The notes below the pieces were generated by a model, which ran no database searches, had not been told where the DNA came from, and was given only the letters and a program-made list of their open reading frames with translations. The position numbers were made by a program, and so were the translations under genes. 64,000 nt of DNA from Pseudomonas sp. 7SR1. GTDB taxonomy: Bacteria > Pseudomonadota > Gammaproteobacteria > Pseudomonadales > Pseudomonadaceae. The stretch spans positions 310,001 through 374,000 of the forward strand of contig NZ_LT707064.1 in assembly GCF_900156465.1 (NCBI RefSeq). Direction: 5' to 3'. Below, piece after piece: positions 1 to 64,000 of the stretch; within the stretch, counting starts at the first letter, position 1, and each line of letters begins with the position of its first letter.

Positions 1-2032
1 ACTCGACGAACTGCGGGTTTTCCCGCACCACGGCGCGGTAGGCCTTGACCCCGTCGGCCGCCAGTTCGTCCATCAGGTGCCGCCATTCGGGCGTCGGCGG
101 TGGCGGCGGAAGCAGGGTCGCTTCCAGCACTGCGGCCAGGTACAGGTTGAGGTTCTGTTCGGCGATATCCGGCAGGCCGAATTTGAAACGAATCATTTCG
201 CCCTGCTCGGTGGTGCGGAAACGCCCCGCCACCGAACCCGGTGGCTGGGACAGGATCGCCGCATGGGCCGGACCGCCACCACGGCCCACGGTGCCGCCAC
301 GGCCGTGGAACAGCAGCAGTTCGACTTGCTGCTCCCGGCAGATGTCCACCAGCCGTTCCTGGGCGCGGTATTGCGCCCAGGCCGCCGCCGTGGTCCCGGC
401 GTCCTTGGCCGAGTCGGAGTAGCCGATCATCACTTCCTGCGGCCCTTGCAGGCGCGAACGGTAGCCCGGCAGCAGCAACAGTCGCTCGATCACCGGCCCG
501 GCATTGTCCAGGTCGGCCAGGGTCTCGAACAACGGCACCACGCGCATCGGCCGCAGCACGCCGGCCTCCTTGAGCAGCAGTTGCACCGCCAGTACATCGG
601 AGGCCGCACCGGCCATGGAGATCACGTACGAGCCCAGCGACGCCGCTGGCGCCGCCGCCACTTCCCGACACGTGGCCAGGACTTCCGCCGTGTCGGCCGA
701 TGGCTTGAAGTTGGCCGGCAACAGCGGACGCCGGTTGTTCAGCTCATCCAGCAGGAAACCGATGCGCTGCTCTTCGCTCCAGTCGCCGTAACGGCCCAAT
801 CCCAGGTAATCGGTGATCTCGGTCATGGCGGCGGTATGGCGCGTCGAGTCCTGGCGTACGTCGAGGCGCACCAGGAACAGGCCGAACGTCACCGCCCGGC
901 GCAGGCAATCGAGCAGCGGCCCGTCGGCGATCACCCCCATGCCGCAGTCGTGCAACGACTGGTAGCACAGTTCCAGGGGATCGAGCAGCTCGCGGTTGTT
1001 CTGCAGCACTTGCGCCGGGGCCGGCGTAGTGGCCTTGAGGGAAGCCTGGGCCCAGTTGCGGGTGGCCCGCAAGCGTTCGCGCAACTGCTTGAGCACGGCC
1101 CGATAAGGCTCGGCACTGTCTCCGGCCTGGGCACGCAGGGCATCGCTGGCCTTTTGCATGGACAGCTCGGCGGCCAGTTGATCGACGTCACGCAGGTACA
1201 GGTCTGCCGCCATCCACCGCGCCAGCAGCAACACTTCACGAGTGACCGCGGCGGTGACATTCGGGTTGCCGTCGCGGTCACCTCCCATCCACGAGGCAAA
1301 GCGGATGGGCGCGGCCTCCAGCGGCAAGCGCAGCCCGGTGGCGGCGAGCAGGGCCTGGTCGGCCTTGCGCAGGTAATTGGGGATGGCCTGCCACAACGAA
1401 TGCTCGATGACCGCGAACCCCCACTTGGCCTCGTCCACGGGTGTCGGCCGGGTGCGACGGATTTCCTCGGTGTGCCAGGCTTCGGCGATCAGTCGTTGCA
1501 GACGCTGATGAATCTGCGCCCGCTCGGCGGCGGTCAGATCGCGATGATCCTGGGCCGCCAGTTGCGCGGCGATGGCGTCGTATTTCTGGATCAGCGTGCG
1601 ACGGGCCACTTCCGTGGGGTGGGCGGTGAGGACCAGTTCGATCTCCAGCCGGCCCAGTTGCCGGGCCAGGGACTCGGCGCCATGCCCCTCGGCCCGAAGC
1701 CGGGCGAGCAGCTCGGGCAACACCCGCGCCTCGAAAGGCGCCGGCTGTGATTCGTCACGCCTGTGGATGAGCTGGTATTGCTCGGCGATGTTGGCCAGGT
1801 TGAGGAACTGGTTGAAAGCCCGCGCCACCGGCAGCAGTTCATCCTCGCTCAACTGGTTGAGGCTGGCACTGAGTTCGGCATCCACGGAACCACGCCGGTC
1901 GGCCTTGGCGCCCTTGCGGATCTGCTCGATCTTGTCGAGAAACCGGTCCCCGTACTGTTCGCGAATGGTGTTGCCCAACAACTCGCCGAGCAGGTGAACA
2001 TCCTCGCGCAAGCGTGCATCGATATCGGTCAT
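1..2032 (-). CDS. ppc: Phosphoenolpyruvate carboxylase, N-terminal part (cut by window edge)
   Basis: Carboxylates phosphoenolpyruvate to oxaloacetate, the main anaplerotic step feeding the TCA cycle, in the cytoplasm. The protein starts [15 protein letters not shown] and 677 codons are visible; the family is about 880 residues, so roughly the last 200 lie left of the window. Family signatures are present: VLTAHPTEV with the catalytic His, [25 protein letters not shown], and the glycine loop [14 protein letters not shown]. The gene is divergent from the small protein at 2309. No frameshift is seen in the visible part. Identification is certain; only the C-terminus is unseen. Confidence 0.97.
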
Positions 2033-2132
2033 CAGCAGTTCTCCAGCAAATAGGTCCGGACAGCTATCGGGTGAGACGCATGAGACAGAGAGTGCCGATG
2101 CCCGTCGTGTATGACAAGCGAAGAACGGGCTC

Positions 2133-2179
2133 AAGGCTGCGCAGTGTCCTTGGCCATGACGGACGACTCGCGCAGCCTT
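2133..2179. repeat. Inverted repeat in the ppc divergent intergenic region
   Basis: Perfect 10-bp arms AAGGCTGCGC (2133-2142) and GCGCAGCCTT (2170-2179) surround a 27-nt loop. It lies between two divergent genes, where a terminator would be unexpected, and has no T-tract. It could be a leader structure or a chance palindrome in GC-rich DNA. Confidence 0.4.
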
Positions 2180-2308
2180 GCCCGCCGAGTACCCGCCGCT
2201 CGTCAAGAAATGAACGCTTGCGTGCAACGGCGCTCTAGTCTTTTAGATAAGCCACACAACGGCTTGCCATTCACCGCGCCTGCCACGAGCAGACTGACTG
2301 AGGCCATC

Positions 2309-2653
2309 ATGAAGATCCGTGAACTCGCCCAGCACTGGGAAGAAAACGCCAAGGGTCATCTGACCCAGACCGGCTACACGATTCATCTGGATGTGGAAGC
2401 CGCCGCACGCCTGGCGGCGATCTGCGAGATGTACCCCAAGCGCCAACCCGAGGAACTGCTCGGCGAACTGATTGGCGCCGCGCTGGAGGAGCTGGAAGCG
2501 AGCTTCCCCTATGTGAAGGGTTCCCACGTGGTTGCCACCGACGAAGAAGGCGATCCGCTGTATGAAGACGTCGGCCCGACGCCGCGGTTTCTCGCCCTGT
2601 CCCGTCGTCATCTGCATGAGCTTTGCTCGCAGAACGATAAATCCAAGCACTGA
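2309..2653 (+). CDS. Conserved Pseudomonas hypothetical protein (114 aa)
   Basis: A small soluble protein of unknown function, next to ppc in the position of P. aeruginosa PA3688. The ATG at 2309 is chosen because GAGG lies 5 nt upstream and the upstream open frame looks non-coding. The sequence has no signal peptide or membrane segment. The N-terminal half (KIRELAQHWEENA, then TIHLDVEAAARLAAICEMYP) looks helical, and the C-terminus is acidic with a basic tail (LSRRHLHELCSQNDKSKH). Some annotations call relatives a pilin assembly or type 1 pili tip component; nothing in the sequence supports that. Confidence 0.8.
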   Translation: MKIRELAQHWEENAKGHLTQTGYTIHLDVEAAARLAAICEMYPKRQPEELLGELIGAALEELEASFPYVKGSHVVATDEEGDPLYEDVGPTPRFLALSRRHLHELCSQNDKSKH

Positions 2654-2687
2654 CTTCCCCTGCCCTCTGCGCCTGGAAGCTGTCGAA

Positions 2688-2729
2688 GGCCGCGATCCGC
2701 TCGCTCGAACACGCAGGCGGATCGCGGCC
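2688..2729. repeat. Long GC-rich inverted repeat, possible terminator
   Basis: Arms GGCCGCGATCCGC (2688-2700) and GCGGATCGCGGCC (2717-2729) pair perfectly over 13 bp with a 16-nt loop, about 35 nt after the stop of the preceding gene. There is no run of T, so intrinsic termination is uncertain. It could block 3' exonucleases or stop read-through into the lipoprotein genes. Confidence 0.55.
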
Positions 2730-2805
2730 CCGGGCAGTCTGCAGCCCCTTCTCAAACCCCCTCCCCATACCGCTGCGCGCCTTGAAAGTTCAGCTTTTTT
2801 TCGGT

Positions 2806-2819
2806 TGACCGATCAGTCA
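2806..2819. promoter_or_regulatory. Near-palindrome resembling a TetR-family operator
   Basis: TGACCGATCAGTCA matches its reverse complement at 12 of 14 positions and resembles operators of TetR-family repressors, which often contain TGACnGnnnGTCA-like halves. It lies about 190 nt upstream of the DUF4398 lipoprotein and 33 nt before the predicted AlgU -35 element. The assignment rests on pattern only. Confidence 0.35.
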
Positions 2820-2851
2820 GCAATGCTTTTTGGCGATTGGCCATCTTCGCT

Positions 2852-2879
2852 GAACTTTTGAAAAACGCCTCGGGTCACA
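2852..2879 (+). promoter_or_regulatory. Probable AlgU (sigma-22) promoter for the DUF4398-lptF pair
   Basis: GAACTT (2852-2857) is followed by 17 nt and TCACA (2875-2879), close to the AlgU/RpoE consensus GAACTT-N16/17-TCtgA. The predicted start would give a leader of about 105 nt before the ATG at 2993. From family knowledge, the P. aeruginosa lptF locus is induced by AlgU and osmotic stress, which fits. The -10 element is imperfect. Confidence 0.6.
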
Positions 2880-2992
2880 CCGAGTAACCATACTGGAACG
2901 GTCGTTTAAATAAACGCACCCTGCCGTCAGCGGCAAACAGGCGTCCCGGCTTCGGTTTCAGCATGGATTTTTTGTTTCCCAGGAGTTTTCCA

Positions 2993-3409
2993 ATGGAGTT
3001 GAAGCCTATGAATACCTGCACTGCCAAACCCTCGATCAATGGCCTGCGCGGTCTGAAGCTGGCCGCCCTGGCCATCGGTAGCAGCTTCATCCTGGCCGGT
3101 TGCGCCGGCAACCCACCGTCGGAGCAGTACGCGGTAACGCAATCGGCGGTCAACAGCGCCGTCAGCGCCGGCGGCACCGAGTTCGCCGCGGTGGAAATGA
3201 AGGCCGCCCAGGACAAGCTCAAGCAAGCCGAAATCGCGATGCACGACAAGAACTACGAAGAAGCCCGGCGACTGGCCGAACAGGCCGAGTGGGACGCGCG
3301 CGTCGCTGAGCGCAAGGCCCAGGCCGCCAAGGCTGAACAGGCACTCAAGGACTCTCAGAAAGGGGTTCAGGAATTGCGTCAGGAAGGCATGAACAAGGTT
3401 GTTCAGTAA
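2993..3409 (+). CDS. DUF4398 lipoprotein (138 aa), LptF partner
   Basis: Probable outer-membrane lipoprotein. The ATG at 2993 is preferred over an upstream in-frame ATG because AGGAG sits 7 nt before it. A signal segment (LAALAIGSSFI) precedes the lipobox LAGC. The mature part is largely alpha-helical and Ala/Lys/Glu-rich (KAAQDKLKQAEIAMHDKNYEEARRL is split across a heptad-like stretch), typical of DUF4398. It ends 48 nt before the OmpA-like lipoprotein gene, which carries a similar DUF4398-like region before its OmpA domain, so the two are probably one transcription unit. Corresponds to PA3691 by position. Exact function unknown. Confidence 0.88.
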   Translation: MELKPMNTCTAKPSINGLRGLKLAALAIGSSFILAGCAGNPPSEQYAVTQSAVNSAVSAGGTEFAAVEMKAAQDKLKQAEIAMHDKNYEEARRLAEQAEWDARVAERKAQAAKAEQALKDSQKGVQELRQEGMNKVVQ

Positions 3410-3457
3410 TTCATTCATGCCTCGACGTATTGTTCATTGATAAAAGGACGACCGACT

Positions 3458-4249
3458 ATGATGCACAAACACTTGATGATGCCCGCCCTGCTTGCCGCCT
3501 GCGTATCCCTGGCCGCTTGCTCCCACGACCCGAACGTGAACCTGGAACAGGCCCGCACCAATTACAACGGCCTGCAGGCCGATCCGGCGGCCACCAAGGT
3601 CGCCGCACTGGAAACCAAGGAAGCCGCCGATTTCCTGGCCAAGGCCGACAAGGCCTACATGGACAAGGAAGACGAAGCCAAGGTCGACCAACTGGCCTAC
3701 CTGACCAACCAGCGTGTTGAAGTAGCCAAGCAGACCATCGCCCTGCGCAACGCCGAAGCCGAGCTGAAAAACGCCGGTGACGAACGTGCCCGCGCGCTGC
3801 TGGAAGCCCGTAACGCACAGATCAAGCAGCTGCAGGACAGCCTCAACGCCAAGCAGACCGAGCGCGGTACGCTGGTGACCTTCGGCGACGTGCTGTTTGC
3901 CACCAACAAGTCTGACCTGCGCGCCAGCGGCATGACCAACGTGAGCAAACTGGCGCAGTTCCTCCAGGAAAACCCGGACCGCAAGGTGATCATCGAAGGC
4001 TATACCGATAGCACCGGTTCGGACTCCTACAACCAATCGTTGTCCGAGCGCCGCGCCAGCTCCGTGCGCACCGCCCTGGTGAAGATGGGCGTCGACCCGG
4101 CCCGCATCGTGACCCAGGGTTATGGCAAGGAATTCCCGGTGGCCGACAACACCAGCGTCTCGGGCCGCGCCATGAACCGTCGGGTGGAAGTGACCATTTC
4201 CAACGACAATCAGCCAGTGGCTCCGCGTTCGACCATGAGCGCCAACTGA
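3458..4249 (+). CDS. lptF: OmpA-family outer membrane lipoprotein LptF
   Basis: A 263-aa lipoprotein linking outer membrane and peptidoglycan. The signal peptide ends in the lipobox LAAC (residues about 17-20). Residues 30-140 are a helical DUF4398-like region. The C-terminal OmpA/Pal domain (about 145-255) contains GDVLFATNKSDL and the peptidoglycan-binding pattern IIEGYTDSTGSDSYNQSLSERRA. AGGA lies 9 nt before the ATG; a second ATG follows directly. It is followed by a strong terminator. P. aeruginosa LptF is an AlgU-regulated lipoprotein important for survival under harsh conditions; the same role is inferred here. Confidence 0.9.
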   Translation: MMHKHLMMPALLAACVSLAACSHDPNVNLEQARTNYNGLQADPAATKVAALETKEAADFLAKADKAYMDKEDEAKVDQLAYLTNQRVEVAKQTIALRNAEAELKNAGDERARALLEARNAQIKQLQDSLNAKQTERGTLVTFGDVLFATNKSDLRASGMTNVSKLAQFLQENPDRKVIIEGYTDSTGSDSYNQSLSERRASSVRTALVKMGVDPARIVTQGYGKEFPVADNTSVSGRAMNRRVEVTISNDNQPVAPRSTMSAN

Positions 4250-4265
4250 TCGGCTGAGTGCAACG

Positions 4266-4303
4266 AAAAAGCCCCGCCTGACTTCAATCAGGCGGGGCTT
4301 TTT
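4266..4303 (+). terminator. Rho-independent terminator after lptF
   Basis: Perfect 11-bp stem GCCCCGCCTGA / TCAGGCGGGGC with a 6-nt loop, preceded by five A and followed by TTTTT, 17 nt after the lptF stop. The A/T symmetry would let it work on both strands. Confidence 0.93.
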
Positions 4304-4340
4304 CATGGCCGCACACATTTTGTTGAGCCCATCGTCTCCC

Positions 4341-4433
4341 CTGTGGGAGCGAGCTTGTTCGCGCTGGCGGCAGATCAGTCGACATAGGCGTTGGCTGATC
4401 GCCTTCATCGCGAGCAAGCTCGCTCTTACAGGG
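4341..4433. repeat. REP pair (BIME-like)
   Basis: Two inverted copies of the Pseudomonas REP unit (GTGGGAGCGAGCTTG... and its complement CAAGCTCGCTCTTAC) with a short spacer, between two convergent genes. This copy is slightly degenerate (TTGTTCGCG instead of TTGCTCGCG). Such elements are mobilised by RAYT proteins and may act as transcription or mRNA-stability boundaries. Confidence 0.85.
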
Positions 4434-4453
4434 AGACTGTAGCGCCCTTGTGG

Positions 4454-4783
4454 TTACGGCTGGAGCTTCTGCGGCGTCTCCTGCCCCATGCACCGCACCG
4501 CACGTTTCTTGTTGTTGATCAGCACCCCGGTCAGGCCTTTCTGTTCGGTGTCGAACAGCACCAGCACGCCGTCGATGCACTGGGCCACCTGGGGCGCCGG
4601 TTCCAGGGAGACCTTGTAGTCTTCGCCCGGCACCGTCTTGAGCATGGTGAAGTCACTGAGCAGCAACGCATCCTCGGGCTTGGCGAAGTGCAGGTAACCG
4701 TAGTACCAGAGCACCGCAACGGTGCCGAGGATGCTGCAGATACCGGTGATGATCAGGGGGATGGCATTACGTTCTTCGCTCAT
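4454..4783 (-). CDS. Small membrane-anchored hypothetical protein (109 aa)
   Basis: Not recognised as a named family. One N-terminal membrane helix (about residues 8-30, IPLIITGICSILGTVAVLWY) leads to a roughly 75-residue domain, probably periplasmic, containing two Cys (QCIDGVLVLF and AVRCMGQ) that could form a disulfide. The start overlaps the stop of the alpha/beta hydrolase gene in an ATGA tetranucleotide, so the two are translationally coupled. By position it matches the PA3694-PA3695 neighbourhood of P. aeruginosa. Confidence 0.8.
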   Translation of the reverse strand: MSEERNAIPLIITGICSILGTVAVLWYYGYLHFAKPEDALLLSDFTMLKTVPGEDYKVSLEPAPQVAQCIDGVLVLFDTEQKGLTGVLINNKKRAVRCMGQETPQKLQP

Positions 4784-5685
4784 TGCGTGCTCTCTGGAGA
4801 TTCAGCGGAGGTTTTCGGGTAGTTGGGGACTTCGCCGAGGCGGCGCAGGCCGTCGAAATGCTGCGGGTCATCAAGATAGCGCAGCATCACCGTGCGCCAG
4901 ACCGGGTCGGCGAACGTCTGCACGTGACCGCCGCGGGTCAGTTGCAGCACCCGCGGCGGCGGCGCAGCTTGATACAGACGGATGCCGTTGGAAAGCGGCA
5001 CGATCGGATCGTCCAGGCTGTGGTAGATCAATTTCGGCACACCGGTCAGTCCAGACACCGAGCCGATGGCGCTGTCGCCATCGGGCACCAGCCAGGACAG
5101 CGGCACCTGGAAGGCCCAGGTCACCCAGGAGGTGCTCAGGGCGAAACGTCCGACGTCGCGATAACTGGCGGGCACGCCGTCCAGCACCAGGGCCTTGAGT
5201 TGCCGCTGGCGCTGCGGATGATCCACCAGGTAATGCACTGCCAGAGCGCCACCCAGGCTCTGGCCCAGCAGCACCAGTGGCTTGCCCTGGACCTGGGGCG
5301 CCTGGTCCAGCCACTGGAAAGCCGCATCGATGTCCTGGTAGATCGCCGGTAGGCTCGGCTCCCCTTCGGACAGGCCGTAGCCGCGATAATCGACCATCAA
5401 CACCTGATACCCCTGCTCCGGCAGCCACCAACTGCCGCCCAGGTGCCAGGCCAGGTTGCCGCCATTGCCGTGCAAGTGCAGCACCGTGCCCTTGAGCTCC
5501 ACGCCTGGTTTGACGGGCAGCCACCAACCCCGCAGCTTGAGGCCGTCAGCGGTGGTCAGGGTCACGTCGCGGTACTCGAGCCTGGCCCGCTCAGGGGTAA
5601 ATGGCAGACCGCGCTCGGGGTAGAACAGCAGTGAGCTGCAACCGCTCAGGACCAATAGCAGGCAAAAGATGCCGAGGATTCGCAT
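4780..5685 (-). CDS. Alpha/beta-hydrolase lipoprotein (BEM46/YfhR-like)
   Basis: A 301-aa serine hydrolase of unknown substrate. The N-terminus MRILGIFCLLLVLSGC ends in a lipobox, so the enzyme is probably membrane-anchored and faces the periplasm. Motifs: oxyanion loop LHGNGGN, nucleophile elbow GQSLGGA, acid Asp in HSLDDPIVP and His in TRGGHVQTF, the complete Ser-Asp-His triad. The layout resembles the BEM46/YfhR family of esterase-like hydrolases. It is co-transcribed and coupled with the small membrane protein that follows. Substrate cannot be read from sequence. Confidence 0.87.
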   Translation of the reverse strand: MRILGIFCLLLVLSGCSSLLFYPERGLPFTPERARLEYRDVTLTTADGLKLRGWWLPVKPGVELKGTVLHLHGNGGNLAWHLGGSWWLPEQGYQVLMVDYRGYGLSEGEPSLPAIYQDIDAAFQWLDQAPQVQGKPLVLLGQSLGGALAVHYLVDHPQRQRQLKALVLDGVPASYRDVGRFALSTSWVTWAFQVPLSWLVPDGDSAIGSVSGLTGVPKLIYHSLDDPIVPLSNGIRLYQAAPPPRVLQLTRGGHVQTFADPVWRTVMLRYLDDPQHFDGLRRLGEVPNYPKTSAESPESTQ

Positions 5686-5727
5686 CCGGTGAAACCTCGC
5701 AAGATCAGGGTTGAAACATACCCCCCT

Positions 5728-5818
5728 GGTGGGAGCGAGCTTGCTCGCGATAGGGGCGGTGCAGTCACAGCTATGTTGACTGTCCTGACGCTGTCGCGAG
5801 CAAGCTCGCTCCCACAGG
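5728..5818. repeat. REP pair
   Basis: Inverted copies of GGGAGCGAGCTTGCTCGCGA flank a spacer of about 45 nt between the hydrolase gene and the DUF1704 gene. It is the consensus-type pair seen repeatedly in this window. Confidence 0.9.
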
Positions 5819-5832
5819 AGTGGGTGTTGTGT

Positions 5833-7110
5833 TCAAAGGATATTGGAATAATCCGCTTCGATCCGATCCAGGCTCAGGTGGTTCAGGAAGTTGGAGAAAC
5901 ACATCCAGGCCGACAGGGCGTTCATGTCGCGGAACTGCTCGGGCAAGTACTTGGGCGGCACCACCAGGCCTTCGTCCACCAATTGGCGCAGGGTGCGCAT
6001 GTCCTCCAGGGTGGTCTTGCCGCAGAACAGCAGCGGCACCTGCTCCAGCTTGCCTTTGCGCACGGCCAGCTGAATGTAGTTGTAAACCATGATGAAGCCC
6101 TTGAGGTAGGACAAGTCTTTGGTGAATGGCAGACCGGTCGGCACCGAGCCACGGAAGACCCGGCTGGCGTTGCCGTAGCTTTCAGCCATCTCGAAGCCCT
6201 GCTCGCGGAAGAACTCGAAGATCTGCAGGAAGTCGGCGCCCTCTTCCACCATATGGATCGCCCGGGTGCGGTTGGTGAGCTTGCGCAGCCGGCTGGGGTA
6301 GGACGCGAAGGTGATGATTTCCATCAGGATCGCCAGGCCTTCCTGGGTGACCGTGGACGAGGGCGGGCCCTTGGACAGGAAGGTGCAGATCGGCTGGTTC
6401 AGCCCGTTGAGGGTGGTGCCCACATGCACCAGGCCTTCGTGGACCTCCAGGGCGCGCACGTCCCGCTCGTTGAACATCGCGTCGGTACGGATCTTGATGT
6501 AGTCGGCACCCGCCGCCGCGTCGGCCACGATCCCGTCGGACTCGAAAACCCGGATGGTCTCCTCCGCCTCGCCGAAGACACGGTTGAGGCGATGCTGCAG
6601 CAGGCTGACCGCCTCCTTGGCGCTGAGCACTTTCGGCTCATCCTTCAGATCGCCACGGCCGTCGATGTTGTTCAGGTAGTCGGAAAGCATCAGGCCCAGA
6701 TCGGACAGGGTCGGGTCGCCGGCATGGAAGGCATCGGAGGCGGCGCCATACAGTTCCTGGGAAATCAGCCCGAAATCCTCGGTGCCGCGCGCTTCGAGCA
6801 TGCGCACCACCATGCGGTACTCCTTGCACATGCGACGCATGATCTGGCCGACCGGGTTGAATTGCCCCAGCTGGCGGGTGATGTCCCGCTCGATGTTCTG
6901 GAACTCCAGCTTTACCCCGCTGGAGTCGAAGGACAACGGTCGGTTGAGGTAATAGTCGCGGTCCACGGCGGGCAATTCCTTGCCCTTGGCCTTGAGAAAC
7001 CCCTTGCGGATGTTCTCGTCCCATTTCACCGCGTCGAGAATGCGAATCGGCGTTTGCGCCAGCACTATGCGATCGGACAAGGTGCGTATCGTCTGCTGGT
7101 ATTCGTCCAC
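5833..7110 (-). CDS. DUF1704 / QEGLA-motif zinc peptidase-like protein
   Basis: A 425-aa cytoplasmic protein of the DUF1704 family (also annotated flavohemoglobin expression-modulating QEGLA motif protein). The defining motifs are present: HEGLVH (HExxxH, a putative zinc site) near residue 223 and TVTQEGLAI about 35 residues later. Eukaryotic relatives (KIAA0895/MATCAP) are tubulin carboxypeptidases with the same HExxxH site, so a metallopeptidase activity is plausible; the bacterial substrate is unknown. There is no signal peptide. It is followed by a REP pair and preceded on the same strand by a lipoprotein gene 51 nt upstream. Confidence 0.87.
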   Translation of the reverse strand: MDEYQQTIRTLSDRIVLAQTPIRILDAVKWDENIRKGFLKAKGKELPAVDRDYYLNRPLSFDSSGVKLEFQNIERDITRQLGQFNPVGQIMRRMCKEYRMVVRMLEARGTEDFGLISQELYGAASDAFHAGDPTLSDLGLMLSDYLNNIDGRGDLKDEPKVLSAKEAVSLLQHRLNRVFGEAEETIRVFESDGIVADAAAGADYIKIRTDAMFNERDVRALEVHEGLVHVGTTLNGLNQPICTFLSKGPPSSTVTQEGLAILMEIITFASYPSRLRKLTNRTRAIHMVEEGADFLQIFEFFREQGFEMAESYGNASRVFRGSVPTGLPFTKDLSYLKGFIMVYNYIQLAVRKGKLEQVPLLFCGKTTLEDMRTLRQLVDEGLVVPPKYLPEQFRDMNALSAWMCFSNFLNHLSLDRIEADYSNIL

Positions 7111-7161
7111 CCGGAACTCCTGTGAAAAAACGTCCGCTTGTTGCAGTAATGGGCCTGGAGT

Positions 7162-7713
7162 CTACCGGGATTTGAGCCGCTGGTAGCGCACGGCTTCCGA
7201 GAACACGTCGGAATTGGCCGGATCGTCGAGGTAACTGAAGACCCTGCCCATGTCGCTGTCCACCAGCACGCCGTCGCCCTCTTCGCTGTGATTCGGCTGG
7301 CCGCTGAGGATTTTCTGGCCAATGGCCTGGTTGATCTGTTCCATGTCCAGGTTGTAGACCACCAGTTCCTGCTTGTCGGTCAGTTCGAAACCGGCGATCA
7401 CGTAGTGCCCGCCATACCGGGCCGGGACCTTGGCCGACAGGTACCAGCGACTGCCATGACGGGACACGGTCAGCGCGATGGCCTCGCGCTCCTGGGGGCG
7501 GGCCCTGAAGTACGTGATGGCCTGGTAACGGTGCCTGCCGACCTGGGTCAGCTCCAGGTTCAGCGGCTCGCCCCAGGCATTGGTGCTGGTCCAGTGACCC
7601 AGCAGGCCTTGGGGCGCGGCCTCACTGTCGGGCAACGGCGCCGTGAAGGACACCAGGCAGCCGCTGAGCAGCAGCAACGACACAGCCATGACAACGACAC
7701 GCCAGGCTTTCAT
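7162..7713 (-). CDS. Hypothetical lipoprotein (183 aa)
   Basis: The N-terminus MKAWRVVVMAVSLLLLSGCL is a typical type II signal peptide with lipobox LSGC. The mature protein is mostly predicted beta with no recognised domain (GLLGHWTSTNAWGEPLNLELTQVG, then a long sheet-like region). It sits between the DUF1704 gene and the TetR regulator, as PA3698 does in P. aeruginosa. Conserved location with a regulator suggests an envelope role, but function is unknown. Confidence 0.82.
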   Translation of the reverse strand: MKAWRVVVMAVSLLLLSGCLVSFTAPLPDSEAAPQGLLGHWTSTNAWGEPLNLELTQVGRHRYQAITYFRARPQEREAIALTVSRHGSRWYLSAKVPARYGGHYVIAGFELTDKQELVVYNLDMEQINQAIGQKILSGQPNHSEEGDGVLVDSDMGRVFSYLDDPANSDVFSEAVRYQRLKSR

Positions 7714-7761
7714 TCGAACTCCCTAGGCACACGATGCGTTGTCCGCAGGGGGACCGGGTGT

Positions 7762-8478
7762 TTACACCGACGCCAGTACCAGGTGCATGTAGCGGGTCAG
7801 GATACCGAGCATGTCTTCTTCAGCGACCGGCTCGGCGCCATTGAGCAAGCCCTGATATTCCATCCGACCGATAATCGCCGTCAACACTTTGGCATCCTGT
7901 TGCGGCTCGCGGGAGCCCAACACCTGGAAAAACTGGCAGGTGCCATGCAACAGGATCTGCTGGTGGGAACGCACCAGGTCCGCCAGGCGCGGGTTGAGCA
8001 GCGCTTCCTGGCGGAAGGCCTGCTCGGCCATCAGGTAGTCGCGACGACTGTGCAATTGATGCTGCACGTAGTCGGCCGTCATCCGGGCGATATCGTCGGC
8101 CAGTTGCGAGCGGGATTCGGGGCTGCCGTCGCCATAGGCGACCATTTCGCGCAGCAGCCCTTCGTTGTTGGTCCACAGCTTGGCCATGAAGGCCGCGCTG
8201 CGCTCCACGTATTGGGCGAAGGTATCGGTGAGCAGGTCATCGATGTCCTTGAAATAGTAGGTGGTGGCCGACAATGGCACACCGGCCTCGGCCGCCACCG
8301 CCCGGTGTCGCACCGCCCGCACGCCATCGCGCACCACGATACGCATGGCCGCATCGAGAATCTTCTGGCGACGCTGTTCACTGCCCTGTCGGCTGGCCTT
8401 GCGACCCTGGTACTGAACACTTTCAGCGACAGCGGTGGCGACGCCCGCTGCACCTTCTTGAGCCATTGCACGATTCAC
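7762..8478 (-). CDS. TetR-family transcriptional regulator
   Basis: A 238-aa repressor-type regulator, the PA3699 equivalent by position downstream of lysS. A Ser/Arg-rich N-terminal extension of about 35 residues precedes the helix-turn-helix (ILDAAMRIVVRDG through AEAGVPLSATTYYFKDIDDLL). The C-terminal ligand domain is variable. A near-palindrome TGATAC-N4-GTACCA lies 37 nt upstream of the ATG and may be its own operator. Regulated genes are not evident; the two genes downstream on the same strand are candidates. The start is uncertain: an alternative ATG lies four codons in. Confidence 0.85.
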   Translation of the reverse strand: MNRAMAQEGAAGVATAVAESVQYQGRKASRQGSEQRRQKILDAAMRIVVRDGVRAVRHRAVAAEAGVPLSATTYYFKDIDDLLTDTFAQYVERSAAFMAKLWTNNEGLLREMVAYGDGSPESRSQLADDIARMTADYVQHQLHSRRDYLMAEQAFRQEALLNPRLADLVRSHQQILLHGTCQFFQVLGSREPQQDAKVLTAIIGRMEYQGLLNGAEPVAEEDMLGILTRYMHLVLASV

Positions 8479-8514
8479 GACAGGTCTTTCCTCGCTATTT
8501 CAAAAGTAACCAAT

Positions 8515-8530
8515 TGATACGTTTGTACCA
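8515..8530. promoter_or_regulatory. Candidate autoregulatory operator of the TetR gene
   Basis: TGATAC (8515-8520) and GTACCA (8525-8530) form an inverted repeat with one mismatch and a 4-nt spacer, in the short gap between the lysS terminator and the TetR start codon. Position and symmetry suit autorepression; no experimental motif is known to me. Confidence 0.4.
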
Positions 8531-8540
8531 GACAGGCAAT

Positions 8541-8569
8541 AAAAAGCCGCCTGTGATAGGCGGCTTTTT
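8541..8569 (-). terminator. Rho-independent terminator after lysS
   Basis: Stem AGCCGCCT / AGGCGGCT with a 6-nt loop, flanked by A5 and T5, 12 nt downstream of the lysS stop. It separates lysS from the TetR gene. Confidence 0.92.
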
Positions 8570-8580
8570 AAATGAAGCAC

Positions 8581-10083
8581 TTACGCTTGGGGCCGCATGT
8601 GCGGGAAGAGAATGACATCCCGGATCGACGGCGAGTTGGTCAGCAACATCACCAGGCGATCGATGCCAATGCCTTCACCGGCGGTGGGCGGCATGCCGTA
8701 TTCGAGGGCCCGGACGAAATCGGCATCGTAGTGCATGGCTTCGTCGTCGCCGGCGTCCTTGTCGGCCACCTGGGCCATGAAACGCTCGGCCTGGTCTTCG
8801 GCATCATTGAGCTCGGAGTAGGCGTTGGCGATTTCGCGACCACCGATGAACAGCTCGAAGCGGTCGGTCACGTTCGGGTTCTCGTCGTTACGGCGAGCCA
8901 GCGGCGACACTTCGAACGGGTACTGGGTGATGAAGTGCGGCTGCTCCAGCTTGTGCTCCACCAGTTCCTCGAAAATCATCACCTGCAGCTTGCCCAGGCC
9001 TTCGAAGCCGAGCACCTTGGCGCCGGCCTTCTTGGCGATGGCACGGGCTTTCTCGATGTCCTGCAGGTCGGCCGCGGTGATGTCCGGGTTGTACTTGAGG
9101 ATCGAGTCGAAGACCGACAGGCGCGCGAACGGCTCGCCGAAGTGGAACACCTTGTCGCCGTACGGCACGTCGGTGGTCCCCAGCACCAGTTGCGCCAGCT
9201 CGCGGAACAGCTCCTCGGTCAGGTCCATGTTGTCTTCGTAATCGGCGTAGGCCTGGTAGAACTCCAGCATGGTGAACTCGGGGTTGTGCCGGGTCGAAAC
9301 ACCTTCGTTACGGAAGTTGCGGTTGATCTCGAAGACTTTCTCGAAGCCACCGACCACCAGCCGCTTGAGGTACAGCTCCGGCGCGATGCGCAGGAACATT
9401 TCCATGTCCAGTGCATTGTGGTGGGTTTCAAACGGCTTGGCCGCCGCGCCGCCAGGAATGGTCTGCAGCATCGGCGTCTCGACTTCGAGGAAGTCGCGCT
9501 TCATCAGGAAACTGCGGATGTGGGCGATGACCTGGGAACGCACGCGGAAGGTCTGGCGCACGTCTTCATTGACGATCAGGTCGACGTAGCGCTGGCGATA
9601 GCGCTGCTCGGTGTCGGTCAGGCCGTGGTGCTTGTCCGGCAGCGGGCGCAGGGACTTGGTCAGCAGGCGCACGCTGGTCATTTCAACGTACAGGTCGCCC
9701 TTGCCGGAACGGGCCAGGGTGCCTTCGGCAGCAATGATGTCGCCCAGGTCCCAGGTCTTGACGGCGGCCAGGGTTTCTTCCGGCAGGGTCTTGCGGTTGA
9801 CGTAGACCTGGATGCGACCGGTCATGTCCTGGATCACCATGAAGGAACCACGGTTGAGCATGATACGACCGGCCACCTTGACTGGAATCGCCGCCTCTGC
9901 CAGCTCTTCCTTGGTCTTGTCCGCATACTGTTTCTGCAGCACGTCGCAGTAGGCGTCGCGGCGGAAGTCGTTGGGGAAGGCCTGGCCCTTGGCGCGCTCG
10001 GCAGCAAGCTTTTCCTTGCGCAGGGCGATCAGGGAGTTTTCTTCCTGTTGCAGGGCTTGCGGGTCGAGTTCTAGGTCGCTCAT
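8581..10083 (-). CDS. lysS: Lysyl-tRNA synthetase (class II)
   Basis: Charges tRNA-Lys with lysine. The protein is 500 aa, full length for bacterial LysS. It has an N-terminal OB-fold anticodon-binding domain (about 65-170) and a class II catalytic core: motif 1 around [16 protein letters not shown], motif 2 [20 protein letters not shown], motif 3 [24 protein letters not shown]. Starts MSDLELDP; the frame is intact. It lies downstream of prfB on the same strand, the common prfB-lysS arrangement. Confidence 0.98.
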
Positions 10084-10191
10084 GTCTTAAAGGATTCCAT
10101 CACAGGTTCGTTGCCCCCGGCCCCGGGGCCAGGGTTTGCCGGCGAGCAGCGCTTTCATGCAAGCCTGCCCGCCCGCCGCATGGGTGTTGCG

Positions 10192-11287
10192 TTACAGCCC
10201 TTGTTTGAGGCTCGCTTCCAGGTATTCGTCGATGTCGCCGTCGAGCACCTTGTCGCAGTCACTGCGTTCGATGTTGGTGCGCAGGTCCTTGATGCGCGAG
10301 GCATCGAGTACATAGGAACGGATCTGGTGACCCCAACCGATGTCGGACTTGCTGTCTTCCAGTGCCTGGGAGGCCGCGTTGCGCTTCTGGATCTCCTGCT
10401 CGTACAGGCGGGCCCGGAGCATCTTCATCGCGGTGTCTTTGTTGGCGTGCTGGGAGCGTTCGTTCTGGCAGCTCACCACGGTGTTGGTCGGTACGTGGGT
10501 GATCCGCACGGCCGAGTCGGTGGTGTTGACGTGCTGGCCACCGGCGCCCGAGGAACGGTAGGTGTCGATGCGCAGGTCCGCCGGGTTGATCTCGATTTCC
10601 ACCTTGTCGTCGATCTCGGGGGAGACGAACACCGCCGAGAACGAGGTGTGGCGACGGTTGCCGGAGTCGAAGGGGCTCTTGCGCACCAGGCGGTGAACAC
10701 CGATCTCGGTCCGCAGCCAGCCGAAGGCATATTCGCCCTTGATGTGCACGGTGGCGCCCTTGATCCCGGCGACTTCACCGGCCGACAGCTCCATGATGGT
10801 GGCGTCGAAACCGCGTTTGTCGGCCCAGCGCAGGTACATGCGCAGCAGGATGTTGGCCCAGTCCTGGGCTTCGGTGCCGCCGGATCCGGCCTGGATGTCC
10901 AGGTAGGCGTTGTTCATGTCCATCTCGCCGCTGAACATGCGGCGAAATTCCAGCTTGGCCAGGGACTCGTCGAGGCGTGTCAGTTCGGCGACCACGTCGG
11001 CGACCGCGCCTTCGTCGTTCTCTTCGACGGCCATGTCCAGCAGGTCGCGGCAATCGGCCAGGCCGCTGGACAACTCGTCCAGGGTCTCGACGATCTGCGC
11101 CAGCGCGGAACGTTCGCGGCCCAGTTCCTGGGCGTACTCAGGCTTGTTCCAGACACTCGGATCTTCAAGCTCGCGATTGACCTCGGTCAGACGCTCATGC
11201 TTTTGATCGTAGTCAAAGATACCCCCGAATAGTTTCGGAGCGCTCGGACAGGTCCTTGATGGTGTTAAGGATCGGGTTGATTTCCAT
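10192..11287 (-). CDS. prfB: Peptide chain release factor 2, expressed by programmed +1 frameshift
   Basis: RF2 recognises UGA and UAA stop codons and releases the nascent peptide. Frame 0 starts at ATG 11287 ([15 protein letters not shown]) and meets an in-frame TGA at codon 25 (11215-11213). Reading CTT TGA C with a +1 shift continues as [10 protein letters not shown] and gives a 364-aa protein, the family length. The GGQ peptidyl-hydrolase loop is present ([16 protein letters not shown]). The 1096-nt length equals 365 codons plus one nucleotide, as expected for the shift. This is the normal autoregulated form of the gene, not a pseudogene. Confidence 0.97.
11212..11227 (-). promoter_or_regulatory. 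prfB programmed +1 frameshift site
   Basis: On the coding strand CGGGGGTATCTTTGAC combines an internal Shine-Dalgarno-like GGGGG, the slippery CTT codon and TGA followed by C, the canonical arrangement. Low RF2 slows termination at the TGA and favours the shift, giving feedback control. Confidence 0.96.
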
Positions 11288-11407
11288 GGCGGGCAGCACT
11301 CGTTGGCGAACTTTTGAAAGCCGGCGAGTATAACGTAATCAAGCGCCAGCGGCAGCCCGCCTGGCGGCTTTAGGGGCAATGAGATCAAGACCGGGCCTGG
11401 TACCCCC

Positions 11408-11453
11408 TGTGGCGAGGGGCGGTGCGACGTTTCGCTAAATCCCCTCGCCACAG
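11408..11453. repeat. GTGGCGAGGGG-type REP hairpin
   Basis: TGTGGCGAGGGG and CCCCTCGCCACA pair perfectly around a spacer of about 22 nt. This is a second REP variant (GGCGAGGGG core) in the window; it lies just downstream of wspR and may mark the end of the wsp transcript. Confidence 0.85.
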
Positions 11454-11476
11454 CCGCGTGCATCATCGACCCAAGG

Positions 11477-12532
11477 TCATTCGATCCCCACCCGGTTGCG
11501 GCCATTGTGCTTGGCCATGTACAGCCCCTTGTCCGCCGCCGAGATCAACTGGCGACAATCGCCACCCTGCTGCGGCGTGACGGTGGAGACACCGATGCTG
11601 ACGGTCAGGTTCTCGCCGCCGTCGGGCGTGGTGTGGGGGATTTTCAGGGCGACCACACTCTGGCGCAGCTTCTCGGCCATCAACCGGGCACCGCCGGGCG
11701 AGGTACCGGGCAGGACCAGGGCGAACTCTTCTCCCCCGTATCGAGCCGGCAGGTCGGATGGCCGGCTGCAAGCGTCTCGGATCGCCGTAGCGACCTTGCG
11801 CAAGGCCTCGTCGCCCTCCAGGTGACCGAAGTTGTCGTTGTAGGACTTGAAGTAGTCCACGTCGATCATCAGCAGCGACAGCTGGGACTGGTCCCGGATC
11901 GCCCGCCGCCATTCGAGCTCGAGGTACTCGTCGAAATGCCGGCGATTGGACAAGCCGGTCAGGCCATCGGAGTTCATCAAGCGTTGCAGCACCAGGTTGG
12001 TGTCGAGCAGTTGCTGCTGGCTGACTCGCAGGGCGCGATAGGCCGCGTCCCGCTGCAACAGCATCATGTAGGAGCGCGAGTGATAGCGGATGCGCGCCAC
12101 CAGTTCGATATTGTCCGGCAGCTTGACCAGATAATCGTTGGCGCCAGCGGCGAAGGCCGCGCTCTTGACCAGGGGGTCCTCCTTGGTGGACAGGACGATG
12201 ATCGGGATGTCGCGGGTGGCCGGGTGGTTGCGGTACTCGCGCACCAGGCTCAGGCCGTCGAGGCCGGGCATCACCAGGTCCTGGAGAATCACCGTCGGCT
12301 TGATGCGCACGGCATGGGCGATGGCCTGGTGCGGGTCGGAACAGAAATGGAAGTCGATGTTGTCTTCGTTCGACAGCCCGCGTCGCACCGCCTCGCCGAT
12401 CATCGCCTGGTCGTCGACGAGAAGGACCATGGCGGCATTCTCGTCACGCTTGAAATCGTCGAGCTGTAATTCGTTCATGAGGCTCACCTGAGTACGGCTT
12501 TGACCAGGACTGCTGGGGTTGTCATTGTGCAA
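11477..12532 (-). CDS. wspR: Wsp response regulator / diguanylate cyclase WspR
   Basis: Output of the Wsp surface-sensing system. The phosphorylated receiver activates a GGDEF domain that makes c-di-GMP, promoting attachment and biofilm. Receiver at about residues 35-155 with phospho-acceptor Asp in [13 protein letters not shown] domain at about 190-345 with active site [10 protein letters not shown] and an RxxD inhibitory I-site (RPSD) just before it, so product feedback is expected. The protein is 351 aa. The start at 12532 overlaps wspF by 11 nt; an in-frame ATG at 12478 (MNELQLDD) with a GGTGAG upstream is an alternative. Confidence 0.97.
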
Positions 12533-13532
12533 AAATCTCTACCAGCCGGGGGGCTATGTCGTCGAGGGTCAGGATCTGCGTCGCCGCGTCGATGGCCGCT
12601 GCCGCCTTGGGCATGCCATACACCGCGCTGCTTCGCTGGTCCTGGGCGATGGTCACGCAGCCTTGCTGGCGCATCAGTTTAAGCCCTTGTGCGCCATCGC
12701 GGCCCATGCCGGTAAGCAAGACACCCACCGCATCACCGTTCCAGAAGTGGGCGACGCTTTCGAAAAACACATCGATGGAAGGCCGATAGATCTCGTTGAC
12801 CGGCTCGGCGGTGTAGGCCAGGGTGCCATTTTTCAGCAGGCGTAAATGATGGTTGGTGCCAGCCAGCAGCACCGTGCCATTTTGCGGCGGCTCGCCGTTT
12901 CGCGCCAGGCGCACCTTGTGGCCCGACACACTGGCGAGCCACTCGGCCATCCCGGCGGCGAACACCTCGTCCACATGCTGGACCAGGACAATGGCCGGGC
13001 CAAAGTACCGTGGCAAGGCCTTGAGCAGGACTTCCAGCGCCGCCGGCCCGCCCGCGGACGAACCGATGGCCACCAGCCCGTTGCGGGACGCCGCGGCACG
13101 TTGGGCCGCCGGTACGGGACGCTCGCGACTGCCCCGCTCGCCGATCAGCCAGCCGATGTTGGTGATCTTGCGCAGCAACGGTGCCGCCGCGTCCTCCGGG
13201 TTGCCGACGCCCAGGGCCGGCGTATCCACCACGTCCAGGGCGCCGTTGCCCATGGCTTCGAACACCCGGTGCACGTTCTGCTGGCTGTCGCCGGTGACGA
13301 TGAGGATGGCGCAGGGGTTGTCGGCCATGATCCGGCGCGTGGCTTCCACGCCATCCATGACCGGCATGAGCAGGTCCATCAGGATCAGGTCGGGGGTGTA
13401 TTCGGCGCAACGCTGCACCGCCTCGGCGCCGTTGGCAGCCACCCAGACCAACTGGTGGGCCGGCTCGAACGCCAGCGCGCGGCGCAGGGCCTCGACTGCC
13501 AGGGGCATGTCATTGACGATGGCAATCTTCAA
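12522..13532 (-). CDS. wspF: Wsp methylesterase WspF (CheB homologue)
   Basis: Demethylates the receptor WspA and resets the system; it acts as negative regulator of c-di-GMP output. The receiver (residues 1-120) has phospho-acceptor Asp in [13 protein letters not shown]. The CheB methylesterase domain (about 150-335) shows the triad: Ser in [10 protein letters not shown], His in LVQHVDEVF and Asp in GMGRDGAQG. The gene is full length (336 aa) and in frame. Loss-of-function mutations in wspF cause wrinkly or rugose variants in Pseudomonas; this copy looks intact. It overlaps wspE by ATGA. Confidence 0.96.
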
Positions 13533-15787
13533 GAACGCGCTCCTCCGATCAGTTCCACCACGGCATCGAGCAAGGCGTCGTCATGGAAACTCGCCTTGGC
13601 CAGATAATAGTCGGCCCCCGCGTCCAGGCCACGGCGGCGGTCTTCTTCCCGATCCTTGTAGGACACCACCATCACTGGCAGCGATTGCAGGCGGTTGTCG
13701 CGCCGCAGCAGGGTCACCAGTTCGATGCCGTCCATGCGCGGCATGTCGATGTCGGTGATCAGCAAGTCGAAATCCTCGGAGCGCAGGGCATTCCAGCCGT
13801 CCATGCCGTCCACTGCCACGGCGACATCGTAGCCGCGCCCCAGCAGCAGTTTGCGCTGCAATTCACGCACGGTCAGGGAGTCATCCACCACCAGGATCCG
13901 CTTGCGCGGGGCCTGGGCCTGGTCCTGGCGGGCGATGCGCTCCAGGCGTCCGGTATCGAGCAGCTTGTCCACCGAGCGCAGCAGGTCTTCGACATCGACG
14001 ATCAGTGCCACCGAGCCGTCGTCCAGCAAGGCGCCGGCGGAAATGTCCTGGACCTTGCCCAGGCGCTCGTCCAGCGGCAGGACCACCAGGGTCCTTTCGC
14101 CGATGATGCGCTCCACCGCCACGCCGTAGATCGTCTCGCGCTCGCGGATCACCACCACCTTGAGACTCTGGCCACTGTTGCGGGTTGCCGGACGGTTGAG
14201 CAACTGGCTGGCGGCGACCAGCCCGACATGCCGGCCTTCATGCCAGAAATGCTGGCGACCCTCGACCTGTACGATGTCTTCCGGCGCCAGGTCGCACATG
14301 CGTTCGATGTGCGCCAGGGGAAAGGCATAGGCTTCGGCGCCGACTTCCACCACCAGGCTGCGCACTACCGAAAGCGTCAGCGGCACTTCCAGGTGGAAAC
14401 GGCTGCCCTCGCCTGCGGTCTGCTCCAGTACCACCGCGCCACGCAGCTGCCGGACCATATGCTGGACGGCATCCAGGCCGACGCCGCGTCCGGAGACTTC
14501 GGTGACCCTGTCTCGCAGGCTGAAGCCGGGCAGGAAGAGAAAGGCCAGCAGTTCCTCTTCACTCAAGCTGGCAGCGGTGTGCTCGGGCGAAAGGCCGCGC
14601 TCGACGACGCTGCGGCGCACCCGTTCCAGATCGACGCCGGCCCCATCGTCGGACAATTGCAGGACCAGCAGACCGGCTTGATGGGAGGCACGCAGGCGGA
14701 TCAGGCCCTCGGCAGGCTTGCCTGCCAGCAACCGTTGATCCGGGGATTCGATACCGTGGTCCACGGCGTTGCGCAGCAAATGAGTCAGCGGGGCTTCGAG
14801 CTTTTCCAGGACGTCGCGGTCCACCTGGGTTTTCTCGCCTTCGATTTCCAGGCGCACCTGCTTGCCCAGGCTGCGGCCCAGGTCCCGGACCATCCGCGCC
14901 TGGCCAGACAGTACGTCGGCGAATGGACGCATGCGACAGGCCAGCGCCGTGTCGTACAGCACCTGCGCCCGTTGGCTGGCCTGCCAGGCAAACTCATCCA
15001 GCTCGGCCACTTTCTGCGCCAGCAACTGTTGGGTCTCGGCCAGCAGGCGCCGGGCGTCACCCAGGGCCTCCTGGGCCTGAAGACTCAAGGCGTGATCCTT
15101 GAGGTGCACGTTCAGCTCTTCCAGGGCGCGCAAACCGTTGCCTTGCTGGCGCTTGAGCCGTTGCATCGTCGCCAGCCAGGGCCTGAGGCGCTGGGTTTCC
15201 ACCAGGGATTTGCTCGACAGGTCCAGCAGGCTGTTCAGGCGCTCGGCGGTGACCCGCAGCACCCGCTCGCCCCCTTCACTGACCCGCTTGCCCTTGGGGG
15301 CCGGCTCCATGGGCGCGGGCGCGGGCGCTGGCTCCAGTTCCGGCAACTGGATCGGCATGGGCTCGATGGGCCTGGCGCTGACCGCCGCCGGTGCACCGGA
15401 GGGGTCGAGCAAGCGGGCCATCAGCGCCACGTATCCTTCGACATCGGACGCACCGACGCTGTTGCCCGGCGTGGCGATGCGCGTCAGCAGGTCGGTGCCT
15501 TGCAGCAAGGCATCGATGTGCTCGGCGCTCAGGCGCAGGCGTCCTTCCTGGGCGCTGACCAGGCAATCCTCCATGACATGGGCCACGCTGACCCCGGCGT
15601 CCACCCCGACGATCCGCGCCGCGCCCTTGAGAGAGTGAGCGGCGCGCATGCACGACTCCAGGTGCTCGACCTGGGTCGGATCGCGCTCCAGGGCCAGCAG
15701 ACCGGCGCTCAGCACCTGGACCTGGGCTTCGGCTTCCAGGCTGAACAGTTCCAGCAACGAGGCATCGCGCATCTGATCGGGGGTCAT
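13529..15787 (-). CDS. wspE: Wsp hybrid histidine kinase WspE (CheA-CheY type)
   Basis: Central kinase that phosphorylates WspR and WspF. The 752-aa protein has an N-terminal Hpt domain with phospho-His in AAHSLKGAARIVG (near residue 50), a proline/alanine-rich linker (about 130-165), dimerisation and ATPase regions (LLRNAVDHGIESPDQR; DDGAGVDLERVR; GRGVGLDAVQHMV), a CheW-like domain, and a C-terminal receiver (VVDDSLTVRELQ, phospho-acceptor in LLITDIDMPRMDG). The ATG at 15787 overlaps the wspD stop. A longer upstream start exists but runs into wspD. Confidence 0.97.
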   Translation of the reverse strand: MTPDQMRDASLLELFSLEAEAQVQVLSAGLLALERDPTQVEHLESCMRAAHSLKGAARIVGVDAGVSVAHVMEDCLVSAQEGRLRLSAEHIDALLQGTDLLTRIATPGNSVGASDVEGYVALMARLLDPSGAPAAVSARPIEPMPIQLPELEPAPAPAPMEPAPKGKRVSEGGERVLRVTAERLNSLLDLSSKSLVETQRLRPWLATMQRLKRQQGNGLRALEELNVHLKDHALSLQAQEALGDARRLLAETQQLLAQKVAELDEFAWQASQRAQVLYDTALACRMRPFADVLSGQARMVRDLGRSLGKQVRLEIEGEKTQVDRDVLEKLEAPLTHLLRNAVDHGIESPDQRLLAGKPAEGLIRLRASHQAGLLVLQLSDDGAGVDLERVRRSVVERGLSPEHTAASLSEEELLAFLFLPGFSLRDRVTEVSGRGVGLDAVQHMVRQLRGAVVLEQTAGEGSRFHLEVPLTLSVVRSLVVEVGAEAYAFPLAHIERMCDLAPEDIVQVEGRQHFWHEGRHVGLVAASQLLNRPATRNSGQSLKVVVIRERETIYGVAVERIIGERTLVVLPLDERLGKVQDISAGALLDDGSVALIVDVEDLLRSVDKLLDTGRLERIARQDQAQAPRKRILVVDDSLTVRELQRKLLLGRGYDVAVAVDGMDGWNALRSEDFDLLITDIDMPRMDGIELVTLLRRDNRLQSLPVMVVSYKDREEDRRRGLDAGADYYLAKASFHDDALLDAVVELIGGARS

Positions 15788-16455
15788 GACAGGCTCCGGG
15801 CCACGGCACTCAACAACTGCTCCTCGTCCAGCCAACGCAGGCTGCGCTCCCTGAAGGGCAGCACGCCACGGGTGTATTTGTCGCCAGATGGCGACGCGGC
15901 CGCCAGGATGCGTTCGTCGATGGCATGGATGCCGTCCACTTCATCCACAGGCATCACCACCGGCCCGCCCTGGGCCGCGACGATCAGCATGCGCGGCATG
16001 ATCCGTCCACCGGATGCCGCGGCCGAGCCCGGTTCCAGATCCAGCAGTTGCACCAGCGACAGACAGGCCACCAGCGCCCCGCGCACATTCGCCACTCCCA
16101 GAAGGGCTCGCGAGCGCTGGTGCGGCAACGAATGGATCGGCTGCAAGGGCGCCACTTCCACCAGGCTGCGGGTGGTCAGCGCCAACCACTCCTCGCCCAG
16201 GCGGAACATCAGCAGCGAACGGGTGACAACATCGCTGTCCACTGGGGCATGGACCTGCTCCCGGTCGTCCTGTCGAAGGGCATAGCGGTCGAGCAGGCGA
16301 GTGGCCGCCGCCGAATACACCGAACAGTTGCGGCAATGAATATGCTCGGCCAGCAACGGACAGGACTTGTCCCCCAGTACGCCGATGCGGTTCCAGCAAT
16401 CGTCGATGGCCTGGGCATCGTCACGGGTGACGTCATGGAAAACCGAACCGCTCAT
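15784..16455 (-). CDS. wspD: Wsp coupling protein WspD (CheW homologue)
   Basis: Adaptor linking receptor WspA to kinase WspE. The 223-aa protein is longer than plain CheW because of an N-terminal extension of about 65 residues holding a Cys/His cluster (C-x8-H-C-x2-C in SCPLLAEHIHCRNCSV). The CheW domain follows (FRLGEEWLALTTRSLVEV, then ANVRGALVACLSLVQLL). Both ends overlap neighbours by 4 nt, giving tight translational coupling. Confidence 0.94.
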   Translation of the reverse strand: MSGSVFHDVTRDDAQAIDDCWNRIGVLGDKSCPLLAEHIHCRNCSVYSAAATRLLDRYALRQDDREQVHAPVDSDVVTRSLLMFRLGEEWLALTTRSLVEVAPLQPIHSLPHQRSRALLGVANVRGALVACLSLVQLLDLEPGSAAASGGRIMPRMLIVAAQGGPVVMPVDEVDGIHAIDERILAAASPSGDKYTRGVLPFRERSLRWLDEEQLLSAVARSLS

Positions 16456-17744
16456 CGTGGATGCTCACTGTCAGCCGCGCGCCCGCTGCGGGCGGCGCGT
16501 TCCTGCAATCGACGGGCTCCGGCCGCGTCCCCCTGGGAAGCCAGCAGCGCCGCCAGATGCACCAGGGCCTCGGCGTGTTGCGGCTCAAGATAAAGCGCCT
16601 TGCGATAGAAACCCTGGGCCTGGAGCGCATTCCCGGCCATGTCGCTGAGCAGGCCCAGCCAGTAGAACACCTGGGCCTTGGGTGGATGGTTGCTCAAGTA
16701 TCGCTCGCAGGCGGCCCGCGCCTCGGCGCTTTTGCCAGCATTGGCGAGCGTGGCGATATCGGCCAGCAAGGTGGCGGCGTCGCTGTCTTTCGCCGGAGCT
16801 ACTTTCGTCGGAGCCACTTTCGGCGAGGCCATTGGCGTCACGCTCGCCATGAACGGCCGGGGCCGGGCGGGCGCAGGGGCCACGGGCGGCACGACACGGG
16901 GCGGCAGCGGCGCAGGCACCAGGGTGGGCAACGGCTGCGGTTCGGCGACACCCTGGCGGCTGAATGCGAACGACTGGGGCACGCCGATCGAGCGCAGCCC
17001 CAGCCGCCCCAGCAGGCTGCCCTCGGCGGGACCGATGAACAGCACGCCGTCCTGGTGGGTCAGGCGCTTGAGCACCTCGAATACCAGCCGTTGGGTCGGC
17101 TGGTCGAAATAGATCAGCAGGTTGCGGCAGAACACGAAATCGTAGGGGGCCTCGTTCGCCAGCAAGGCCGGATCCAGCAGGTTGCCCACCTGCAGGCGCA
17201 CCTGCTCGCGGACCCGCTCGCCGAGACGATAGCCGTCCCCGTCGGCCGTGAAATATCGCTCGCGAAACGCCAGGTCCGCGCCCCGGAATGAATTCCTGCC
17301 ATAACGAGCCTCCCGGGCGCGCTCCACAGAAAGCGGGCTGACATCCAGTCCATCGACCTTGAACTGGTGAGGCTGTACGCCGGCATCGAGCAGCGCCATG
17401 GCGATGGAATACGGCTCTTCGCCCGTGGAACACGGCAAGCTGAGAATGCGTAGCGCACGCAGGTGCCGGATCGCCGTCAGGCGCTGGACGGCCAGCCGGG
17501 CCAGGGTCGCGAAGGATTCCGGGTAACGGAAGAACCAGGTTTCCGGGACGATCACCGCTTCGATCAGTGCTTGCTGCTCCTGGGTCGATTGCAGCAGGCA
17601 GTGCCAATATTCTTCGACCGTTCGCCCTGGCACGGCGGTGATGCGCTGGCGTACGGCCCGTTCGATGATGGCCACGCCCACGGAGGTGACATCCAGGCCG
17701 ATGCGCTCCTTAAGGAAAACGAAAAAACGCTGGTCGTTGTTCAT
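16452..17744 (-). CDS. wspC: Wsp methyltransferase WspC (CheR homologue with TPR)
   Basis: Methylates glutamates on WspA using SAM, opposing WspF. CheR N-terminal and catalytic domains occupy about residues 1-270, with SAM-binding LSLPCSTGEEPYSIAM and FVFCRNLLIYFD. A proline/alanine-rich linker (about 280-320) leads to a C-terminal TPR-like helical region (about 340-430, VFYWLGLLSDMAGNALQAQG). The 430-aa length agrees with other WspC proteins. It overlaps wspB and wspD by 4 nt each. Confidence 0.96.
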   Translation of the reverse strand: MNNDQRFFVFLKERIGLDVTSVGVAIIERAVRQRITAVPGRTVEEYWHCLLQSTQEQQALIEAVIVPETWFFRYPESFATLARLAVQRLTAIRHLRALRILSLPCSTGEEPYSIAMALLDAGVQPHQFKVDGLDVSPLSVERAREARYGRNSFRGADLAFRERYFTADGDGYRLGERVREQVRLQVGNLLDPALLANEAPYDFVFCRNLLIYFDQPTQRLVFEVLKRLTHQDGVLFIGPAEGSLLGRLGLRSIGVPQSFAFSRQGVAEPQPLPTLVPAPLPPRVVPPVAPAPARPRPFMASVTPMASPKVAPTKVAPAKDSDAATLLADIATLANAGKSAEARAACERYLSNHPPKAQVFYWLGLLSDMAGNALQAQGFYRKALYLEPQHAEALVHLAALLASQGDAAGARRLQERAARSGRAADSEHPR

Positions 17745-18277
17745 GGCCGGGCCTTTGGCAGGTCAAGGCTCGGCGGCGTCGCGGGGAACAACAGCGCACG
17801 GACCGACTCATCGAGCAGGTCGTTGACCCGCACCCATTGCAGCAGCCCCTGGGCATCTTCGCGAACCGGCCCCAGGTACGGCGCCTGGCGGTTATCCAGG
17901 CCATAAGGCTGGAACTGCTCCGGGTCGCACCGCAAGGTATCGGTGGCCTGCTCCAGGATCAACCCCAGCACCTGCTCCGCCGATTGCCCCTCGGGCCGAT
18001 AGTGCACCAGCACCAGCCGCGTACTGGTGCGGATCTCGGCGGGCTGGCCGAAGGTCAGGCTGCACAGATCGATCACCGGCACCACCGTTCCACGCCAGGC
18101 GAATACCCCGGCCACCCAGGACGGGGCCCGGGCAATCGGCTTGAGGGGCATGCGCGGCAACACCTCCACCACGTCGGTGGCCGCCAGGGCATAGCGCTCG
18201 TTGCCGATGCGAAACTGCAGGAACAGCATCTGACGGGCCGCCGGCGCGGTGCCACGTCTGGCCTCGAAGTCGCTCAT
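17741..18277 (-). CDS. wspB: Wsp coupling protein WspB (CheW homologue)
   Basis: A 178-aa CheW-domain adaptor, the first of two in the operon. Typical features are RIGNERYALAATDVVEVLP and the hydrophobic VAGVFAWRGTVVPVIDL segment. It lacks the Cys-rich extension of WspD. The start codon shares one base with the wspA stop (TGATG), so the genes are translationally coupled. Confidence 0.95.
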   Translation of the reverse strand: MSDFEARRGTAPAARQMLFLQFRIGNERYALAATDVVEVLPRMPLKPIARAPSWVAGVFAWRGTVVPVIDLCSLTFGQPAEIRTSTRLVLVHYRPEGQSAEQVLGLILEQATDTLRCDPEQFQPYGLDNRQAPYLGPVREDAQGLLQWVRVNDLLDESVRALLFPATPPSLDLPKARP

Positions 18278-19899
18278 CAGACTTTGAAACGCGAGACGCC
18301 GCTGCGCAGCCCCACGGCCACCTGGCTCAGTTCGTCGATGGCGGAACTGGCCTGGCGCAGGGACTCCACGGTCTGGCTGCTGGCATCGCCCAGTTGCACC
18401 AGGGCGTGGTTGATCTGCTCGGCGCCGGTGGCCTGGGCCTGCATGCCTTCGTTGACCATCAACACCCGCGGCGCCAGCGCCTGGACCTGATGGATGATCT
18501 GCGACAGTTGCTCGCCGACCTGCTGCACCTCGGCCATGCCCCGGCGTACTTCCTCGGAAAACTTGTCCATGCCCATCACGCCCGCCGACACGGCGGACTG
18601 GATTTCGCGCACCATCTGCTCGATGTCGTAGGTGGCCACGGCCGTCTGGTCGGCCAGGCGCCGCACTTCCGTGGCGACCACGGCGAAACCACGACCGTAT
18701 TCACCGGCCTTCTCGGCTTCGATGGCGGCATTGAGGGACAGCAGGTTGGTCTGGTCGGCAACCTTGACGATGGTGGTCACCACCTGGTTGATGTTGCCGG
18801 CCTTCTCGTTGAGGATCGCCAGCTTGGCGTTCACCAGGTCGGCGGCCCCCATGACCGAATGCATGGTTTCCTCCATCCGCGCCAGGCCCTGCTGGCCGGA
18901 GCCGGCGGCCACCGAGGCCTGGTCGGCGGCGGTGGACACTTCGGTCATGGTGCGCACCAGGTCCCGGGACGTGGCGGCGATTTCCCGGGAGGTGGCGCCG
19001 ATCTCGGTGGTGGTGGCGGCGGTCTCGGTGGCGGTGGCCTGTTGTTGCCGCGAAGTGGCGGCGATCTCGGTCACCGAGGTGGTGACCTGCACGGACGAGC
19101 GCTGGGCCTGGGACACCAGTGCCGTCAGCTCGGCCATCATGTCGTTGAAGCCGGTTTCCACGGCACCGAATTCATCCTTGCGCGCCAGGTTCAGGCGCCC
19201 GCTCAGGTCGCCGCTGCGCATGACGTCGAGGATCTCCACGATGCGGTTCATCGGCGCCATGATCGCGCGCATCAGCAACAGGCCGCAGAGCAAGGCAATG
19301 ACCAGCGCGACGAGCAACGACAGCCCCATGGCGATCTTGGCTGCCATGACCGCTGTGCCGATGGTATCGGCCGCCTGCTCCGCCAACTCGCGGTTGCGCT
19401 CGATGATCTGGTTCAGATGTCCGCGTCCGTCGAGCCAGGCCGCTGTCAAATCCTTGTTCACGACCTGCCGCGCGCCTTCATAATCCTTGCGCTGATACAG
19501 GTCCAGGGCCTTGGCCAGGGCCTGGTTGAAAGTCTGGTGATTGACCTCGAATTCATCGAAAGAGACCTGGTCGGCGGGATCTTCGATCAACTTCTGGTAA
19601 TTCTGTATTTCCTCGCGCAAGTGCTGCTCGAAGCCCTGGTATTGCGCCCGGTCTTCGGCGGTGATTTCGCGATTGCCGGAAAGACCGACGATTTGCTGGG
19701 TCTTGACGTAGCTGTCGACCCAACCGCCACGAATCATGGAGCTGTAGTACACCCCCGGCAGCGCATCGGCCCGGACTTTTTCTTCACTGTCCTGGATCTT
19801 CAACAACCGTGAATACGAGACAACCACCATCAGCAGCATGATGGCGATGATCACCGCGAAACTCGCCAGGATGCGTTGGCGCAATGTCCAGTTCTTCAC
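18277..19899 (-). CDS. wspA: Wsp methyl-accepting receptor WspA
   Basis: Inner-membrane receptor that senses surface contact or envelope stress and drives WspE. A GTG start at 19899 is chosen: it gives MKNWTLRQRIL, matching known WspA N-termini, with GAGG 6-7 nt upstream, whereas the upstream ATG extension looks non-coding. TM1 is at about residues 11-31, followed by a periplasmic four-helix-type domain, TM2 at about 190-212, a HAMP domain, and the signalling tip (LNAAIEAEKAGEYGRGFAVV). Length 540 aa, as in relatives. First gene of the operon. Confidence 0.96.
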   Translation of the reverse strand: MKNWTLRQRILASFAVIIAIMLLMVVVSYSRLLKIQDSEEKVRADALPGVYYSSMIRGGWVDSYVKTQQIVGLSGNREITAEDRAQYQGFEQHLREEIQNYQKLIEDPADQVSFDEFEVNHQTFNQALAKALDLYQRKDYEGARQVVNKDLTAAWLDGRGHLNQIIERNRELAEQAADTIGTAVMAAKIAMGLSLLVALVIALLCGLLLMRAIMAPMNRIVEILDVMRSGDLSGRLNLARKDEFGAVETGFNDMMAELTALVSQAQRSSVQVTTSVTEIAATSRQQQATATETAATTTEIGATSREIAATSRDLVRTMTEVSTAADQASVAAGSGQQGLARMEETMHSVMGAADLVNAKLAILNEKAGNINQVVTTIVKVADQTNLLSLNAAIEAEKAGEYGRGFAVVATEVRRLADQTAVATYDIEQMVREIQSAVSAGVMGMDKFSEEVRRGMAEVQQVGEQLSQIIHQVQALAPRVLMVNEGMQAQATGAEQINHALVQLGDASSQTVESLRQASSAIDELSQVAVGLRSGVSRFKV

Positions 19900-20010
19900 A
19901 GTAAAACCTCGGGCATTTGAAAATGCTGGGGAGTATAGCCGAGGGCGGCGTAGCGTCTGCATGAAGGCTTGGGAGGATTTTGATCAAGTCAGGATAGCGA
20001 TGGAGTGCGT

Positions 20011-20104
20011 TCCTGTGAGAGCGAGCTTGCTCGCGATAACGATGTACCCGTCAAAACGCTGCGACTGACCAAACGCCATCGCGAGCAAGCTCGCTCCCAC
20101 AGGA
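20011..20104. repeat. REP pair, first of two upstream of wspA
   Basis: Inverted GAGCGAGCTTGCTCGCGA units with a short spacer. With the next pair it fills most of the 357-nt gap between wspA and the DUF533 gene; the rest, next to wspA, should hold the wsp promoter, but no convincing -35/-10 could be assigned by eye. Confidence 0.88.
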
Positions 20105-20145
20105 AATAGCGCTGGCACACAAGACTGCCAAACATTCCAAAACCA

Positions 20146-20238
20146 CTGTGGGAGCGAGCCCGCTCGCGATAGCGGTGTACCGGTCAAAAGCGCTGTGACT
20201 GACCGGGCGCCATCGCGAGCAGGCTCGCTCCCACAGGG
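20146..20238. repeat. REP pair, second of two upstream of wspA
   Basis: A second inverted pair, with a CC variant in the loop (GAGCGAGCCCGCTCGCGA / GCGAGCAGGCTCGC). It begins about 40 nt after the first pair, forming a BIME-like cluster at the 3' end of the DUF533 gene. Confidence 0.88.
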
Positions 20239-20256
20239 AATTGTGTTGGGGCTGTT

Positions 20257-20970
20257 CTAGGCACTCGCCTGGCGCACCTGCTTTTCCAGTTCTGCCTTCA
20301 ACCCCGGCTCCAGCTTGAGTTGGCGCGCCAGTTCATCGAGGTAGGACTTCTCCATGAAGTTTTCCTCGTCCACCAGCATCACGCTGGCGATGTACATCTC
20401 CGCGGCGATTTCCGGCGTGCTGGCGGCACGGGCGACGTCGGCCGGATCCAGGGGTTTGTTGAGCTCGGCATGCAGCCAGTGCTGCAGTTCCTGGTCGCTG
20501 TCGAGCTTGGTGAATTCGCCCTCGATCAACTGCCGCTCACGCTCGTCCACGTGACCATCGGCCTTGGCCGCCGCCACCAGCGCCCTGAGGATCGCCTGGC
20601 TATGCTGCTCGACCTGCGCCGCAGGAACGCGGTCCAGGGTCTGCGGTTCGGTTTTCGGGGCGCTGCCCTGCTGGGCCTGCCAGTTGCCATAAGCCTTGTA
20701 GGCGATCACGCCCAGGGCGGCCAGGCCACCATAGGCCAGGGCCTTGCCGCCGAAATTGCGGGCTTTCTTGTTGCCCAGCAACAAGCCCATGGCCCCGGCG
20801 GCCAGCGCCCCGCCGCCTGCGCCGGACAGCAGGCCGCCGAGGTTGCCACCGGCACCGCCGAGCAGCCCGCCCAAGCCACCGGACGATTTGCCCTGGGAAG
20901 CGCCCGCCTTGTTCTGCAACATTTCCTGACCGGACTTGAGTAGCTGGTCGAGCAATCCGCGAGTGTTCAT
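20257..20970 (-). CDS. DUF533 / TerB-like protein (YebE family)
   Basis: A 237-aa inner-membrane-associated protein. The N-terminal third is Gly-rich (GGLGGLLGGAGGNLGGLLSG) and contains hydrophobic segments (about 55-95, ALAAGAMGLLLG and LAYGGLAALGVIAYKAY). The C-terminal half is a TerB-like helical domain (about 125-230) with the acidic motif AAAKADGHVDERERQLIEG. E. coli YebE is envelope-stress linked; function here is unknown. It stands alone on its strand, divergent from the LysR gene. Confidence 0.87.
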   Translation of the reverse strand: MNTRGLLDQLLKSGQEMLQNKAGASQGKSSGGLGGLLGGAGGNLGGLLSGAGGGALAAGAMGLLLGNKKARNFGGKALAYGGLAALGVIAYKAYGNWQAQQGSAPKTEPQTLDRVPAAQVEQHSQAILRALVAAAKADGHVDERERQLIEGEFTKLDSDQELQHWLHAELNKPLDPADVARAASTPEIAAEMYIASVMLVDEENFMEKSYLDELARQLKLEPGLKAELEKQVRQASA

Positions 20971-21146
20971 TTGCTGCCTCCACGCATTCGGGGTAACCGG
21001 ATCATTAAGGCCATCAGCCTAGATCGAAAGTGCCCCGCTGCCCCTGGCGAGATTGCTTCGAGATGTTGCCCCTCCCCTCGCTACCCATTGAAAAAACCGA
21101 TATACACTGCGGCAGATCGATAAAACCGCCGACCGGATGCTTTCCC

Positions 21147-22061
21147 ATGATGACGTTGCGCCAGATTCGCCATTTCATCGCCGTGGCCGAGACCGGCTCG
21201 ATTTCCGCCGCCGCACAGACGGCCTTCATTTCCCAGTCCACCCTGACCCTGGCCATCCAGCAACTGGAGCAGGAAATCGGCGTCAGCCTGTTCAATCGTC
21301 ACGCCAAGGGCATGACCCTGACGCACCAGGGGCATCAATTCCTGCGCCAGGCCCATCTGATCCTGGCCACCGTCGACAATGCCAAGCGCAGCCTGCAACA
21401 CAGCACCGACCAGGTGGCCGGCCAGGTCACCATCGGTGTCACCAGCCTGGTGGCCGGCTACTACCTGGCGGACCTGCTGACTCGCTTCCAGCGCGCCTAC
21501 CCCAACGTGGACATCCGGGTGATGGAGGACGAACGGCCGTATATCGAGCACCTGCTGGTCAGCGGCGAAATCGATGTCGGGGTGCTGATCCTGTCCAACC
21601 TGGAAGACCGTCACGCCTTGCAGACCGAGGTGCTGACCCATTCCCCCCACCGCTTGTGGCTGCCGGCGCAGCACCCGCTGCTGGAGCGCGACAGCATCAA
21701 CCTGGCCGATGTCACCCGTGAGCCACTGATCCAGCTGAATGTCGACGAAATGGACCGCAACGCCCAGCGCCTGTGGCGCGGTGCCGGCTTGCAACCGAAG
21801 ATCACCCTGCGCACCGCTTCCACCGAAGCGGTGCGCAGCCTGGTGGCGGCGGGGCTTGGTGTGTCGATCCAGCCGGACATGACCTACCGCCCCTGGTCGC
21901 TGGAAGGCGACATCATCGAGGCGCGACCGATTGCCGACCTCAGCCAGACCCTCGACGTCGGCCTGGCCTGGCGCCGGGGCACGGCGCGGCCGGCGTCGGT
22001 CGATCCGTTCCTGGCCGTCGCCCGGGAACAGCCTCATGGCGGGCGCAAACCATCTATTTAA
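21147..22061 (+). CDS. LysR-type transcriptional regulator
   Basis: A 304-aa regulator. The winged helix-turn-helix is at residues 1-60 (MMTLRQIRHFIAVAETGSIS, TAFISQSTLTLAIQQLEQEIG), followed by a substrate-binding-like effector domain (about 90-295). The start MMTLRQIRHF at 21147 is the standard LysR N-terminus; an upstream open extension has no family character. It is on the same strand as, and about 200 nt before, the aldehyde dehydrogenase/ydcSTUV block, and is its probable regulator. In E. coli the equivalent genes are next to a MocR-type regulator instead. Confidence 0.9.
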   Translation: MMTLRQIRHFIAVAETGSISAAAQTAFISQSTLTLAIQQLEQEIGVSLFNRHAKGMTLTHQGHQFLRQAHLILATVDNAKRSLQHSTDQVAGQVTIGVTSLVAGYYLADLLTRFQRAYPNVDIRVMEDERPYIEHLLVSGEIDVGVLILSNLEDRHALQTEVLTHSPHRLWLPAQHPLLERDSINLADVTREPLIQLNVDEMDRNAQRLWRGAGLQPKITLRTASTEAVRSLVAAGLGVSIQPDMTYRPWSLEGDIIEARPIADLSQTLDVGLAWRRGTARPASVDPFLAVAREQPHGGRKPSI

Positions 22062-22137
22062 TCGAATGCAGCCTTGAGTATTTCGAATTTGTCGGCCTTG
22101 AGGCTGAGCACTAGTCTTGCTGCATCACCGCGACCCT

Positions 22138-22232
22138 GGTGGGAGCGAGCTTGCTCGCGATGGCGAAGTGTCAGCAACGCATTTGTCGTCGGATAGATAG
22201 ACCGTCATCGCGAGCAAGCTCGCTCCCACAGG
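22138..22232. repeat. REP pair just upstream of the first aldehyde dehydrogenase
   Basis: Consensus GGTGGGAGCGAGCTTGCTC and its complement, ending 34 nt before the dehydrogenase start codon. The same spacing occurs at the second dehydrogenase. Confidence 0.9.
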
Positions 22233-22266
22233 TTCTGTGTTTCAACCGAAAGAAGAGAAATCGGAC

Positions 22267-23724
22267 ATGGCTGGCACGCAAACCCCGTTGTGCACCGCGT
22301 TGCTGATCGACGCAGAGCTCGTTGCCGGTGAAGGCCCTGTCGAGCCGATCCTCAACCCGGCCACCGGTGAGGTGCTGGCCCACATCGCCGAAGCCAGCAG
22401 CGAGCAGGTGGAAGCCGCGATCCTGGCCGCCCATCGCGCCTTCGACGGGTGGTCGCGCACCACGCCGCAACAACGCTCCAACCTGCTGCTGGACATCGCT
22501 GGCGCCATCGAAAGGAACGCCGATCAACTGGCTCGCCTCGAATCCCTGAACTGCGGCAAACCGCTGCACCTGGCGCGCCAGGATGACCTGAGCGCCACGG
22601 TGGACGTGTTCCGCTTCTTCGCCGGCGCCGTGCGCTGCCAGACCGGCCAGCTCAGCGGCGAATACCTGCCTGGCTACACCAGCATGGTGCGCCGCGACCC
22701 GATTGGGGTGGTGGCATCCATCGCCCCGTGGAATTACCCGATCATGATGGCCGCGTGGAAAATCGCCCCCGCCCTGGCCGCCGGCAATACCCTGGTGTTC
22801 AAACCGTCGGAGCACACGCCGCTGTCGATCCTGGCCCTGGCACCGGTATTGGCCCGGATCCTGCCGCCAGGCGTGATCAACATCATCTGCGGAGGCGGCG
22901 AAGGGGTGGGCAGCCACCTGGTCAGTCACCCCAAGGTGCGCATGGTTTCCCTGACCGGCGATATCGTCACCGGGCAGAAGATCCTCCAGGCAGCGGCAAA
23001 GACGCTCAAGCGTACGCACCTGGAATTGGGCGGCAAGGCGCCAGTGATCGTATGCGATGACGCCGACCTGCAGGCCGTGGTCGAAGGCGTGCGCACCTAC
23101 GGTTATTACAACGCCGGACAGGATTGCACCGCAGCCTGCCGGATCTACGCCCAGGACGGCATTCACGACCGCCTGGTGGCCGAGCTCGGCGCGGCGGTCA
23201 GCAGCCTGCGCTTTGCCGGCAGGCGCGATGCCGACAATGAAATCGGCCCGCTGATCAGCACCCGCCAGCGCGACCGTGTCGCCAGTTTCGTCGAGCGCGC
23301 CCTCGGCCAGCCCCACATCGAACGCATCACCGGCGCGGCGGTGCATTCCGGCGCGGGTTTCTTCTATCAGCCCACCCTGCTGGCCGGTTGCAAGCAAAGC
23401 GACGAGATCGTCCAGCGTGAGGTGTTCGGCCCGGTCGTCACCGTGACCCGCTTCGACGAGCTCAGCCAGGCGGTGGATTGGGCCAACGACTCCGAATACG
23501 GCCTGGCCTCCTCGGTATGGACACAGAACCTGGACAAGGCGATGCAGGTGGCGGCACGGCTGCAATACGGCTGCACCTGGATCAACAGCCACTTCATGCT
23601 GGTCAGCGAAATGCCCCATGGCGGCCTGAAACGTTCGGGTTATGGGAAAGACCTGTCCAGCGACTCGCTCCAGGACTACAGCGTGGTGCGCCACATCATG
23701 GCCCGCCACGGCCAGCATCTGTAG
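22267..23724 (+). CDS. patD: Gamma-aminobutyraldehyde dehydrogenase paralogue 1
   Basis: NAD-dependent aldehyde dehydrogenase (485 aa), most like the PatD/YdcW type that oxidises 4-aminobutyraldehyde to GABA in putrescine breakdown. Motifs: Rossmann segment [20 protein letters not shown], general-base Glu in [10 protein letters not shown] and nucleophile Cys in [13 protein letters not shown]. The ATG at 22267 was chosen because the family N-terminus begins shortly after it; AAGAAGAG lies upstream. It lies 90 nt before ydcS on the same strand. Substrate is inferred from family and from linkage to a polyamine transporter. Confidence 0.85.
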
Positions 23725-23814
23725 ATAACAGCACTACTCTAATAACAGGCCTTCAATGGCGCTTCACCCTGTTGAAACACTGCCCCGACCATAATTAAAG
23801 CAAGAGGGATTTCC

Positions 23815-24966
23815 ATGTACGCGCACAAGACCGCATTGCTCAGCGCAATCACCACGGCGCTGCTGACCAGCGTCAGCCTGCAGGCCGCCGAACCAGCCAA
23901 GGCTGTTGGCGCAGGGGAAGGCCAACTGGATATCGTCGCCTGGCCGGGCTACATCGAACGCGGTGAAACCGACAAGGCCTACGATTGGGTGACCGGATTC
24001 GAGAAAGAAACCGGCTGCAAGGTCAATGTGAAAACCGCCGCGACCTCCGACGAAATGGTCAGTCTGATGACCAAGGGCGGCTACGACCTGGTCACCGCCT
24101 CCGGCGATGCCTCGCTGCGGCTGATTGCCGGCAAGCGCGTGCAGCCGATCAATACCGCCCTGATTCCCAACTGGAAGAACCTCGATCCACGTCTCAAGGA
24201 TGCGCCGTGGTACGTGGTCAACCAGCAGACCTACGGCACCCCGTACCAGTGGGGGCCGAACGTGCTGATGTACAACACCGACGTGTTCAAGCAACCGCCC
24301 ACCAGCTGGAGCGTGCTGTTCAGCGCCCAGGACCTGCCGGACGGCAAGCCGAACAAAGGTCGCGTACAAGCCTATGATGGCCCGATCTATATCGCCGACG
24401 CGGCGCTGTACCTCAAGACCGCCAAGCCCGAGCTGGGCATCAAGGACCCGTACCAACTCGATGAAGCGCAATACAAGGCCGTGCTGGAATTGCTGCGGGC
24501 CCAGCAACCGTTGATCCACCGCTACTGGCACGACACCACCGTGCAGATGAGCGACTTCAAGAACGAAGGTGTGGTGGCGTCCGGCGCCTGGCCGTATCAG
24601 GTCGACGGCCTGATGAACGAGAAACAACCGATCGCCTCGACCATTCCAAAAGAAGGCGCCACCGGCTGGGCCGATACCACGATGCTCCACGCCGACGCCA
24701 AGCACCCCAACTGTGCGTACAAGTGGATGGACTGGTCGCTGCAACCGAAAGTCCAGGGTGACGTGGCGGCCTGGTTCGGTTCCCTGCCAGCGGTGCCGGC
24801 AGCGTGCACGGGCAGTGAACTGCTGGGGGCCGAAGGCTGCAAGACCAACGGCTTCGACCAGTTCGACAAGATCGCCTTCTGGAAAACTCCACAGGCCGAG
24901 GGCGGCAAGTACGTGCCCTACAGCCGCTGGACCCAGGACTACATTGCGATCATGGGTGGGCGCTAA
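23815..24966 (+). CDS. ydcS: Polyamine-type ABC transporter substrate-binding protein (YdcS-like)
   Basis: Periplasmic binding protein (383 aa). A Sec signal peptide ends near SLQAAEPAKA (about residue 26). The mature domain is of the spermidine/putrescine-binding type (LDIVAWPGYIERG, GGYDLVTASGDASLRLIAGK, YQWGPNVLMYN). It heads the ydcS-T-U-V cluster, which in E. coli is linked to putrescine uptake and to PatD. GAGGG lies just before the ATG. Substrate inferred, not shown. Confidence 0.88.
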   Translation: MYAHKTALLSAITTALLTSVSLQAAEPAKAVGAGEGQLDIVAWPGYIERGETDKAYDWVTGFEKETGCKVNVKTAATSDEMVSLMTKGGYDLVTASGDASLRLIAGKRVQPINTALIPNWKNLDPRLKDAPWYVVNQQTYGTPYQWGPNVLMYNTDVFKQPPTSWSVLFSAQDLPDGKPNKGRVQAYDGPIYIADAALYLKTAKPELGIKDPYQLDEAQYKAVLELLRAQQPLIHRYWHDTTVQMSDFKNEGVVASGAWPYQVDGLMNEKQPIASTIPKEGATGWADTTMLHADAKHPNCAYKWMDWSLQPKVQGDVAAWFGSLPAVPAACTGSELLGAEGCKTNGFDQFDKIAFWKTPQAEGGKYVPYSRWTQDYIAIMGGR

Positions 24967-25008
24967 GTCCCTCAGTCGGCGAAAAAACCGGAGCTGAGCA
25001 CCGCTCTT

Positions 25009-25037
25009 GTGACGAGGGGTTTTATCCCCTCGCCACA
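25009..25037. repeat. REP-type hairpin between ydcS and ydcT
   Basis: GTGACGAGGGG and CCCCTCGCCAC pair with one mismatch around a 7-nt loop. Placed after the binding-protein gene, such hairpins often stabilise the upstream mRNA, so the binding protein can be made in excess over the ATPase and permeases. Confidence 0.75.
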
Positions 25038-25099
25038 GGTCCGTGCCCGACAATCCAGCCATGACTCAATAGAAGCCCCGCTTTCTGGAGCACCGCACC

Positions 25100-26137
25100 A
25101 TGACACTTGCAGTCCAGTTCACCCAGGTATCCCGTCAGTTCGGTGAAGTGAAGGCCGTTGACCGGGTTTCCATCGACATCCAGGACGGCGAGTTCTTTTC
25201 CATGCTGGGCCCTTCCGGTTCGGGCAAGACCACCTGCCTGCGGCTGATCGCCGGTTTCGAACAGCCCAGCGCCGGCTCGATCCGTATCCATGGCGAGGAA
25301 GCCGCCGGATTGCCGCCCTATCAGCGCGACGTGAACACGGTCTTCCAGGATTACGCCCTGTTTCCCCATATGAATGTGCGCGACAACGTCGCCTATGGCC
25401 TGAAGGTCAAAGGCGTCGCCAAGGCCGAGCGCATCCAGCGCGCCGATGAAGCCCTGCAGATGGTTGCCCTGGGCGGCTATGGCGAGCGCAAGCCGGTGCA
25501 ACTTTCCGGCGGCCAGCGCCAGCGCGTGGCCCTGGCCCGGGCGCTGGTCAACCGTCCACGGGTGTTGCTGCTGGACGAACCCCTGGGCGCCCTCGATCTC
25601 AAGCTGCGCGAACAGATGCAGGGAGAGTTGAAGAAACTGCAACGCCAGTTGGGCATCACTTTCATTTTCGTCACCCACGACCAGACCGAAGCCTTGTCGA
25701 TGTCCGACCGTGTGGCGGTGTTCAACAAGGGGCGCATCGAACAGGTCGATACGCCGCGCAACCTGTACATGAAACCGGCGACCACCTTCGTCGCCGAGTT
25801 CGTCGGCACCTCCAATGTGATCCGTGGCGAACTGGCTCGGCAATTGAGTGGTTATCCACAGGCGTTTTCGATCCGCCCGGAACACGTGCGCTTCGCCGAA
25901 GGCCCGCTCGCCGGCAATGAAATCGAAGTCCAGGGACTGCTTCACGACATCCAGTACCAGGGCAGCGCCACGCGCTACGAGGTGAAACTCGACAACGGCC
26001 AGACCCTGAATCTCAGCCAGGCCAATACCCAATGGACCGACAACGCGGCCCAGCATCAGGCTGGCCAACCGTTGCGCATTCGCTGGGCCCGGGAAGCGAT
26101 GGTCGTGTTGCATGACACCGTCGGCGGCGAGGTGTGA
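25100..26137 (+). CDS. ydcT: ABC transporter ATP-binding protein (YdcT/PotA-like)
   Basis: Energises polyamine-type import. The 345-aa protein has Walker A GPSGSGKTT, Q-loop QDYALFPHMNV, signature LSGGQRQRVALAR, Walker B VLLLDEPLGALD and switch His in VTHDQTEAL, then a C-terminal TOBE domain (about 275-345). It is followed one base later by ydcU. Preceded by GGAG 11 nt before the ATG. Confidence 0.93.
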   Translation: MTLAVQFTQVSRQFGEVKAVDRVSIDIQDGEFFSMLGPSGSGKTTCLRLIAGFEQPSAGSIRIHGEEAAGLPPYQRDVNTVFQDYALFPHMNVRDNVAYGLKVKGVAKAERIQRADEALQMVALGGYGERKPVQLSGGQRQRVALARALVNRPRVLLLDEPLGALDLKLREQMQGELKKLQRQLGITFIFVTHDQTEALSMSDRVAVFNKGRIEQVDTPRNLYMKPATTFVAEFVGTSNVIRGELARQLSGYPQAFSIRPEHVRFAEGPLAGNEIEVQGLLHDIQYQGSATRYEVKLDNGQTLNLSQANTQWTDNAAQHQAGQPLRIRWAREAMVVLHDTVGGEV

Positions 26138-26138
26138 C

Positions 26139-27086
26139 ATGAACACCCAGGCCCTGCCCCAGACGTCCACCTCCGGTTCTGCGTTGCGACGTTTTTCCAA
26201 CCTGCTCTACCGACGCCCCAACCTGTACCTGTCGCTGCTGCTGGTACCGCCGCTGATCTGGTTCGGCGCGATCTACCTGGGCTCGCTGCTGACGTTGTTG
26301 TGGCAGGGTTTCTACACCTTCGACGACTTCACCATGGCGGTCACGCCTGACCTGACCCTGGCGAATTTCATCGCGCTGTTGCAGCCCTCGAACTTCGACA
26401 TCATCCTGCGCACCCTGGGCATGGCCATCGTCGTGTCCATCGCCAGCGCCATCGTCGCGTTCCCGATTGCCTACTACATGGCCCGCTACACCCGCGGCAA
26501 GACCAAGGCGTTTTTCTACATCGCGGTGATGCTGCCGATGTGGGCCAGTTATATCGTCAAGGCCTATGCCTGGACACTGTTGCTGGCCAAGGGCGGCGTG
26601 GCCCAGTGGTTCGTCCAGCACCTGGGCCTGGAGCCGGTGTTGCAGTTCGTACTGGGGATTGCCGGCGTGGGCGGCAGTACCTTGTCCACGTCGCACCTGG
26701 GCCGTTTCCTGGTGTTCGTCTACATCTGGCTGCCGTTCATGATCCTGCCGATCCAGGCCTCCCTGGAGCGCCTGCCGCCGTCATTGCTGCAAGCCTCGGC
26801 GGACCTGGGCGCCAGGCCGCGCCAGACCTTCATGCACGTGGTCCTGCCGTTGTCGATCCCGGGCATCGCCGCCGGCTCGATCTTCACCTTCTCACTGACC
26901 CTGGGGGATTTCATCGTGCCGCAACTGGTGGGCCCGCCGGGCTACTTCGTCGGCAGCATGGTCTACGCCCAGCAAGGCGCCATCGGCAACATGCCCATGG
27001 CCGCGGCGTTCACCCTGGTGCCCATCGTGCTGATTGCCATCTACCTGTCTATCGTCAAACGCCTGGGGGCTTTCGATGCACTCTGA
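26139..27086 (+). CDS. ydcU: ABC transporter permease (YdcU-like)
   Basis: One of two permeases of the transporter; 315 aa with about six membrane helices and the EAA-type loop ([21 protein letters not shown]). The ATG at 26139 is chosen because it starts one base after the ydcT stop and gives MNTQALPQ; a longer start would overlap ydcT. It overlaps ydcV by 11 nt. Confidence 0.92.
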
Positions 27087-27894
27087 CTCTCAAGACCGGG
27101 CCTCCTGGGGCTTGCGGATCGCGGCGTGGGGCGGGCTGGTGTTCCTGCATTTCCCGATCCTGATCATCTTCCTCTACGCCTTCAACACCGAGGATGCAGC
27201 CTTCAGTTTTCCGCCCAAGGGCCTGACCCTGAAGTGGTTCAGCGTGGCGTTCTCGCGCCCTGACGTCCTGGAGGCCATCAAGCTGTCATTGCAGGTGGCG
27301 GCCATTGCCACGCTGATCGCCATGGTACTCGGCACCCTGGCTTCGGCCGCGCTGTATCGCCGTGACTTCTTCGGCAAACAGGGGATCTCGCTGATGCTGA
27401 TCCTGCCGATCGCCCTGCCGGGCATCATCACCGGCATTGCCCTGCTGGCCTCCTTCAAGACCCTGGGAATCGAGCCCGGGATGTTCACGATCGTCGTGGG
27501 CCACGCGACCTTTTGCGTGGTGATCGTCTATAACAACGTCATCGCCCGCCTGCGTCGCACTTCCCACAGCTTGATCGAAGCGTCCATGGACCTGGGCGCC
27601 GACGGCTGGCAGACCTTTCGCTACATCATCCTGCCCAACCTCGGCTCGGCGTTGCTGGCAGGCGGGATGCTGGCGTTCGCGCTGTCGTTCGACGAGATCA
27701 TCGTCACCACCTTTACCGCCGGTCACGAACGCACCTTGCCGCTGTGGCTGCTCAACCAGCTCAGCCGCCCCCGCGACGTGCCGGTGACCAACGTGGTGGC
27801 GATGCTGGTGATGCTGGTGACGATGTTGCCGATACTGGGCGCCTATTACCTGACCCGAGGGGGTGAGAGTGTGGCCGGTAGCGGCGGGAAATAA
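27076..27894 (+). CDS. ydcV: ABC transporter permease (YdcV-like)
   Basis: Second permease (272 aa), about six membrane segments, with the EAA-type loop [21 protein letters not shown] that contacts the ATPase. The start MHSDSQDR at 27076 overlaps the end of ydcU by 11 nt, which indicates coupled translation. Followed by a REP pair and then by the second aldehyde dehydrogenase. Confidence 0.92.
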
Positions 27895-27929
27895 TCCACA
27901 GTGATCGCTCACTGGGGAACCGCAACCCC

Positions 27930-28019
27930 GTGGGAGCGAGCTTGCTCGCGAAGGCGTCGAGTCAGTCGCTGCAAAGGCTCAATGACCACCGCTATCGCGA
28001 GCAAGCTCGCTCCCGCAGG
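27930..28019. repeat. REP pair just upstream of the second aldehyde dehydrogenase
   Basis: GTGGGAGCGAGCTTGCTCGC and its complement ending in CTCCCGCAGG, 34 nt before the dehydrogenase start codon, mirroring the arrangement at paralogue 1. Confidence 0.9.
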
Positions 28020-28053
28020 GGACTTGGGAAAACATTCAAGAGAGGACTTGGAC

Positions 28054-29478
28054 ATGCAAACCAAACTGCTGATCAACGGCCAGATGGTGAACGGCGAAGG
28101 CCCCGGCCAGGCGGTGTTCAACCCTGCCCTGGGACGGGTGCTGGTGGAAATCAACGAGGCCAGCGAGGCCCAGGTCGATGCCGCCGTGCGTGCCGCCGAC
28201 GGCGCCTTCGACAGTTGGTCGCAAGTGCCCCCCAAGGACCGTGCCCTGCTGCTGCTCAAGCTCGCCGACGCCATCGAGGCCAACGGCGAGGAACTGGCGA
28301 AGCTGGAGTCGGACAACTGCGGCAAACCCTTGAGCGCCGCGCTGAACGACGAGATCCCGGCGATCGCCGACGTGTTCCGCTTCTTTGCCGGCGCCAGCCG
28401 CTGCATGAACGGTTCGGCCGGCGGCGAATACCTGCCGGGTCACACCTCGATGATCCGTCGCGACCCGGTGGGGGTCATCGCATCCATCGCGCCGTGGAAC
28501 TACCCACTGATGATGGTCGCCTGGAAGATCGCTCCAGCCCTGGCCGCCGGCAATACCGTAGTGCTCAAGCCGTCGGAACAGACCCCGCTGACGGCGTTGC
28601 GGCTGGCGGAACTGGCGTCCGGAATTTTCCCGGCCGGCGTGCTCAATGTCGTGTTCGGCCGTGGACAGACCGTCGGCCAGCCGTTGGTGACCCATCCGAA
28701 AGTGCGTATGGTGTCGCTGACCGGCTCCATCGCCACCGGCTCGAACATCATTTCCAGCACCGCCGACAGCGTCAAACGCACGCACATGGAACTGGGCGGC
28801 AAGGCCCCGGTGATCATCTTCGACGACGCCGACATCGACGCGGCAGTGGAAGGCATCCGCACCTTCGGTTTCTACAATGCTGGCCAGGACTGCACAGCGG
28901 CCTGCCGGATCTATGCCCAGCAAGGCATCTACGAAAAGTTTGTTGAAAAGCTCGGCGCGGCGGTGGGCAGCATCAAGTACGGCCTGCAAACCGCGCCGGA
29001 CACCGAGATGGGCCCGCTGATCACCGCCCAGCATCGCGACCGCGTGGCCGGTTTCGTCGAACGGGCCATCGCCCAGCCGCACATCCGCCTGGTCACCGGG
29101 GGCAAGGCGGTGGAGGGCAATGGGTTCTTCTTCGAACCGACGGTACTGGCCGACGCCCAGCAGGACGACGAAATCGTGCGCCGGGAAGTCTTCGGGCCGG
29201 TGGTATCCGTCACGCCGTTCCTCGACGAGGCGCAAGTGCTGGCCTGGGCCAATGATTCGGACTACGGCCTGGCTTCATCGGTATGGACCGCCGACATCGG
29301 ACGTGCCCACCGCTTGTCGGCACGCCTGCAATATGGCTGCACCTGGGTGAATACCCACTTCATGCTCGTCAGCGAAATGCCCCACGGCGGTCAGAAACGC
29401 TCCGGCTATGGCAAGGACATGTCCATGTATGGGCTGGAGGATTACACCGTAGTGCGGCATGTCATGTTCAAGCATTGA
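28054..29478 (+). CDS. patD: Gamma-aminobutyraldehyde dehydrogenase paralogue 2
   Basis: A 474-aa aldehyde dehydrogenase closer in context to E. coli patD, which follows ydcV. Motifs: [20 protein letters not shown], general-base Glu in [10 protein letters not shown], nucleophile Cys in [19 protein letters not shown] lies before the ATG at 28054, and the family start [10 protein letters not shown] follows it. By eye it is about 60% identical to paralogue 1, with the same conserved C-terminus ([15 protein letters not shown]). It completes a likely putrescine-to-GABA route with the transporter. Confidence 0.88.
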
Positions 29479-29636
29479 ATGCCAGGCAATGTCGGCAACC
29501 CATCCGCGGTTGCCGCGCCTTGTTCCTGCCAAGGGTTTCGTCGATCGGTGCAGGCTGGCCGGTTGACGCCAACCCAGGCAGCGGTGGCCGGTACGGATAT
29601 ACGCAATGATTGGCCACGCCCACCGCCCGGCCGCTC

Positions 29637-29822
29637 TTAGAATCTCGACACGCTCCTCATCGCGTCCACCAGATAACGCATGGCGATCCGGTCGTTTTCC
29701 GACAGCTCCCGGTAGCGTTCCACCAATCTCAATTCTTCCAGGCTGAGTCGGCGTGTCCTGCGCCCATGGGTCAAGTTTGGAAAGAGCCCCAGCATTTCGG
29801 TAATGCCCTGAATTTTTGTCAT
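29637..29822 (-). CDS. Small basic hypothetical protein (61 aa)
   Basis: Not recognised. The ATG at 29822 is preferred over one five codons upstream because AGGA lies 7 nt before it. The protein is Arg-rich with a helical C-terminal half (LSLEELRLVERYRELSENDRI) that resembles the helix-rich tails of small DNA-binding proteins, though no helix-turn-helix can be asserted. It is isolated, with about 370 nt of AT-rich DNA to opgD on its other side. Confidence 0.6.
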   Translation of the reverse strand: MTKIQGITEMLGLFPNLTHGRRTRRLSLEELRLVERYRELSENDRIAMRYLVDAMRSVSRF

Positions 29823-30195
29823 GAACTTGTCCTTCATACGTCGAATTGGATTACCTGAATCCTGATAGCCCTTTGAATTGACGGCCCGAGCCGTTCTTTC
29901 AGCCTAAGAATAGGGATGATTCATAGGGTGAGAAGAGATTTTTAGAGTAATTAGTCAAAAATTGCAGGCACTTCCAATAAAAAAGAAATATCTGTAAGAA
30001 AATTTAACCAGGTCATGGTTTCCCCTCTCACTCCTGCCTGTGTATCCCCTATGATTTCGCGCCGCGGTGAACCGATCCGGCTCTCAGGCATCTGTTCTTA
30101 CGTTTGTCGCGTTTGGCCAAAGGCATTGTCCGAACTCCCTAATCACTCTCCGTTGCCAGGAACGGCTCGGGATTGCTTCGAATAAGGTTGTATTT
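29823..30195. other. AT-rich intergenic region upstream of opgD
   Basis: Divergent gap of 373 nt, clearly lower in GC (about 29880-30000 rich in A/T runs) than the rest of the window. It should hold the opgD promoter and that of the small gene on the other strand. I see no REP unit, no terminator and no convincing sigma consensus. Confidence 0.6.
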
Positions 30196-31821
30196 ATGCA
30201 TCGTAGGAACCTGCTCAAAGCCTCCATGGCGTTCGCCGCCTACACCGGTCTATCCGCTTCCGGGCTCATGGCCGCGCGCGCCTGGGCCGCCGACCAGGCC
30301 GCCGACGGCGAAGCCCGGCCCTTTGACTTCAAAGGGTTGAAGGAACAGGCCCGGCGCCTGGCCGAACGTAGCTATGTCGATACCAAGCAAGTCTTGCCCG
30401 AAACCCTGGCGATGATGTCGCCGCTGCAGTTCAACGCCATCCGGTATGACGCCAACCATTCGCTATGGAATGAGCTGGACGGTCAGCTGGACGTGCAGTT
30501 CTTCCACGTCGGCATGGGCTTCAAGCAGCCGGTGCGCATGCACAGCGTCGATCCCAAGACCCGCATGGCCCGCGAGGTGCACTTCCGCCCCGAGTTGTTC
30601 AACTATGAGAAAACCACGGTCAACACCACCCAACTGAAGGGTGACCTGGGGTTCGCCGGATTCCGTGCGTTCAAGGCTCCGGAACTGGACCGGCACGACA
30701 TCGTTTCATTCCTGGGCGCCAGTTACTTCCGCGCGGTGGACGCCACCGGCCAGTACGGGCTTTCGGCCCGTGGATTGGCCATCGATACCTACGCCAAACG
30801 GCGTGAGGAATTCCCGGACTTCACCCAGTTCTGGTTCGAGACCCCGGAGAAGAACAGCACCCGCTTCGTGGTCTACGCCCTGCTCGATTCCCCCAGCGCT
30901 ACCGGTGCCTATCGATTCGACATCGATTGCCAGCCGACCCGGGTGGTGATGGAAATCGATGCCCACGTCAATGCCCGTACCGCCATCGAGCAACTGGGTA
31001 TTGCCCCGATGACCAGCATGTTCAGCTGCGGCACCGTGGAGCGGCGCATGTGCGACACCATTCACCCGCAGATCCACGACTCCGACCGGCTGGCCATGTG
31101 GCGCGGCAACGGCGAATGGGTCTGCCGTCCACTGAACAACCCTGCCACCTTGCAGTTCAACGCCTTCGCCGACAAGAACCCGAAGGGCTTCGGCCTGGTG
31201 CAGAGCGACCATGATTTCGAGAGCTACCAGGACACCGTGGACTGGTACAGCAAGCGTCCAAGCCTGTGGGTCGAGCCTACGACCGCATGGGGAGAGGGCT
31301 CGGTGGACCTGCTGGAGATTCCTACGACCGGCGAAACCCTGGATAACATCGTCGCGTTCTGGTCGCCGAAGAAACCGGTCGCGGCCGGCGATTCGCTGAA
31401 CTATGGCTACAAACTCTACTGGAGCGCACTGCCGCCAGTGAGCACGGACCTGGCGCAGGTCCATGCGACTCGTTCGGGCATGGGCGGTTTCATCGAGGGC
31501 TGGGCGCCGGGCGAACATTACCCGACCGTCTGGGCGCGTCGCTTCGCCGTGGATTTCAATGGCGGCGGTCTCGACCAACTGCCACCGGGCACCGGCATCG
31601 AACCGGTGGTGACCTGCTCCCATGGCGAGGTGAAGGATTTCAACGTGCTGGTGCTGGATGCGATCAAGGGTTATCGCATCACCTTCGACTGGTACCCCAC
31701 GGATGACCGTGTGGACCCGGTGGAAATGCGCCTGTTCATTCGCACCAAGGACCGGACCCTGAGCGAGACCTGGCTGTACCAGTACTTCCCGCCAGCGCCG
31801 GATAAGCGCAAGTATCCCTGA
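30196..31821 (+). CDS. opgD: Periplasmic glucan biosynthesis protein D
   Basis: Shapes the backbone of osmoregulated periplasmic glucans. The N-terminus [20 protein letters not shown] is a twin-arginine signal peptide, matching the known Tat export of OpgD/MdoD. The mature protein is the OpgG/OpgD family beta-sandwich pair ([34 protein letters not shown]). Length 541 aa, close to E. coli OpgD. AAGG lies 8 nt before the ATG. The upstream open extension is not coding-like and is rejected. Confidence 0.93.
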
Positions 31822-31844
31822 CACAATCCGGGTGTCCGGGCTGG

Positions 31845-31870
31845 CCCATCGCGAGCCTGCTCGCGATGGG
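31845..31870. repeat. Single REP palindrome after opgD
   Basis: CCCATCGCGAGC and GCTCGCGATGGG pair perfectly over 12 bp with a 2-nt loop, 23 nt after the opgD stop. Confidence 0.75.
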
Positions 31871-31900
31871 GTCGACCCAGAAACCGACTCTCCCGACCCG

Positions 31901-31947
31901 ATCAAACAACAAGCCCCGGCCAGAACGACCGGGGCTTGTTGTTTGAT
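31901..31947. terminator. Bidirectional terminator between opgD and the old yellow enzyme gene
   Basis: A 19-bp perfect stem (ATCAAACAACAAGCCCCGG / complement) with a 9-nt loop, AT-rich at both outer ends and GC-rich inside, between convergent genes. Fits termination of both transcripts. Confidence 0.9.
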
Positions 31948-31953
31948 CGGCAT

Positions 31954-33060
31954 TCAGTCCCGAAGATCCGACTCGTGGATCGGCTGGTCCCGATGCGTCG
32001 CCCGCTGGTACTGCGCCGGCCAGGTGGCCTTGCGTCCGCCCAGGTCATCATCGGCATGCAGGGCCCAGTACGGATCGCGCAACAACTCGCGGGCCAGGAA
32101 AATGATGTCTGCCTGGCAGGTGCGCAGGATGTGCTCGGCCTGGGCCGGCTCGGTGATCATGCCGACAGTGCCGGTGGCGATTTCCGACTCCTTGCGCACC
32201 CGCTCGGCGAAACGGGTCTGGTAGCCCGGACCGGTGGGGATCTCCGCATTCGCCGCGGTGCCGCCCGAGGATACGTCGATCAAGTCCACCCCCACCGCCC
32301 TGAGTCGCCGTGCCAGCTCGACGGTTTCATCGGGGTTCCAGCCATCCTCGACCCAGTCGGTGGCCGATACCCGCACGAACACCGGTAACTCCTCGGGCCA
32401 TACGGCCCGCACCGCCTCGGTGACCTGAAGCACCAGGCGGATGCGATTCTCGAACGAACCGCCGTACAGGTCACGGCGCTGATTGCTCAACGGCGACAGG
32501 AACTGATGCAGCAGGTAGCCATGGGCCGCATGGACCTCGACCACTTTGAAACCGGCCGTCAGGGCGCGCCGGGCGGCCTCCACGAACGCCTGGATGACCG
32601 CATGGATCTGGCCTTCGTCCAGTTGGACCGGCTGGGTGTGCTGCGGATCGAAGGCAATCGGCGACGGACCGACCGGGATCCAGCCGCCGTCCTCCGGCTT
32701 CACGCTGCCATGCTTGCCAAGCCAGGGGCGCCAGGTGCTGGCCTTGCGCCCGGCATGGGCCAGTTGAATGCCCGGCACGGCGCCCTGGGCAGTGATGAAG
32801 CGGGTGATCCGCTGCAGCGGTTCGATCTGTTCGTCGTTCCACAACCCGAGGTCCTGGGCGGTGATACGACCTTCGGCGGTGACGGCGGTGGCTTCGGTGA
32901 ACACCAGGCCGGCGCCGCCCACGGCACGGCTGCCCAGGTGCACCAGGTGCCAGTCATTGGCCAGGCCATCGGCGCTCGAATACTGGCACATCGGCGACAC
33001 CGCGATGCGATTGGGCAGGGTCAGTTGGCGTAGGGTATAGGGTTCCAGCAGCAGACTCAT
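31954..33060 (-). CDS. Old yellow enzyme family NADH:flavin oxidoreductase (NamA/YqjM-like)
   Basis: FMN-dependent ene-reductase (368 aa) that reduces activated alkenes and some nitro compounds with NAD(P)H. It is of the YqjM/XenA type: MSLLLEPYTLRQLTLPNRI, the Cys-containing SPMCQYSS near residue 25, substrate-binding pair in EVHAAHGYLLHQFLSP, and LYGGSFENRIRL. It ends against the opgD terminator. Physiological substrate unknown; xenobiotic or electrophile reduction is the usual guess. Confidence 0.9.
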   Translation of the reverse strand: MSLLLEPYTLRQLTLPNRIAVSPMCQYSSADGLANDWHLVHLGSRAVGGAGLVFTEATAVTAEGRITAQDLGLWNDEQIEPLQRITRFITAQGAVPGIQLAHAGRKASTWRPWLGKHGSVKPEDGGWIPVGPSPIAFDPQHTQPVQLDEGQIHAVIQAFVEAARRALTAGFKVVEVHAAHGYLLHQFLSPLSNQRRDLYGGSFENRIRLVLQVTEAVRAVWPEELPVFVRVSATDWVEDGWNPDETVELARRLRAVGVDLIDVSSGGTAANAEIPTGPGYQTRFAERVRKESEIATGTVGMITEPAQAEHILRTCQADIIFLARELLRDPYWALHADDDLGGRKATWPAQYQRATHRDQPIHESDLRD

Positions 33061-33271
33061 GGGGCACCTCTCGAATCAGTGGGCAGGCTCCAGGGTTCTG
33101 TTTGAAAAGTCGACGAGTGACAGAAGGTGCAACACCCGCCCCCGCGGGCAAAATAGAAATGGACAAGACGTCACAAGGGCTATCAACCAGTGCTTAGAGC
33201 CTAGTCGACAACCCGCAAGGATGGAGGGTTCAGAACTTAAAAACCGACGGTGTGACGCAATGGCGTCCCCC

Positions 33272-33378
33272 TGTGGCGAGGAGCTTGCTCCGGCAGGGCT
33301 GCGAAGCGGCCCCCGTCCAGCCATCACATCGCAAGAGGACGCAGGCGCGCCCAGCGCGAGCAAGCTCCCTCGCCACAA
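33272..33378. repeat. Diverged REP pair between recJ and the old yellow enzyme gene
   Basis: CTGTGGCGAGGAGCTTGCTC at the left and GCGAGCAAGCTCCCTCGCCAC at the right form an imperfect inverted pair. It mixes the two REP variants of the window (GGCGAGG and GAGCAAGCTC). The rest of this 329-nt gap shows no gene. Confidence 0.75.
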
Positions 33379-33389
33379 AGGCCCATCGG

Positions 33390-35099
33390 CTAGCGCGGTT
33401 CGATATGGGCAATCATCAACTGCACCGTTTCCTGACCACGGAACTCGTTGAGGTCGAGTTTGTAGGCCAGTTCGACCCAGCGCACAGTGGGGTTCGGCCA
33501 CACCTCGCGGTCGATGCCGAAGGCGATGCCATCGAGCTTCACCGACCCGCACTCGCTCTTGAGGACGACCTTAAGGTGCCGTTCGCCCACCACGCGTTGT
33601 TCGACCAACTGGAACACGCCATGGAACATCGGCTCCGGGAAATGCTGGCCCCAGGGACCGGCATGGCGCAGCGCCCGGGCCAGTTCGAGGTGAAATTCCT
33701 CCACCGCCAGGGTGCCGTCCGACAACAGCCGGCCGGTCAGGTCTTCTTCGCGCAGCTGCCGGCGCACTTCCGCATCGAACGCCTCGGCGAACAGCGGGAA
33801 GTTCGCCTCGGGCAAGGTCAGCCCGGCCGCCATGGCGTGACCGCCGTACTTGCTGATCAGGGTGGGATGCTGCGCCGCCACCACGCTCAGCGCATCACGA
33901 ATGTGAAAGCCCGGCACCGAGCGCCCCGAACCCTTGAGCAAGCCGTCCCCGGCATCGGCGAAGGCAATGGTCGGACGGAAATAGCGCTCCTTCATCCGCG
34001 AGGCGAGAATGCCGATGACCCCTTGGTGCCACTGGGGATCGAACAGGCACAAGCCGAACGGCATCGAGTCCACCGGCAGCTCCTTGAGCTGGGCCAGCGC
34101 CTCGCGCTGCATCCCCTGCTCGATGGATTTACGGTCCTGGTTCATGCCATCCAGTTGCGCGGCCATGTCCCAGGCCAGGTTCGGGTCGTCGGTGAGCAGG
34201 CATTCGATACCCAGGCTCATGTCATCCAGGCGCCCGGCCGCATTCAGTCGTGGTCCGAGGATGAACCCCAGGTCAGTCGAGGTGATGCGCGAGTGATCGC
34301 GCCGGGCGACTTCCAGGATGGCCTTGATGCCGGGACGGGCGCGCCCGGCGCGGATGCGTTCCAGGCCCTGGTGCACCAGGATCCGGTTATTGGCGTCCAG
34401 GGGCACCACGTCGGCGACGCTGCCCAGGGCCACCAGGTCCAGCAGCTCGCCGATGTTCGGCTGCGGTGTGTCGGCGTATCGGCCGAGGCTGCGCAGGCGC
34501 GCTCGCAGGGCCATCAGCACATAGAAAATGACGCCCACGCCAGCCAGCGCCTTGCTCGGGAATTGGCAGCCCGGCTGGTTCGGGTTGACGATGGCGTCGG
34601 CCGCCGGCAGTTCGGGCCCGGGCAAGTGGTGATCGGTGACCAGCACCTTGAGCCCCGCCGCTTTCGCCGCCGCCACGCCTTCCACGCTGGAAATGCCGTT
34701 ATCCACGGTGATCAGCAATTGCGGCTCGCGGGCCAGGGCGACCTGGACGATTTCCGGGGTCAGCCCGTAGCCGTATTCGAAGCGGTTGGGAACCAGGTAA
34801 TCGACATGAGCCGCCCCCAGCAGGCGCAGCCCCAGCATGCCCACCGTGCTGGCCGTCGCGCCGTCGGCATCGAAGTCGCCGACGATCAGGATCCGTTGGC
34901 GCTGCTCCAGGGCCGCCACCAGCAGGTCCACCGCGGCATCGATGCCCTTGAGCTGCTGGAAAGGGATCAGGCGCGCCAGGCTCTTGTCCAGTTCAGCCTC
35001 GGACTGTACGCCACGCGCCGCGTACAGGCGGGTCAGCAAGGGTGGCAGGTCACCAAGGAACGGCAGGGTGTCGGGCAGCGGGCGGGGTTCTATGCGCAT
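33390..35099 (-). CDS. recJ: Single-stranded-DNA-specific 5'-3' exonuclease RecJ
   Basis: Acts in RecF-pathway recombination, mismatch repair and base excision repair. The 569-aa protein has the DHH phosphoesterase motifs: GDFDADGATAS, LLITVDNGISS, VTDHHLPGPELP, and the DHHA1 region with GGHAMAAGLTL; a C-terminal OB-like domain follows. Length is typical. It is read in the same direction as yaeQ upstream. Confidence 0.97.
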   Translation of the reverse strand: MRIEPRPLPDTLPFLGDLPPLLTRLYAARGVQSEAELDKSLARLIPFQQLKGIDAAVDLLVAALEQRQRILIVGDFDADGATASTVGMLGLRLLGAAHVDYLVPNRFEYGYGLTPEIVQVALAREPQLLITVDNGISSVEGVAAAKAAGLKVLVTDHHLPGPELPAADAIVNPNQPGCQFPSKALAGVGVIFYVLMALRARLRSLGRYADTPQPNIGELLDLVALGSVADVVPLDANNRILVHQGLERIRAGRARPGIKAILEVARRDHSRITSTDLGFILGPRLNAAGRLDDMSLGIECLLTDDPNLAWDMAAQLDGMNQDRKSIEQGMQREALAQLKELPVDSMPFGLCLFDPQWHQGVIGILASRMKERYFRPTIAFADAGDGLLKGSGRSVPGFHIRDALSVVAAQHPTLISKYGGHAMAAGLTLPEANFPLFAEAFDAEVRRQLREEDLTGRLLSDGTLAVEEFHLELARALRHAGPWGQHFPEPMFHGVFQLVEQRVVGERHLKVVLKSECGSVKLDGIAFGIDREVWPNPTVRWVELAYKLDLNEFRGQETVQLMIAHIEPR

Positions 35100-35194
35100 G
35101 GGGTAGCAGACATTCTTCTGTAGATCATGGGGTCAATTGTGTCGCAGAGGGAGCGGTGCGGGAGCAAGCGCGCCCCCTACACGGTGTCATTCGC

Positions 35195-35737
35195 TCAACC
35201 GCGCTCGCCCAGCAACCATTGCAACTGCACTTCATGCTGCCCACGGTCGTCGGTGACGAAAATCGTCCCTTCGCTGATCATCACATCCCACTTGATCACG
35301 CGGGGCATGTCCTGGGCCAGGGTTTCCAGTACCTCTTGCGGAACGGCGGCGATATTGACGTTCTTCAGGCCCTTGACGGCCGGCACAACCTTGCCTTCCC
35401 ACACCCGCAGGCTGCCATACGCCAGCAGGCTGGTGCGTTCGGTACGACGCGAGCACCAGGTCAGGCGCTCGGCATCGGGCTGGCCGACTTCGATCCAGTG
35501 CAGCACCCGATCATCCAGGCTTTTTTCCCACAGTGCGGGTTCGTCGACATCTGACAGACCCCGGCCAAATGACAGCTGCTCGTTGTACCAGAAGGCGTAG
35601 GCCAACAGGCGCACGGTCATGCGCTCTTCGGTTTCCGAAGGATGGCGGGCGATGGTCTGCTTCACGTTCTCGTAGATACCGCGATCGAGGTCGGTGAGGT
35701 TCAGTTCAAACTTGTAGGTCGTGGACGGCTGGGCCAT
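35195..35737 (-). CDS. yaeQ: YaeQ family protein
   Basis: A 180-aa protein with a PD-(D/E)xK nuclease-like fold by family knowledge; biochemical role unclear. The start MAQPSTTYKFEL is the conserved N-terminus; the open frame continues upstream from a TTG but the extra 55 residues have no family character. Conserved segments LLAYAFWYNEQLSFGRGLSD, LDDRVLHWIEVGQPDAERL and WCSRRTERTSL are present. It precedes recJ by 95 nt and may be co-transcribed. Confidence 0.92.
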   Translation of the reverse strand: MAQPSTTYKFELNLTDLDRGIYENVKQTIARHPSETEERMTVRLLAYAFWYNEQLSFGRGLSDVDEPALWEKSLDDRVLHWIEVGQPDAERLTWCSRRTERTSLLAYGSLRVWEGKVVPAVKGLKNVNIAAVPQEVLETLAQDMPRVIKWDVMISEGTIFVTDDRGQHEVQLQWLLGERG

Positions 35738-35985
35738 GAACGGGCTTCTTGAGACGGGGAAAGTCGGCAAGTCTAACCGATGACGCGGGCATTCCGAGAA
35801 TTGCCGACCATCGACTTGCGCCAGCGAGTGGCCTGCTTGACCCGGTGCGCGCGAAAGGCCCAGGGCGAGTAACCGCCATGGATTGGACGCGAGACATGCC
35901 AATGAGCCTGACAGAACATGCCATATAGGCGGCTGGCCTATGATAAAACCTCTATCCGTTCTGCCTTTGTCCTACAGGATCGCTC

Positions 35986-37185
35986 ATGTCGCTCACTGCC
36001 AAACCCCTCGCCGGCGTCAAAGTCATCGAACTCGGCACCCTGATCGCCGGCCCTTTCGCTTCGCGGATCTGCGCCGAATTCGGCGCAGAGGTGATCAAGA
36101 TCGAATCGCCGGACGGCGGCGATCCGCTGCGCAAGTGGCGCAAATTGTATGAAGGCACGTCCCTGTGGTGGTTCGTCCAGGCCCGCAACAAGAAGTCCCT
36201 CACCCTGAACCTCAAGCACCCCGAAGGCCTGGACATCCTCAAGAAGCTGATCGGCGACGCCGACATCCTGATCGAGAATTTTCGCCCCGGCGTGCTGGAA
36301 AAACTTGGCCTGGGCTGGGACGTGTTGCACGCGCTGAACCCGAAACTGGTCATGGTGCGCCTGTCAGGCTTCGGCCAGACCGGCCCGATGAAGGATCAAC
36401 CGGGGTTTGGCGCGGTGGGAGAATCCATGGGCGGCCTGCGCTACATCACCGGGTTCGAGGATCGCCCGCCGGTGCGCACCGGGATCTCCATCGGCGACTC
36501 CATCGCGGCCCTCTGGGGCGTGATCGGTGCGCTGATGGCCCTGCGTCACCGCGAAGTCAACGGTGGCACCGGGCAAGTGGTGGACGTGGCTTTGTACGAA
36601 GCGATCTTCGCCATGATGGAGAGCATGGTCCCGGAATTCGACGTGTTCGGTTTCATTCGCGAACGCACCGGCAACATCATGCCGGGTATCACCCCGTCAT
36701 CCATCCACACCAGCGCCGACGGCAAGCATGTGCAGATCGGCGCCAACGGCGATGCGATCTTCAGGCGCTTCATGCAGGTCATCGGGCGTGACGACCTGGC
36801 CAACGACCCGCAACTGGCCAGCAATGACGGCCGGGACAGCCGCCGCGACGAGTTGTATGGGGTCATCGACCGCTGGGTCAATTCCCTGCCCCTGGACGTC
36901 GTCATGGAGCGACTGAACAACGCCGACGTGCCGGCCAGTCGGATCTTCAGCGCCGAAGACATGTTCAGCGACCCACAATTCCTGGCCCGGGAGATGTTCC
37001 TGCAGGCCCGGCTGCCGGATGGCAAGCCGTTCAAGATGCCGGGTATCGTACCGAAACTCTCCGACACACCGGGCAGCAGCGAGTGGGTCGGCCCGGCCCT
37101 CGGCGAACACAATGCCCAGGTCCTCGGCGAACTGGGCTTCGATGCGCAGCAGATCGCTCGCCTGCGGTCGGAGGGGGCCATCTGA
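35986..37185 (+). CDS. Class III (CaiB/BaiF) CoA-transferase
   Basis: Moves CoA between an acyl-CoA donor and a carboxylic acid. The 399-aa protein has the family hallmarks LIAGPFASRICAEFGAEVIKIE at the N-terminus, NKKSLTLNLK, SGFGQTGPMKDQPGFG and the catalytic Asp region GTGQVVDVALYEA. It stands alone without an acyl-CoA ligase or dehydrogenase neighbour, so the acid (formyl, succinyl, aromatic or other) cannot be assigned. A terminator follows directly. Confidence 0.9.
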   Translation: MSLTAKPLAGVKVIELGTLIAGPFASRICAEFGAEVIKIESPDGGDPLRKWRKLYEGTSLWWFVQARNKKSLTLNLKHPEGLDILKKLIGDADILIENFRPGVLEKLGLGWDVLHALNPKLVMVRLSGFGQTGPMKDQPGFGAVGESMGGLRYITGFEDRPPVRTGISIGDSIAALWGVIGALMALRHREVNGGTGQVVDVALYEAIFAMMESMVPEFDVFGFIRERTGNIMPGITPSSIHTSADGKHVQIGANGDAIFRRFMQVIGRDDLANDPQLASNDGRDSRRDELYGVIDRWVNSLPLDVVMERLNNADVPASRIFSAEDMFSDPQFLAREMFLQARLPDGKPFKMPGIVPKLSDTPGSSEWVGPALGEHNAQVLGELGFDAQQIARLRSEGAI

Positions 37186-37193
37186 AGGCACTC

Positions 37194-37220
37194 GGCACCC
37201 GAAACGGGTGCCCCCCTTTT
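37194..37220 (+). terminator. Terminator after the CoA-transferase gene
   Basis: Stem GGCACCC (37194-37200) / GGGTGCC (37206-37212) with a 5-nt loop, then CCCCTTTT, 8 nt after the stop codon. Confidence 0.8.
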
Positions 37221-37228
37221 CAGCAGGC

Positions 37229-37252
37229 AAAAAGAAACCCCGAGAAGTGGGG
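37229..37252 (-). terminator. Terminator at the end of the DUF3509 transcript
   Basis: On the minus strand CCCC-N7-GGGG is followed by TTTCTTTTT. It lies about 130 nt beyond the DUF3509 stop codon and thus defines an unusually long 3' untranslated region (37253-37383). Confidence 0.65.
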
Positions 37253-37383
37253 AGACAACTCGAGGTTAAACGTGACCATTCAAGGTCCGTACAACAAGCG
37301 ACAAGCACCGGAGCACAATGCTCGCTCTTGTTGGTAAAGGGTCTGACTCGTAAGGACGTAGGAAGGTTCCCACGACCTATCAT

Positions 37384-37671
37384 TCAATTCGTTACGGGGA
37401 TCACCTTGTCACGCGCCAGATTACGCAGTGCCGCAATCACACAGGGCTCCAGGCGCCCCTCGGCAATCATCACATCGCGATGCAGGCCATCGACCACGTC
37501 GGTCAGTTGACGTTTGTCGGTCAATTGCGCCTGGTTGAACATCCGCTCAACCATGATGGCCCCGGAGGCATTCCTGAGCGTCACCAGGCATTCACCCTTG
37601 GCGCCGGAAGGCGTCAGTGTGACCTGATAGGGGCTCAAGGCCTCACCCAGCAATAGGCTGATACTTTCCAT
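37384..37671 (-). CDS. DUF3509 domain protein (95 aa)
   Basis: A small soluble Pseudomonas protein of unknown function. MESISLLLGEALSPYQVTLTP is the DUF3509-type N-terminus, and GGGTGAT lies just upstream of the ATG at 37671. The sequence alternates short strands and helices with no catalytic motif. It follows the truncated sensor gene by 186 nt on the same strand and has a long structured 3' region. Confidence 0.8.
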   Translation of the reverse strand: MESISLLLGEALSPYQVTLTPSGAKGECLVTLRNASGAIMVERMFNQAQLTDKRQLTDVVDGLHRDVMIAEGRLEPCVIAALRNLARDKVIPVTN

Positions 37672-37856
37672 TCGATCACCCTTCAATAGTCCGAAAACAA
37701 CTGCATGTGCACAGTAAGTGACCGTGAGCCGCAGCAGAAAGTTCTTCAGCGCACCGAAACGGCTTGCTTCCAACCTGTTCGACCGAGCATGCGCGCCCAA
37801 TATGACAGGCAAACAACAGTCCTGCCGGGACACGACCGCTTCGTGTCGCGACGCCT

Positions 37857-39215
37857 TCACTCAGCACGACGCCAGCGCCGCCCCGCATCGCTCCAGCCAC
37901 CCAGGAGGCCGCGCAACTGCCCATCGGCGCCGTAGAACGGCACCGACCAATGGTAGATATCCCTCAGGCCGCCGTTGAACATCAGTTGGCGATCGATGAA
38001 CCGAGACTGCCCCGTTCGCAGCTGCTGCATCATTTCCCCATGCAGCAGCTCGGCAGTGGCCGGGGGAAACGCCGTGGAGTCGGTCAGGCGCGTCCCACGC
38101 AGCTTTTCGAAGCGGATCGCGAAGTGCTCCTCATAGCTCCTGTTGCACATGAGCAGGCGCCCTTCCAGGTCACGGATGAAGATCGGATCGGGGATGGCAT
38201 CCATCAACGCCCGCTGGAGCAGCAACTGGTCGTTGAGAATGGCCTCTGCCTTCAGCCGCTGGTCGATCTGCGCCTGCAGGCGACGGTTCCACAGCAGCGA
38301 CAGCAGGCCGAACACGCCAATCGCCACCACGCACCAATAGCCCCATCGGGACACACGCAGCCAGAGCGATGGCGCCTGGCTGGGCACCACACCCGCCATC
38401 CATTTGCTGCGCAGGGCACGCATCTCTTCGGCCGGAAACGCTTCCAGAGCCTTGTTCAGAATACTCAACAGTGGCAGCAGGTCCTGGCGGACAGCCAGAT
38501 AATCCGGTTCCCACTTGCCCTCAAGGCTGTTTCCTACCTTCAACTGCCCGGCCGGATACAGGTGGACCCCGGTTTCATTCTCAATGGTGGCGTGAGCCTC
38601 ACGGCTCTCCACCAGCGCCCTCGCCTCGCCGTAGGTCTTGACCGTGCGCAGTTCGATACTGGGGTAGTCGCGCCTGATCTCCGCCTCCAGGGCGTGCCGG
38701 GCCGGCAGCGCCAGGATCTTGCCCTTGAGCTGCTCCAGCGAATGGAGCGCCGAGTCCCCGTCACGCCCGACGAAGACCCAGCCCGAACCGCCGAATGCAT
38801 GGCTGAAGGCAAGGAAGTCCCGGCGCTCGTCATTCATCGCCAGGGTGGTGGTCATGTCGGCTTGGCGGCCCTCCAGCATCGCCAGCAACTGGTCCGGAGA
38901 GAATGACTCCCGGTACACGAATTCCAGACCGGTCATTTGTGCGATGCGCTGGAGAATATCGTGGTTCAACCCATTCCACTGCCCCAGCTCATTCTTGAAC
39001 AGGTACAGGGGAAACTGCATCGACGCCACGACGACCCTGGGGTGCTCCTCGATCCACTTGAGTTCCTGCGTGTCCAGCGCCAGCCCTTGGCCCGCCTTGA
39101 ACGGTCGTGATTCCAGGGCCGCCAGTTGCGCCGTGCTCGCCCACTGCATCCAGCACATCAGGGCCAGACCTGTCGCCCAGCTCAGCGCTGGTTTGCATTT
39201 GATAAAAAACAACAT
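37857..39215 (-). CDS. SBP3-TM-PAS sensor protein lacking a kinase domain (BvgS-like remnant)
   Basis: 452 aa. A signal segment (ALSWATGLALMCW) leads to a bacterial extracellular solute-binding (SBP_bac_3) domain (about 40-275, VVVASMQFPLYLFKNELGQWN, YRESFSPDQLLAMLEG), one membrane helix (about 290-315, YWCVVAIGVFGLLSLLW), then a PAS domain (about 330-445, AIPDPIFIRDLEGRLLMCN). It stops right after the PAS end (GGWSDAGRRWRRAE). In BvgS/EvgS-type hybrid kinases HisKA, ATPase, receiver and Hpt modules would follow; none is found downstream. Start chosen by AGGA 7 nt upstream. Probably a truncated gene, possibly a functional signalling fragment. Confidence 0.8.
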   Translation of the reverse strand: MLFFIKCKPALSWATGLALMCWMQWASTAQLAALESRPFKAGQGLALDTQELKWIEEHPRVVVASMQFPLYLFKNELGQWNGLNHDILQRIAQMTGLEFVYRESFSPDQLLAMLEGRQADMTTTLAMNDERRDFLAFSHAFGGSGWVFVGRDGDSALHSLEQLKGKILALPARHALEAEIRRDYPSIELRTVKTYGEARALVESREAHATIENETGVHLYPAGQLKVGNSLEGKWEPDYLAVRQDLLPLLSILNKALEAFPAEEMRALRSKWMAGVVPSQAPSLWLRVSRWGYWCVVAIGVFGLLSLLWNRRLQAQIDQRLKAEAILNDQLLLQRALMDAIPDPIFIRDLEGRLLMCNRSYEEHFAIRFEKLRGTRLTDSTAFPPATAELLHGEMMQQLRTGQSRFIDRQLMFNGGLRDIYHWSVPFYGADGQLRGLLGGWSDAGRRWRRAE

Positions 39216-39290
39216 CTGCATTTCCTTCGAGATGGCTCGCCCCGTCCCTCCAAGGGGCGAAAACCCGACCAGTTTGGCATGCAGAAACAA

Positions 39291-39317
39291 GAAAGCCCGT
39301 CAGGAGACGGGCTTCAA
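39291..39317 (-). terminator. Terminator of the hom-thrC operon
   Basis: On the minus strand GAAGCCCGTC-TCCTGACGGGCTTTC forms a compact stem followed by TTGTTTC, about 20 nt after the thrC stop. Confidence 0.85.
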
Positions 39318-39337
39318 AATGTGACAGGTTTCAGCGG

Positions 39338-40747
39338 TCAGAGCGGCTTGCCGCGGTTGCCATGCTGGCTGACAAAGGCCTGTACGGCTTTCAAGTCATT
39401 AGGCAGCACGGTGCAGCGCTCTTCTCGCTCAAACAAATCAGAAAGGTGTGCAGGTAGTTCAAGCGCTTTTCCTACGCCTGCTTTCTCCACCGCGTCCGGG
39501 AACTTGACCGGGTGAGCGGTGCCCAGCACCACCATCGGAATGTCCAGGCTGCGACGGCACTCGCGGGCAGCCTTCACGCCGATGGCCGTGTGCGGATCGA
39601 GCAGTTCGCCGGATTGCTCGAATACCTCGGCGATGGTTTCGCAGGTCTGCGCATCATCCACGGCCAGGGAGTCGAACAGCTTGCGGGCCTCGGTCCAGCG
39701 CTCGGGCTCGACGCTGAAGCCGCCGCCCTGCCTGAAGCTGTCCATGAGGCCGGCAATCGCCGCACCGTTGCGCCCATGCAGGTCGAACAGCAGGCGTTCG
39801 AAGTTCGACGACACCATGATGTCCATGGATGGCGACAGCGTGGCGTGCAGGGTTTCCTTGACGTACTGGTTGCCGCTCATGAAGCGGTGCAGGATGTCGT
39901 TGCGGTTGGTGGCGACGATCAGCTGATTGATCGGCAGGCCCATGTTGCGCGCCAGGTAGCCAGCGAAGATATCACCGAAGTTGCCAGTGGGCACCGAGAA
40001 CGCTACCGAGCGGGCCGGGCCGCCCAACTGCAGGGCCGCGTGGAAGTAATAGACGATCTGGGCCATGATCCGCGCCCAGTTGATCGAGTTCACCGCCACC
40101 AGGCGTGTGCCCTTGAGGAAGCCCTGGTCGGCGAAGCTGGCCTTGACCATTTCCTGGCAATCGTCGAAGTTGCCTTCGATGGCGATGTTGTGGATGTTTT
40201 CGCCGAAAATCGTCGTCATCTGCCGGCGCTGCACTTCCGAAACACGGTTGTGCGGGTGCAGGATGAAGATATCGACGTTCTCGCAGTGCTTGCAGCCTTC
40301 GATGGCGGCCGAACCGGTATCGCCGGAGGTCGCGCCGATGATCACCACACGCTCGCCACGCTTTTGCAGCACGTAGTCCAGCAGGCGACCCAGCAGCTGC
40401 AGGGCGAAATCCTTGAACGCCAGGGTCGGGCCGTGGAACAGCTCCATCACCCACTCGTTACCGTTGAGCTGACGCAGCGGTGCGATGGCATTGTGGGAAA
40501 AGACGCCGTAGGTTTCTTCCAGGATCTTCTTGAAATCGGCATCCGGGATGCTGCCGGTGACGAACGGGCGCATGACCCGGAACGCCAGCTCGTGATACGG
40601 CAGGCCGGCCCAGGAAGCGATTTGCTCCTGGGTGAAACGCGGCAGGTTTTCCGGCACGTAGAGGCCGCCGTCCGTGGCCAGGCCGGCCAGCAGGACATCT
40701 TCGAAATTCAGGGCCGGTGCCTGGCCGCGGGTGCTGATATAGCGCAT
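39338..40747 (-). CDS. thrC: Threonine synthase
   Basis: PLP enzyme converting O-phosphohomoserine to threonine. The 469-aa protein begins MRYISTRGQAPALNF, has the PLP-binding Lys in GPTLAFKDFALQLLG and phosphate loop GATSGDTGSAAIEG. It follows hom by 104 nt on the same strand, the usual Pseudomonas hom-thrC pair, and ends at a terminator. Confidence 0.98.
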   Translation of the reverse strand: MRYISTRGQAPALNFEDVLLAGLATDGGLYVPENLPRFTQEQIASWAGLPYHELAFRVMRPFVTGSIPDADFKKILEETYGVFSHNAIAPLRQLNGNEWVMELFHGPTLAFKDFALQLLGRLLDYVLQKRGERVVIIGATSGDTGSAAIEGCKHCENVDIFILHPHNRVSEVQRRQMTTIFGENIHNIAIEGNFDDCQEMVKASFADQGFLKGTRLVAVNSINWARIMAQIVYYFHAALQLGGPARSVAFSVPTGNFGDIFAGYLARNMGLPINQLIVATNRNDILHRFMSGNQYVKETLHATLSPSMDIMVSSNFERLLFDLHGRNGAAIAGLMDSFRQGGGFSVEPERWTEARKLFDSLAVDDAQTCETIAEVFEQSGELLDPHTAIGVKAARECRRSLDIPMVVLGTAHPVKFPDAVEKAGVGKALELPAHLSDLFEREERCTVLPNDLKAVQAFVSQHGNRGKPL

Positions 40748-40769
40748 AGGGGCAAACCTTTGGTTTGAG

Positions 40770-40850
40770 CCTCAAGCTTCAAGCGGCAAGCCTCAAGTGA
40801 GAGCAGATCTGCTTTTACCTGGAGCTTGCAGCGTGCTGCTTGCAGCCTTG
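40770..40850. repeat. Degenerate GCTTGnAGC repeats in the hom-thrC spacer
   Basis: The spacer carries several imperfect copies of GCTTGnAGC/GCTTGAAGC in both orientations (for example CAAGCTTCAAGCGGCAAGC and GAGCTTGCAGCGTGCTGC). It looks like a low-complexity palindromic repeat of a type seen elsewhere in Pseudomonas, and could fold and modulate read-through from hom into thrC. Confidence 0.55.
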
Positions 40851-40851
40851 A

Positions 40852-42156
40852 TTAATTCAAATGCTCGACGCGGATACGGACCACGGGGCCCACCACGCCC
40901 TGGAGCGCTTCCAGCGCGGTGATCGCGTCGTTGATGCGCTGCTCGACCACACGGTGGGTCAGCAGGATCATCGGCACCAGGCCATCGTGCTCTTCGACTT
41001 CCTTCTGCATGATCGACTCGATGTTGATGCCACGCTCCGAAAGGATACTCGCCACTTGGGCCAACACGCCCGGGTGATCCTTGGCCTGGATACGCAAGTA
41101 GTAGGAGCTTTCGCACGCTTCGATCGGAAGAATCGGGTGAGCCGACAACGAGTCTGGCTGGAAGGCCAGGTGAGGCACACGGTTTTCCGGGTCTGAAGTC
41201 ATGGCGCGAACCACGTCCACCAGGTCGGCCACCACCGAAGAGGCCGTCGGCTCCATGCCAGCGCCAGCGCCGTAGAACAGCGTAGAACCGGAGGCATCGC
41301 CGTTGACCATCACCGCGTTCATCACCCCGTTGACGTTGGCGATCAGGCGGTCGGCCGGAATCAGCGTCGGGTGCACGCGCAGTTCGATGCCACTGACGGT
41401 GCTGCGTGCCACGCCCAGGTGCTTGATGCGATAGCCCAGGGCTTCGGCATAGTTCACATCGGCGGTGGTCAGTTGGGTGATGCCCTCGGTGTAGGCCTTG
41501 TCGAACTGCAACGGAATGCCGAACGCGATGGAAGCCAGGATCGTCAGCTTGTGGGCCGCGTCGATGCCTTCCACATCGAATGTCGGGTCGGCCTCTGCGT
41601 AGCCCAGGGCCTGGGCTTCGGCGAGTACGTCCTCGAAGGTACGACCCTTCTCGCGCATTTCGGTGAGGATGAAGTTACCGGTACCGTTGATGATGCCGGC
41701 GACCCAGTTGATACGGTTGGCCGAGAGGCCTTCGCGAATCGCCTTGATCACCGGGATGCCACCGGCCACGGCGGCTTCGAAAGCCACGATCACGCCCTTC
41801 TCCCGGGCCTTGGCGAAAATTTCATTACCGTGAACAGCGATGAGCGCCTTGTTCGCGGTGACCACATGCTTGCCATTGTCGATGGCCTTGAGTACCAGCT
41901 CGCGGGCAACGGTATAGCCGCCCACCAGCTCTATGACGATATCGATCTCAGGGTTCGTGGCCACTTCGAAGACATCGTTGGTAATCGCAATACCGGTCGT
42001 CTGGAACTGAGGCTTTGGCGTGCGCGTGGCAATCTGTGCCACCTGGATCCCACGCCCGGCACGACGAGCAATTTCCTCGGCGTTGCGCTGAAGTACGTTG
42101 AAGGTGCCGCCACCGACGGTACCTAACCCACAGATGCCTACTTTGACCGGATTCAC
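40852..42156 (-). CDS. hom: Homoserine dehydrogenase
   Basis: NAD(P)-dependent reduction of aspartate semialdehyde to homoserine. A GTG start at 42156 is chosen: GGAG lies 6 nt upstream and the protein then begins MNPVKVGICGLGTVGGGT, the expected Rossmann start, at 434 aa. Catalytic region GLSANRINWVAGIINGTGNF and AEADPTFDVEGIDAAHKL; a C-terminal ACT domain (YYLRIQAKDHPGVLAQV, about 345-430) should mediate threonine feedback. Confidence 0.97.
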   Translation of the reverse strand: MNPVKVGICGLGTVGGGTFNVLQRNAEEIARRAGRGIQVAQIATRTPKPQFQTTGIAITNDVFEVATNPEIDIVIELVGGYTVARELVLKAIDNGKHVVTANKALIAVHGNEIFAKAREKGVIVAFEAAVAGGIPVIKAIREGLSANRINWVAGIINGTGNFILTEMREKGRTFEDVLAEAQALGYAEADPTFDVEGIDAAHKLTILASIAFGIPLQFDKAYTEGITQLTTADVNYAEALGYRIKHLGVARSTVSGIELRVHPTLIPADRLIANVNGVMNAVMVNGDASGSTLFYGAGAGMEPTASSVVADLVDVVRAMTSDPENRVPHLAFQPDSLSAHPILPIEACESSYYLRIQAKDHPGVLAQVASILSERGINIESIMQKEVEEHDGLVPMILLTHRVVEQRINDAITALEALQGVVGPVVRIRVEHLN

Positions 42157-42288
42157 TCTTGACTCCCCATGAAACGGCCGACACAAGGTCGGCCGTGAAA
42201 TACAGCCGCGCAGCTACGCGACTTTGTGTTTAACGGCCCGACGAAGGTTTTCGCCGAGCCGTGATCTTCAACAGCGGATCATTCATGC

Positions 42289-43020
42289 TCATTTCGCGCC
42301 AAGGGCCAGTTTGGCGACTTTTGGCGCCGGCTGGTAGCCCGGAATTACCTGACCATCGGCCAAAACAATTGCCGGTGTACCGTTCACACCTATTGACTGA
42401 CCGAGGGCAAACTGCTTGGAGACCGGGTTCTCGCATTTGGCGGACTTGATTTCCTTGCCATCGACCATCTTGTCCATGGCCGCTTTCTTGTCCTTGGAAC
42501 ACCATACCGCCTGCAACTGCTCATCGCCCGGCGATCCCAGGCCCTGGCGCGGGAACGCCACATAGCGCACTTCGATGCCGCGCTTGTTCAGCTCCGGCAC
42601 TTCGGCGTGCAGCTTGTGGCAATACGGGCAGGTGGTGTCGGTGAACACGGTGATGTGGGACTTGGTCTCGCCCACCGCCGGATACACCACGGTTTCGGCC
42701 ACCGGGATACCGTTGATCAGCTTGGAAATGCCCTGGCGCTCGGTGAGCTCGGTCAGGTTGACCGGCTTGCCGTCCTTGAGCTCGAACAGGTTGCCCTGGA
42801 CGATGTACTGGCCATCGGCGCTGGCGTAGAGCACACGACTGCCCTTGAGCTTGACTTCATACAGGCCGGACATGGGGCTGGCGGAGATGGCTTCGATCGG
42901 CACTTCGATCTGGAGGTTTTCCAGGCTCTTGCGAATAGCCTTGTCGGCCGCGTCGTCGGCGATGGCAAAGGTGCTGGCCAGCGCAAGGGCGGCGGCGGTG
43001 AACAACTGGGTCAAGCGCAT
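42289..43020 (-). CDS. dsbC: Thiol:disulfide interchange protein DsbC
   Basis: Periplasmic disulfide isomerase (243 aa). The signal peptide MRLTQLFTAAALALASTFA is cleaved near AIADD. An N-terminal dimerisation domain precedes the thioredoxin-like domain with active site DTTCPYCHKLH and the cis-Pro loop NGTPAIVLADG. The start at 43020 skips an open upstream extension lacking a signal sequence. It lies between xerD and hom on the same strand, the standard order. Confidence 0.97.
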   Translation of the reverse strand: MRLTQLFTAAALALASTFAIADDAADKAIRKSLENLQIEVPIEAISASPMSGLYEVKLKGSRVLYASADGQYIVQGNLFELKDGKPVNLTELTERQGISKLINGIPVAETVVYPAVGETKSHITVFTDTTCPYCHKLHAEVPELNKRGIEVRYVAFPRQGLGSPGDEQLQAVWCSKDKKAAMDKMVDGKEIKSAKCENPVSKQFALGQSIGVNGTPAIVLADGQVIPGYQPAPKVAKLALGAK

Positions 43021-43189
43021 GGGGACTCCTGAGGCGAACAAATGGGACGGGAAACGCCGACACGAATTCGGGTTCCAACCGCCCACTGTGCAAACCGCCC
43101 AAGCCTACCACATAAGGCTGGCGTGACCGAATGCCGCTGACGCACGACAACACGCAATGCATGAGGACAAGACTTGTGGCGAGGGGCGC

Positions 43190-44086
43190 TTATCCGCGTG
43201 GATGATGCTTCGCATGCAGGTCCTGCAGCCGTGCCCGGGCCACATGGGTATAGATCTGGGTGGTGGACAGGTCGCTATGACCCAACAGCATCTGCACCAC
43301 CCGCAGGTCGGCACCGTGGTTGAGCAGATGCGTGGCGAAAGCATGGCGCAGGGTGTGGGGCGAAAGGGACTTGCCGATCCCGGCCACCTTGGCCTGATGC
43401 TTGATACGGTGCCAGAAGGTCTGGCGGGTCATCTGCTCGCCGTTGCGGCTGGGGAACAGGACATCGCTGGGGCGCCCGGCCAGCAGCTCGTTGCGGCCAT
43501 CGCGCAGGTAACGCTCCACCCATACAATCGCCTCTTCACCCATCGGCACCAGGCGCTCCTTGCTGCCCTTGCCCATTACCCGCAGTACCCCCTGGCGCAG
43601 GTTGACCTGTTCCAGGGTGAGGCTGACCAGCTCGGTGACCCGCAGGCCGCAGGCATACAACACCTCCAGCATGGCACGGTCGCGCTGGCCGATGGCTTCA
43701 CTGAGGTCCGGCGCTGCCAGCAGGGCCTCCACGTCGGCTTCGGACAAGGATTTAGGCAACGGACGGCCCAGTTGCGGCATTTCCACCCGCAGGGTCGGGT
43801 CCACCGCGATGAGCTTTTCCCGCAGCAGGTAGCGATAGAACCCACGCAGCCCGGAGAGAAACCGTGCGGTCGAGCGGGGTTTGTAGTTTTGCTCCAGGCG
43901 CCACGACAAATGATCGAGGATCAGCTCCCGCCCGGCATGGGCCAGCTCCAGGTTTCTTTCCTGCAACCAGCCATTGAACAGCGCCAGGTCGCTGCGATAG
44001 GCGTCTCGAGTGTTATCCGAGAGGCCCTTCTCCAGCCACAGGGCATCGAGAAACTGGTCTATCAGGGGATGATCGATGGCAGGCAT
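43190..44086 (-). CDS. xerD: Tyrosine recombinase XerD
   Basis: With XerC resolves chromosome dimers at dif. The 298-aa protein has a SAM-like N-terminal domain (about 1-90) and catalytic residues Arg in ACGLRVTELVSL, Lys in GKGSKERLVPM, HxxR in LSPHTLRHAFATHLL, His/Trp position in LLGHSDLSTTQIYTHV with the nucleophile Tyr. Core gene; no sign of being an integrase of a mobile element. Confidence 0.96.
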   Translation of the reverse strand: MPAIDHPLIDQFLDALWLEKGLSDNTRDAYRSDLALFNGWLQERNLELAHAGRELILDHLSWRLEQNYKPRSTARFLSGLRGFYRYLLREKLIAVDPTLRVEMPQLGRPLPKSLSEADVEALLAAPDLSEAIGQRDRAMLEVLYACGLRVTELVSLTLEQVNLRQGVLRVMGKGSKERLVPMGEEAIVWVERYLRDGRNELLAGRPSDVLFPSRNGEQMTRQTFWHRIKHQAKVAGIGKSLSPHTLRHAFATHLLNHGADLRVVQMLLGHSDLSTTQIYTHVARARLQDLHAKHHPRG

Positions 44087-44172
44087 AAAGACTCATCAAG
44101 GGTGCCGGGGGCACGACATCGAAATGGGAAACGAAAGTAGGCAGGGTGCGCAAAGACCAAATTCCAGGCAAC

Positions 44173-44200
44173 AAAAAAGCAGCCCGCAGGCTGCTTTTTT
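44173..44200 (-). terminator. Terminator of the rpsP-rimM-trmD-rplS operon
   Basis: Perfect stem AAAAAAGCAGCC / GGCTGCTTTTTT with a CGCA loop, 17 nt after the rplS stop. Confidence 0.95.
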
Positions 44201-44217
44201 TGCATCGGAAGCTGGAC

Positions 44218-44568
44218 TTAAGCCAGTTTTTCCTTGATGCGTGCTGCTTTACCAGACAGGTCGCGCAGGTAGTACAGCTTGGCTTTACGCACGTCACCGC
44301 GACGCTTGACAGCCATGCTGTCGATTTGCGGGCTGTAGGTCTGGAAAGTACGCTCTACGCCAACACCGTTGGAGATTTTACGAACGGTGAAAGCACTGTT
44401 CACGCCACGGTTGCGCTTGGCGATAACGACGCCTTCGAATGCCTGCAGACGGGAACGGTCACCTTCCTTCACTTTCACCTGGACGACGATGGTGTCGCCT
44501 GGGGCAAAGGTAGGGATTTCTTTGGTCATCTGCTCTGCTTCGAGTGCAAGAATGATTTTGTTGGTCAT
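44218..44568 (-). CDS. rplS: 50S ribosomal protein L19
   Basis: Subunit-interface ribosomal protein (116 aa), last gene of the operon. Signatures: [56 protein letters not shown]. It begins 9 nt after the trmD stop. Confidence 0.98.
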
Positions 44569-44577
44569 GCTGTGCTC

Positions 44578-45366
44578 CTAAGGCAAGTCTTTGGACTTAC
44601 CATCGATACGTTGTGAACTATCGTCCCGCTCGTGGATATATTCCTCGAGCAGCTTCTTCTCTTCTCCAGAAAGCGAGCGGCTTTCCAGAAGATCGGCGCG
44701 TCGTTCCCAGGTCCGACCAAGGGACTGCTGTAAACGCCAACGCCGGATGTGCGCGTGGTTGCCACTCAGCAACACGTCGGGAACACGCTGATCCGCATAC
44801 ACCTCCGGTCGGGTGTAGTGCGGGCAATCCAGCAGACCATCCGTAAAGGAATCTTCCTCAGCGGAATCTGCATGCCCTAAAGCTCCAGGCAGCAGTCGTG
44901 TAACCGCATCGATCAGGACCATCGCCGGCAGCTCGCCGCCAGACAGTACATAGTCGCCAATCGACCACTCTTCATCGACATGAGCTTCAATGAAACGCTC
45001 GTCAATGCCTTCATAACGGCCGGCAATCAGGATCAATGCATCCGAATTCGCCAGCTCGCGTACCGCCGACTGAGTCAGCTGACGGCCTTGGGGCGACAGG
45101 TAGATCACCTTCGCACCCTCCCCGGCTGCCGCCCTGGCCTGAACCAGTGCATCTTCCAGGGGCTTGATCTTCATCACCATGCCCGGACCACCGCCAAACG
45201 GGCGATCGTCCACAGTGTGATGCCGATCCGTGGTGTAGTCCCGCGGATTCCAACAGGTCAGCTGCAAGAGCTCCTGTTTCACCGCGCGGCTGGTTATGCC
45301 GTACTCGCTGATGGCGGAAAACATCTCGGGAAACAGCGTGATGACTTCAACGCGCAAATTGGCCAC
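44578..45366 (-). CDS. trmD: tRNA (guanine-N1-)-methyltransferase
   Basis: Makes m1G37 in tRNA, preventing +1 frameshifts. The SPOUT enzyme shows the knotted SAM site ([36 protein letters not shown]) and the start region [22 protein letters not shown] at 45366 ([13 protein letters not shown]) starts 2 nt after the rimM stop and gives 262 aa, near the family length. An ATG 21 nt upstream within rimM, with AAGGTGGA before it, is an alternative. Confidence 0.95.
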
Positions 45367-45368
45367 GT

Positions 45369-45905
45369 TCAGAAATCCGCATCCCATTCCACCTTCATCT
45401 CGCCTGCCTCCAGGTCGACGGCCAACACGCACTGCCCGGTATAGGGCAACAGGCGCTCGCGATCATCCAGGCTGCCGACGCAAGGCTTTACCACCATGAC
45501 ATCGTTCGAACCGGTCTCGAGCAGGTGATCGATTTTCCCGAGCAGTTGCCCGAGTTGGTCGATGACCTTCAGACCAACCAGCTGGTACCAGTAGTACTCG
45601 CCGTCGGTCAGTTCAGGGAACAGGTTGCGCGGCACGCAGATCTCATAACCGGCCAGAAGACGTGCTTCTTCACGATCGTCGAGACCCTTGAGCTTCGCGA
45701 CCAGGAACTTGTCGTTCCCGCGTCCGCTGACCAGCTCAACCTGCTTCACGCTGCCTTCGCGCTTTAGCGTCCAGGCCTTGTAGTTCAACAGGTTCTTGAT
45801 CGGATCAGTAAAGGAATAAACCTTCACTTCGCCGCGAACGCCATGTACAGAATAGATTTTGCCGACAACGATCAGATCATCAGCATCTTTTGGCGTCGCG
45901 TTCAT
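45369..45905 (-). CDS. rimM: 16S rRNA processing protein RimM
   Basis: Assists maturation of the 30S head and binds S19. The 178-aa protein has the RimM N-terminal domain ([20 protein letters not shown]) and a C-terminal PRC barrel ([32 protein letters not shown]). It sits between rpsP and trmD, as usual. Confidence 0.97.
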
Positions 45906-45910
45906 ATTGC

Positions 45911-46162
45911 TCAGGCCGCAGCCTTAGCCGATTCCTTCAACAACTGAGCAACACGCTCAGAAGGTTGTGCACCAACGCTCAGCCAGTAGGCAACGCGCTC
46001 TTGGTTCACGGACAGACGAACTTCCTGACCACGGGCGATAGGGTTGAAGAAACCAACCTGCTCTTTGTGGGAACCGTCACGCGGGTTGCGGCTGTCGGTT
46101 ACGGTCAGGTGGTAAAACGGGCGCTTTTTGGAGCCGCCAAGGGCAAGACGGATTGTTAGCAT
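45911..46162 (-). CDS. rpsP: 30S ribosomal protein S16
   Basis: First gene of the operon (83 aa). [23 protein letters not shown] is the canonical S16 start. A promoter lies about 75 nt upstream, leaving a leader with a short GGGC/GCCC hairpin. Confidence 0.98.
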
Positions 46163-46234
46163 GTGAACATCGTTCCTGTAGTCGGTGCTGCAAATCTAAA
46201 TGCACAGCGGGCATGGGTGCCCGAAAGGCCGCAT

Positions 46235-46262
46235 ATTCTAAGGAATATCCAGACTTTTGCAA
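46235..46262 (-). promoter_or_regulatory. Sigma-70-type promoter of the rpsP operon
   Basis: TTGCAA (46262-46257), a 16-nt spacer and TAGAAT (46240-46235) on the minus strand. Transcription would begin near 46228, about 66 nt before the rpsP start codon. Confidence 0.6.
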
Positions 46263-46342
46263 ATGACTTTTTCCGGCGAGTGCCGGCCTGCCATTCAGAT
46301 CTGCGACGTTCAGCGCCCGCCGGAGACGGGTTGGCTGGAGAT

Positions 46343-46380
46343 CCCGCGTCCCCGCGGGTAACGCCGGCATGAAGCCGGCG
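46343..46380 (-). terminator. Tandem hairpins after ffh, possible terminator
   Basis: Two adjacent perfect stems, CGCCGGC/GCCGGCG and CCCGCG/CGCGGG, begin 11 nt beyond the ffh stop. There is no T-tract, so they may stabilise the 3' end or give only partial termination. Confidence 0.5.
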
Positions 46381-46390
46381 GCTGGATTCT

Positions 46391-47767
46391 TTACAGCTTG
46401 GGCATGCCGCCGCCGGGCAACATACCGCCCATGCCGCGCATCATCTTGGCCATCCCGCCCTTGGCGGAGAATTTCTTCATCATCTTCTGCATCTGCTTGT
46501 GCTGCTTGATCAAGCGCCCGATGTCCTGCACCTGGGTGCCGGAACCCATGGCGATCCGACGCTTGCGCGAACCGCTGATCAGGTCAGGGTCGCGGCGCTC
46601 GGCCGGGGTCATGGAGTTGATGATGGCTTCCATCTGCTTGAACTGTTTTTCAGCCGCGCTCTGGGCATTGCCCATCTGCGCCAGGTTCACGCCACCGATG
46701 CTCGGCAGCTTGTCCATGAGGCCGCCGAGGCCGCCCATGTTCTTCATCTGTTGCAGCTGGTCGCGGAAATCCTCCAGGTCGAAGCCCTTGCCCTTCTTCA
46801 GCTTCTTGGCCAGTTTGTCGGCCTTTTCCTTGTCGAGGTTCTGTTCGGCCTGCTCGATCAGGCTGAGCACGTCGCCCATGCCCAGGATGCGCGACGCGAT
46901 ACGCTCGGGGTGGAACGGTTCGAGCGCTTCGCTCTTCTCGCCCATACCAATGAACTTGATCGGTTTGCCGGTGATGGCGCGCACCGACAGCGCGGCACCG
47001 CCACGGGCGTCACCGTCGACCTTGGTCAGGATCACACCGGTGAGCGGCAGCGCGTCACCGAACGCCTTGGCGGTGTTGGCCGCATCCTGGCCGGTCATGG
47101 CGTCGACCACGAAGAGGGTTTCCACCGGGTTGACCGCGGCGTGCAACGCCTTGATCTCGCCCATCATCTCTTCGTCGATGTGCAGGCGACCGGCGGTGTC
47201 GACAATGACCACGTCGATGAACTTGAGCTTCGCTTCCCGGATGGCCGCCTGGGCGATATCCACCGGCTTCTGGCTCAGGTCGGAGGGGAAGAACGTCACG
47301 CCGATGTCGTTGGCCAGGGTTTCCAGCTGCTTGATCGCTGCAGGGCGGTAGACGTCCGCGGACACCACCATCACCGACTTCTTCTTGCGCTCCTTGAGCA
47401 GGCGCGCCAGCTTGCCGGCAGTGGTGGTCTTGCCCGCGCCCTGCAGGCCGGCCATCAACACCACCGCTGGCGGCACGGCGCTCAGGTTCAGGTCCTCGTT
47501 GGCAGCGCCCATCAGGCTTTCGAGTTCGGCCTGGACGATCTTCACGAACGCCTGGCCCGGCGTCAGGCTGCGCGACACCTCGGTGCCGACGGCGCGTTCC
47601 TTGACCGAATTGACGAAGTCCTTGACCACTGGCAGGGCAACGTCGGCCTCAAGCAACGCCATGCGCACTTCGCGCAGGGTGTCTTTGATGTTGTCCTCGG
47701 TCAGTTTCGCCTTGCCGGTGACATGGCGCAGCGTCTGCGAGAGACGGTCGGTTAGGTTTTCAAACAT
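46391..47767 (-). CDS. ffh: Signal recognition particle protein Ffh
   Basis: GTPase that with 4.5S RNA targets nascent membrane proteins to FtsY. The 458-aa protein has the NG domain (Walker-type GLQGAGKTTTAGKLA, VDTAGRLHIDEEM, TKVDGDARGGAAL) and the Met-rich C-terminal M domain (GSGTQVQDIGRLIKQHKQM, MMRGMGGMLPGGGMPKL). It is divergent from the CcsA-like gene, with about 200 nt between. Confidence 0.98.
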   Translation of the reverse strand: MFENLTDRLSQTLRHVTGKAKLTEDNIKDTLREVRMALLEADVALPVVKDFVNSVKERAVGTEVSRSLTPGQAFVKIVQAELESLMGAANEDLNLSAVPPAVVLMAGLQGAGKTTTAGKLARLLKERKKKSVMVVSADVYRPAAIKQLETLANDIGVTFFPSDLSQKPVDIAQAAIREAKLKFIDVVIVDTAGRLHIDEEMMGEIKALHAAVNPVETLFVVDAMTGQDAANTAKAFGDALPLTGVILTKVDGDARGGAALSVRAITGKPIKFIGMGEKSEALEPFHPERIASRILGMGDVLSLIEQAEQNLDKEKADKLAKKLKKGKGFDLEDFRDQLQQMKNMGGLGGLMDKLPSIGGVNLAQMGNAQSAAEKQFKQMEAIINSMTPAERRDPDLISGSRKRRIAMGSGTQVQDIGRLIKQHKQMQKMMKKFSAKGGMAKMMRGMGGMLPGGGMPKL

Positions 47768-47970
47768 GCGCGATCCTTTCGGGCCCGGATGGGGCCGGGA
47801 TAATGGCGGCCCAGACCGTGAAGAAATGTGCTCGGCGAGCCTGCGGCGTGGGCAGGTCGCGGATTATAGCGAAGAAGCGTGCGGCGTACACCTGGTGACT
47901 CCGGTGGTCTTTCGTACGGTATGGGTTCTATGCCAAACTCAGCGCCTTTCGGGCCTGCCTAACAGGATTT

Positions 47971-48783
47971 ATGCTCCCCTTGTCACCCAGTTTGCTTGCC
48001 TCCCTCGCCGCCGCCTGCCTTTATGCCGCTGCGACCCTCTATCAAGGCACCCGCCTGGCCTCCGGTGCCAGGGCGAACAAGCGCCTGCTGGTCACGCTCG
48101 GCGTGCTGGCGGTGCTCGGCCACGCGGCCAGCCTTTATACCCACCTGATGACGCCGATCGGCCTGGGCCTGGACTTCTTCAATGCCGCCAGCCTGATCGC
48201 CGTGGCCGTGATCGGCCTGACGCTGCTGGCCTGCTCGCGCATCCCGGTGGAAAACCTCCTCGTGCTGCTGTTCCCACTGGGATTGGCCACGGTGCTGCTG
48301 GCGCAGTTCGCACCATCGGGTACGGTCCAGATCATCGATGAGGAACCGGGGATCCTGGCCCACATCCTGCTATCGATCCTGGCCTACGGGCTATTCACCA
48401 TCGCCGTGTTCCAGGCCCTGCTGCTGCTGGTGCAGGACCACCAGCTCAAGCACAAGCACCCTTCCGGGCTGATCCGCAACTTCCCGCCGCTGCAGACCAT
48501 GGAGAGCCTGCTGTTCGGTTTCCTCTGGGCCGGCTGGACCCTGCTGTCGCTGTCGCTGATCTCCGGCTGGCTGTTCGTCGAGAACCTGTTCGCCCAGCAC
48601 CTGGTGCACAAGACTCTGCTGGCCTGCCTGGCATGGGTGGTGTTCAGCGTGCTGCTCTGGGGCCGCAACCGTCTCGGCTGGCGCGGCCATAAAGCCATTC
48701 GCTGGACCCTGGCCGGCTTCTGCCTGCTGATGCTGGCTTATTTCGGCAGCAAACTGGTCCGCGAATACATCCTGCATATCTGA
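47971..48783 (+). CDS. CcsA/HemX-like cytochrome c assembly family membrane protein (YpjD type)
   Basis: A 270-aa integral membrane protein with about eight helices. It matches the inner-membrane family next to ffh in gamma-proteobacteria (E. coli YpjD). Conserved His-containing helices (LGHAASLYTHLM, ILAHILLSILAYG) could bind haem, but the WWD signature of true CcsA or CcmC is not obvious. It is followed 12 nt later by the CBS-domain gene, probably co-transcribed. Function unproven. Confidence 0.85.
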   Translation: MLPLSPSLLASLAAACLYAAATLYQGTRLASGARANKRLLVTLGVLAVLGHAASLYTHLMTPIGLGLDFFNAASLIAVAVIGLTLLACSRIPVENLLVLLFPLGLATVLLAQFAPSGTVQIIDEEPGILAHILLSILAYGLFTIAVFQALLLLVQDHQLKHKHPSGLIRNFPPLQTMESLLFGFLWAGWTLLSLSLISGWLFVENLFAQHLVHKTLLACLAWVVFSVLLWGRNRLGWRGHKAIRWTLAGFCLLMLAYFGSKLVREYILHI

Positions 48784-48795
48784 CGGACGGCACTG

Positions 48796-50010
48796 ATGGA
48801 TAGGTTGCCCGCGGGGCCGCTGCTCGCTGTACTGGTGGTGCTGATCCTCTGGGCGGGGCTGTTCACAGCCATAGAAGCCGCTCGCTCGCACCTGTTGACG
48901 CTGCGCCAGGCCTCCCGGAGCGGCGACAAACCCCTGGCGAAGCTGCATTTTCCCCTGACCAGCCTGATCCTGGGCAACACCCTGTGCCGCACCCTGGCGG
49001 TGGTGATCGCCACGCTGCTGAGCCTCTTCACCTGGCTGGACAACGGCCCGTGGATCGCCTGGCTCGCCACTGGCGCGGCGTTGCTGGTCCTGGCCGATTA
49101 CCTGCCTCGCACCCTGGCCCAGCGCTATCCCGATGCGGTGCTGGCGCTGGGCAACGCCCTGCTTGCCGTCCCCTTGAAGCTGGTTTATCCACTGGCCTGG
49201 CTGCTGAACGGGCTCAGCGAGCTATTGCTGCGCCCCTTCGCCCGCAAGGCCAGCGCCGTGCAGCAGAGCGATGACGACATGCTCCTGCCCCGCGCCGAAC
49301 ATGACCCTGAACACAGCACCGGGCGTCCCCATCCGGTTTCCGGCATCCACGCCCTGGACAACATCACCGTCAACGACATCCTGGTCCCCCGCAGCGAAGT
49401 CGATGGAATCAATCTCGACGACCCCATCGGCGACATCATCGAGCAGTTGCGCCTGAACCGTCGTACCCGGTTGCCGGTTTTCCACAGCGATATCAACCAG
49501 GTCGAGGCGGTGCTCAACACCCGCCAGGTCCGCCACCTGCTGGCGGACGCCAGCCTGACCAAGGAAGCACTACTGGCCGCCTGCCACGACCCTTACTTCG
49601 TTCCCGAAAGCACACCGCTGCAACTGCAATTGCTGAATTTCCACAAGCAACAGCGCCGCCTGGGCATGGTGGTGGACGAATACGGCGAAGTACTGGGCAT
49701 CGTCACCCTGGAAGACATCCTCGAGGAGATCGTCGGCGAGTTCGAAAGCGAGCACAGCCTCGACAACCCGCACGTTCATCCCCAGCCCGACGGACGCCTG
49801 ATGATCGATGGTGCGGCGTCGATCCGCGAATTGAACAGGACCCTGGGCTGGCACTTGCCCTGCGACGGTCCCAAGACCCTCAACGGGCTGGTCACCGAAG
49901 CGCTGGAGACCATTCCCGAAAGCCCGGTGTGCCTGAAGATCGGCCGCTACCGGCTGGAGATCATCGAAACCGTGGACAACCGCGTCAGCCAGGTACTGGC
50001 CTGGCTGTAG
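48796..50010 (+). CDS. CorC/HlyC-type CNNM transporter-like protein (YfjD family)
   Basis: A 404-aa protein with an N-terminal DUF21/CNNM membrane domain (about 1-160, four hydrophobic segments), a tandem CBS pair (about 180-310; HALDNITVNDILVPRSEVDGI, VVDEYGEVLGIVTLEDILEE) and a C-terminal CorC_HlyC transporter-associated domain (about 330-404). The family is linked to Mg/Co resistance or export. It pairs with the CcsA-like gene as ypjD-yfjD do in E. coli. Confidence 0.9.
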   Translation: MDRLPAGPLLAVLVVLILWAGLFTAIEAARSHLLTLRQASRSGDKPLAKLHFPLTSLILGNTLCRTLAVVIATLLSLFTWLDNGPWIAWLATGAALLVLADYLPRTLAQRYPDAVLALGNALLAVPLKLVYPLAWLLNGLSELLLRPFARKASAVQQSDDDMLLPRAEHDPEHSTGRPHPVSGIHALDNITVNDILVPRSEVDGINLDDPIGDIIEQLRLNRRTRLPVFHSDINQVEAVLNTRQVRHLLADASLTKEALLAACHDPYFVPESTPLQLQLLNFHKQQRRLGMVVDEYGEVLGIVTLEDILEEIVGEFESEHSLDNPHVHPQPDGRLMIDGAASIRELNRTLGWHLPCDGPKTLNGLVTEALETIPESPVCLKIGRYRLEIIETVDNRVSQVLAWL

Positions 50011-50086
50011 AAACAAACGCTCACCGGTGTTCGACCCATAATAATAAATCGCTCCAACGGAGCACATGACTGTCAGGGATAACCGC

Positions 50087-51403
50087 ATGACGACGACCAC
50101 CACCTGCAACGACGCTGTGCCCGCCCAACCGACAAACTCCACTACCCGCGTGGCGACCGCGAGCTTCATCGGCACCGCCATCGAATTCTACGACTTCTAC
50201 GTCTATGCCACGGCCGCCGCCCTGGTGATCGGACCGGTATTCTTCCCGCAGACATCCGGCACGGCACAGATGCTGTCGTCCTTCCTGACATTCGGTATCG
50301 CCTTCCTCGCCCGCCCGTTGGGTTCGGCGCTGTTCGGTCACTTCGGCGACCGGATCGGGCGCAAGTCCACCCTGGTGGCCTCCCTGCTGCTCATGGGCAT
50401 CTGCACCACGCTTATCGGCGTGCTGCCCGGCTACGCCAGCATTGGCGCCTGGGCACCGTTGCTGCTCTGCCTGCTGCGCTTCGGCCAAGGCCTGGGGCTG
50501 GGAGGCGAATGGGGCGGGGCCGCACTGCTGGCCACGGAGAATGCGCCCAAAGGCAAGCGCGCCTGGTTCGGCATGTTCCCCCAACTGGGCCCCTCCATCG
50601 GTTTCCTGGCGGCCAACGGGCTGTTCCTGAGCCTGGCCATGGGCCTGGACGACGAGCAGTTTCGCTCCTGGGGCTGGCGGATCCCGTTCCTGCTCAGCGC
50701 CGTGCTGGTGATCGTCGGCCTCTATGTGCGCCTCAAGCTCCATGAAACGCCGGTCTTCGCCAATGCCGTGGCCCGTCAGGAGCGGGTGAAGGTGCCGCTG
50801 GTGGAGCTGTTCAGCCAGTATTGGGCACCGACGTTGCTGGGCGCGGCGGCGATGGTGGTGTGCTACGCGCTGTTCTACATTTCCACGGTGTTTTCCCTGA
50901 GCTACGGGGTCGCCACCCTCGGCTACAGCCGAGAGACATTCCTGGCCCTGCTGTGCTTCGCCGTCCTGTTCATGGCCGCCGCCACGCCCTTGTCGGCCTG
51001 GGCCAGCGATCGCTTCGGCCGCAAACCGGTGCTGATCGTCGGTGGCGTGCTGGCGATTGCCTCGGGCTTTCTCATGGAACCCCTGCTGACCCACGGCTCG
51101 ACCTGGGCCGTGGCCCTGTTCCTGTGCGTCGAGCTGTTCCTGATGGGCGTGACCTTCGCGCCGATGGGCGCCTTGCTGCCGGAACTGTTCCCCACGCATG
51201 TGCGTTATACCGGCGCTTCGGCGGCTTATAACCTGGGAGGCATCGTCGGCGCCTCGGCTGCCCCGTTCTTCGCCCAGAAGCTGGTGGCAATGGGCGGCCT
51301 GGGCTATGTCGGTGGCTACGTATCCGCGGCTGCGGTACTGAGCGTGATCGCCGTGCTGTGCCTGAAGGAAACCCGTCATAACGACCTGAACCGGGTTGCC
51401 TGA
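50087..51403 (+). CDS. MFS transporter of the metabolite:H+ symporter family
   Basis: A 438-aa permease with 12 predicted helices; family MHS (ShiA/YhjE-like) by FIGTAIEFYDFYVYATAAALV, GHFGDRIGRKSTLV and FGQGLGLGGEWGGA. The ATG at 50087 is preferred (AGGG 8 nt upstream); an ATG seven codons earlier has its GGAG only 3 nt away. Substrate, probably an organic acid, cannot be assigned. Confidence 0.88.
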   Translation: MTTTTTCNDAVPAQPTNSTTRVATASFIGTAIEFYDFYVYATAAALVIGPVFFPQTSGTAQMLSSFLTFGIAFLARPLGSALFGHFGDRIGRKSTLVASLLLMGICTTLIGVLPGYASIGAWAPLLLCLLRFGQGLGLGGEWGGAALLATENAPKGKRAWFGMFPQLGPSIGFLAANGLFLSLAMGLDDEQFRSWGWRIPFLLSAVLVIVGLYVRLKLHETPVFANAVARQERVKVPLVELFSQYWAPTLLGAAAMVVCYALFYISTVFSLSYGVATLGYSRETFLALLCFAVLFMAAATPLSAWASDRFGRKPVLIVGGVLAIASGFLMEPLLTHGSTWAVALFLCVELFLMGVTFAPMGALLPELFPTHVRYTGASAAYNLGGIVGASAAPFFAQKLVAMGGLGYVGGYVSAAAVLSVIAVLCLKETRHNDLNRVA

Positions 51404-51410
51404 CCCTCAT

Positions 51411-51440
51411 CGTGGCGAGGGGGTTCGCTCCCTCGTCCAC
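51411..51440. repeat. REP-type hairpin after the MFS gene
   Basis: GGCGAGGGGG and CTCCCTCGTCC form an imperfect stem with a short loop 8 nt after the stop, the GGCGAGGG variant of the window's REP family. Confidence 0.65.
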
Positions 51441-51510
51441 CCGCCCATCGCCAAACCTGTCACAAAGCTGAACGCCTCCCAATGAAATAACCGCTAACAA
51501 TCCCCCACCA

Positions 51511-51538
51511 TTGAAACCGCCCCCCACCTGCCCCATCT
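51511..51538 (+). promoter_or_regulatory. Heat-shock (sigma-32) promoter of the Lon-family gene
   Basis: TTGAAA (51511-51516), a 14-nt spacer and CCCCATCT (51531-51538) match the RpoH consensus (CTTGAAA-N11/16-CCCCATnT) almost perfectly. It lies 31 nt upstream of the start codon, so the leader is very short. Confidence 0.88.
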
Positions 51539-51569
51539 AAGAGCCATACTCCATTGCGCAGGTGCCCCA

Positions 51570-53984
51570 ATGAGCGACCAGCACTCTACTGAAGCCACGA
51601 ACGACTACGCAGATTCCGAACACATCGAACATACCGTTTCCGGAACCGGCCTCGCCCTGCCCGGCCAAAGCCTGCCGGACAAGGTCTACATCATTCCCAT
51701 CCACAATCGCCCGTTCTTCCCGGCCCAGGTGCTGCCGGTCATCGTCAATGAAGAACCCTGGGCCGAAACCCTGGAACTGGTAGCCAAGTCCGAACATCAT
51801 TCCCTGGCCCTGTTCTTCATGGACACGCCCCAGGAAGACCCGCGCCATTTCGACACCTCGGCCCTGCCGCTGTACGGCACGCTGGTCAAGGTCCATCACG
51901 CCAGCCGTGAAGCCGGCAAGCTGCAATTCGTCGCCCAGGGCCTGACCCGGGTGCGCATTCGCACCTGGCTCAAGCATCACCGCCCGCCGTACCTGGTGGA
52001 AGTCGAATACCCCCACCAGCCGAGCGAGCCGACCGACGAGGTCAAGGCCTATGGCATGGCGCTGATCAATGCGATCAAGGAACTGCTGCCGCTCAATCCG
52101 CTGTACAGCGAAGAGCTGAAGAACTACCTCAACCGCTTCAGCCCCAACGACCCATCGCCGCTGACCGACTTCGCCGCCGCGCTCACCTCCGCCACCGGCA
52201 ATGAGCTGCAGGAAGTACTCGACTGCGTGCCGATGCTCAAGCGCATGGAAAAAGTGCTGCCGATGCTGCGCAAGGAAGTGGAAGTGGTGCGCCTGCAGAA
52301 GGAGATTTCCGCCGAGGTCAACAGCAAGATCGGCGAACATCAGCGCCAGTTCTTCCTCAAGGAACAGCTCAAGGTCATCCAGCAGGAACTGGGGCTGACC
52401 AAGGACGACCGCAGCGCCGACCTCGAACAGTTCGAACAGCGGCTGGAGGGCAAGACACTGCCGGCCCAGGCCCGCAAGCGCATCGACGAGGAAATGAACA
52501 AGCTCTCCATCCTGGAGACCGGCTCGCCGGAATACGCCGTTACCCGCAATTACCTCGACTGGGCGACCTCGGTGCCATGGGGCGTGTATGGCCAGGACAA
52601 GCTCGACCTCAAGCATGCCCGCAAGGTGCTGGACCAGCACCACGCCGGCCTGGACGACATCAAGGACCGCATCCTGGAGTTCCTCGCCGTTGGCGCCTAC
52701 AAAGGCGAGATCAGCGGCTCCATCGTACTGCTGGTGGGACCGCCCGGAGTGGGCAAGACCAGCGTGGGCAAGTCCATCGCCGAATCCCTCGGCCGGCCGT
52801 TCTACCGCTTCAGCGTCGGCGGCATGCGCGACGAAGCCGAGATCAAGGGCCACCGGCGCACCTACATCGGCGCCCAACCGGGCAAGCTGGTGCAGGCGCT
52901 CAAGGACGTCGAGGTGATGAACCCGGTGATCATGCTCGACGAGATCGACAAGATGGGCCAGAGCTACCAGGGCGACCCGGCCTCGGCCTTGCTGGAAACC
53001 CTCGACCCGGAACAGAACGTCGAATTCCTCGACCACTACCTGGACATGCGCCTGGACCTGTCGAAGGTGCTCTTCGTCTGCACCGCCAACACCCTGGATT
53101 CGATCCCCGGCCCGTTGCTGGACCGGATGGAAGTGATTCGCCTGTCGGGCTACATCACCGAAGAGAAGATCGCCATCGCCAAACGCCACCTGTGGCCCAA
53201 GCAGCTGGCCAAGGCCGGCGTGTCCAAGGGCAGCCTGAGCATCAGCGACAGCGCCCTCAAGGCGCTGATCGATGGTTATGCCCGAGAGGCCGGGGTGCGA
53301 CAGTTGGAGAAACAGCTGGGCAAACTGGTACGCAAGGCCGTGATGAAGCTGATCGAGGACCCGAAGGCCGTGATCAAGCTCGGGCCGAAGGATCTCGAGG
53401 CCTCTCTGGGCAAACCGGTGTTCCGCAACGAGCAGGTACTCTCGGGCGTCGGGGTGATCACCGGCCTGGCCTGGACCAGCATGGGCGGCGCCACCCTGCC
53501 GATCGAAGCGACCCGCATCCACACCCTGAATCGCGGTTTCAAGCTCACCGGACAGTTGGGGGAAGTCATGAAGGAGTCGGCGGAAATCGCCCACAGCTAC
53601 GTCAGCTCACACCTGAAACAGTTCGGCGGCGATCCGAAATTCTTCGACGAGGCCTTCGTCCACCTGCATGTTCCCGAAGGCGCAACCCCCAAGGACGGCC
53701 CGAGCGCCGGGGTGACCATGGCCAGCGCCCTGCTGTCCCTGGCGCGCAACCAGCCACCGAAGAAAGCCGTCGCCATGACCGGCGAACTCACCCTGACCGG
53801 GCATGTGCTGCCGATCGGCGGCGTGCGGGAAAAAGTCATCGCGGCACGGCGGCAGAAAATCTTCGAACTGATCCTGCCGGAAGCCAACCGGGGCAACTTC
53901 GAGGAACTGCCGGACTACCTCAAGGAAGGCGTCACGGTGCACTTCGCCAAGCGGTTCGCGGATGTGGCGAAGGTGTTGTTCTGA
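51570..53984 (+). CDS. asrA: ATP-dependent Lon protease, second Pseudomonas type (AsrA-like)
   Basis: AAA+ serine protease (804 aa). Domains: LON substrate domain (about 40-235), coiled-coil, AAA+ module with Walker A VGPPGVGKTS and Walker B NPVIMLDEIDKM, and the proteolytic domain with Ser in KDGPSAGVTMA and Lys in GGVREKVIAARR (Ser-Lys dyad). The acidic N-terminal extension and the adjacent icp and yhhN genes match P. aeruginosa PA0779 (AsrA), which is heat- and aminoglycoside-responsive. A strong RpoH promoter lies directly upstream. Confidence 0.93.
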   Translation: MSDQHSTEATNDYADSEHIEHTVSGTGLALPGQSLPDKVYIIPIHNRPFFPAQVLPVIVNEEPWAETLELVAKSEHHSLALFFMDTPQEDPRHFDTSALPLYGTLVKVHHASREAGKLQFVAQGLTRVRIRTWLKHHRPPYLVEVEYPHQPSEPTDEVKAYGMALINAIKELLPLNPLYSEELKNYLNRFSPNDPSPLTDFAAALTSATGNELQEVLDCVPMLKRMEKVLPMLRKEVEVVRLQKEISAEVNSKIGEHQRQFFLKEQLKVIQQELGLTKDDRSADLEQFEQRLEGKTLPAQARKRIDEEMNKLSILETGSPEYAVTRNYLDWATSVPWGVYGQDKLDLKHARKVLDQHHAGLDDIKDRILEFLAVGAYKGEISGSIVLLVGPPGVGKTSVGKSIAESLGRPFYRFSVGGMRDEAEIKGHRRTYIGAQPGKLVQALKDVEVMNPVIMLDEIDKMGQSYQGDPASALLETLDPEQNVEFLDHYLDMRLDLSKVLFVCTANTLDSIPGPLLDRMEVIRLSGYITEEKIAIAKRHLWPKQLAKAGVSKGSLSISDSALKALIDGYAREAGVRQLEKQLGKLVRKAVMKLIEDPKAVIKLGPKDLEASLGKPVFRNEQVLSGVGVITGLAWTSMGGATLPIEATRIHTLNRGFKLTGQLGEVMKESAEIAHSYVSSHLKQFGGDPKFFDEAFVHLHVPEGATPKDGPSAGVTMASALLSLARNQPPKKAVAMTGELTLTGHVLPIGGVREKVIAARRQKIFELILPEANRGNFEELPDYLKEGVTVHFAKRFADVAKVLF

Positions 53985-54009
53985 GGGTTTTATAGACGCT
54001 GTACCGGCC

Positions 54010-54033
54010 TCATCGCGAGCCTGCTCGCGATGG
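54010..54033. repeat. Single REP palindrome after the Lon-type gene
   Basis: CATCGCGAGC / GCTCGCGATG with a 2-nt loop, 26 nt after the stop. It is the same palindrome as after opgD. Confidence 0.75.
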
Positions 54034-54126
54034 CGCCATCAGCAACACCACATACCCGCCTGACACACCCGGTAGCATCTTCGGTTATGCTCGCCGTTCG
54101 TCGTGAATGCCGGAGCCTTTGCCCCT

Positions 54127-54519
54127 ATGTCCCTCACTCGCCTGTTCGTACCTCTCAGCCTCGCCCTGCTGAGCGCCTGCGCCACGCAAACCAGCAACAA
54201 CGTGACCGTGGAAAAACTGAGCCAGTGCCCGGTAAGGCTTAACAACGGACAGAACCTGATCCTGAGCCTGCCCAGCAATCCCAGCACCGGTTATCGCTGG
54301 GCGGTTCAGGATTCGGCCGGCGGTGTGCTGAAAGCACTGGGCCCCGAGGTGTACCGCAACCCGGAGGACGCCGGTATCGTCGGAGCTGCCGGGGTTTCGA
54401 CCTGGCGCTTCCAGGCATTCAACCCGGGCACCGGCCGGCTGCGCCTGACTTATCAACAGCCCTGGGCCCCTGAAGTACCGCCCGTGGAGACCTTCGACTG
54501 CGCTATCGCGGTGAAATGA
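54127..54519 (+). CDS. Chagasin-type (I42) cysteine protease inhibitor lipoprotein
   Basis: 130 aa. The ATG at 54127 gives a signal peptide with lipobox LSAC. The mature domain has the I42 loops: NPSTGYRW (loop 4), GxxG segment GAAGVSTWRF, and the QPWAPEV motif, which in chagasin insert into papain-like active sites. Corresponds to PA0778 (ICP) beside Lon/AsrA. As a lipoprotein it probably guards the periplasm or outer membrane against cysteine proteases. Its stop overlaps the yhhN start (ATGA). Confidence 0.9.
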   Translation: MSLTRLFVPLSLALLSACATQTSNNVTVEKLSQCPVRLNNGQNLILSLPSNPSTGYRWAVQDSAGGVLKALGPEVYRNPEDAGIVGAAGVSTWRFQAFNPGTGRLRLTYQQPWAPEVPPVETFDCAIAVK

Positions 54520-55157
54520 GCATGGGCTGGCTGATCCTCGCTCTGATGGGAGCGGCCACCTACCTGTATGGCCTGAGCGTGCATGCCTCGCTGCTGTGCC
54601 TGCTGGTCAAGCCGATGCCGGTGCTGGCGCTGCTGGGTTGGCTGCACGATGCGCCGCCCGGCGACTATCGACGCTGGATCAGTCTCGGGCTGATTTTTTC
54701 GCTGGCGGGCGACGTACTGCTGGCGTGGCCGGGCGACTTGTTCGTGTTCGGCCTTGGCGCGTTTCTCCTGGCGCACCTGGCCTACCTCAAAGCCTACCTC
54801 AGCGATTGCCGCCGACCGGCGCTGCTGCCCTTGGCCCTGGCCTTGGGCATCGGTGCGGTGCTCCTGGCAATCCTGGTGTCGAGCGGTCTCGGGCCGTTGC
54901 TGGTGCCAGTGGTGATCTACGGCCTGGTCATCAGCGCCATGCTCTGGCGGGCGTTGGCACGCCTGGGCACCAACGTGCCCAAGCGTTCGGCAGGGCTGGC
55001 CGCCGCCGGGGCGCTGGCGTTTGTGTTTTCCGACAGCCTCATCGGCATCAACCGGTTCGTGCACCCCTTCCATGCCGCGCCTTACCTGATCATCATCAGT
55101 TATTGGCTGGGCCAATGGGGCATTACAGCGTCGGCGTTCGCCCGAAAGCCACAGTGA
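54516..55157 (+). CDS. YhhN/TMEM86-family membrane protein (putative lysoplasmalogenase)
   Basis: A 213-aa protein with about eight membrane helices (SMGWLILALMGAATYLYG, FSLAGDVLLAWPG, FVFSDSLIGINRF). The eukaryotic relative TMEM86B is a lysoplasmalogenase; bacterial function is uncertain. It is translationally coupled to the inhibitor gene by a 4-nt overlap. Confidence 0.86.
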   Translation: MSMGWLILALMGAATYLYGLSVHASLLCLLVKPMPVLALLGWLHDAPPGDYRRWISLGLIFSLAGDVLLAWPGDLFVFGLGAFLLAHLAYLKAYLSDCRRPALLPLALALGIGAVLLAILVSSGLGPLLVPVVIYGLVISAMLWRALARLGTNVPKRSAGLAAAGALAFVFSDSLIGINRFVHPFHAAPYLIIISYWLGQWGITASAFARKPQ

Positions 55158-55166
55158 GCCAGATAA

Positions 55167-55258
55167 GGTGGGAGCGAACTTGCTCGTGATAGCGGTCTGT
55201 CAGTCAACATTATGGCCGGCTGAACCATCGCCATCGCGAGCAAGCTCGCTCCCGCAGC
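55167..55258. repeat. REP pair before cmoA
   Basis: GTGGGAGCGAACTTGCTCGTGA (one A and one T substitution) and the consensus complement GCGAGCAAGCTCGCTCCCGC. It separates yhhN from cmoA. Confidence 0.85.
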
Positions 55259-55309
55259 ATTTTTGGTTAAAATGCCGGCCTTTTCACCACCCATGCCGCT
55301 GGAATCGCC

Positions 55310-56053
55310 GTGAGCAAAGAGTCCGACCGCCTATTCGCCCAACCCCTGGCCCAAGTGCCTGACTTCGCGTTCAACGAGGACGTAGTGCGGGTGTTTCCGG
55401 ACATGATCAAGCGTTCGGTGCCAGGCTACCCGACCATCGTCGAAAACCTCGGCGTGCTCGCCGCGCAATTCGCCCAGCCGGGCAGCGTGCTCTACGATCT
55501 CGGCTCTTCCTTGGGCGCGGTGACCCAGGCCCTGCGCCGTCATGTGCGCACTGATGGTTGCCGGGTGATCGCGGTGGACAACTCGGCGGCCATGGTGGAG
55601 CGCTGCCGCGAATACCTCAACGGCCAGGACTCGATGTTCCAGGAGCTGCTGCCGGTGGAAGTGATCGAAGGCGACATCCTGGCCCTGGACTTCCAGCCGG
55701 CTTCGGTGGTCGCGCTGAACTTCACCCTGCAATTCATTGCGCGGCCGCAGCGCACCGAGCTGCTGAGCCGAATCCGCCAATCCCTGTTGCCCGGTGGCGC
55801 CCTGATCCTCTCGGAAAAACTGCGTTTCAACGACCCCGAGGAACACGCCCTGCTCACCGACCTGCACGTGGCGTTCAAGCGCGCCAACGGCTACAGCGAG
55901 CTGGAGATTGCCCAGAAACGCAGCGCCATCGAAAACGTCATGAAGCCCGACAGCCTCGAAGAACACCGCGAACGCCTGCTGGCGGCCGGGTTCTCGAAAG
56001 TCGTGCCGTGGTTCCAGTGTCTTAACTTCGCCTCGTTGATTGCCCTGCCATGA
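55310..56053 (+). CDS. cmoA: Carboxy-S-adenosyl-L-methionine synthase
   Basis: Makes carboxy-SAM from SAM and prephenate for wobble-base modification. The protein starts at GTG 55310 (MSKESDRLF), 247 aa. Class I methyltransferase fold: [46 protein letters not shown] is the catalytic-domain segment. It overlaps cmoB by 4 nt. Confidence 0.96.
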
Positions 56054-57006
56054 TCGATCTGTCTCCCCTCGCCCGCCGTCTGGCCGGTACACCCCTGGCC
56101 GACTGGGCCGCGACGCTGCAGTCGCAGCTCGATATCAAGATGCAGAAAGGCCATGGCGATCTCGAACGCTGGCAGAACGCCCTGGATGCCCTGCCGTCGC
56201 TGCAACCGACCCGGATAGACCTGCTGAACAGTCTGACGCTCGACACCGAGTGCAGCGATGAAACCCGCGCCCAGATGCGCACCGCCCTGATGGGCCTTTC
56301 CCCATGGCGCAAAGGCCCGTTCGATCTGTTCGGCGTGCACGTGGACACCGAATGGCGTTCGGACTGGAAGTGGTCACGGGTGGCACCGCACCTGGACCTC
56401 AAGGGCAAGCGCATCCTCGATGTGGGCTGCGGCAACGGCTACTACATGTGGCGAATGCTGGGGGCCGGGGCCGACACCGTGATCGGCGTCGACCCCAACT
56501 GGCTGTTCTTCTGCCAGTTCCAGGCGGTGCAGCGCTACCTTTCGCAGCCCAACGCCTGGCACCTGCCGTTCCCCTTCGAAGACCTGCCGCCGGACCTCGA
56601 AGGCTTCGACACGGTGTTTTCCATGGGCGTGTTCTACCACCGCCGCTCCCCCATCGAACACCTGCTGGCCTTGAAGGACTGTCTGGTGAAAGGCGGCGAA
56701 CTGGTGTTGGAAACCCTGGTGATCGAGGGTAACGAGCATCAGGTGCTGGTCCCCGAGGACCGCTATGCGCAGATGCGCAACGTCTGGTTCCTGCCGTCGG
56801 TTCCAGCCCTGGAGCGCTGGCTGCGCCGGGCCGGGTTCAGCGATGTGCGGTGTGTGGACGTGAGCCTGACGACCGTGGAAGAACAGCGCAGCACCGAGTG
56901 GATGAAGTATCAGTCGCTGAGCGACTTCCTTGACCCTGCTGACCATGGCAAGACCATCGAAGGGCTACCGGCACCGATGCGGGCGGTGATCGTGGCGCGT
57001 AAATAA
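56050..57006 (+). CDS. cmoB: tRNA U34 carboxymethyltransferase
   Basis: Uses carboxy-SAM to turn ho5U34 into cmo5U34. The 318-aa protein has an N-terminal helical domain and a methyltransferase domain (about 115-290; [40 protein letters not shown]). It forms the usual cmoAB pair. Confidence 0.97.
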
Positions 57007-57028
57007 ATCGCCCAACCACCACGAACCT

Positions 57029-57118
57029 CTGGAAGCGAGCCGGCTCGCGAAGGCAGTGGTTCAGTCACAGGGATGTCGGGCTTGCCGGCCTCATCGCGAG
57101 CAAGCTCGCTCCCACAGG
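57029..57118. repeat. REP pair between cmoB and tadA
   Basis: GGAAGCGAGCCGGCTCGCGA (diverged) and consensus GCGAGCAAGCTCGCTCCCAC in inverted order, between convergent genes. No T-tract terminator is present, so this pair may serve as the transcription boundary. Confidence 0.83.
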
Positions 57119-57166
57119 TTTTTGTGTGGTGTGCGGATGCTGTGAATACACACAGGGGGCCGGTAT

Positions 57167-57664
57167 CTAGTCTGTGGCCTTGGCTCTACGCGCCTTGAAG
57201 AACTCGCTCAGCACCGTGCTGCACTCCTCGGCCAGCACGCCGCCTTCGTACATCACGCGATGGTTCAGGAAACCCTGGCTGAAGAACTGCCCTTGGCTCT
57301 GCACGATGCCGGCCTTGGGCTCCAGGGCACCATAGACGACCCGGGCAATGCGCGAGTGAACGATCAGGCCGGCGCACATGCTGCACGGTTCCAGCGTGAC
57401 GTAGAGGGTGCTGCCGGGCAGGCGATAGTTGCGCATGGCCTGGGCCGCGGCGCGGATGGCGACCATTTCCGCATGGGCACTGGGATCGTGACCGCTGATC
57501 GGGCAATTGAAGCCGCGTCCGATGATCTCGCCGTCCTGCACCAACACCGCTCCCACCGGCACCTCACCCAGGGCGGCACCCTGGGCGGCAAGGGCCAGGG
57601 CTTCGCGCATGAAATCCTGGTCACGGCTGCGGTCGATGATCCTGGCGGGACGAATCTGGCGCAT
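57167..57664 (-). CDS. tadA: tRNA-specific adenosine deaminase TadA
   Basis: Converts A34 to inosine in tRNA-Arg(ACG). The 165-aa protein has the zinc/catalytic HAE in PSAHAEMVAI and PCxxC in TLEPCSMCAGLIVHSR. The ATG at 57664 overlaps the multicopper oxidase stop by one base. The N-terminal extension of about 15 residues before DQDFMREAL is common in Pseudomonas. Confidence 0.96.
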   Translation of the reverse strand: MRQIRPARIIDRSRDQDFMREALALAAQGAALGEVPVGAVLVQDGEIIGRGFNCPISGHDPSAHAEMVAIRAAAQAMRNYRLPGSTLYVTLEPCSMCAGLIVHSRIARVVYGALEPKAGIVQSQGQFFSQGFLNHRVMYEGGVLAEECSTVLSEFFKARRAKATD

Positions 57665-59040
57665 CACGCCACCTCGATGGCGGCCATCAGGCCGGTTTCC
57701 ATGTGATCAATCACATGGCAGTGGAACATCCACACCCCAGGGTTATCCGCCACCAGCGCCACCTGCGCCCGCTCGTTCTTGCCCAACAGGTAGGTGTCGG
57801 TGAAATACGGCACGACCTTGTGCCGGTTGGACGCGATCACCTTGAAGCTCATCCCGTGCAAATGGATCGGGTGCTGGTACTGGGTCATGTTCTTCAATTC
57901 GAAAATGTAGCTCTGGCCTTTCTTCAGGGTAGCGATCGGCCGATCGGCGCAGGTCTTGTCGGTGATGTCCCAGGCCTTGCCGTTGATCTGCCACAGGCTC
58001 GGCGGCTTGCCGTTGTCGACATTGACCGACACCGAACCGACCCACTCGAAATTGAAGTTGAGTTTCTCGGCATTGGCCAGGTCCGGCTCGGCCACCGGGT
58101 TGGCCGGCAATGCTGGCGGCCAGGCAGTGGGGGCATCGCTGTTGGCGACCGACCGCAAGGTGCCCAGGCGTACCGGGCCGTTGCGCAACGACAACTCTTC
58201 TCCGGCCGCCGGTGCCTTTATGGCCAGGCAGATGCGCATGCCCGGGCCCAGCCAGTACTCCTTGCCCAGCGGGCGCGGCTCGACGGGGTTGCCGTCCAGG
58301 GCGTAGATCTGCGCCTCGACGCCGGGAATGTTGATGCGATAGGTCAGGGTGTTATCCAGGTTGAGCAGGCGCACCCGGGTGATCTGCCCCGCCGGCAGGT
58401 CGATCACCGCCTGCGGCACGCCGTTGATGGTCGAAAGCCGCCCGGCCGTGCCGCCACGGGCGGCCTCGCGAGGGATGCTGAACTCCACGAACTGGCCTTG
58501 CTCGTCTACATGCCAGCTCTTGAGGCTCAGGGTCTGTTCGTACTTGAAGCCAGTCGGCTCACGCTCTTCGATGATCAACGGTCCCACCAACCCACGCCCG
58601 AGCTCTTCGCTGCTGTTGACGTGAGGGTGATACCAATAGCTGCCGGCGTCCGGCACACGGAACTTGTAATCGAAGTATTCGCCCGGCAGCACCGGCAGTT
58701 GCGAAACGTACGGCACGCCATCCATTTCCAGCGGCAGACGGATTCCGTGCCAGTGGATCGTGGTGGCAACCGGCAGGCGGTTGATGAAGCGCACCCGCAA
58801 CCACTCGCCCTGACGTACCCGCAGCTCGGTGCCCGGGGCCGACGGACCGAACGCCCAGGCCTGGGTCTTGTGCCCGGCCACCAGCTCGACGTCCAGGGGC
58901 GCCGCGATCAGCTCATAGTCATGACCGGCCTGGGCATCGGCCATCCTGCCCAACCAATACCGCGAAGCCCCTCCCGCCCCGACGCCAACGACAACAAGAC
59001 CGGCCAGGCCACCGAGTATTTGGCGACGGGTAAAGGACAT
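57664..59040 (-). CDS. Tat-exported multicopper oxidase
   Basis: A 458-aa periplasmic copper oxidase. MSFTRRQILGG is a twin-arginine signal, so the ATG at 59040 is chosen over one four codons upstream. All four copper motifs are present: HWHG, WYHPH, HPIHLHG and HCHVIDHMETGLM. The Met-rich insert of CueO is absent, so it is not a typical cuprous oxidase. In P. aeruginosa its counterpart (PA3768) lies directly between guaA and tadA; here guaA is missing upstream. Copper or metal tolerance is plausible. Confidence 0.9.
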   Translation of the reverse strand: MSFTRRQILGGLAGLVVVGVGAGGASRYWLGRMADAQAGHDYELIAAPLDVELVAGHKTQAWAFGPSAPGTELRVRQGEWLRVRFINRLPVATTIHWHGIRLPLEMDGVPYVSQLPVLPGEYFDYKFRVPDAGSYWYHPHVNSSEELGRGLVGPLIIEEREPTGFKYEQTLSLKSWHVDEQGQFVEFSIPREAARGGTAGRLSTINGVPQAVIDLPAGQITRVRLLNLDNTLTYRINIPGVEAQIYALDGNPVEPRPLGKEYWLGPGMRICLAIKAPAAGEELSLRNGPVRLGTLRSVANSDAPTAWPPALPANPVAEPDLANAEKLNFNFEWVGSVSVNVDNGKPPSLWQINGKAWDITDKTCADRPIATLKKGQSYIFELKNMTQYQHPIHLHGMSFKVIASNRHKVVPYFTDTYLLGKNERAQVALVADNPGVWMFHCHVIDHMETGLMAAIEVA

Positions 59041-59151
59041 GAACGCAACCACCTATTGAATCTGCGGCGAACCGGCAGGTCCGCAAAAGGCGAATACGAT
59101 ACACCCGCGATTGAGAAATATTAAGTGAAGGATTGTCGCGGATAAGTAATG

Positions 59152-60015
59152 TCAGCTAGCCGATTTGCGTGCCGTGACAATCCATGCCGCGCCGTCAATC
59201 ATCACCGACCGCTCGCCGGGGAGACCCGCGAAGGCGGCGCGAACCGCGGCCCAGGCGTGGGCACGGATGTCGTCGGGCTGATCAGCGAGCACAAGCGACA
59301 GCGGGCCACCCTCGAATGCCATCTTCACGGCGTCGTCGATCGCCGCGTCCCGAGTCTCGCCTTGGCCGAACGAGATGGAAGCATCGAAGGGCGCGATAGT
59401 GATATCGGTGAAGCCGGCCGTTGTCAGGATGCGCTCCACGCGCCCCCGGTCGCCGAACGAGAATGGGCCGGGCACGTCGGGACCGGGCGGCGCGGGCAGC
59501 GGGACAATGTCCTTGATCGCGATCATGGGCAGACGCACCCAATCGTTCTCGGCCACGCCGCGCCAGCAGACGAAAGCGACCCGCCCGCCCGGTCGGAGCG
59601 CGCGTCGCATATGAGTGAACGCCGCTGTCGGATCGTCGAAAAACATCACGCCGAAACGCGAGAACAGCATATCGAACGCGCCCTCGGGCAGCTCGGCGCT
59701 GCTGGCGTCGGCCACTTGGAACAGGACCGGCGTATCCTGTGGCGCAAGCGCGCGCGCACGGCCAATCAACGGCTCGGATATGTCCACGCCCAGCACTTGG
59801 CCGCCCGCGCCGACGCGGGCGGCCAGATCCAGACTCGATGCGCCCGCGCCACAGCCGACGTCCAGCACCCGCTCACCCGTCGCGGGCGCGGCGGCTTCGA
59901 TCGCGGCCTGGCCGAATACCGCAAACATGGCGTCGAGCCGGGCCTGGTTGACGGCCCAGTACTCCCCGCTTTGGCCATTCCAGTCGGCGACCTGATAGGT
60001 TTTTTGCTCTGTCAT
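59152..60015 (-). CDS. Class I SAM-dependent methyltransferase
   Basis: 287 aa. The SAM fold shows motif I RVLDVGCGAGASSLDLA, motif II LGVDISEPLIGRARA and motif IV FDMLFSRFGVMFF. The acceptor is unknown. It is the last gene of a three-gene set on this strand (oxidoreductase, ABM protein, methyltransferase) and starts 26 nt after the ABM stop. It lies in an accessory block absent between multicopper oxidase and guaA in P. aeruginosa. Confidence 0.85.
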   Translation of the reverse strand: MTEQKTYQVADWNGQSGEYWAVNQARLDAMFAVFGQAAIEAAAPATGERVLDVGCGAGASSLDLAARVGAGGQVLGVDISEPLIGRARALAPQDTPVLFQVADASSAELPEGAFDMLFSRFGVMFFDDPTAAFTHMRRALRPGGRVAFVCWRGVAENDWVRLPMIAIKDIVPLPAPPGPDVPGPFSFGDRGRVERILTTAGFTDITIAPFDASISFGQGETRDAAIDDAVKMAFEGGPLSLVLADQPDDIRAHAWAAVRAAFAGLPGERSVMIDGAAWIVTARKSAS

Positions 60016-60041
60016 GACATTTCCTCATTTTGACGCATTCT

Positions 60042-60431
60042 TCAGGCCACGCAAAAGCCGGGGACGGCGACCTTCTGGAACAAGTGCGGGCTGCCTACGA
60101 CGGATGACGGATAGGCCGAAAGCTTCGCGACGAACTCGGGATGAGTGAGACCGGCGCGGACCGTCTCGGTGGACTCCCACACCACATAGTTCAGGTAAGT
60201 CGGGCTATCGCCGATCGCTCGATGCAGCTGCATGGAAATGAAGCCCGGTTGCTTCGTTATGATCTCGGCAGCCACCTTGAAAGCGTCCAGGAAGCCCGCT
60301 TCGTCGGCATAATCGAGCGTGAAGAGGTTGATGAGCACAACTGGCGCGGCAGTGATGCCGAGTTGACGCTCAAGCGGGAATTTATCGTCTAGCGGTTTGA
60401 ATTTACGCTCTTGCGGCTTTGGGTCGGCCAT
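60042..60431 (-). CDS. Antibiotic biosynthesis monooxygenase (ABM) domain protein
   Basis: 129 aa. The ATG at 60431 (MADPKPQERKF) is chosen; an earlier in-frame ATG gives an unlikely extension. A dimeric ferredoxin-like ABM fold is indicated by APVVLINLFTLDYADEAGFL and GFISMQLHRAIGDSPTYLNY. ABM proteins can be quinone-type monooxygenases or haem degraders; the function here is not assignable. Middle gene of the divergent cassette. Confidence 0.82.
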   Translation of the reverse strand: MADPKPQERKFKPLDDKFPLERQLGITAAPVVLINLFTLDYADEAGFLDAFKVAAEIITKQPGFISMQLHRAIGDSPTYLNYVVWESTETVRAGLTHPEFVAKLSAYPSSVVGSPHLFQKVAVPGFCVA

Positions 60432-60522
60432 GGTGGCACTCCCGTCTAATGGGAAAATGAAACTACCGTAATCGATGCTGCTTCGAAGCAACCTTTAAAA
60501 GCCTGCGCCAACCGAAGTGCCC

Positions 60523-61416
60523 TCAAACCAGCATCGACTGCTGGGCGCAGATGCCCGCCGTCGAGCCTTGCCATGATGCCGTGGTGACCGAGGGCATTGC
60601 GGGGTTGGCGAGGTCGCCGGCGGCGTAGATGCCGGGTACGCTGGTTTCGCGGCGCTCGTCGACCTTGAGGACGATGCCCTGGGGCGTATCGACCGTGGCG
60701 AGCCCCAGCGATTCATGCAGGCGTGCGGACGGCTTGTTGCGCGGATGCGCGAACAGGATGTCGACCGCAACAGAGGGGCCGGCGTCGAGCCTGACGGTGG
60801 CGTTATGGCTCTCGTCATGGTCGATTTCGGTGACCCGGCCATCGACGACAGGGATGCCACGGCGAGCCAGATCGGCCCGGATCTCGGGTGGAATGTCGTG
60901 ACCATTGGCGAAGACCGTCAATGTGTCAGTCCAATCGTGGTATAGCCTGACGTAGTTGTGCGACATTGGGCCGGACCAGACGAGGCCCCAATGCCGGCCG
61001 GCAACTTCAAAGCCGTCGCAATACGGGCAAGGCACGATGGAGCTGCCCCAGCCTTCGGCAAAGCCGGGAAGTTCAGGCATCTGGTCGGCGACGCCATAGC
61101 TCAGGATCAGGCGGCGCGCCCTCAGGGTTGCGCCCTCGCCCGTGAGGACGGAGAAATCGTCGAGGGCGCCGGAGACGCTCTCGGCCCGGGCATTGACCAG
61201 CTGGATCGTGGGATAGCGTGCCAGTTGCTGCCGCGCCTCGGCCAGTATCTCCAGCGGTGGCTTGTGGTCGTGGCCGAGCAGGCCATGGGAGTGGTCGGCG
61301 AAACGATTGCGCGGCAGGCCGGTATCGAGAACGGTGACCTTGCGGCGGGCACGGCCGAGTTGCAGGGCGGCGGCAAGACCGGCAAAACTGCCGCCGATGA
61401 TGATGACGTCATTCAT
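60523..61416 (-). CDS. FAD-dependent thioredoxin-reductase-like oxidoreductase with CxxC site
   Basis: 297 aa. FAD motif VIIIGGSFAGLAAALQLGRA at the N-terminus and a redox-active CPYCDG motif (about residue 135) place it in the TrxR-like disulfide oxidoreductase family that also includes GliT/HlmI enzymes of dithiol natural products. A C-terminal FAD segment PGIYAAGDLANPAMPSV follows. The start MNDVIIIGG at 61416 is clear. It is divergent from the TetR gene, its probable regulator. Confidence 0.86.
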   Translation of the reverse strand: MNDVIIIGGSFAGLAAALQLGRARRKVTVLDTGLPRNRFADHSHGLLGHDHKPPLEILAEARQQLARYPTIQLVNARAESVSGALDDFSVLTGEGATLRARRLILSYGVADQMPELPGFAEGWGSSIVPCPYCDGFEVAGRHWGLVWSGPMSHNYVRLYHDWTDTLTVFANGHDIPPEIRADLARRGIPVVDGRVTEIDHDESHNATVRLDAGPSVAVDILFAHPRNKPSARLHESLGLATVDTPQGIVLKVDERRETSVPGIYAAGDLANPAMPSVTTASWQGSTAGICAQQSMLV

Positions 61417-61479
61417 GATGATGGGCTCCGCGCTGTGGATGAAGGGAGATCGGCTTGCAAAATTAAGATACTCACTGGT

Positions 61480-61509
61480 ACCATAATTTACAAATTTAGA
61501 TACTGTCAA
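61480..61509 (-). promoter_or_regulatory. Promoter of the oxidoreductase cassette, overlapped by repeated motifs
   Basis: On the minus strand TTGACA (61509-61504), an 18-nt spacer and TATGGT (61485-61480). The direct motif AGATACT recurs on the plus strand at 61466 and 61498, each followed by a GTAC core, covering both ends of this promoter. These are good candidate TetR operator halves. Confidence 0.5.
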
Positions 61510-61522
61510 GTACTGGAATTTT

Positions 61523-62152
61523 ATGACCGAACACAGTCAGGCCCGACGCGGCCGGCCCGCCAACGATGCGCTAGGCCAGACGATCATTGACGCCGCGGGC
61601 GAACTTTTTGTGGAATTGGGTTTTCAAGCGACGACAATGGACAAGGTCGCCCAGCGGGCGAAGATATCCAAGCTCAGCATCTATCGGCACTTCGAGAACA
61701 AGGAGGCGCTGTTCAGTGCGGCCATTGCGGCCCACTGCCATCAGTTTGCACCCCAAGCCCTTATTGAAGGCGTCGGCGGTTCGGCGGCAGATCAGCTCAT
61801 GGCGGTGGGAACATCCCTGCTTCGCACGTTGCTGAGCCCCGACGTGCGCAGTGTCGAAGCCATGATCATGGCCGACAAGACGAATCAAAAATCGTTAAGC
61901 AAGCGCCATTACGAAGCCGGTCCCGCCTATGTCATTGCCCAGATCGAGGCCCTGTTGCGTCAGTTGCACGCGAAGGCGGTTCTGAACGTGCCCGATCCTC
62001 GCCAGTCCGCCCGTTTGTTTGCCGCGCTTTTCAAAGGGTCCGATCTGCTGATGATCGCGCGCTTCGATGAGGCCAGGGCAGAGGACGACAACGAAATCGA
62101 ATCCTATTGCCGGGCAGCCGTCGCCATGTTCATCGCCGCGCACGAAAAATAA
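61523..62152 (+). CDS. TetR-family regulator of the accessory cassette
   Basis: 209 aa. A basic N-terminus (ARRGRPAND) precedes the helix-turn-helix (IIDAAGELFVELGFQATTMDKV, KISKLSIYRHFENKEALF), and the C-terminal domain resembles AefR-like TetR_C domains. It is divergent from the oxidoreductase gene with 106 nt between, containing repeated motifs. It runs toward the guaA-type terminator. Confidence 0.88.
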   Translation: MTEHSQARRGRPANDALGQTIIDAAGELFVELGFQATTMDKVAQRAKISKLSIYRHFENKEALFSAAIAAHCHQFAPQALIEGVGGSAADQLMAVGTSLLRTLLSPDVRSVEAMIMADKTNQKSLSKRHYEAGPAYVIAQIEALLRQLHAKAVLNVPDPRQSARLFAALFKGSDLLMIARFDEARAEDDNEIESYCRAAVAMFIAAHEK

Positions 62153-62281
62153 GACCGTGCCCGGAAAAGCACTCATGCATCACGAGAGAACCCAACGAAA
62201 CCGGGCTGATCAAGAGATTTGATCCCAGGCCCTTCCCTGGCGAGGCGACAGGGTATCGAGCACCCCGCAGGGCATTTGCCC

Positions 62282-62313
62282 CAAAAAGCCAAAAGCCCGC
62301 AATTACGCGGGCT
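62282..62313 (-). terminator. Orphan guaA-type terminator
   Basis: On the minus strand AGCCCGC-N6-GCGGGCT followed by TTTTGGCTTTTT. It lies about 50 nt beyond a TGA preceded by the codons for Glu-Trp-Glu (the C-terminus of GMP synthase), but no guaA body is present upstream; island DNA is there instead. Confidence 0.75.
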
Positions 62314-62360
62314 TCAGGGCATTTCCTGTTAATGGGTGCCGGACAACGCCGGACGCCCAA

Positions 62361-62372
62361 TCATTCCCACTC
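62361..62372 (-). other. Putative attachment site: last codons of guaA
   Basis: GAGTGGGAATGA on the minus strand encodes E-W-E-stop, the conserved GuaA C-terminus. Upstream of it (to the right) the sequence stops matching GuaA (expected PPATI before EWE, found MM), so only this tail is guaA-like. The guaA 3' end is a known integration hotspot. I take this as the left attachment site (att) of the element that starts here; the core length is a guess. Confidence 0.6.
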
Positions 62373-62578
62373 CATCATCAACAGGTCTCGCAAGCCCGCG
62401 TGGATAAAGGGATTTGCGATGATCGACATGGGCCACTACCGTCGCTTTTACCGTCATCCGACAAGAGCTTTATCTGGTGCGGAAGATGGAGGAACTTGAG
62501 GGGCGACGACTCTGGCAACTCCATCGTCAATCACCCTCTAGGATAGCGCAGACAAGCACAGCAGTCTTCCTCCGAGCA

Positions 62579-62821
62579 TCACTTCGTTGATGGCTTCGGC
62601 GCTGGCCCCTGCCCTCCCCTCTTGAAACCACGATCCCCTGCCATAAACACCTCAAGCATGTGCGGAATCAGCACTGTGGCATCGACCGCTTCACCGTAGA
62701 TCTGCGCGTGCAGCGCGGCGTAGCGGTCGAGATCTGCTTTCAAGCTGGCCGAGCAAACAAAGGTCAGCTTAGTGGATTCCGTCTTCGGTAGCGGCCCGAG
62801 CCGCAGCTTGCGCGTCGTCAT
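62579..62821 (-). CDS. DUF2274 family protein of conjugative elements
   Basis: 80 aa. MTTRKLRLGPLPKTESTKLTF is typical of DUF2274 proteins that follow trbI in Trb-type conjugation loci of ICEs. The predicted fold is ribbon-helix-helix-like (ASLKADLDRYAALHAQIYG), so a small DNA-binding role is possible. It overlaps the trbI stop by 4 nt and is the last element gene before the junction. Confidence 0.82.
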   Translation of the reverse strand: MTTRKLRLGPLPKTESTKLTFVCSASLKADLDRYAALHAQIYGEAVDATVLIPHMLEVFMAGDRGFKRGGQGPAPKPSTK

Positions 62822-64000
62822 CGAGAAGTCCCCCTGTTGAAGAAAAGTGGCTGGTACGGCCGCAGCACCAAGTCGCGGTTGACGATGATGCGAACCGGCA
62901 AGCCGGGGCGCTCGGTCAGCGTCGGCTGGATGTTGAGGTTGCGCCGGGTCATCTCCTGGCCGACCTGATTGATGCTGTCCTGCGCGCTGTCGCGCCCGGC
63001 GATGATGACGCGATCACCGTCTTGCCGGTTCTCCGGCGCGGCCAACTCGGCACCGATGCCCAGCAGCGTGGTCAGCGCCGCGCCGGCAAAGATGCGATCC
63101 CAATGCCAATCCACGTCATCCTCCAGGCCGGCATAGCCGGCCGGGTCGGTGCCGGCCAGGTTATCGAGCGTGAGCGAGGACGTATCCGGCAGGATGATGC
63201 GGTTCCACACCACCTGCACGCGGCTCTGCCCGTAGCTGACCTGGCTGTTGTATTTGCCCAGGATGCGCGAACCCTGCGGAATCAGCAGGAAGCGCCCGGT
63301 GGCCGTGTCATAGACCGGCTCCGTTACAGTGGCGATCACGTCGCCCGGCAGATCGGACTTGATGCCCGTCACCAGCGCCCCGGCGACCACCGTTCCGGCC
63401 ATGACCTGATACGGCGAAGCCGGCAGGGTCAGGTTGCCGGAATTGCGGGTTTCCGTGGTTCCGGCTTTCTGGAAAGCCTCTTTCTGGTCTTGCCGGTTCT
63501 GTACGGCGGTCGGGTCGGCAGGCTGGGCCGCCGTCGAGGCCGGGCCAGCCGCCAGTGGGTCGAACGCCGCATTGGCGGCGAAGCCCGGCGCGGCGGCCAC
63601 CTGCGTCTGCGCCACCGGCGCGGCCTGCTGCGAACCCGAGCGGAAGAACACCGACGATGCCGCCGCCGCTTCGGCTTCCTTGCGTAGCGCGTCGTTCGGG
63701 TCGTGGCCGGGGGCCGCGTAGGCGGCCGTCACCGGCTGCTGCGACTTCACGATGGCCGGGCCAAGATCGCCCGGCAGCGGCGGCCCCAGCCCCGGCACGG
63801 ATGCCGGCAACGGGGGCGGCAGCTTGGAGTAGTTGGCCGGCAGCGCGTCCAGCCCTTCGGACTTCGAGACGCGATCGACGTTGTAAAGCTCGGTCTGCTC
63901 GCCCGCGCCGCGCCGCTGCGGTTGCAGTGACCACATCAGCGCGCCGAGCACGGCGACCGACAGGGTGCCGGCGAGGATGGCCAGCGTGCGCCGGTTCAGG
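62818..64000 (-). CDS. trbI: Conjugal transfer protein TrbI/VirB10 (N-terminus beyond window)
   Basis: Core component of a P-type (Trb) type IV secretion system bridging inner and outer membranes. The visible 394 codons include the transmembrane start (LNRRTLAILAGTLSVAVLGA), a Pro/Ala-rich periplasmic linker (about 35-160), and the VirB10 beta-barrel domain (PYQVMAGTVVAGALVTGIKS, ATGRFLLIPQGSRILGKYNS, RVQVVWNRIILPDTSSLTL). The frame is open to the window edge, so the true start lies to the right. It is followed by DUF2274, the order seen in Tn4371-like ICEs. Confidence 0.93.
   Translation of the reverse strand, partial: LNRRTLAILAGTLSVAVLGALMWSLQPQRRGAGEQTELYNVDRVSKSEGLDALPANYSKLPPPLPASVPGLGPPLPGDLGPAIVKSQQPVTAAYAAPGHDPNDALRKEAEAAAASSVFFRSGSQQAAPVAQTQVAAAPGFAANAAFDPLAAGPASTAAQPADPTAVQNRQDQKEAFQKAGTTETRNSGNLTLPASPYQVMAGTVVAGALVTGIKSDLPGDVIATVTEPVYDTATGRFLLIPQGSRILGKYNSQVSYGQSRVQVVWNRIILPDTSSLTLDNLAGTDPAGYAGLEDDVDWHWDRIFAGAALTTLLGIGAELAAPENRQDGDRVIIAGRDSAQDSINQVGQEMTRRNLNIQPTLTERPGLPVRIIVNRDLVLRPYQPLFFNRGTSR

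Follow-up and report, generated by a model that had tools for sequence, protein, structure and literature searches.

Evidence for an integrative and conjugative element of 57.7 kb, complete in appearance, at the guaA 3' end in Pseudomonas sp. 7SR1

The window is the whole stretch of 64,000 nucleotides that we analysed, bases 310001-374000 of a single-contig 6.09-Mb genome (6,090,201 bp, completeness given as 100). In Table 1, we report the features found around its right edge. There, the minus strand reads GAGTGGGAATGA, the codons Glu-Trp-Glu-stop, and just 3' of these codons lies a terminator-like hairpin with 10 pairs and a T-rich tail. The same hairpin follows guaA in all five relatives scanned; in four of them the fetched flank is free of integrase matches, and in one (L024) it has an integrase fragment. 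The 100 bases that include codons and hairpin are conserved in L020-L038, the 19 fetched genus relatives with the best matches, and at about 80-92% identity in further fetched loci; a longer query, window 62150-62395, is matched by 63 of 199 genus genomes. In all 19 relatives a guaA match directly adjoins the counterpart of 62280-62379. In the window there is no guaA body beside it, and DUF2274 and then trbI stand there instead. With up to two mismatches allowed, an 18-base pattern of the guaA end has a single occurrence in the window, against a chance expectation of 0.01. The preliminary description had reported a guaA terminator and the last codons Glu-Trp-Glu-stop with the guaA body replaced by DUF2274 and trbI, and sequence, hairpin and family matches agree with it: the displaced guaA end is real.

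Table 1. Features at the right-hand end of the window and in the adjoining genome (window positions, unless marked as genome positions).
Feature	Position	Strand	Content or evidence
Block between oxidase and element	59152..62152		methyltransferase-like, short protein, NAD(P)/FAD-type reductase-like and TetR-like genes; ORF names by eye
Putative relic, like the leader that immediately precedes the integrase in another guaA-island class	62147..62278	-	71-83% identity in 8 of 19 loci (L020-L038)
guaA 3' end and downstream flank, parted from guaA by the element	62280..62379	-	87-92% identity in 19 relatives (L020-L038)
guaA intrinsic-terminator-like hairpin, 57.7 kb away from guaA	62292..62315	-	hairpin scan
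attL, last guaA codons GAG TGG GAA TGA	62361..62372	-	8-bp core TCCCACTC (plus strand) at 62365-62372; partner attR core at genome 430097, outside the window
Element left (trb-side) end	62373..62578		putative integrase arm site TTTACCGTCA at 62447-62456
DUF2274 protein, 80 aa	62579..62821	-	PF10038, E 3.9e-21
trbI, 426 aa; gene reaches genome 374098, past the window edge	62818..64000	-	PF03743, E 2.6e-60
Integrase-side genes	genome 422061-428533		SMC/AAA ATPase, RES-domain protein, borderline Mrr nuclease match (21.1 bits vs 21), PADLOC candidate PDC-M06B match (E 2.7e-85)
Tyrosine integrase ORF	genome 428535-429791		same strand as guaA, 301 bp past the guaA stop; domains Phage_integrase, Arm-DNA-bind_3, Phage_int_M
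guaA ORF	genome 430093-431670		guaA N-terminal family match at 431056-431643

The missing guaA is found 57.7 kb to the right, and it is the sole guaA above the family cut-off. We considered a second full guaA elsewhere in the genome; five other matches fall well below the cut-off. Beside guaA is a tyrosine integrase that we take to be of the P4 type, and the element also has an AlpA-type regulator, a 113-aa protein with an HTH_17 match above the cut-off and an excisionase-type match below it. The preliminary description had placed an integrase and an intact guaA beyond the right edge, and both are there. It had also named two findings that would speak against it, a guaA elsewhere with its normal downstream flank and the lack of an integrase or of a second att repeat copy; the integrase is present, and the one guaA that passes the cut-off is without its normal flank. 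The genome's strongest Phage_integrase match is another protein, a 300-aa tyrosine recombinase at window 43235-43750, perhaps XerC or XerD.

Between the two junctions we count 49 ORFs (genome 372579 to 429791), taken from a rough script with small genes added; 37 were scanned with Pfam, eight trb/traG frames with NCBIfam only, and four were left out. From the left, the order is DUF2274, trbI, trbG, trbF, trbL, a small Eex-like protein (below cut-off), trbJ, trbE, trbD, trbC and trbB, continued by a CopG-like protein (so named solely for its position beside an annotated homologue), traG, a TrbK-like protein (just below cut-off) and LysR. That trbI is followed by traG and the other genes of the trb operon bears out the earlier placing of a Trb conjugation module at this end. 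Cargo genes are next, first TetR, hydrolase, aldo/keto reductase, zinc alcohol dehydrogenase, YdjM, LpxR, metallo-beta-lactamase-fold and MipA genes, and then an RND efflux set (AcrB, HlyD, OEP), two more TetR and two more hydrolase genes. The remaining backbone begins with a DUF3363 relaxase-like protein, a TraF-like peptidase (below cut-off), DUF2840, ParA, RepA and the AlpA/excisionase-like HTH protein, and goes on with a RovC-type regulator, DUF2958, DUF736, ParB and DUF932 proteins. The integrase-side genes of Table 1 are candidate cargo of a defence or toxin type. TraG, TrbB, TrbE, TrbF, TrbG, TrbJ and TrbL score above their NCBIfam cut-offs and TrbI above the Pfam cut-off; the relaxase, TraF, TrbI, TrbC and TrbD matches are under the NCBIfam curated cut-offs. 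The relaxase is recognised by DUF3363 (E 3.5e-149), with RlxS and Pfam Relaxase both below cut-off. To judge from these family matches, the element has the genes expected of an integrative and conjugative element (ICE): a relaxase, a coupling protein and mating-pair-formation genes.

Compared with plasmid records, the trb-region DNA is matched in 159, with 82.7-89.4% identity over 70-78% of the 17.7-kb query in the 20 matches listed. The cargo is matched in eight records, each over at most 3% of the query, the right end in one (12% of the query), and the integrase DNA in 44, all in the 60-80% identity band. We rejected base composition as a mark of foreign DNA: the G+C content is equal inside and outside (0.633 in the element, 0.629 in window 1-59000).

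The two junctions carry the plus-strand repeats TCATTCCCACTC (left) and TCACTCCCACTC (right), which differ at one base. The second copy of the 12-bp repeat anticipated at the far end is found there, identical at 11 of the 12 bases, and the 8-bp core common to both junctions is exact, TCCCACTC on the plus strand and GAGTGGGA on the guaA strand. Both ends carry the attachment core published for guaA, with 57,732 bp from core to core. A search for long exact att repeats gave at most a 13-mer shared by the compared end regions, GCTTTTACCGTCA, which is a candidate arm site and not the att core. When the flanks are joined in silico at the core, the product aligns ungapped across the joint to relatives L020 (95.5% over 487 bp) and L021 (93.2% over 486 bp), neither of which has an integrase match within the roughly 1.5 kb fetched beyond. 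The guaA end reads CATTCCCAC, the same as the window copy, in 11 of the 12 relatives printed (the plus-orientation ones of the 19), and CACTCCCAC in L023. The simplest account is that the present guaA got its last codons from the element; the differing repeat base also varies naturally, as L023 shows.

On this evidence, we consider it nearly certain that an ICE of 57.7 kb, complete in appearance, sits at the guaA 3' end and that its trb-side end forms the right edge of the window. The earlier reading of an ICE inserted at that gene end is supported. In the mechanism that we propose, the P4-like tyrosine integrase would recombine the 8-bp core GAGTGGGA with the identical bases in the last guaA codons, so that the crossover point would lie within those bases. 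The element would supply its own last codons, GAG TGG GAG TGA, which would leave guaA intact, as it is observed to be; the former last codons and the terminator would be moved to the far side of the element, inside the window. The element is predicted to excise, and its transfer would depend on the relaxase together with TraG and a type IV secretion apparatus made of the Trb proteins.

The tie between this clade of integrases and guaA is seen in two samples. In a species-level genome collection there are 421 relatives of the integrase, of which we kept the best 80; in 71 of these best 80 the guaA end (KPPATIEWE-stop, once KPPGTIEWE) lies 298-328 bp upstream, with a median of 301. The other nine have no guaA end by this test. 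Two of them (L072 and L075) have less than 300 bp of upstream contig, and two (L082 and L098) have no GAGTGGGA core in 900 bp. The remaining five (L048, L071, L093, L113 and L122) have GAGTGGGA before the integrase in other, often A/T-rich DNA, and are possibly tandem islands or other sites. In the genus, integrase matches at E 1e-60 or better number 39 and are spread over 37 of 198 genomes (own included). Among the 30 of these loci that were fetched, all 17 with at least 54% identity (own included) have guaA alongside, and the 13 with at most 40% identity have no guaA within the fetched flank. The trb end is matched in 20 of the 198 genomes (own included), and outside the own genome no match reaches left of window 62616. 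Among the 198 genomes sampled, no genus relative shares the non-coding left end. G138 is the sole genus relative with an 83% integrase, and there about 785 kb separate this integrase from the trb match. Since the left-end matches stop at 62616 and the two modules are so far apart in G138, we find no close sister of the whole element in the 198-genome sample. A plasmid copy of the left end (L166), read solely for where homology stops, keeps its similarity as far as the CCCACTC core and loses it beyond, which gives independent support for the element boundary. That record, around position 3010, is a Salmonella plasmid typed IncHI2A, in which the left-end copy is joined at the CCCACTC core to other DNA.

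Both element ends also share short repeated motifs. TTTACCGTCA is common to both, and TTACCGTCA has three copies in the 64 kb examined (genome 371001-435000), one in the left end and two in the integrase leader, all within the element ends. Of the 80 related loci, 78 had enough upstream DNA for a leader count. TTACCGTC occurs at least once in 78/78 leaders and two or more times in 75/78, whereas 1600 random 330-bp pieces drawn from these loci have 0.12 on average; the leaders of related integrases share ancestry, so these counts describe conservation and not independent recurrence. The motifs are putative arm-type sites for the integrase or the excisionase.

Tn4371-family ICEs are presumably like the present element in the order and type of the trb module and in having RepA and ParA/ParB genes. 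Tn4371 uses another short target sequence; the present site is guaA, and we therefore do not file the element in that family. A Tn4371 likeness of its Trb module is suggested by the paper on the Pseudomonas sp. M1 ICE (PMC10386936), whose authors describe the M1 transfer module as similar to Tn4371. The guaA 3' end with the GAGTGGGA core is a published island site (Song et al. 2012, via PMC7775301, PMC7419628 and PMC10386936). The M1 ICE, likened here by its description in passages of PMC10386936, has the same guaA site, a P4-type integrase beside guaA, an AlpA-family regulator, and traG and trbBCDEJLFGI at the far end; it is 76 kb long with beta-myrcene genes, whereas the present element is 57.7 kb long with RND efflux, hydrolase and defence-like cargo. 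ICE6775 of P. fluorescens SBW25, according to sections of PMC7419628, is 52 kb long and has a P4-like integrase, replication and partition genes, an MPF-T module and a 12-bp GAGTGGGAGTGA repeat at guaA; it differs in its mercury resistance and in that one 12-bp sequence is given for both ends, against the one-base difference of the present element. ICERspD18B (PMC7775301) and GIsul2 (PMC9376610), from extracts of the two papers, share the guaA 3' end and the GAGTGGGA core, and GIsul2 also an alpA gene; their authors showed excision and integration. Both are smaller than the present element, with drug- or arsenic-resistance cargo, and few trb genes are named in those extracts (trbL, trbK and trbJ for ICERspD18B, trbL for GIsul2). 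Element class and insertion spot are both documented, and the present element is a further case of both. Exact limits can now be given for a mobile element cut by the window edge, and the class gains one well-delimited case and a conserved set of candidate integrase arm sites; the understanding of the class is unchanged.

We looked at the interval between guaA and the multicopper oxidase in 59 genus genomes, own included. guaA is found in 59 and the oxidase in 58, with both on one contig and strand within 200 kb in 48; in the other 11 the gap could not be measured, either for want of an oxidase match or because the two genes are on different contigs, on opposite strands or in the wrong order. 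In the 47 relatives the gap ranges from 134 bp to 27.9 kb with a median of 8.7 kb (five under 1 kb, 14 at 1-5 kb, 25 at 5-20 kb, three above 20 kb), and the present gap of 61 kb is the largest of the 48. The preliminary description had guaA directly upstream of the oxidase in relatives, which is not the usual arrangement: since the gap is under 1 kb in only 5 of 47, the interval is usually occupied. In this genus it is a busy integration hotspot. In nine other genomes (G010, G051, G066, G104, G110, G145, G164, G184 and G192) the terminator stretch has at least two diverged matches on one contig with several kb between them, as though certain islands there had a terminator copy of their own.

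The relic that abuts the element (Table 1) suggests an eroded earlier insertion. In the eight loci that it resembles, the integrases beside guaA are 54-58% identical to the present one (L023 has only a 41-residue fragment); in the present genome no integrase follows the relic. The neighbouring four-gene block, which has no protein match in the fetched relatives' flanks, is probably hotspot cargo or the remains of an older guaA island. It is possible, although we lean away from it, that the guaA-end copy in the window also comes from such an older island and not from the original host site, the present element having inserted between guaA and that island. The likeness of 62147-62278 to the leader of a second guaA-island integrase class agrees with this, and so does the location of the block in the part of the guaA-oxidase interval that varies among relatives. 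However, L020 and L021 (92%), whose fetched flanks show no integrase match, resemble 62280-62379 no less than island carriers do (80-91%), so that this stretch may be original host flank with the relic beyond it, and a search with window 62150-62395 reported no second terminator copy in the present genome.

Whether its left flank is host DNA or older island, the ICE at guaA could be an immobile or only mobilisable relic, one that inserted as an ICE and no longer excises or conjugates alone. We find this somewhat unlikely. The att repeats do differ at one base, and ICE6775 was not re-mobilised by its authors in the experiments cited from PMC7419628, from which it follows that a complete sequence is no proof of transfer. 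Against a relic, the integrase, coupling protein, relaxase-like and trb genes are all open frames, traG, trbB, trbC, trbE, trbF, trbG, trbI and trbL have by eye about the same lengths as annotated plasmid homologues, and the 8-bp core is exact. A false contig join of the guaA end to trbI, for which we find no evidence, is hardly credible in a single 6.09-Mb contig with completeness given as 100, with both junctions on the published core, joined flanks that match the relatives' uninterrupted site without gaps, and the same guaA-integrase spacing in 71 of the best 80 of 421 loci.

Finally, we put forward an idea about the site itself that we rate as unlikely in its full form. The guaA-oxidase interval would be an accretion site in which islands with different integrases pile up; insertion would strip guaA of its terminator, and with the integrase 301 bp downstream and codirectional, read-through (from guaA when integrated, from trb in the circle) might set integrase expression. 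A loose scan of the guaA-integrase gap on the strand of both genes gives no terminator-like site in this element, and it gives one in 25 of the 78 relatives' gaps.
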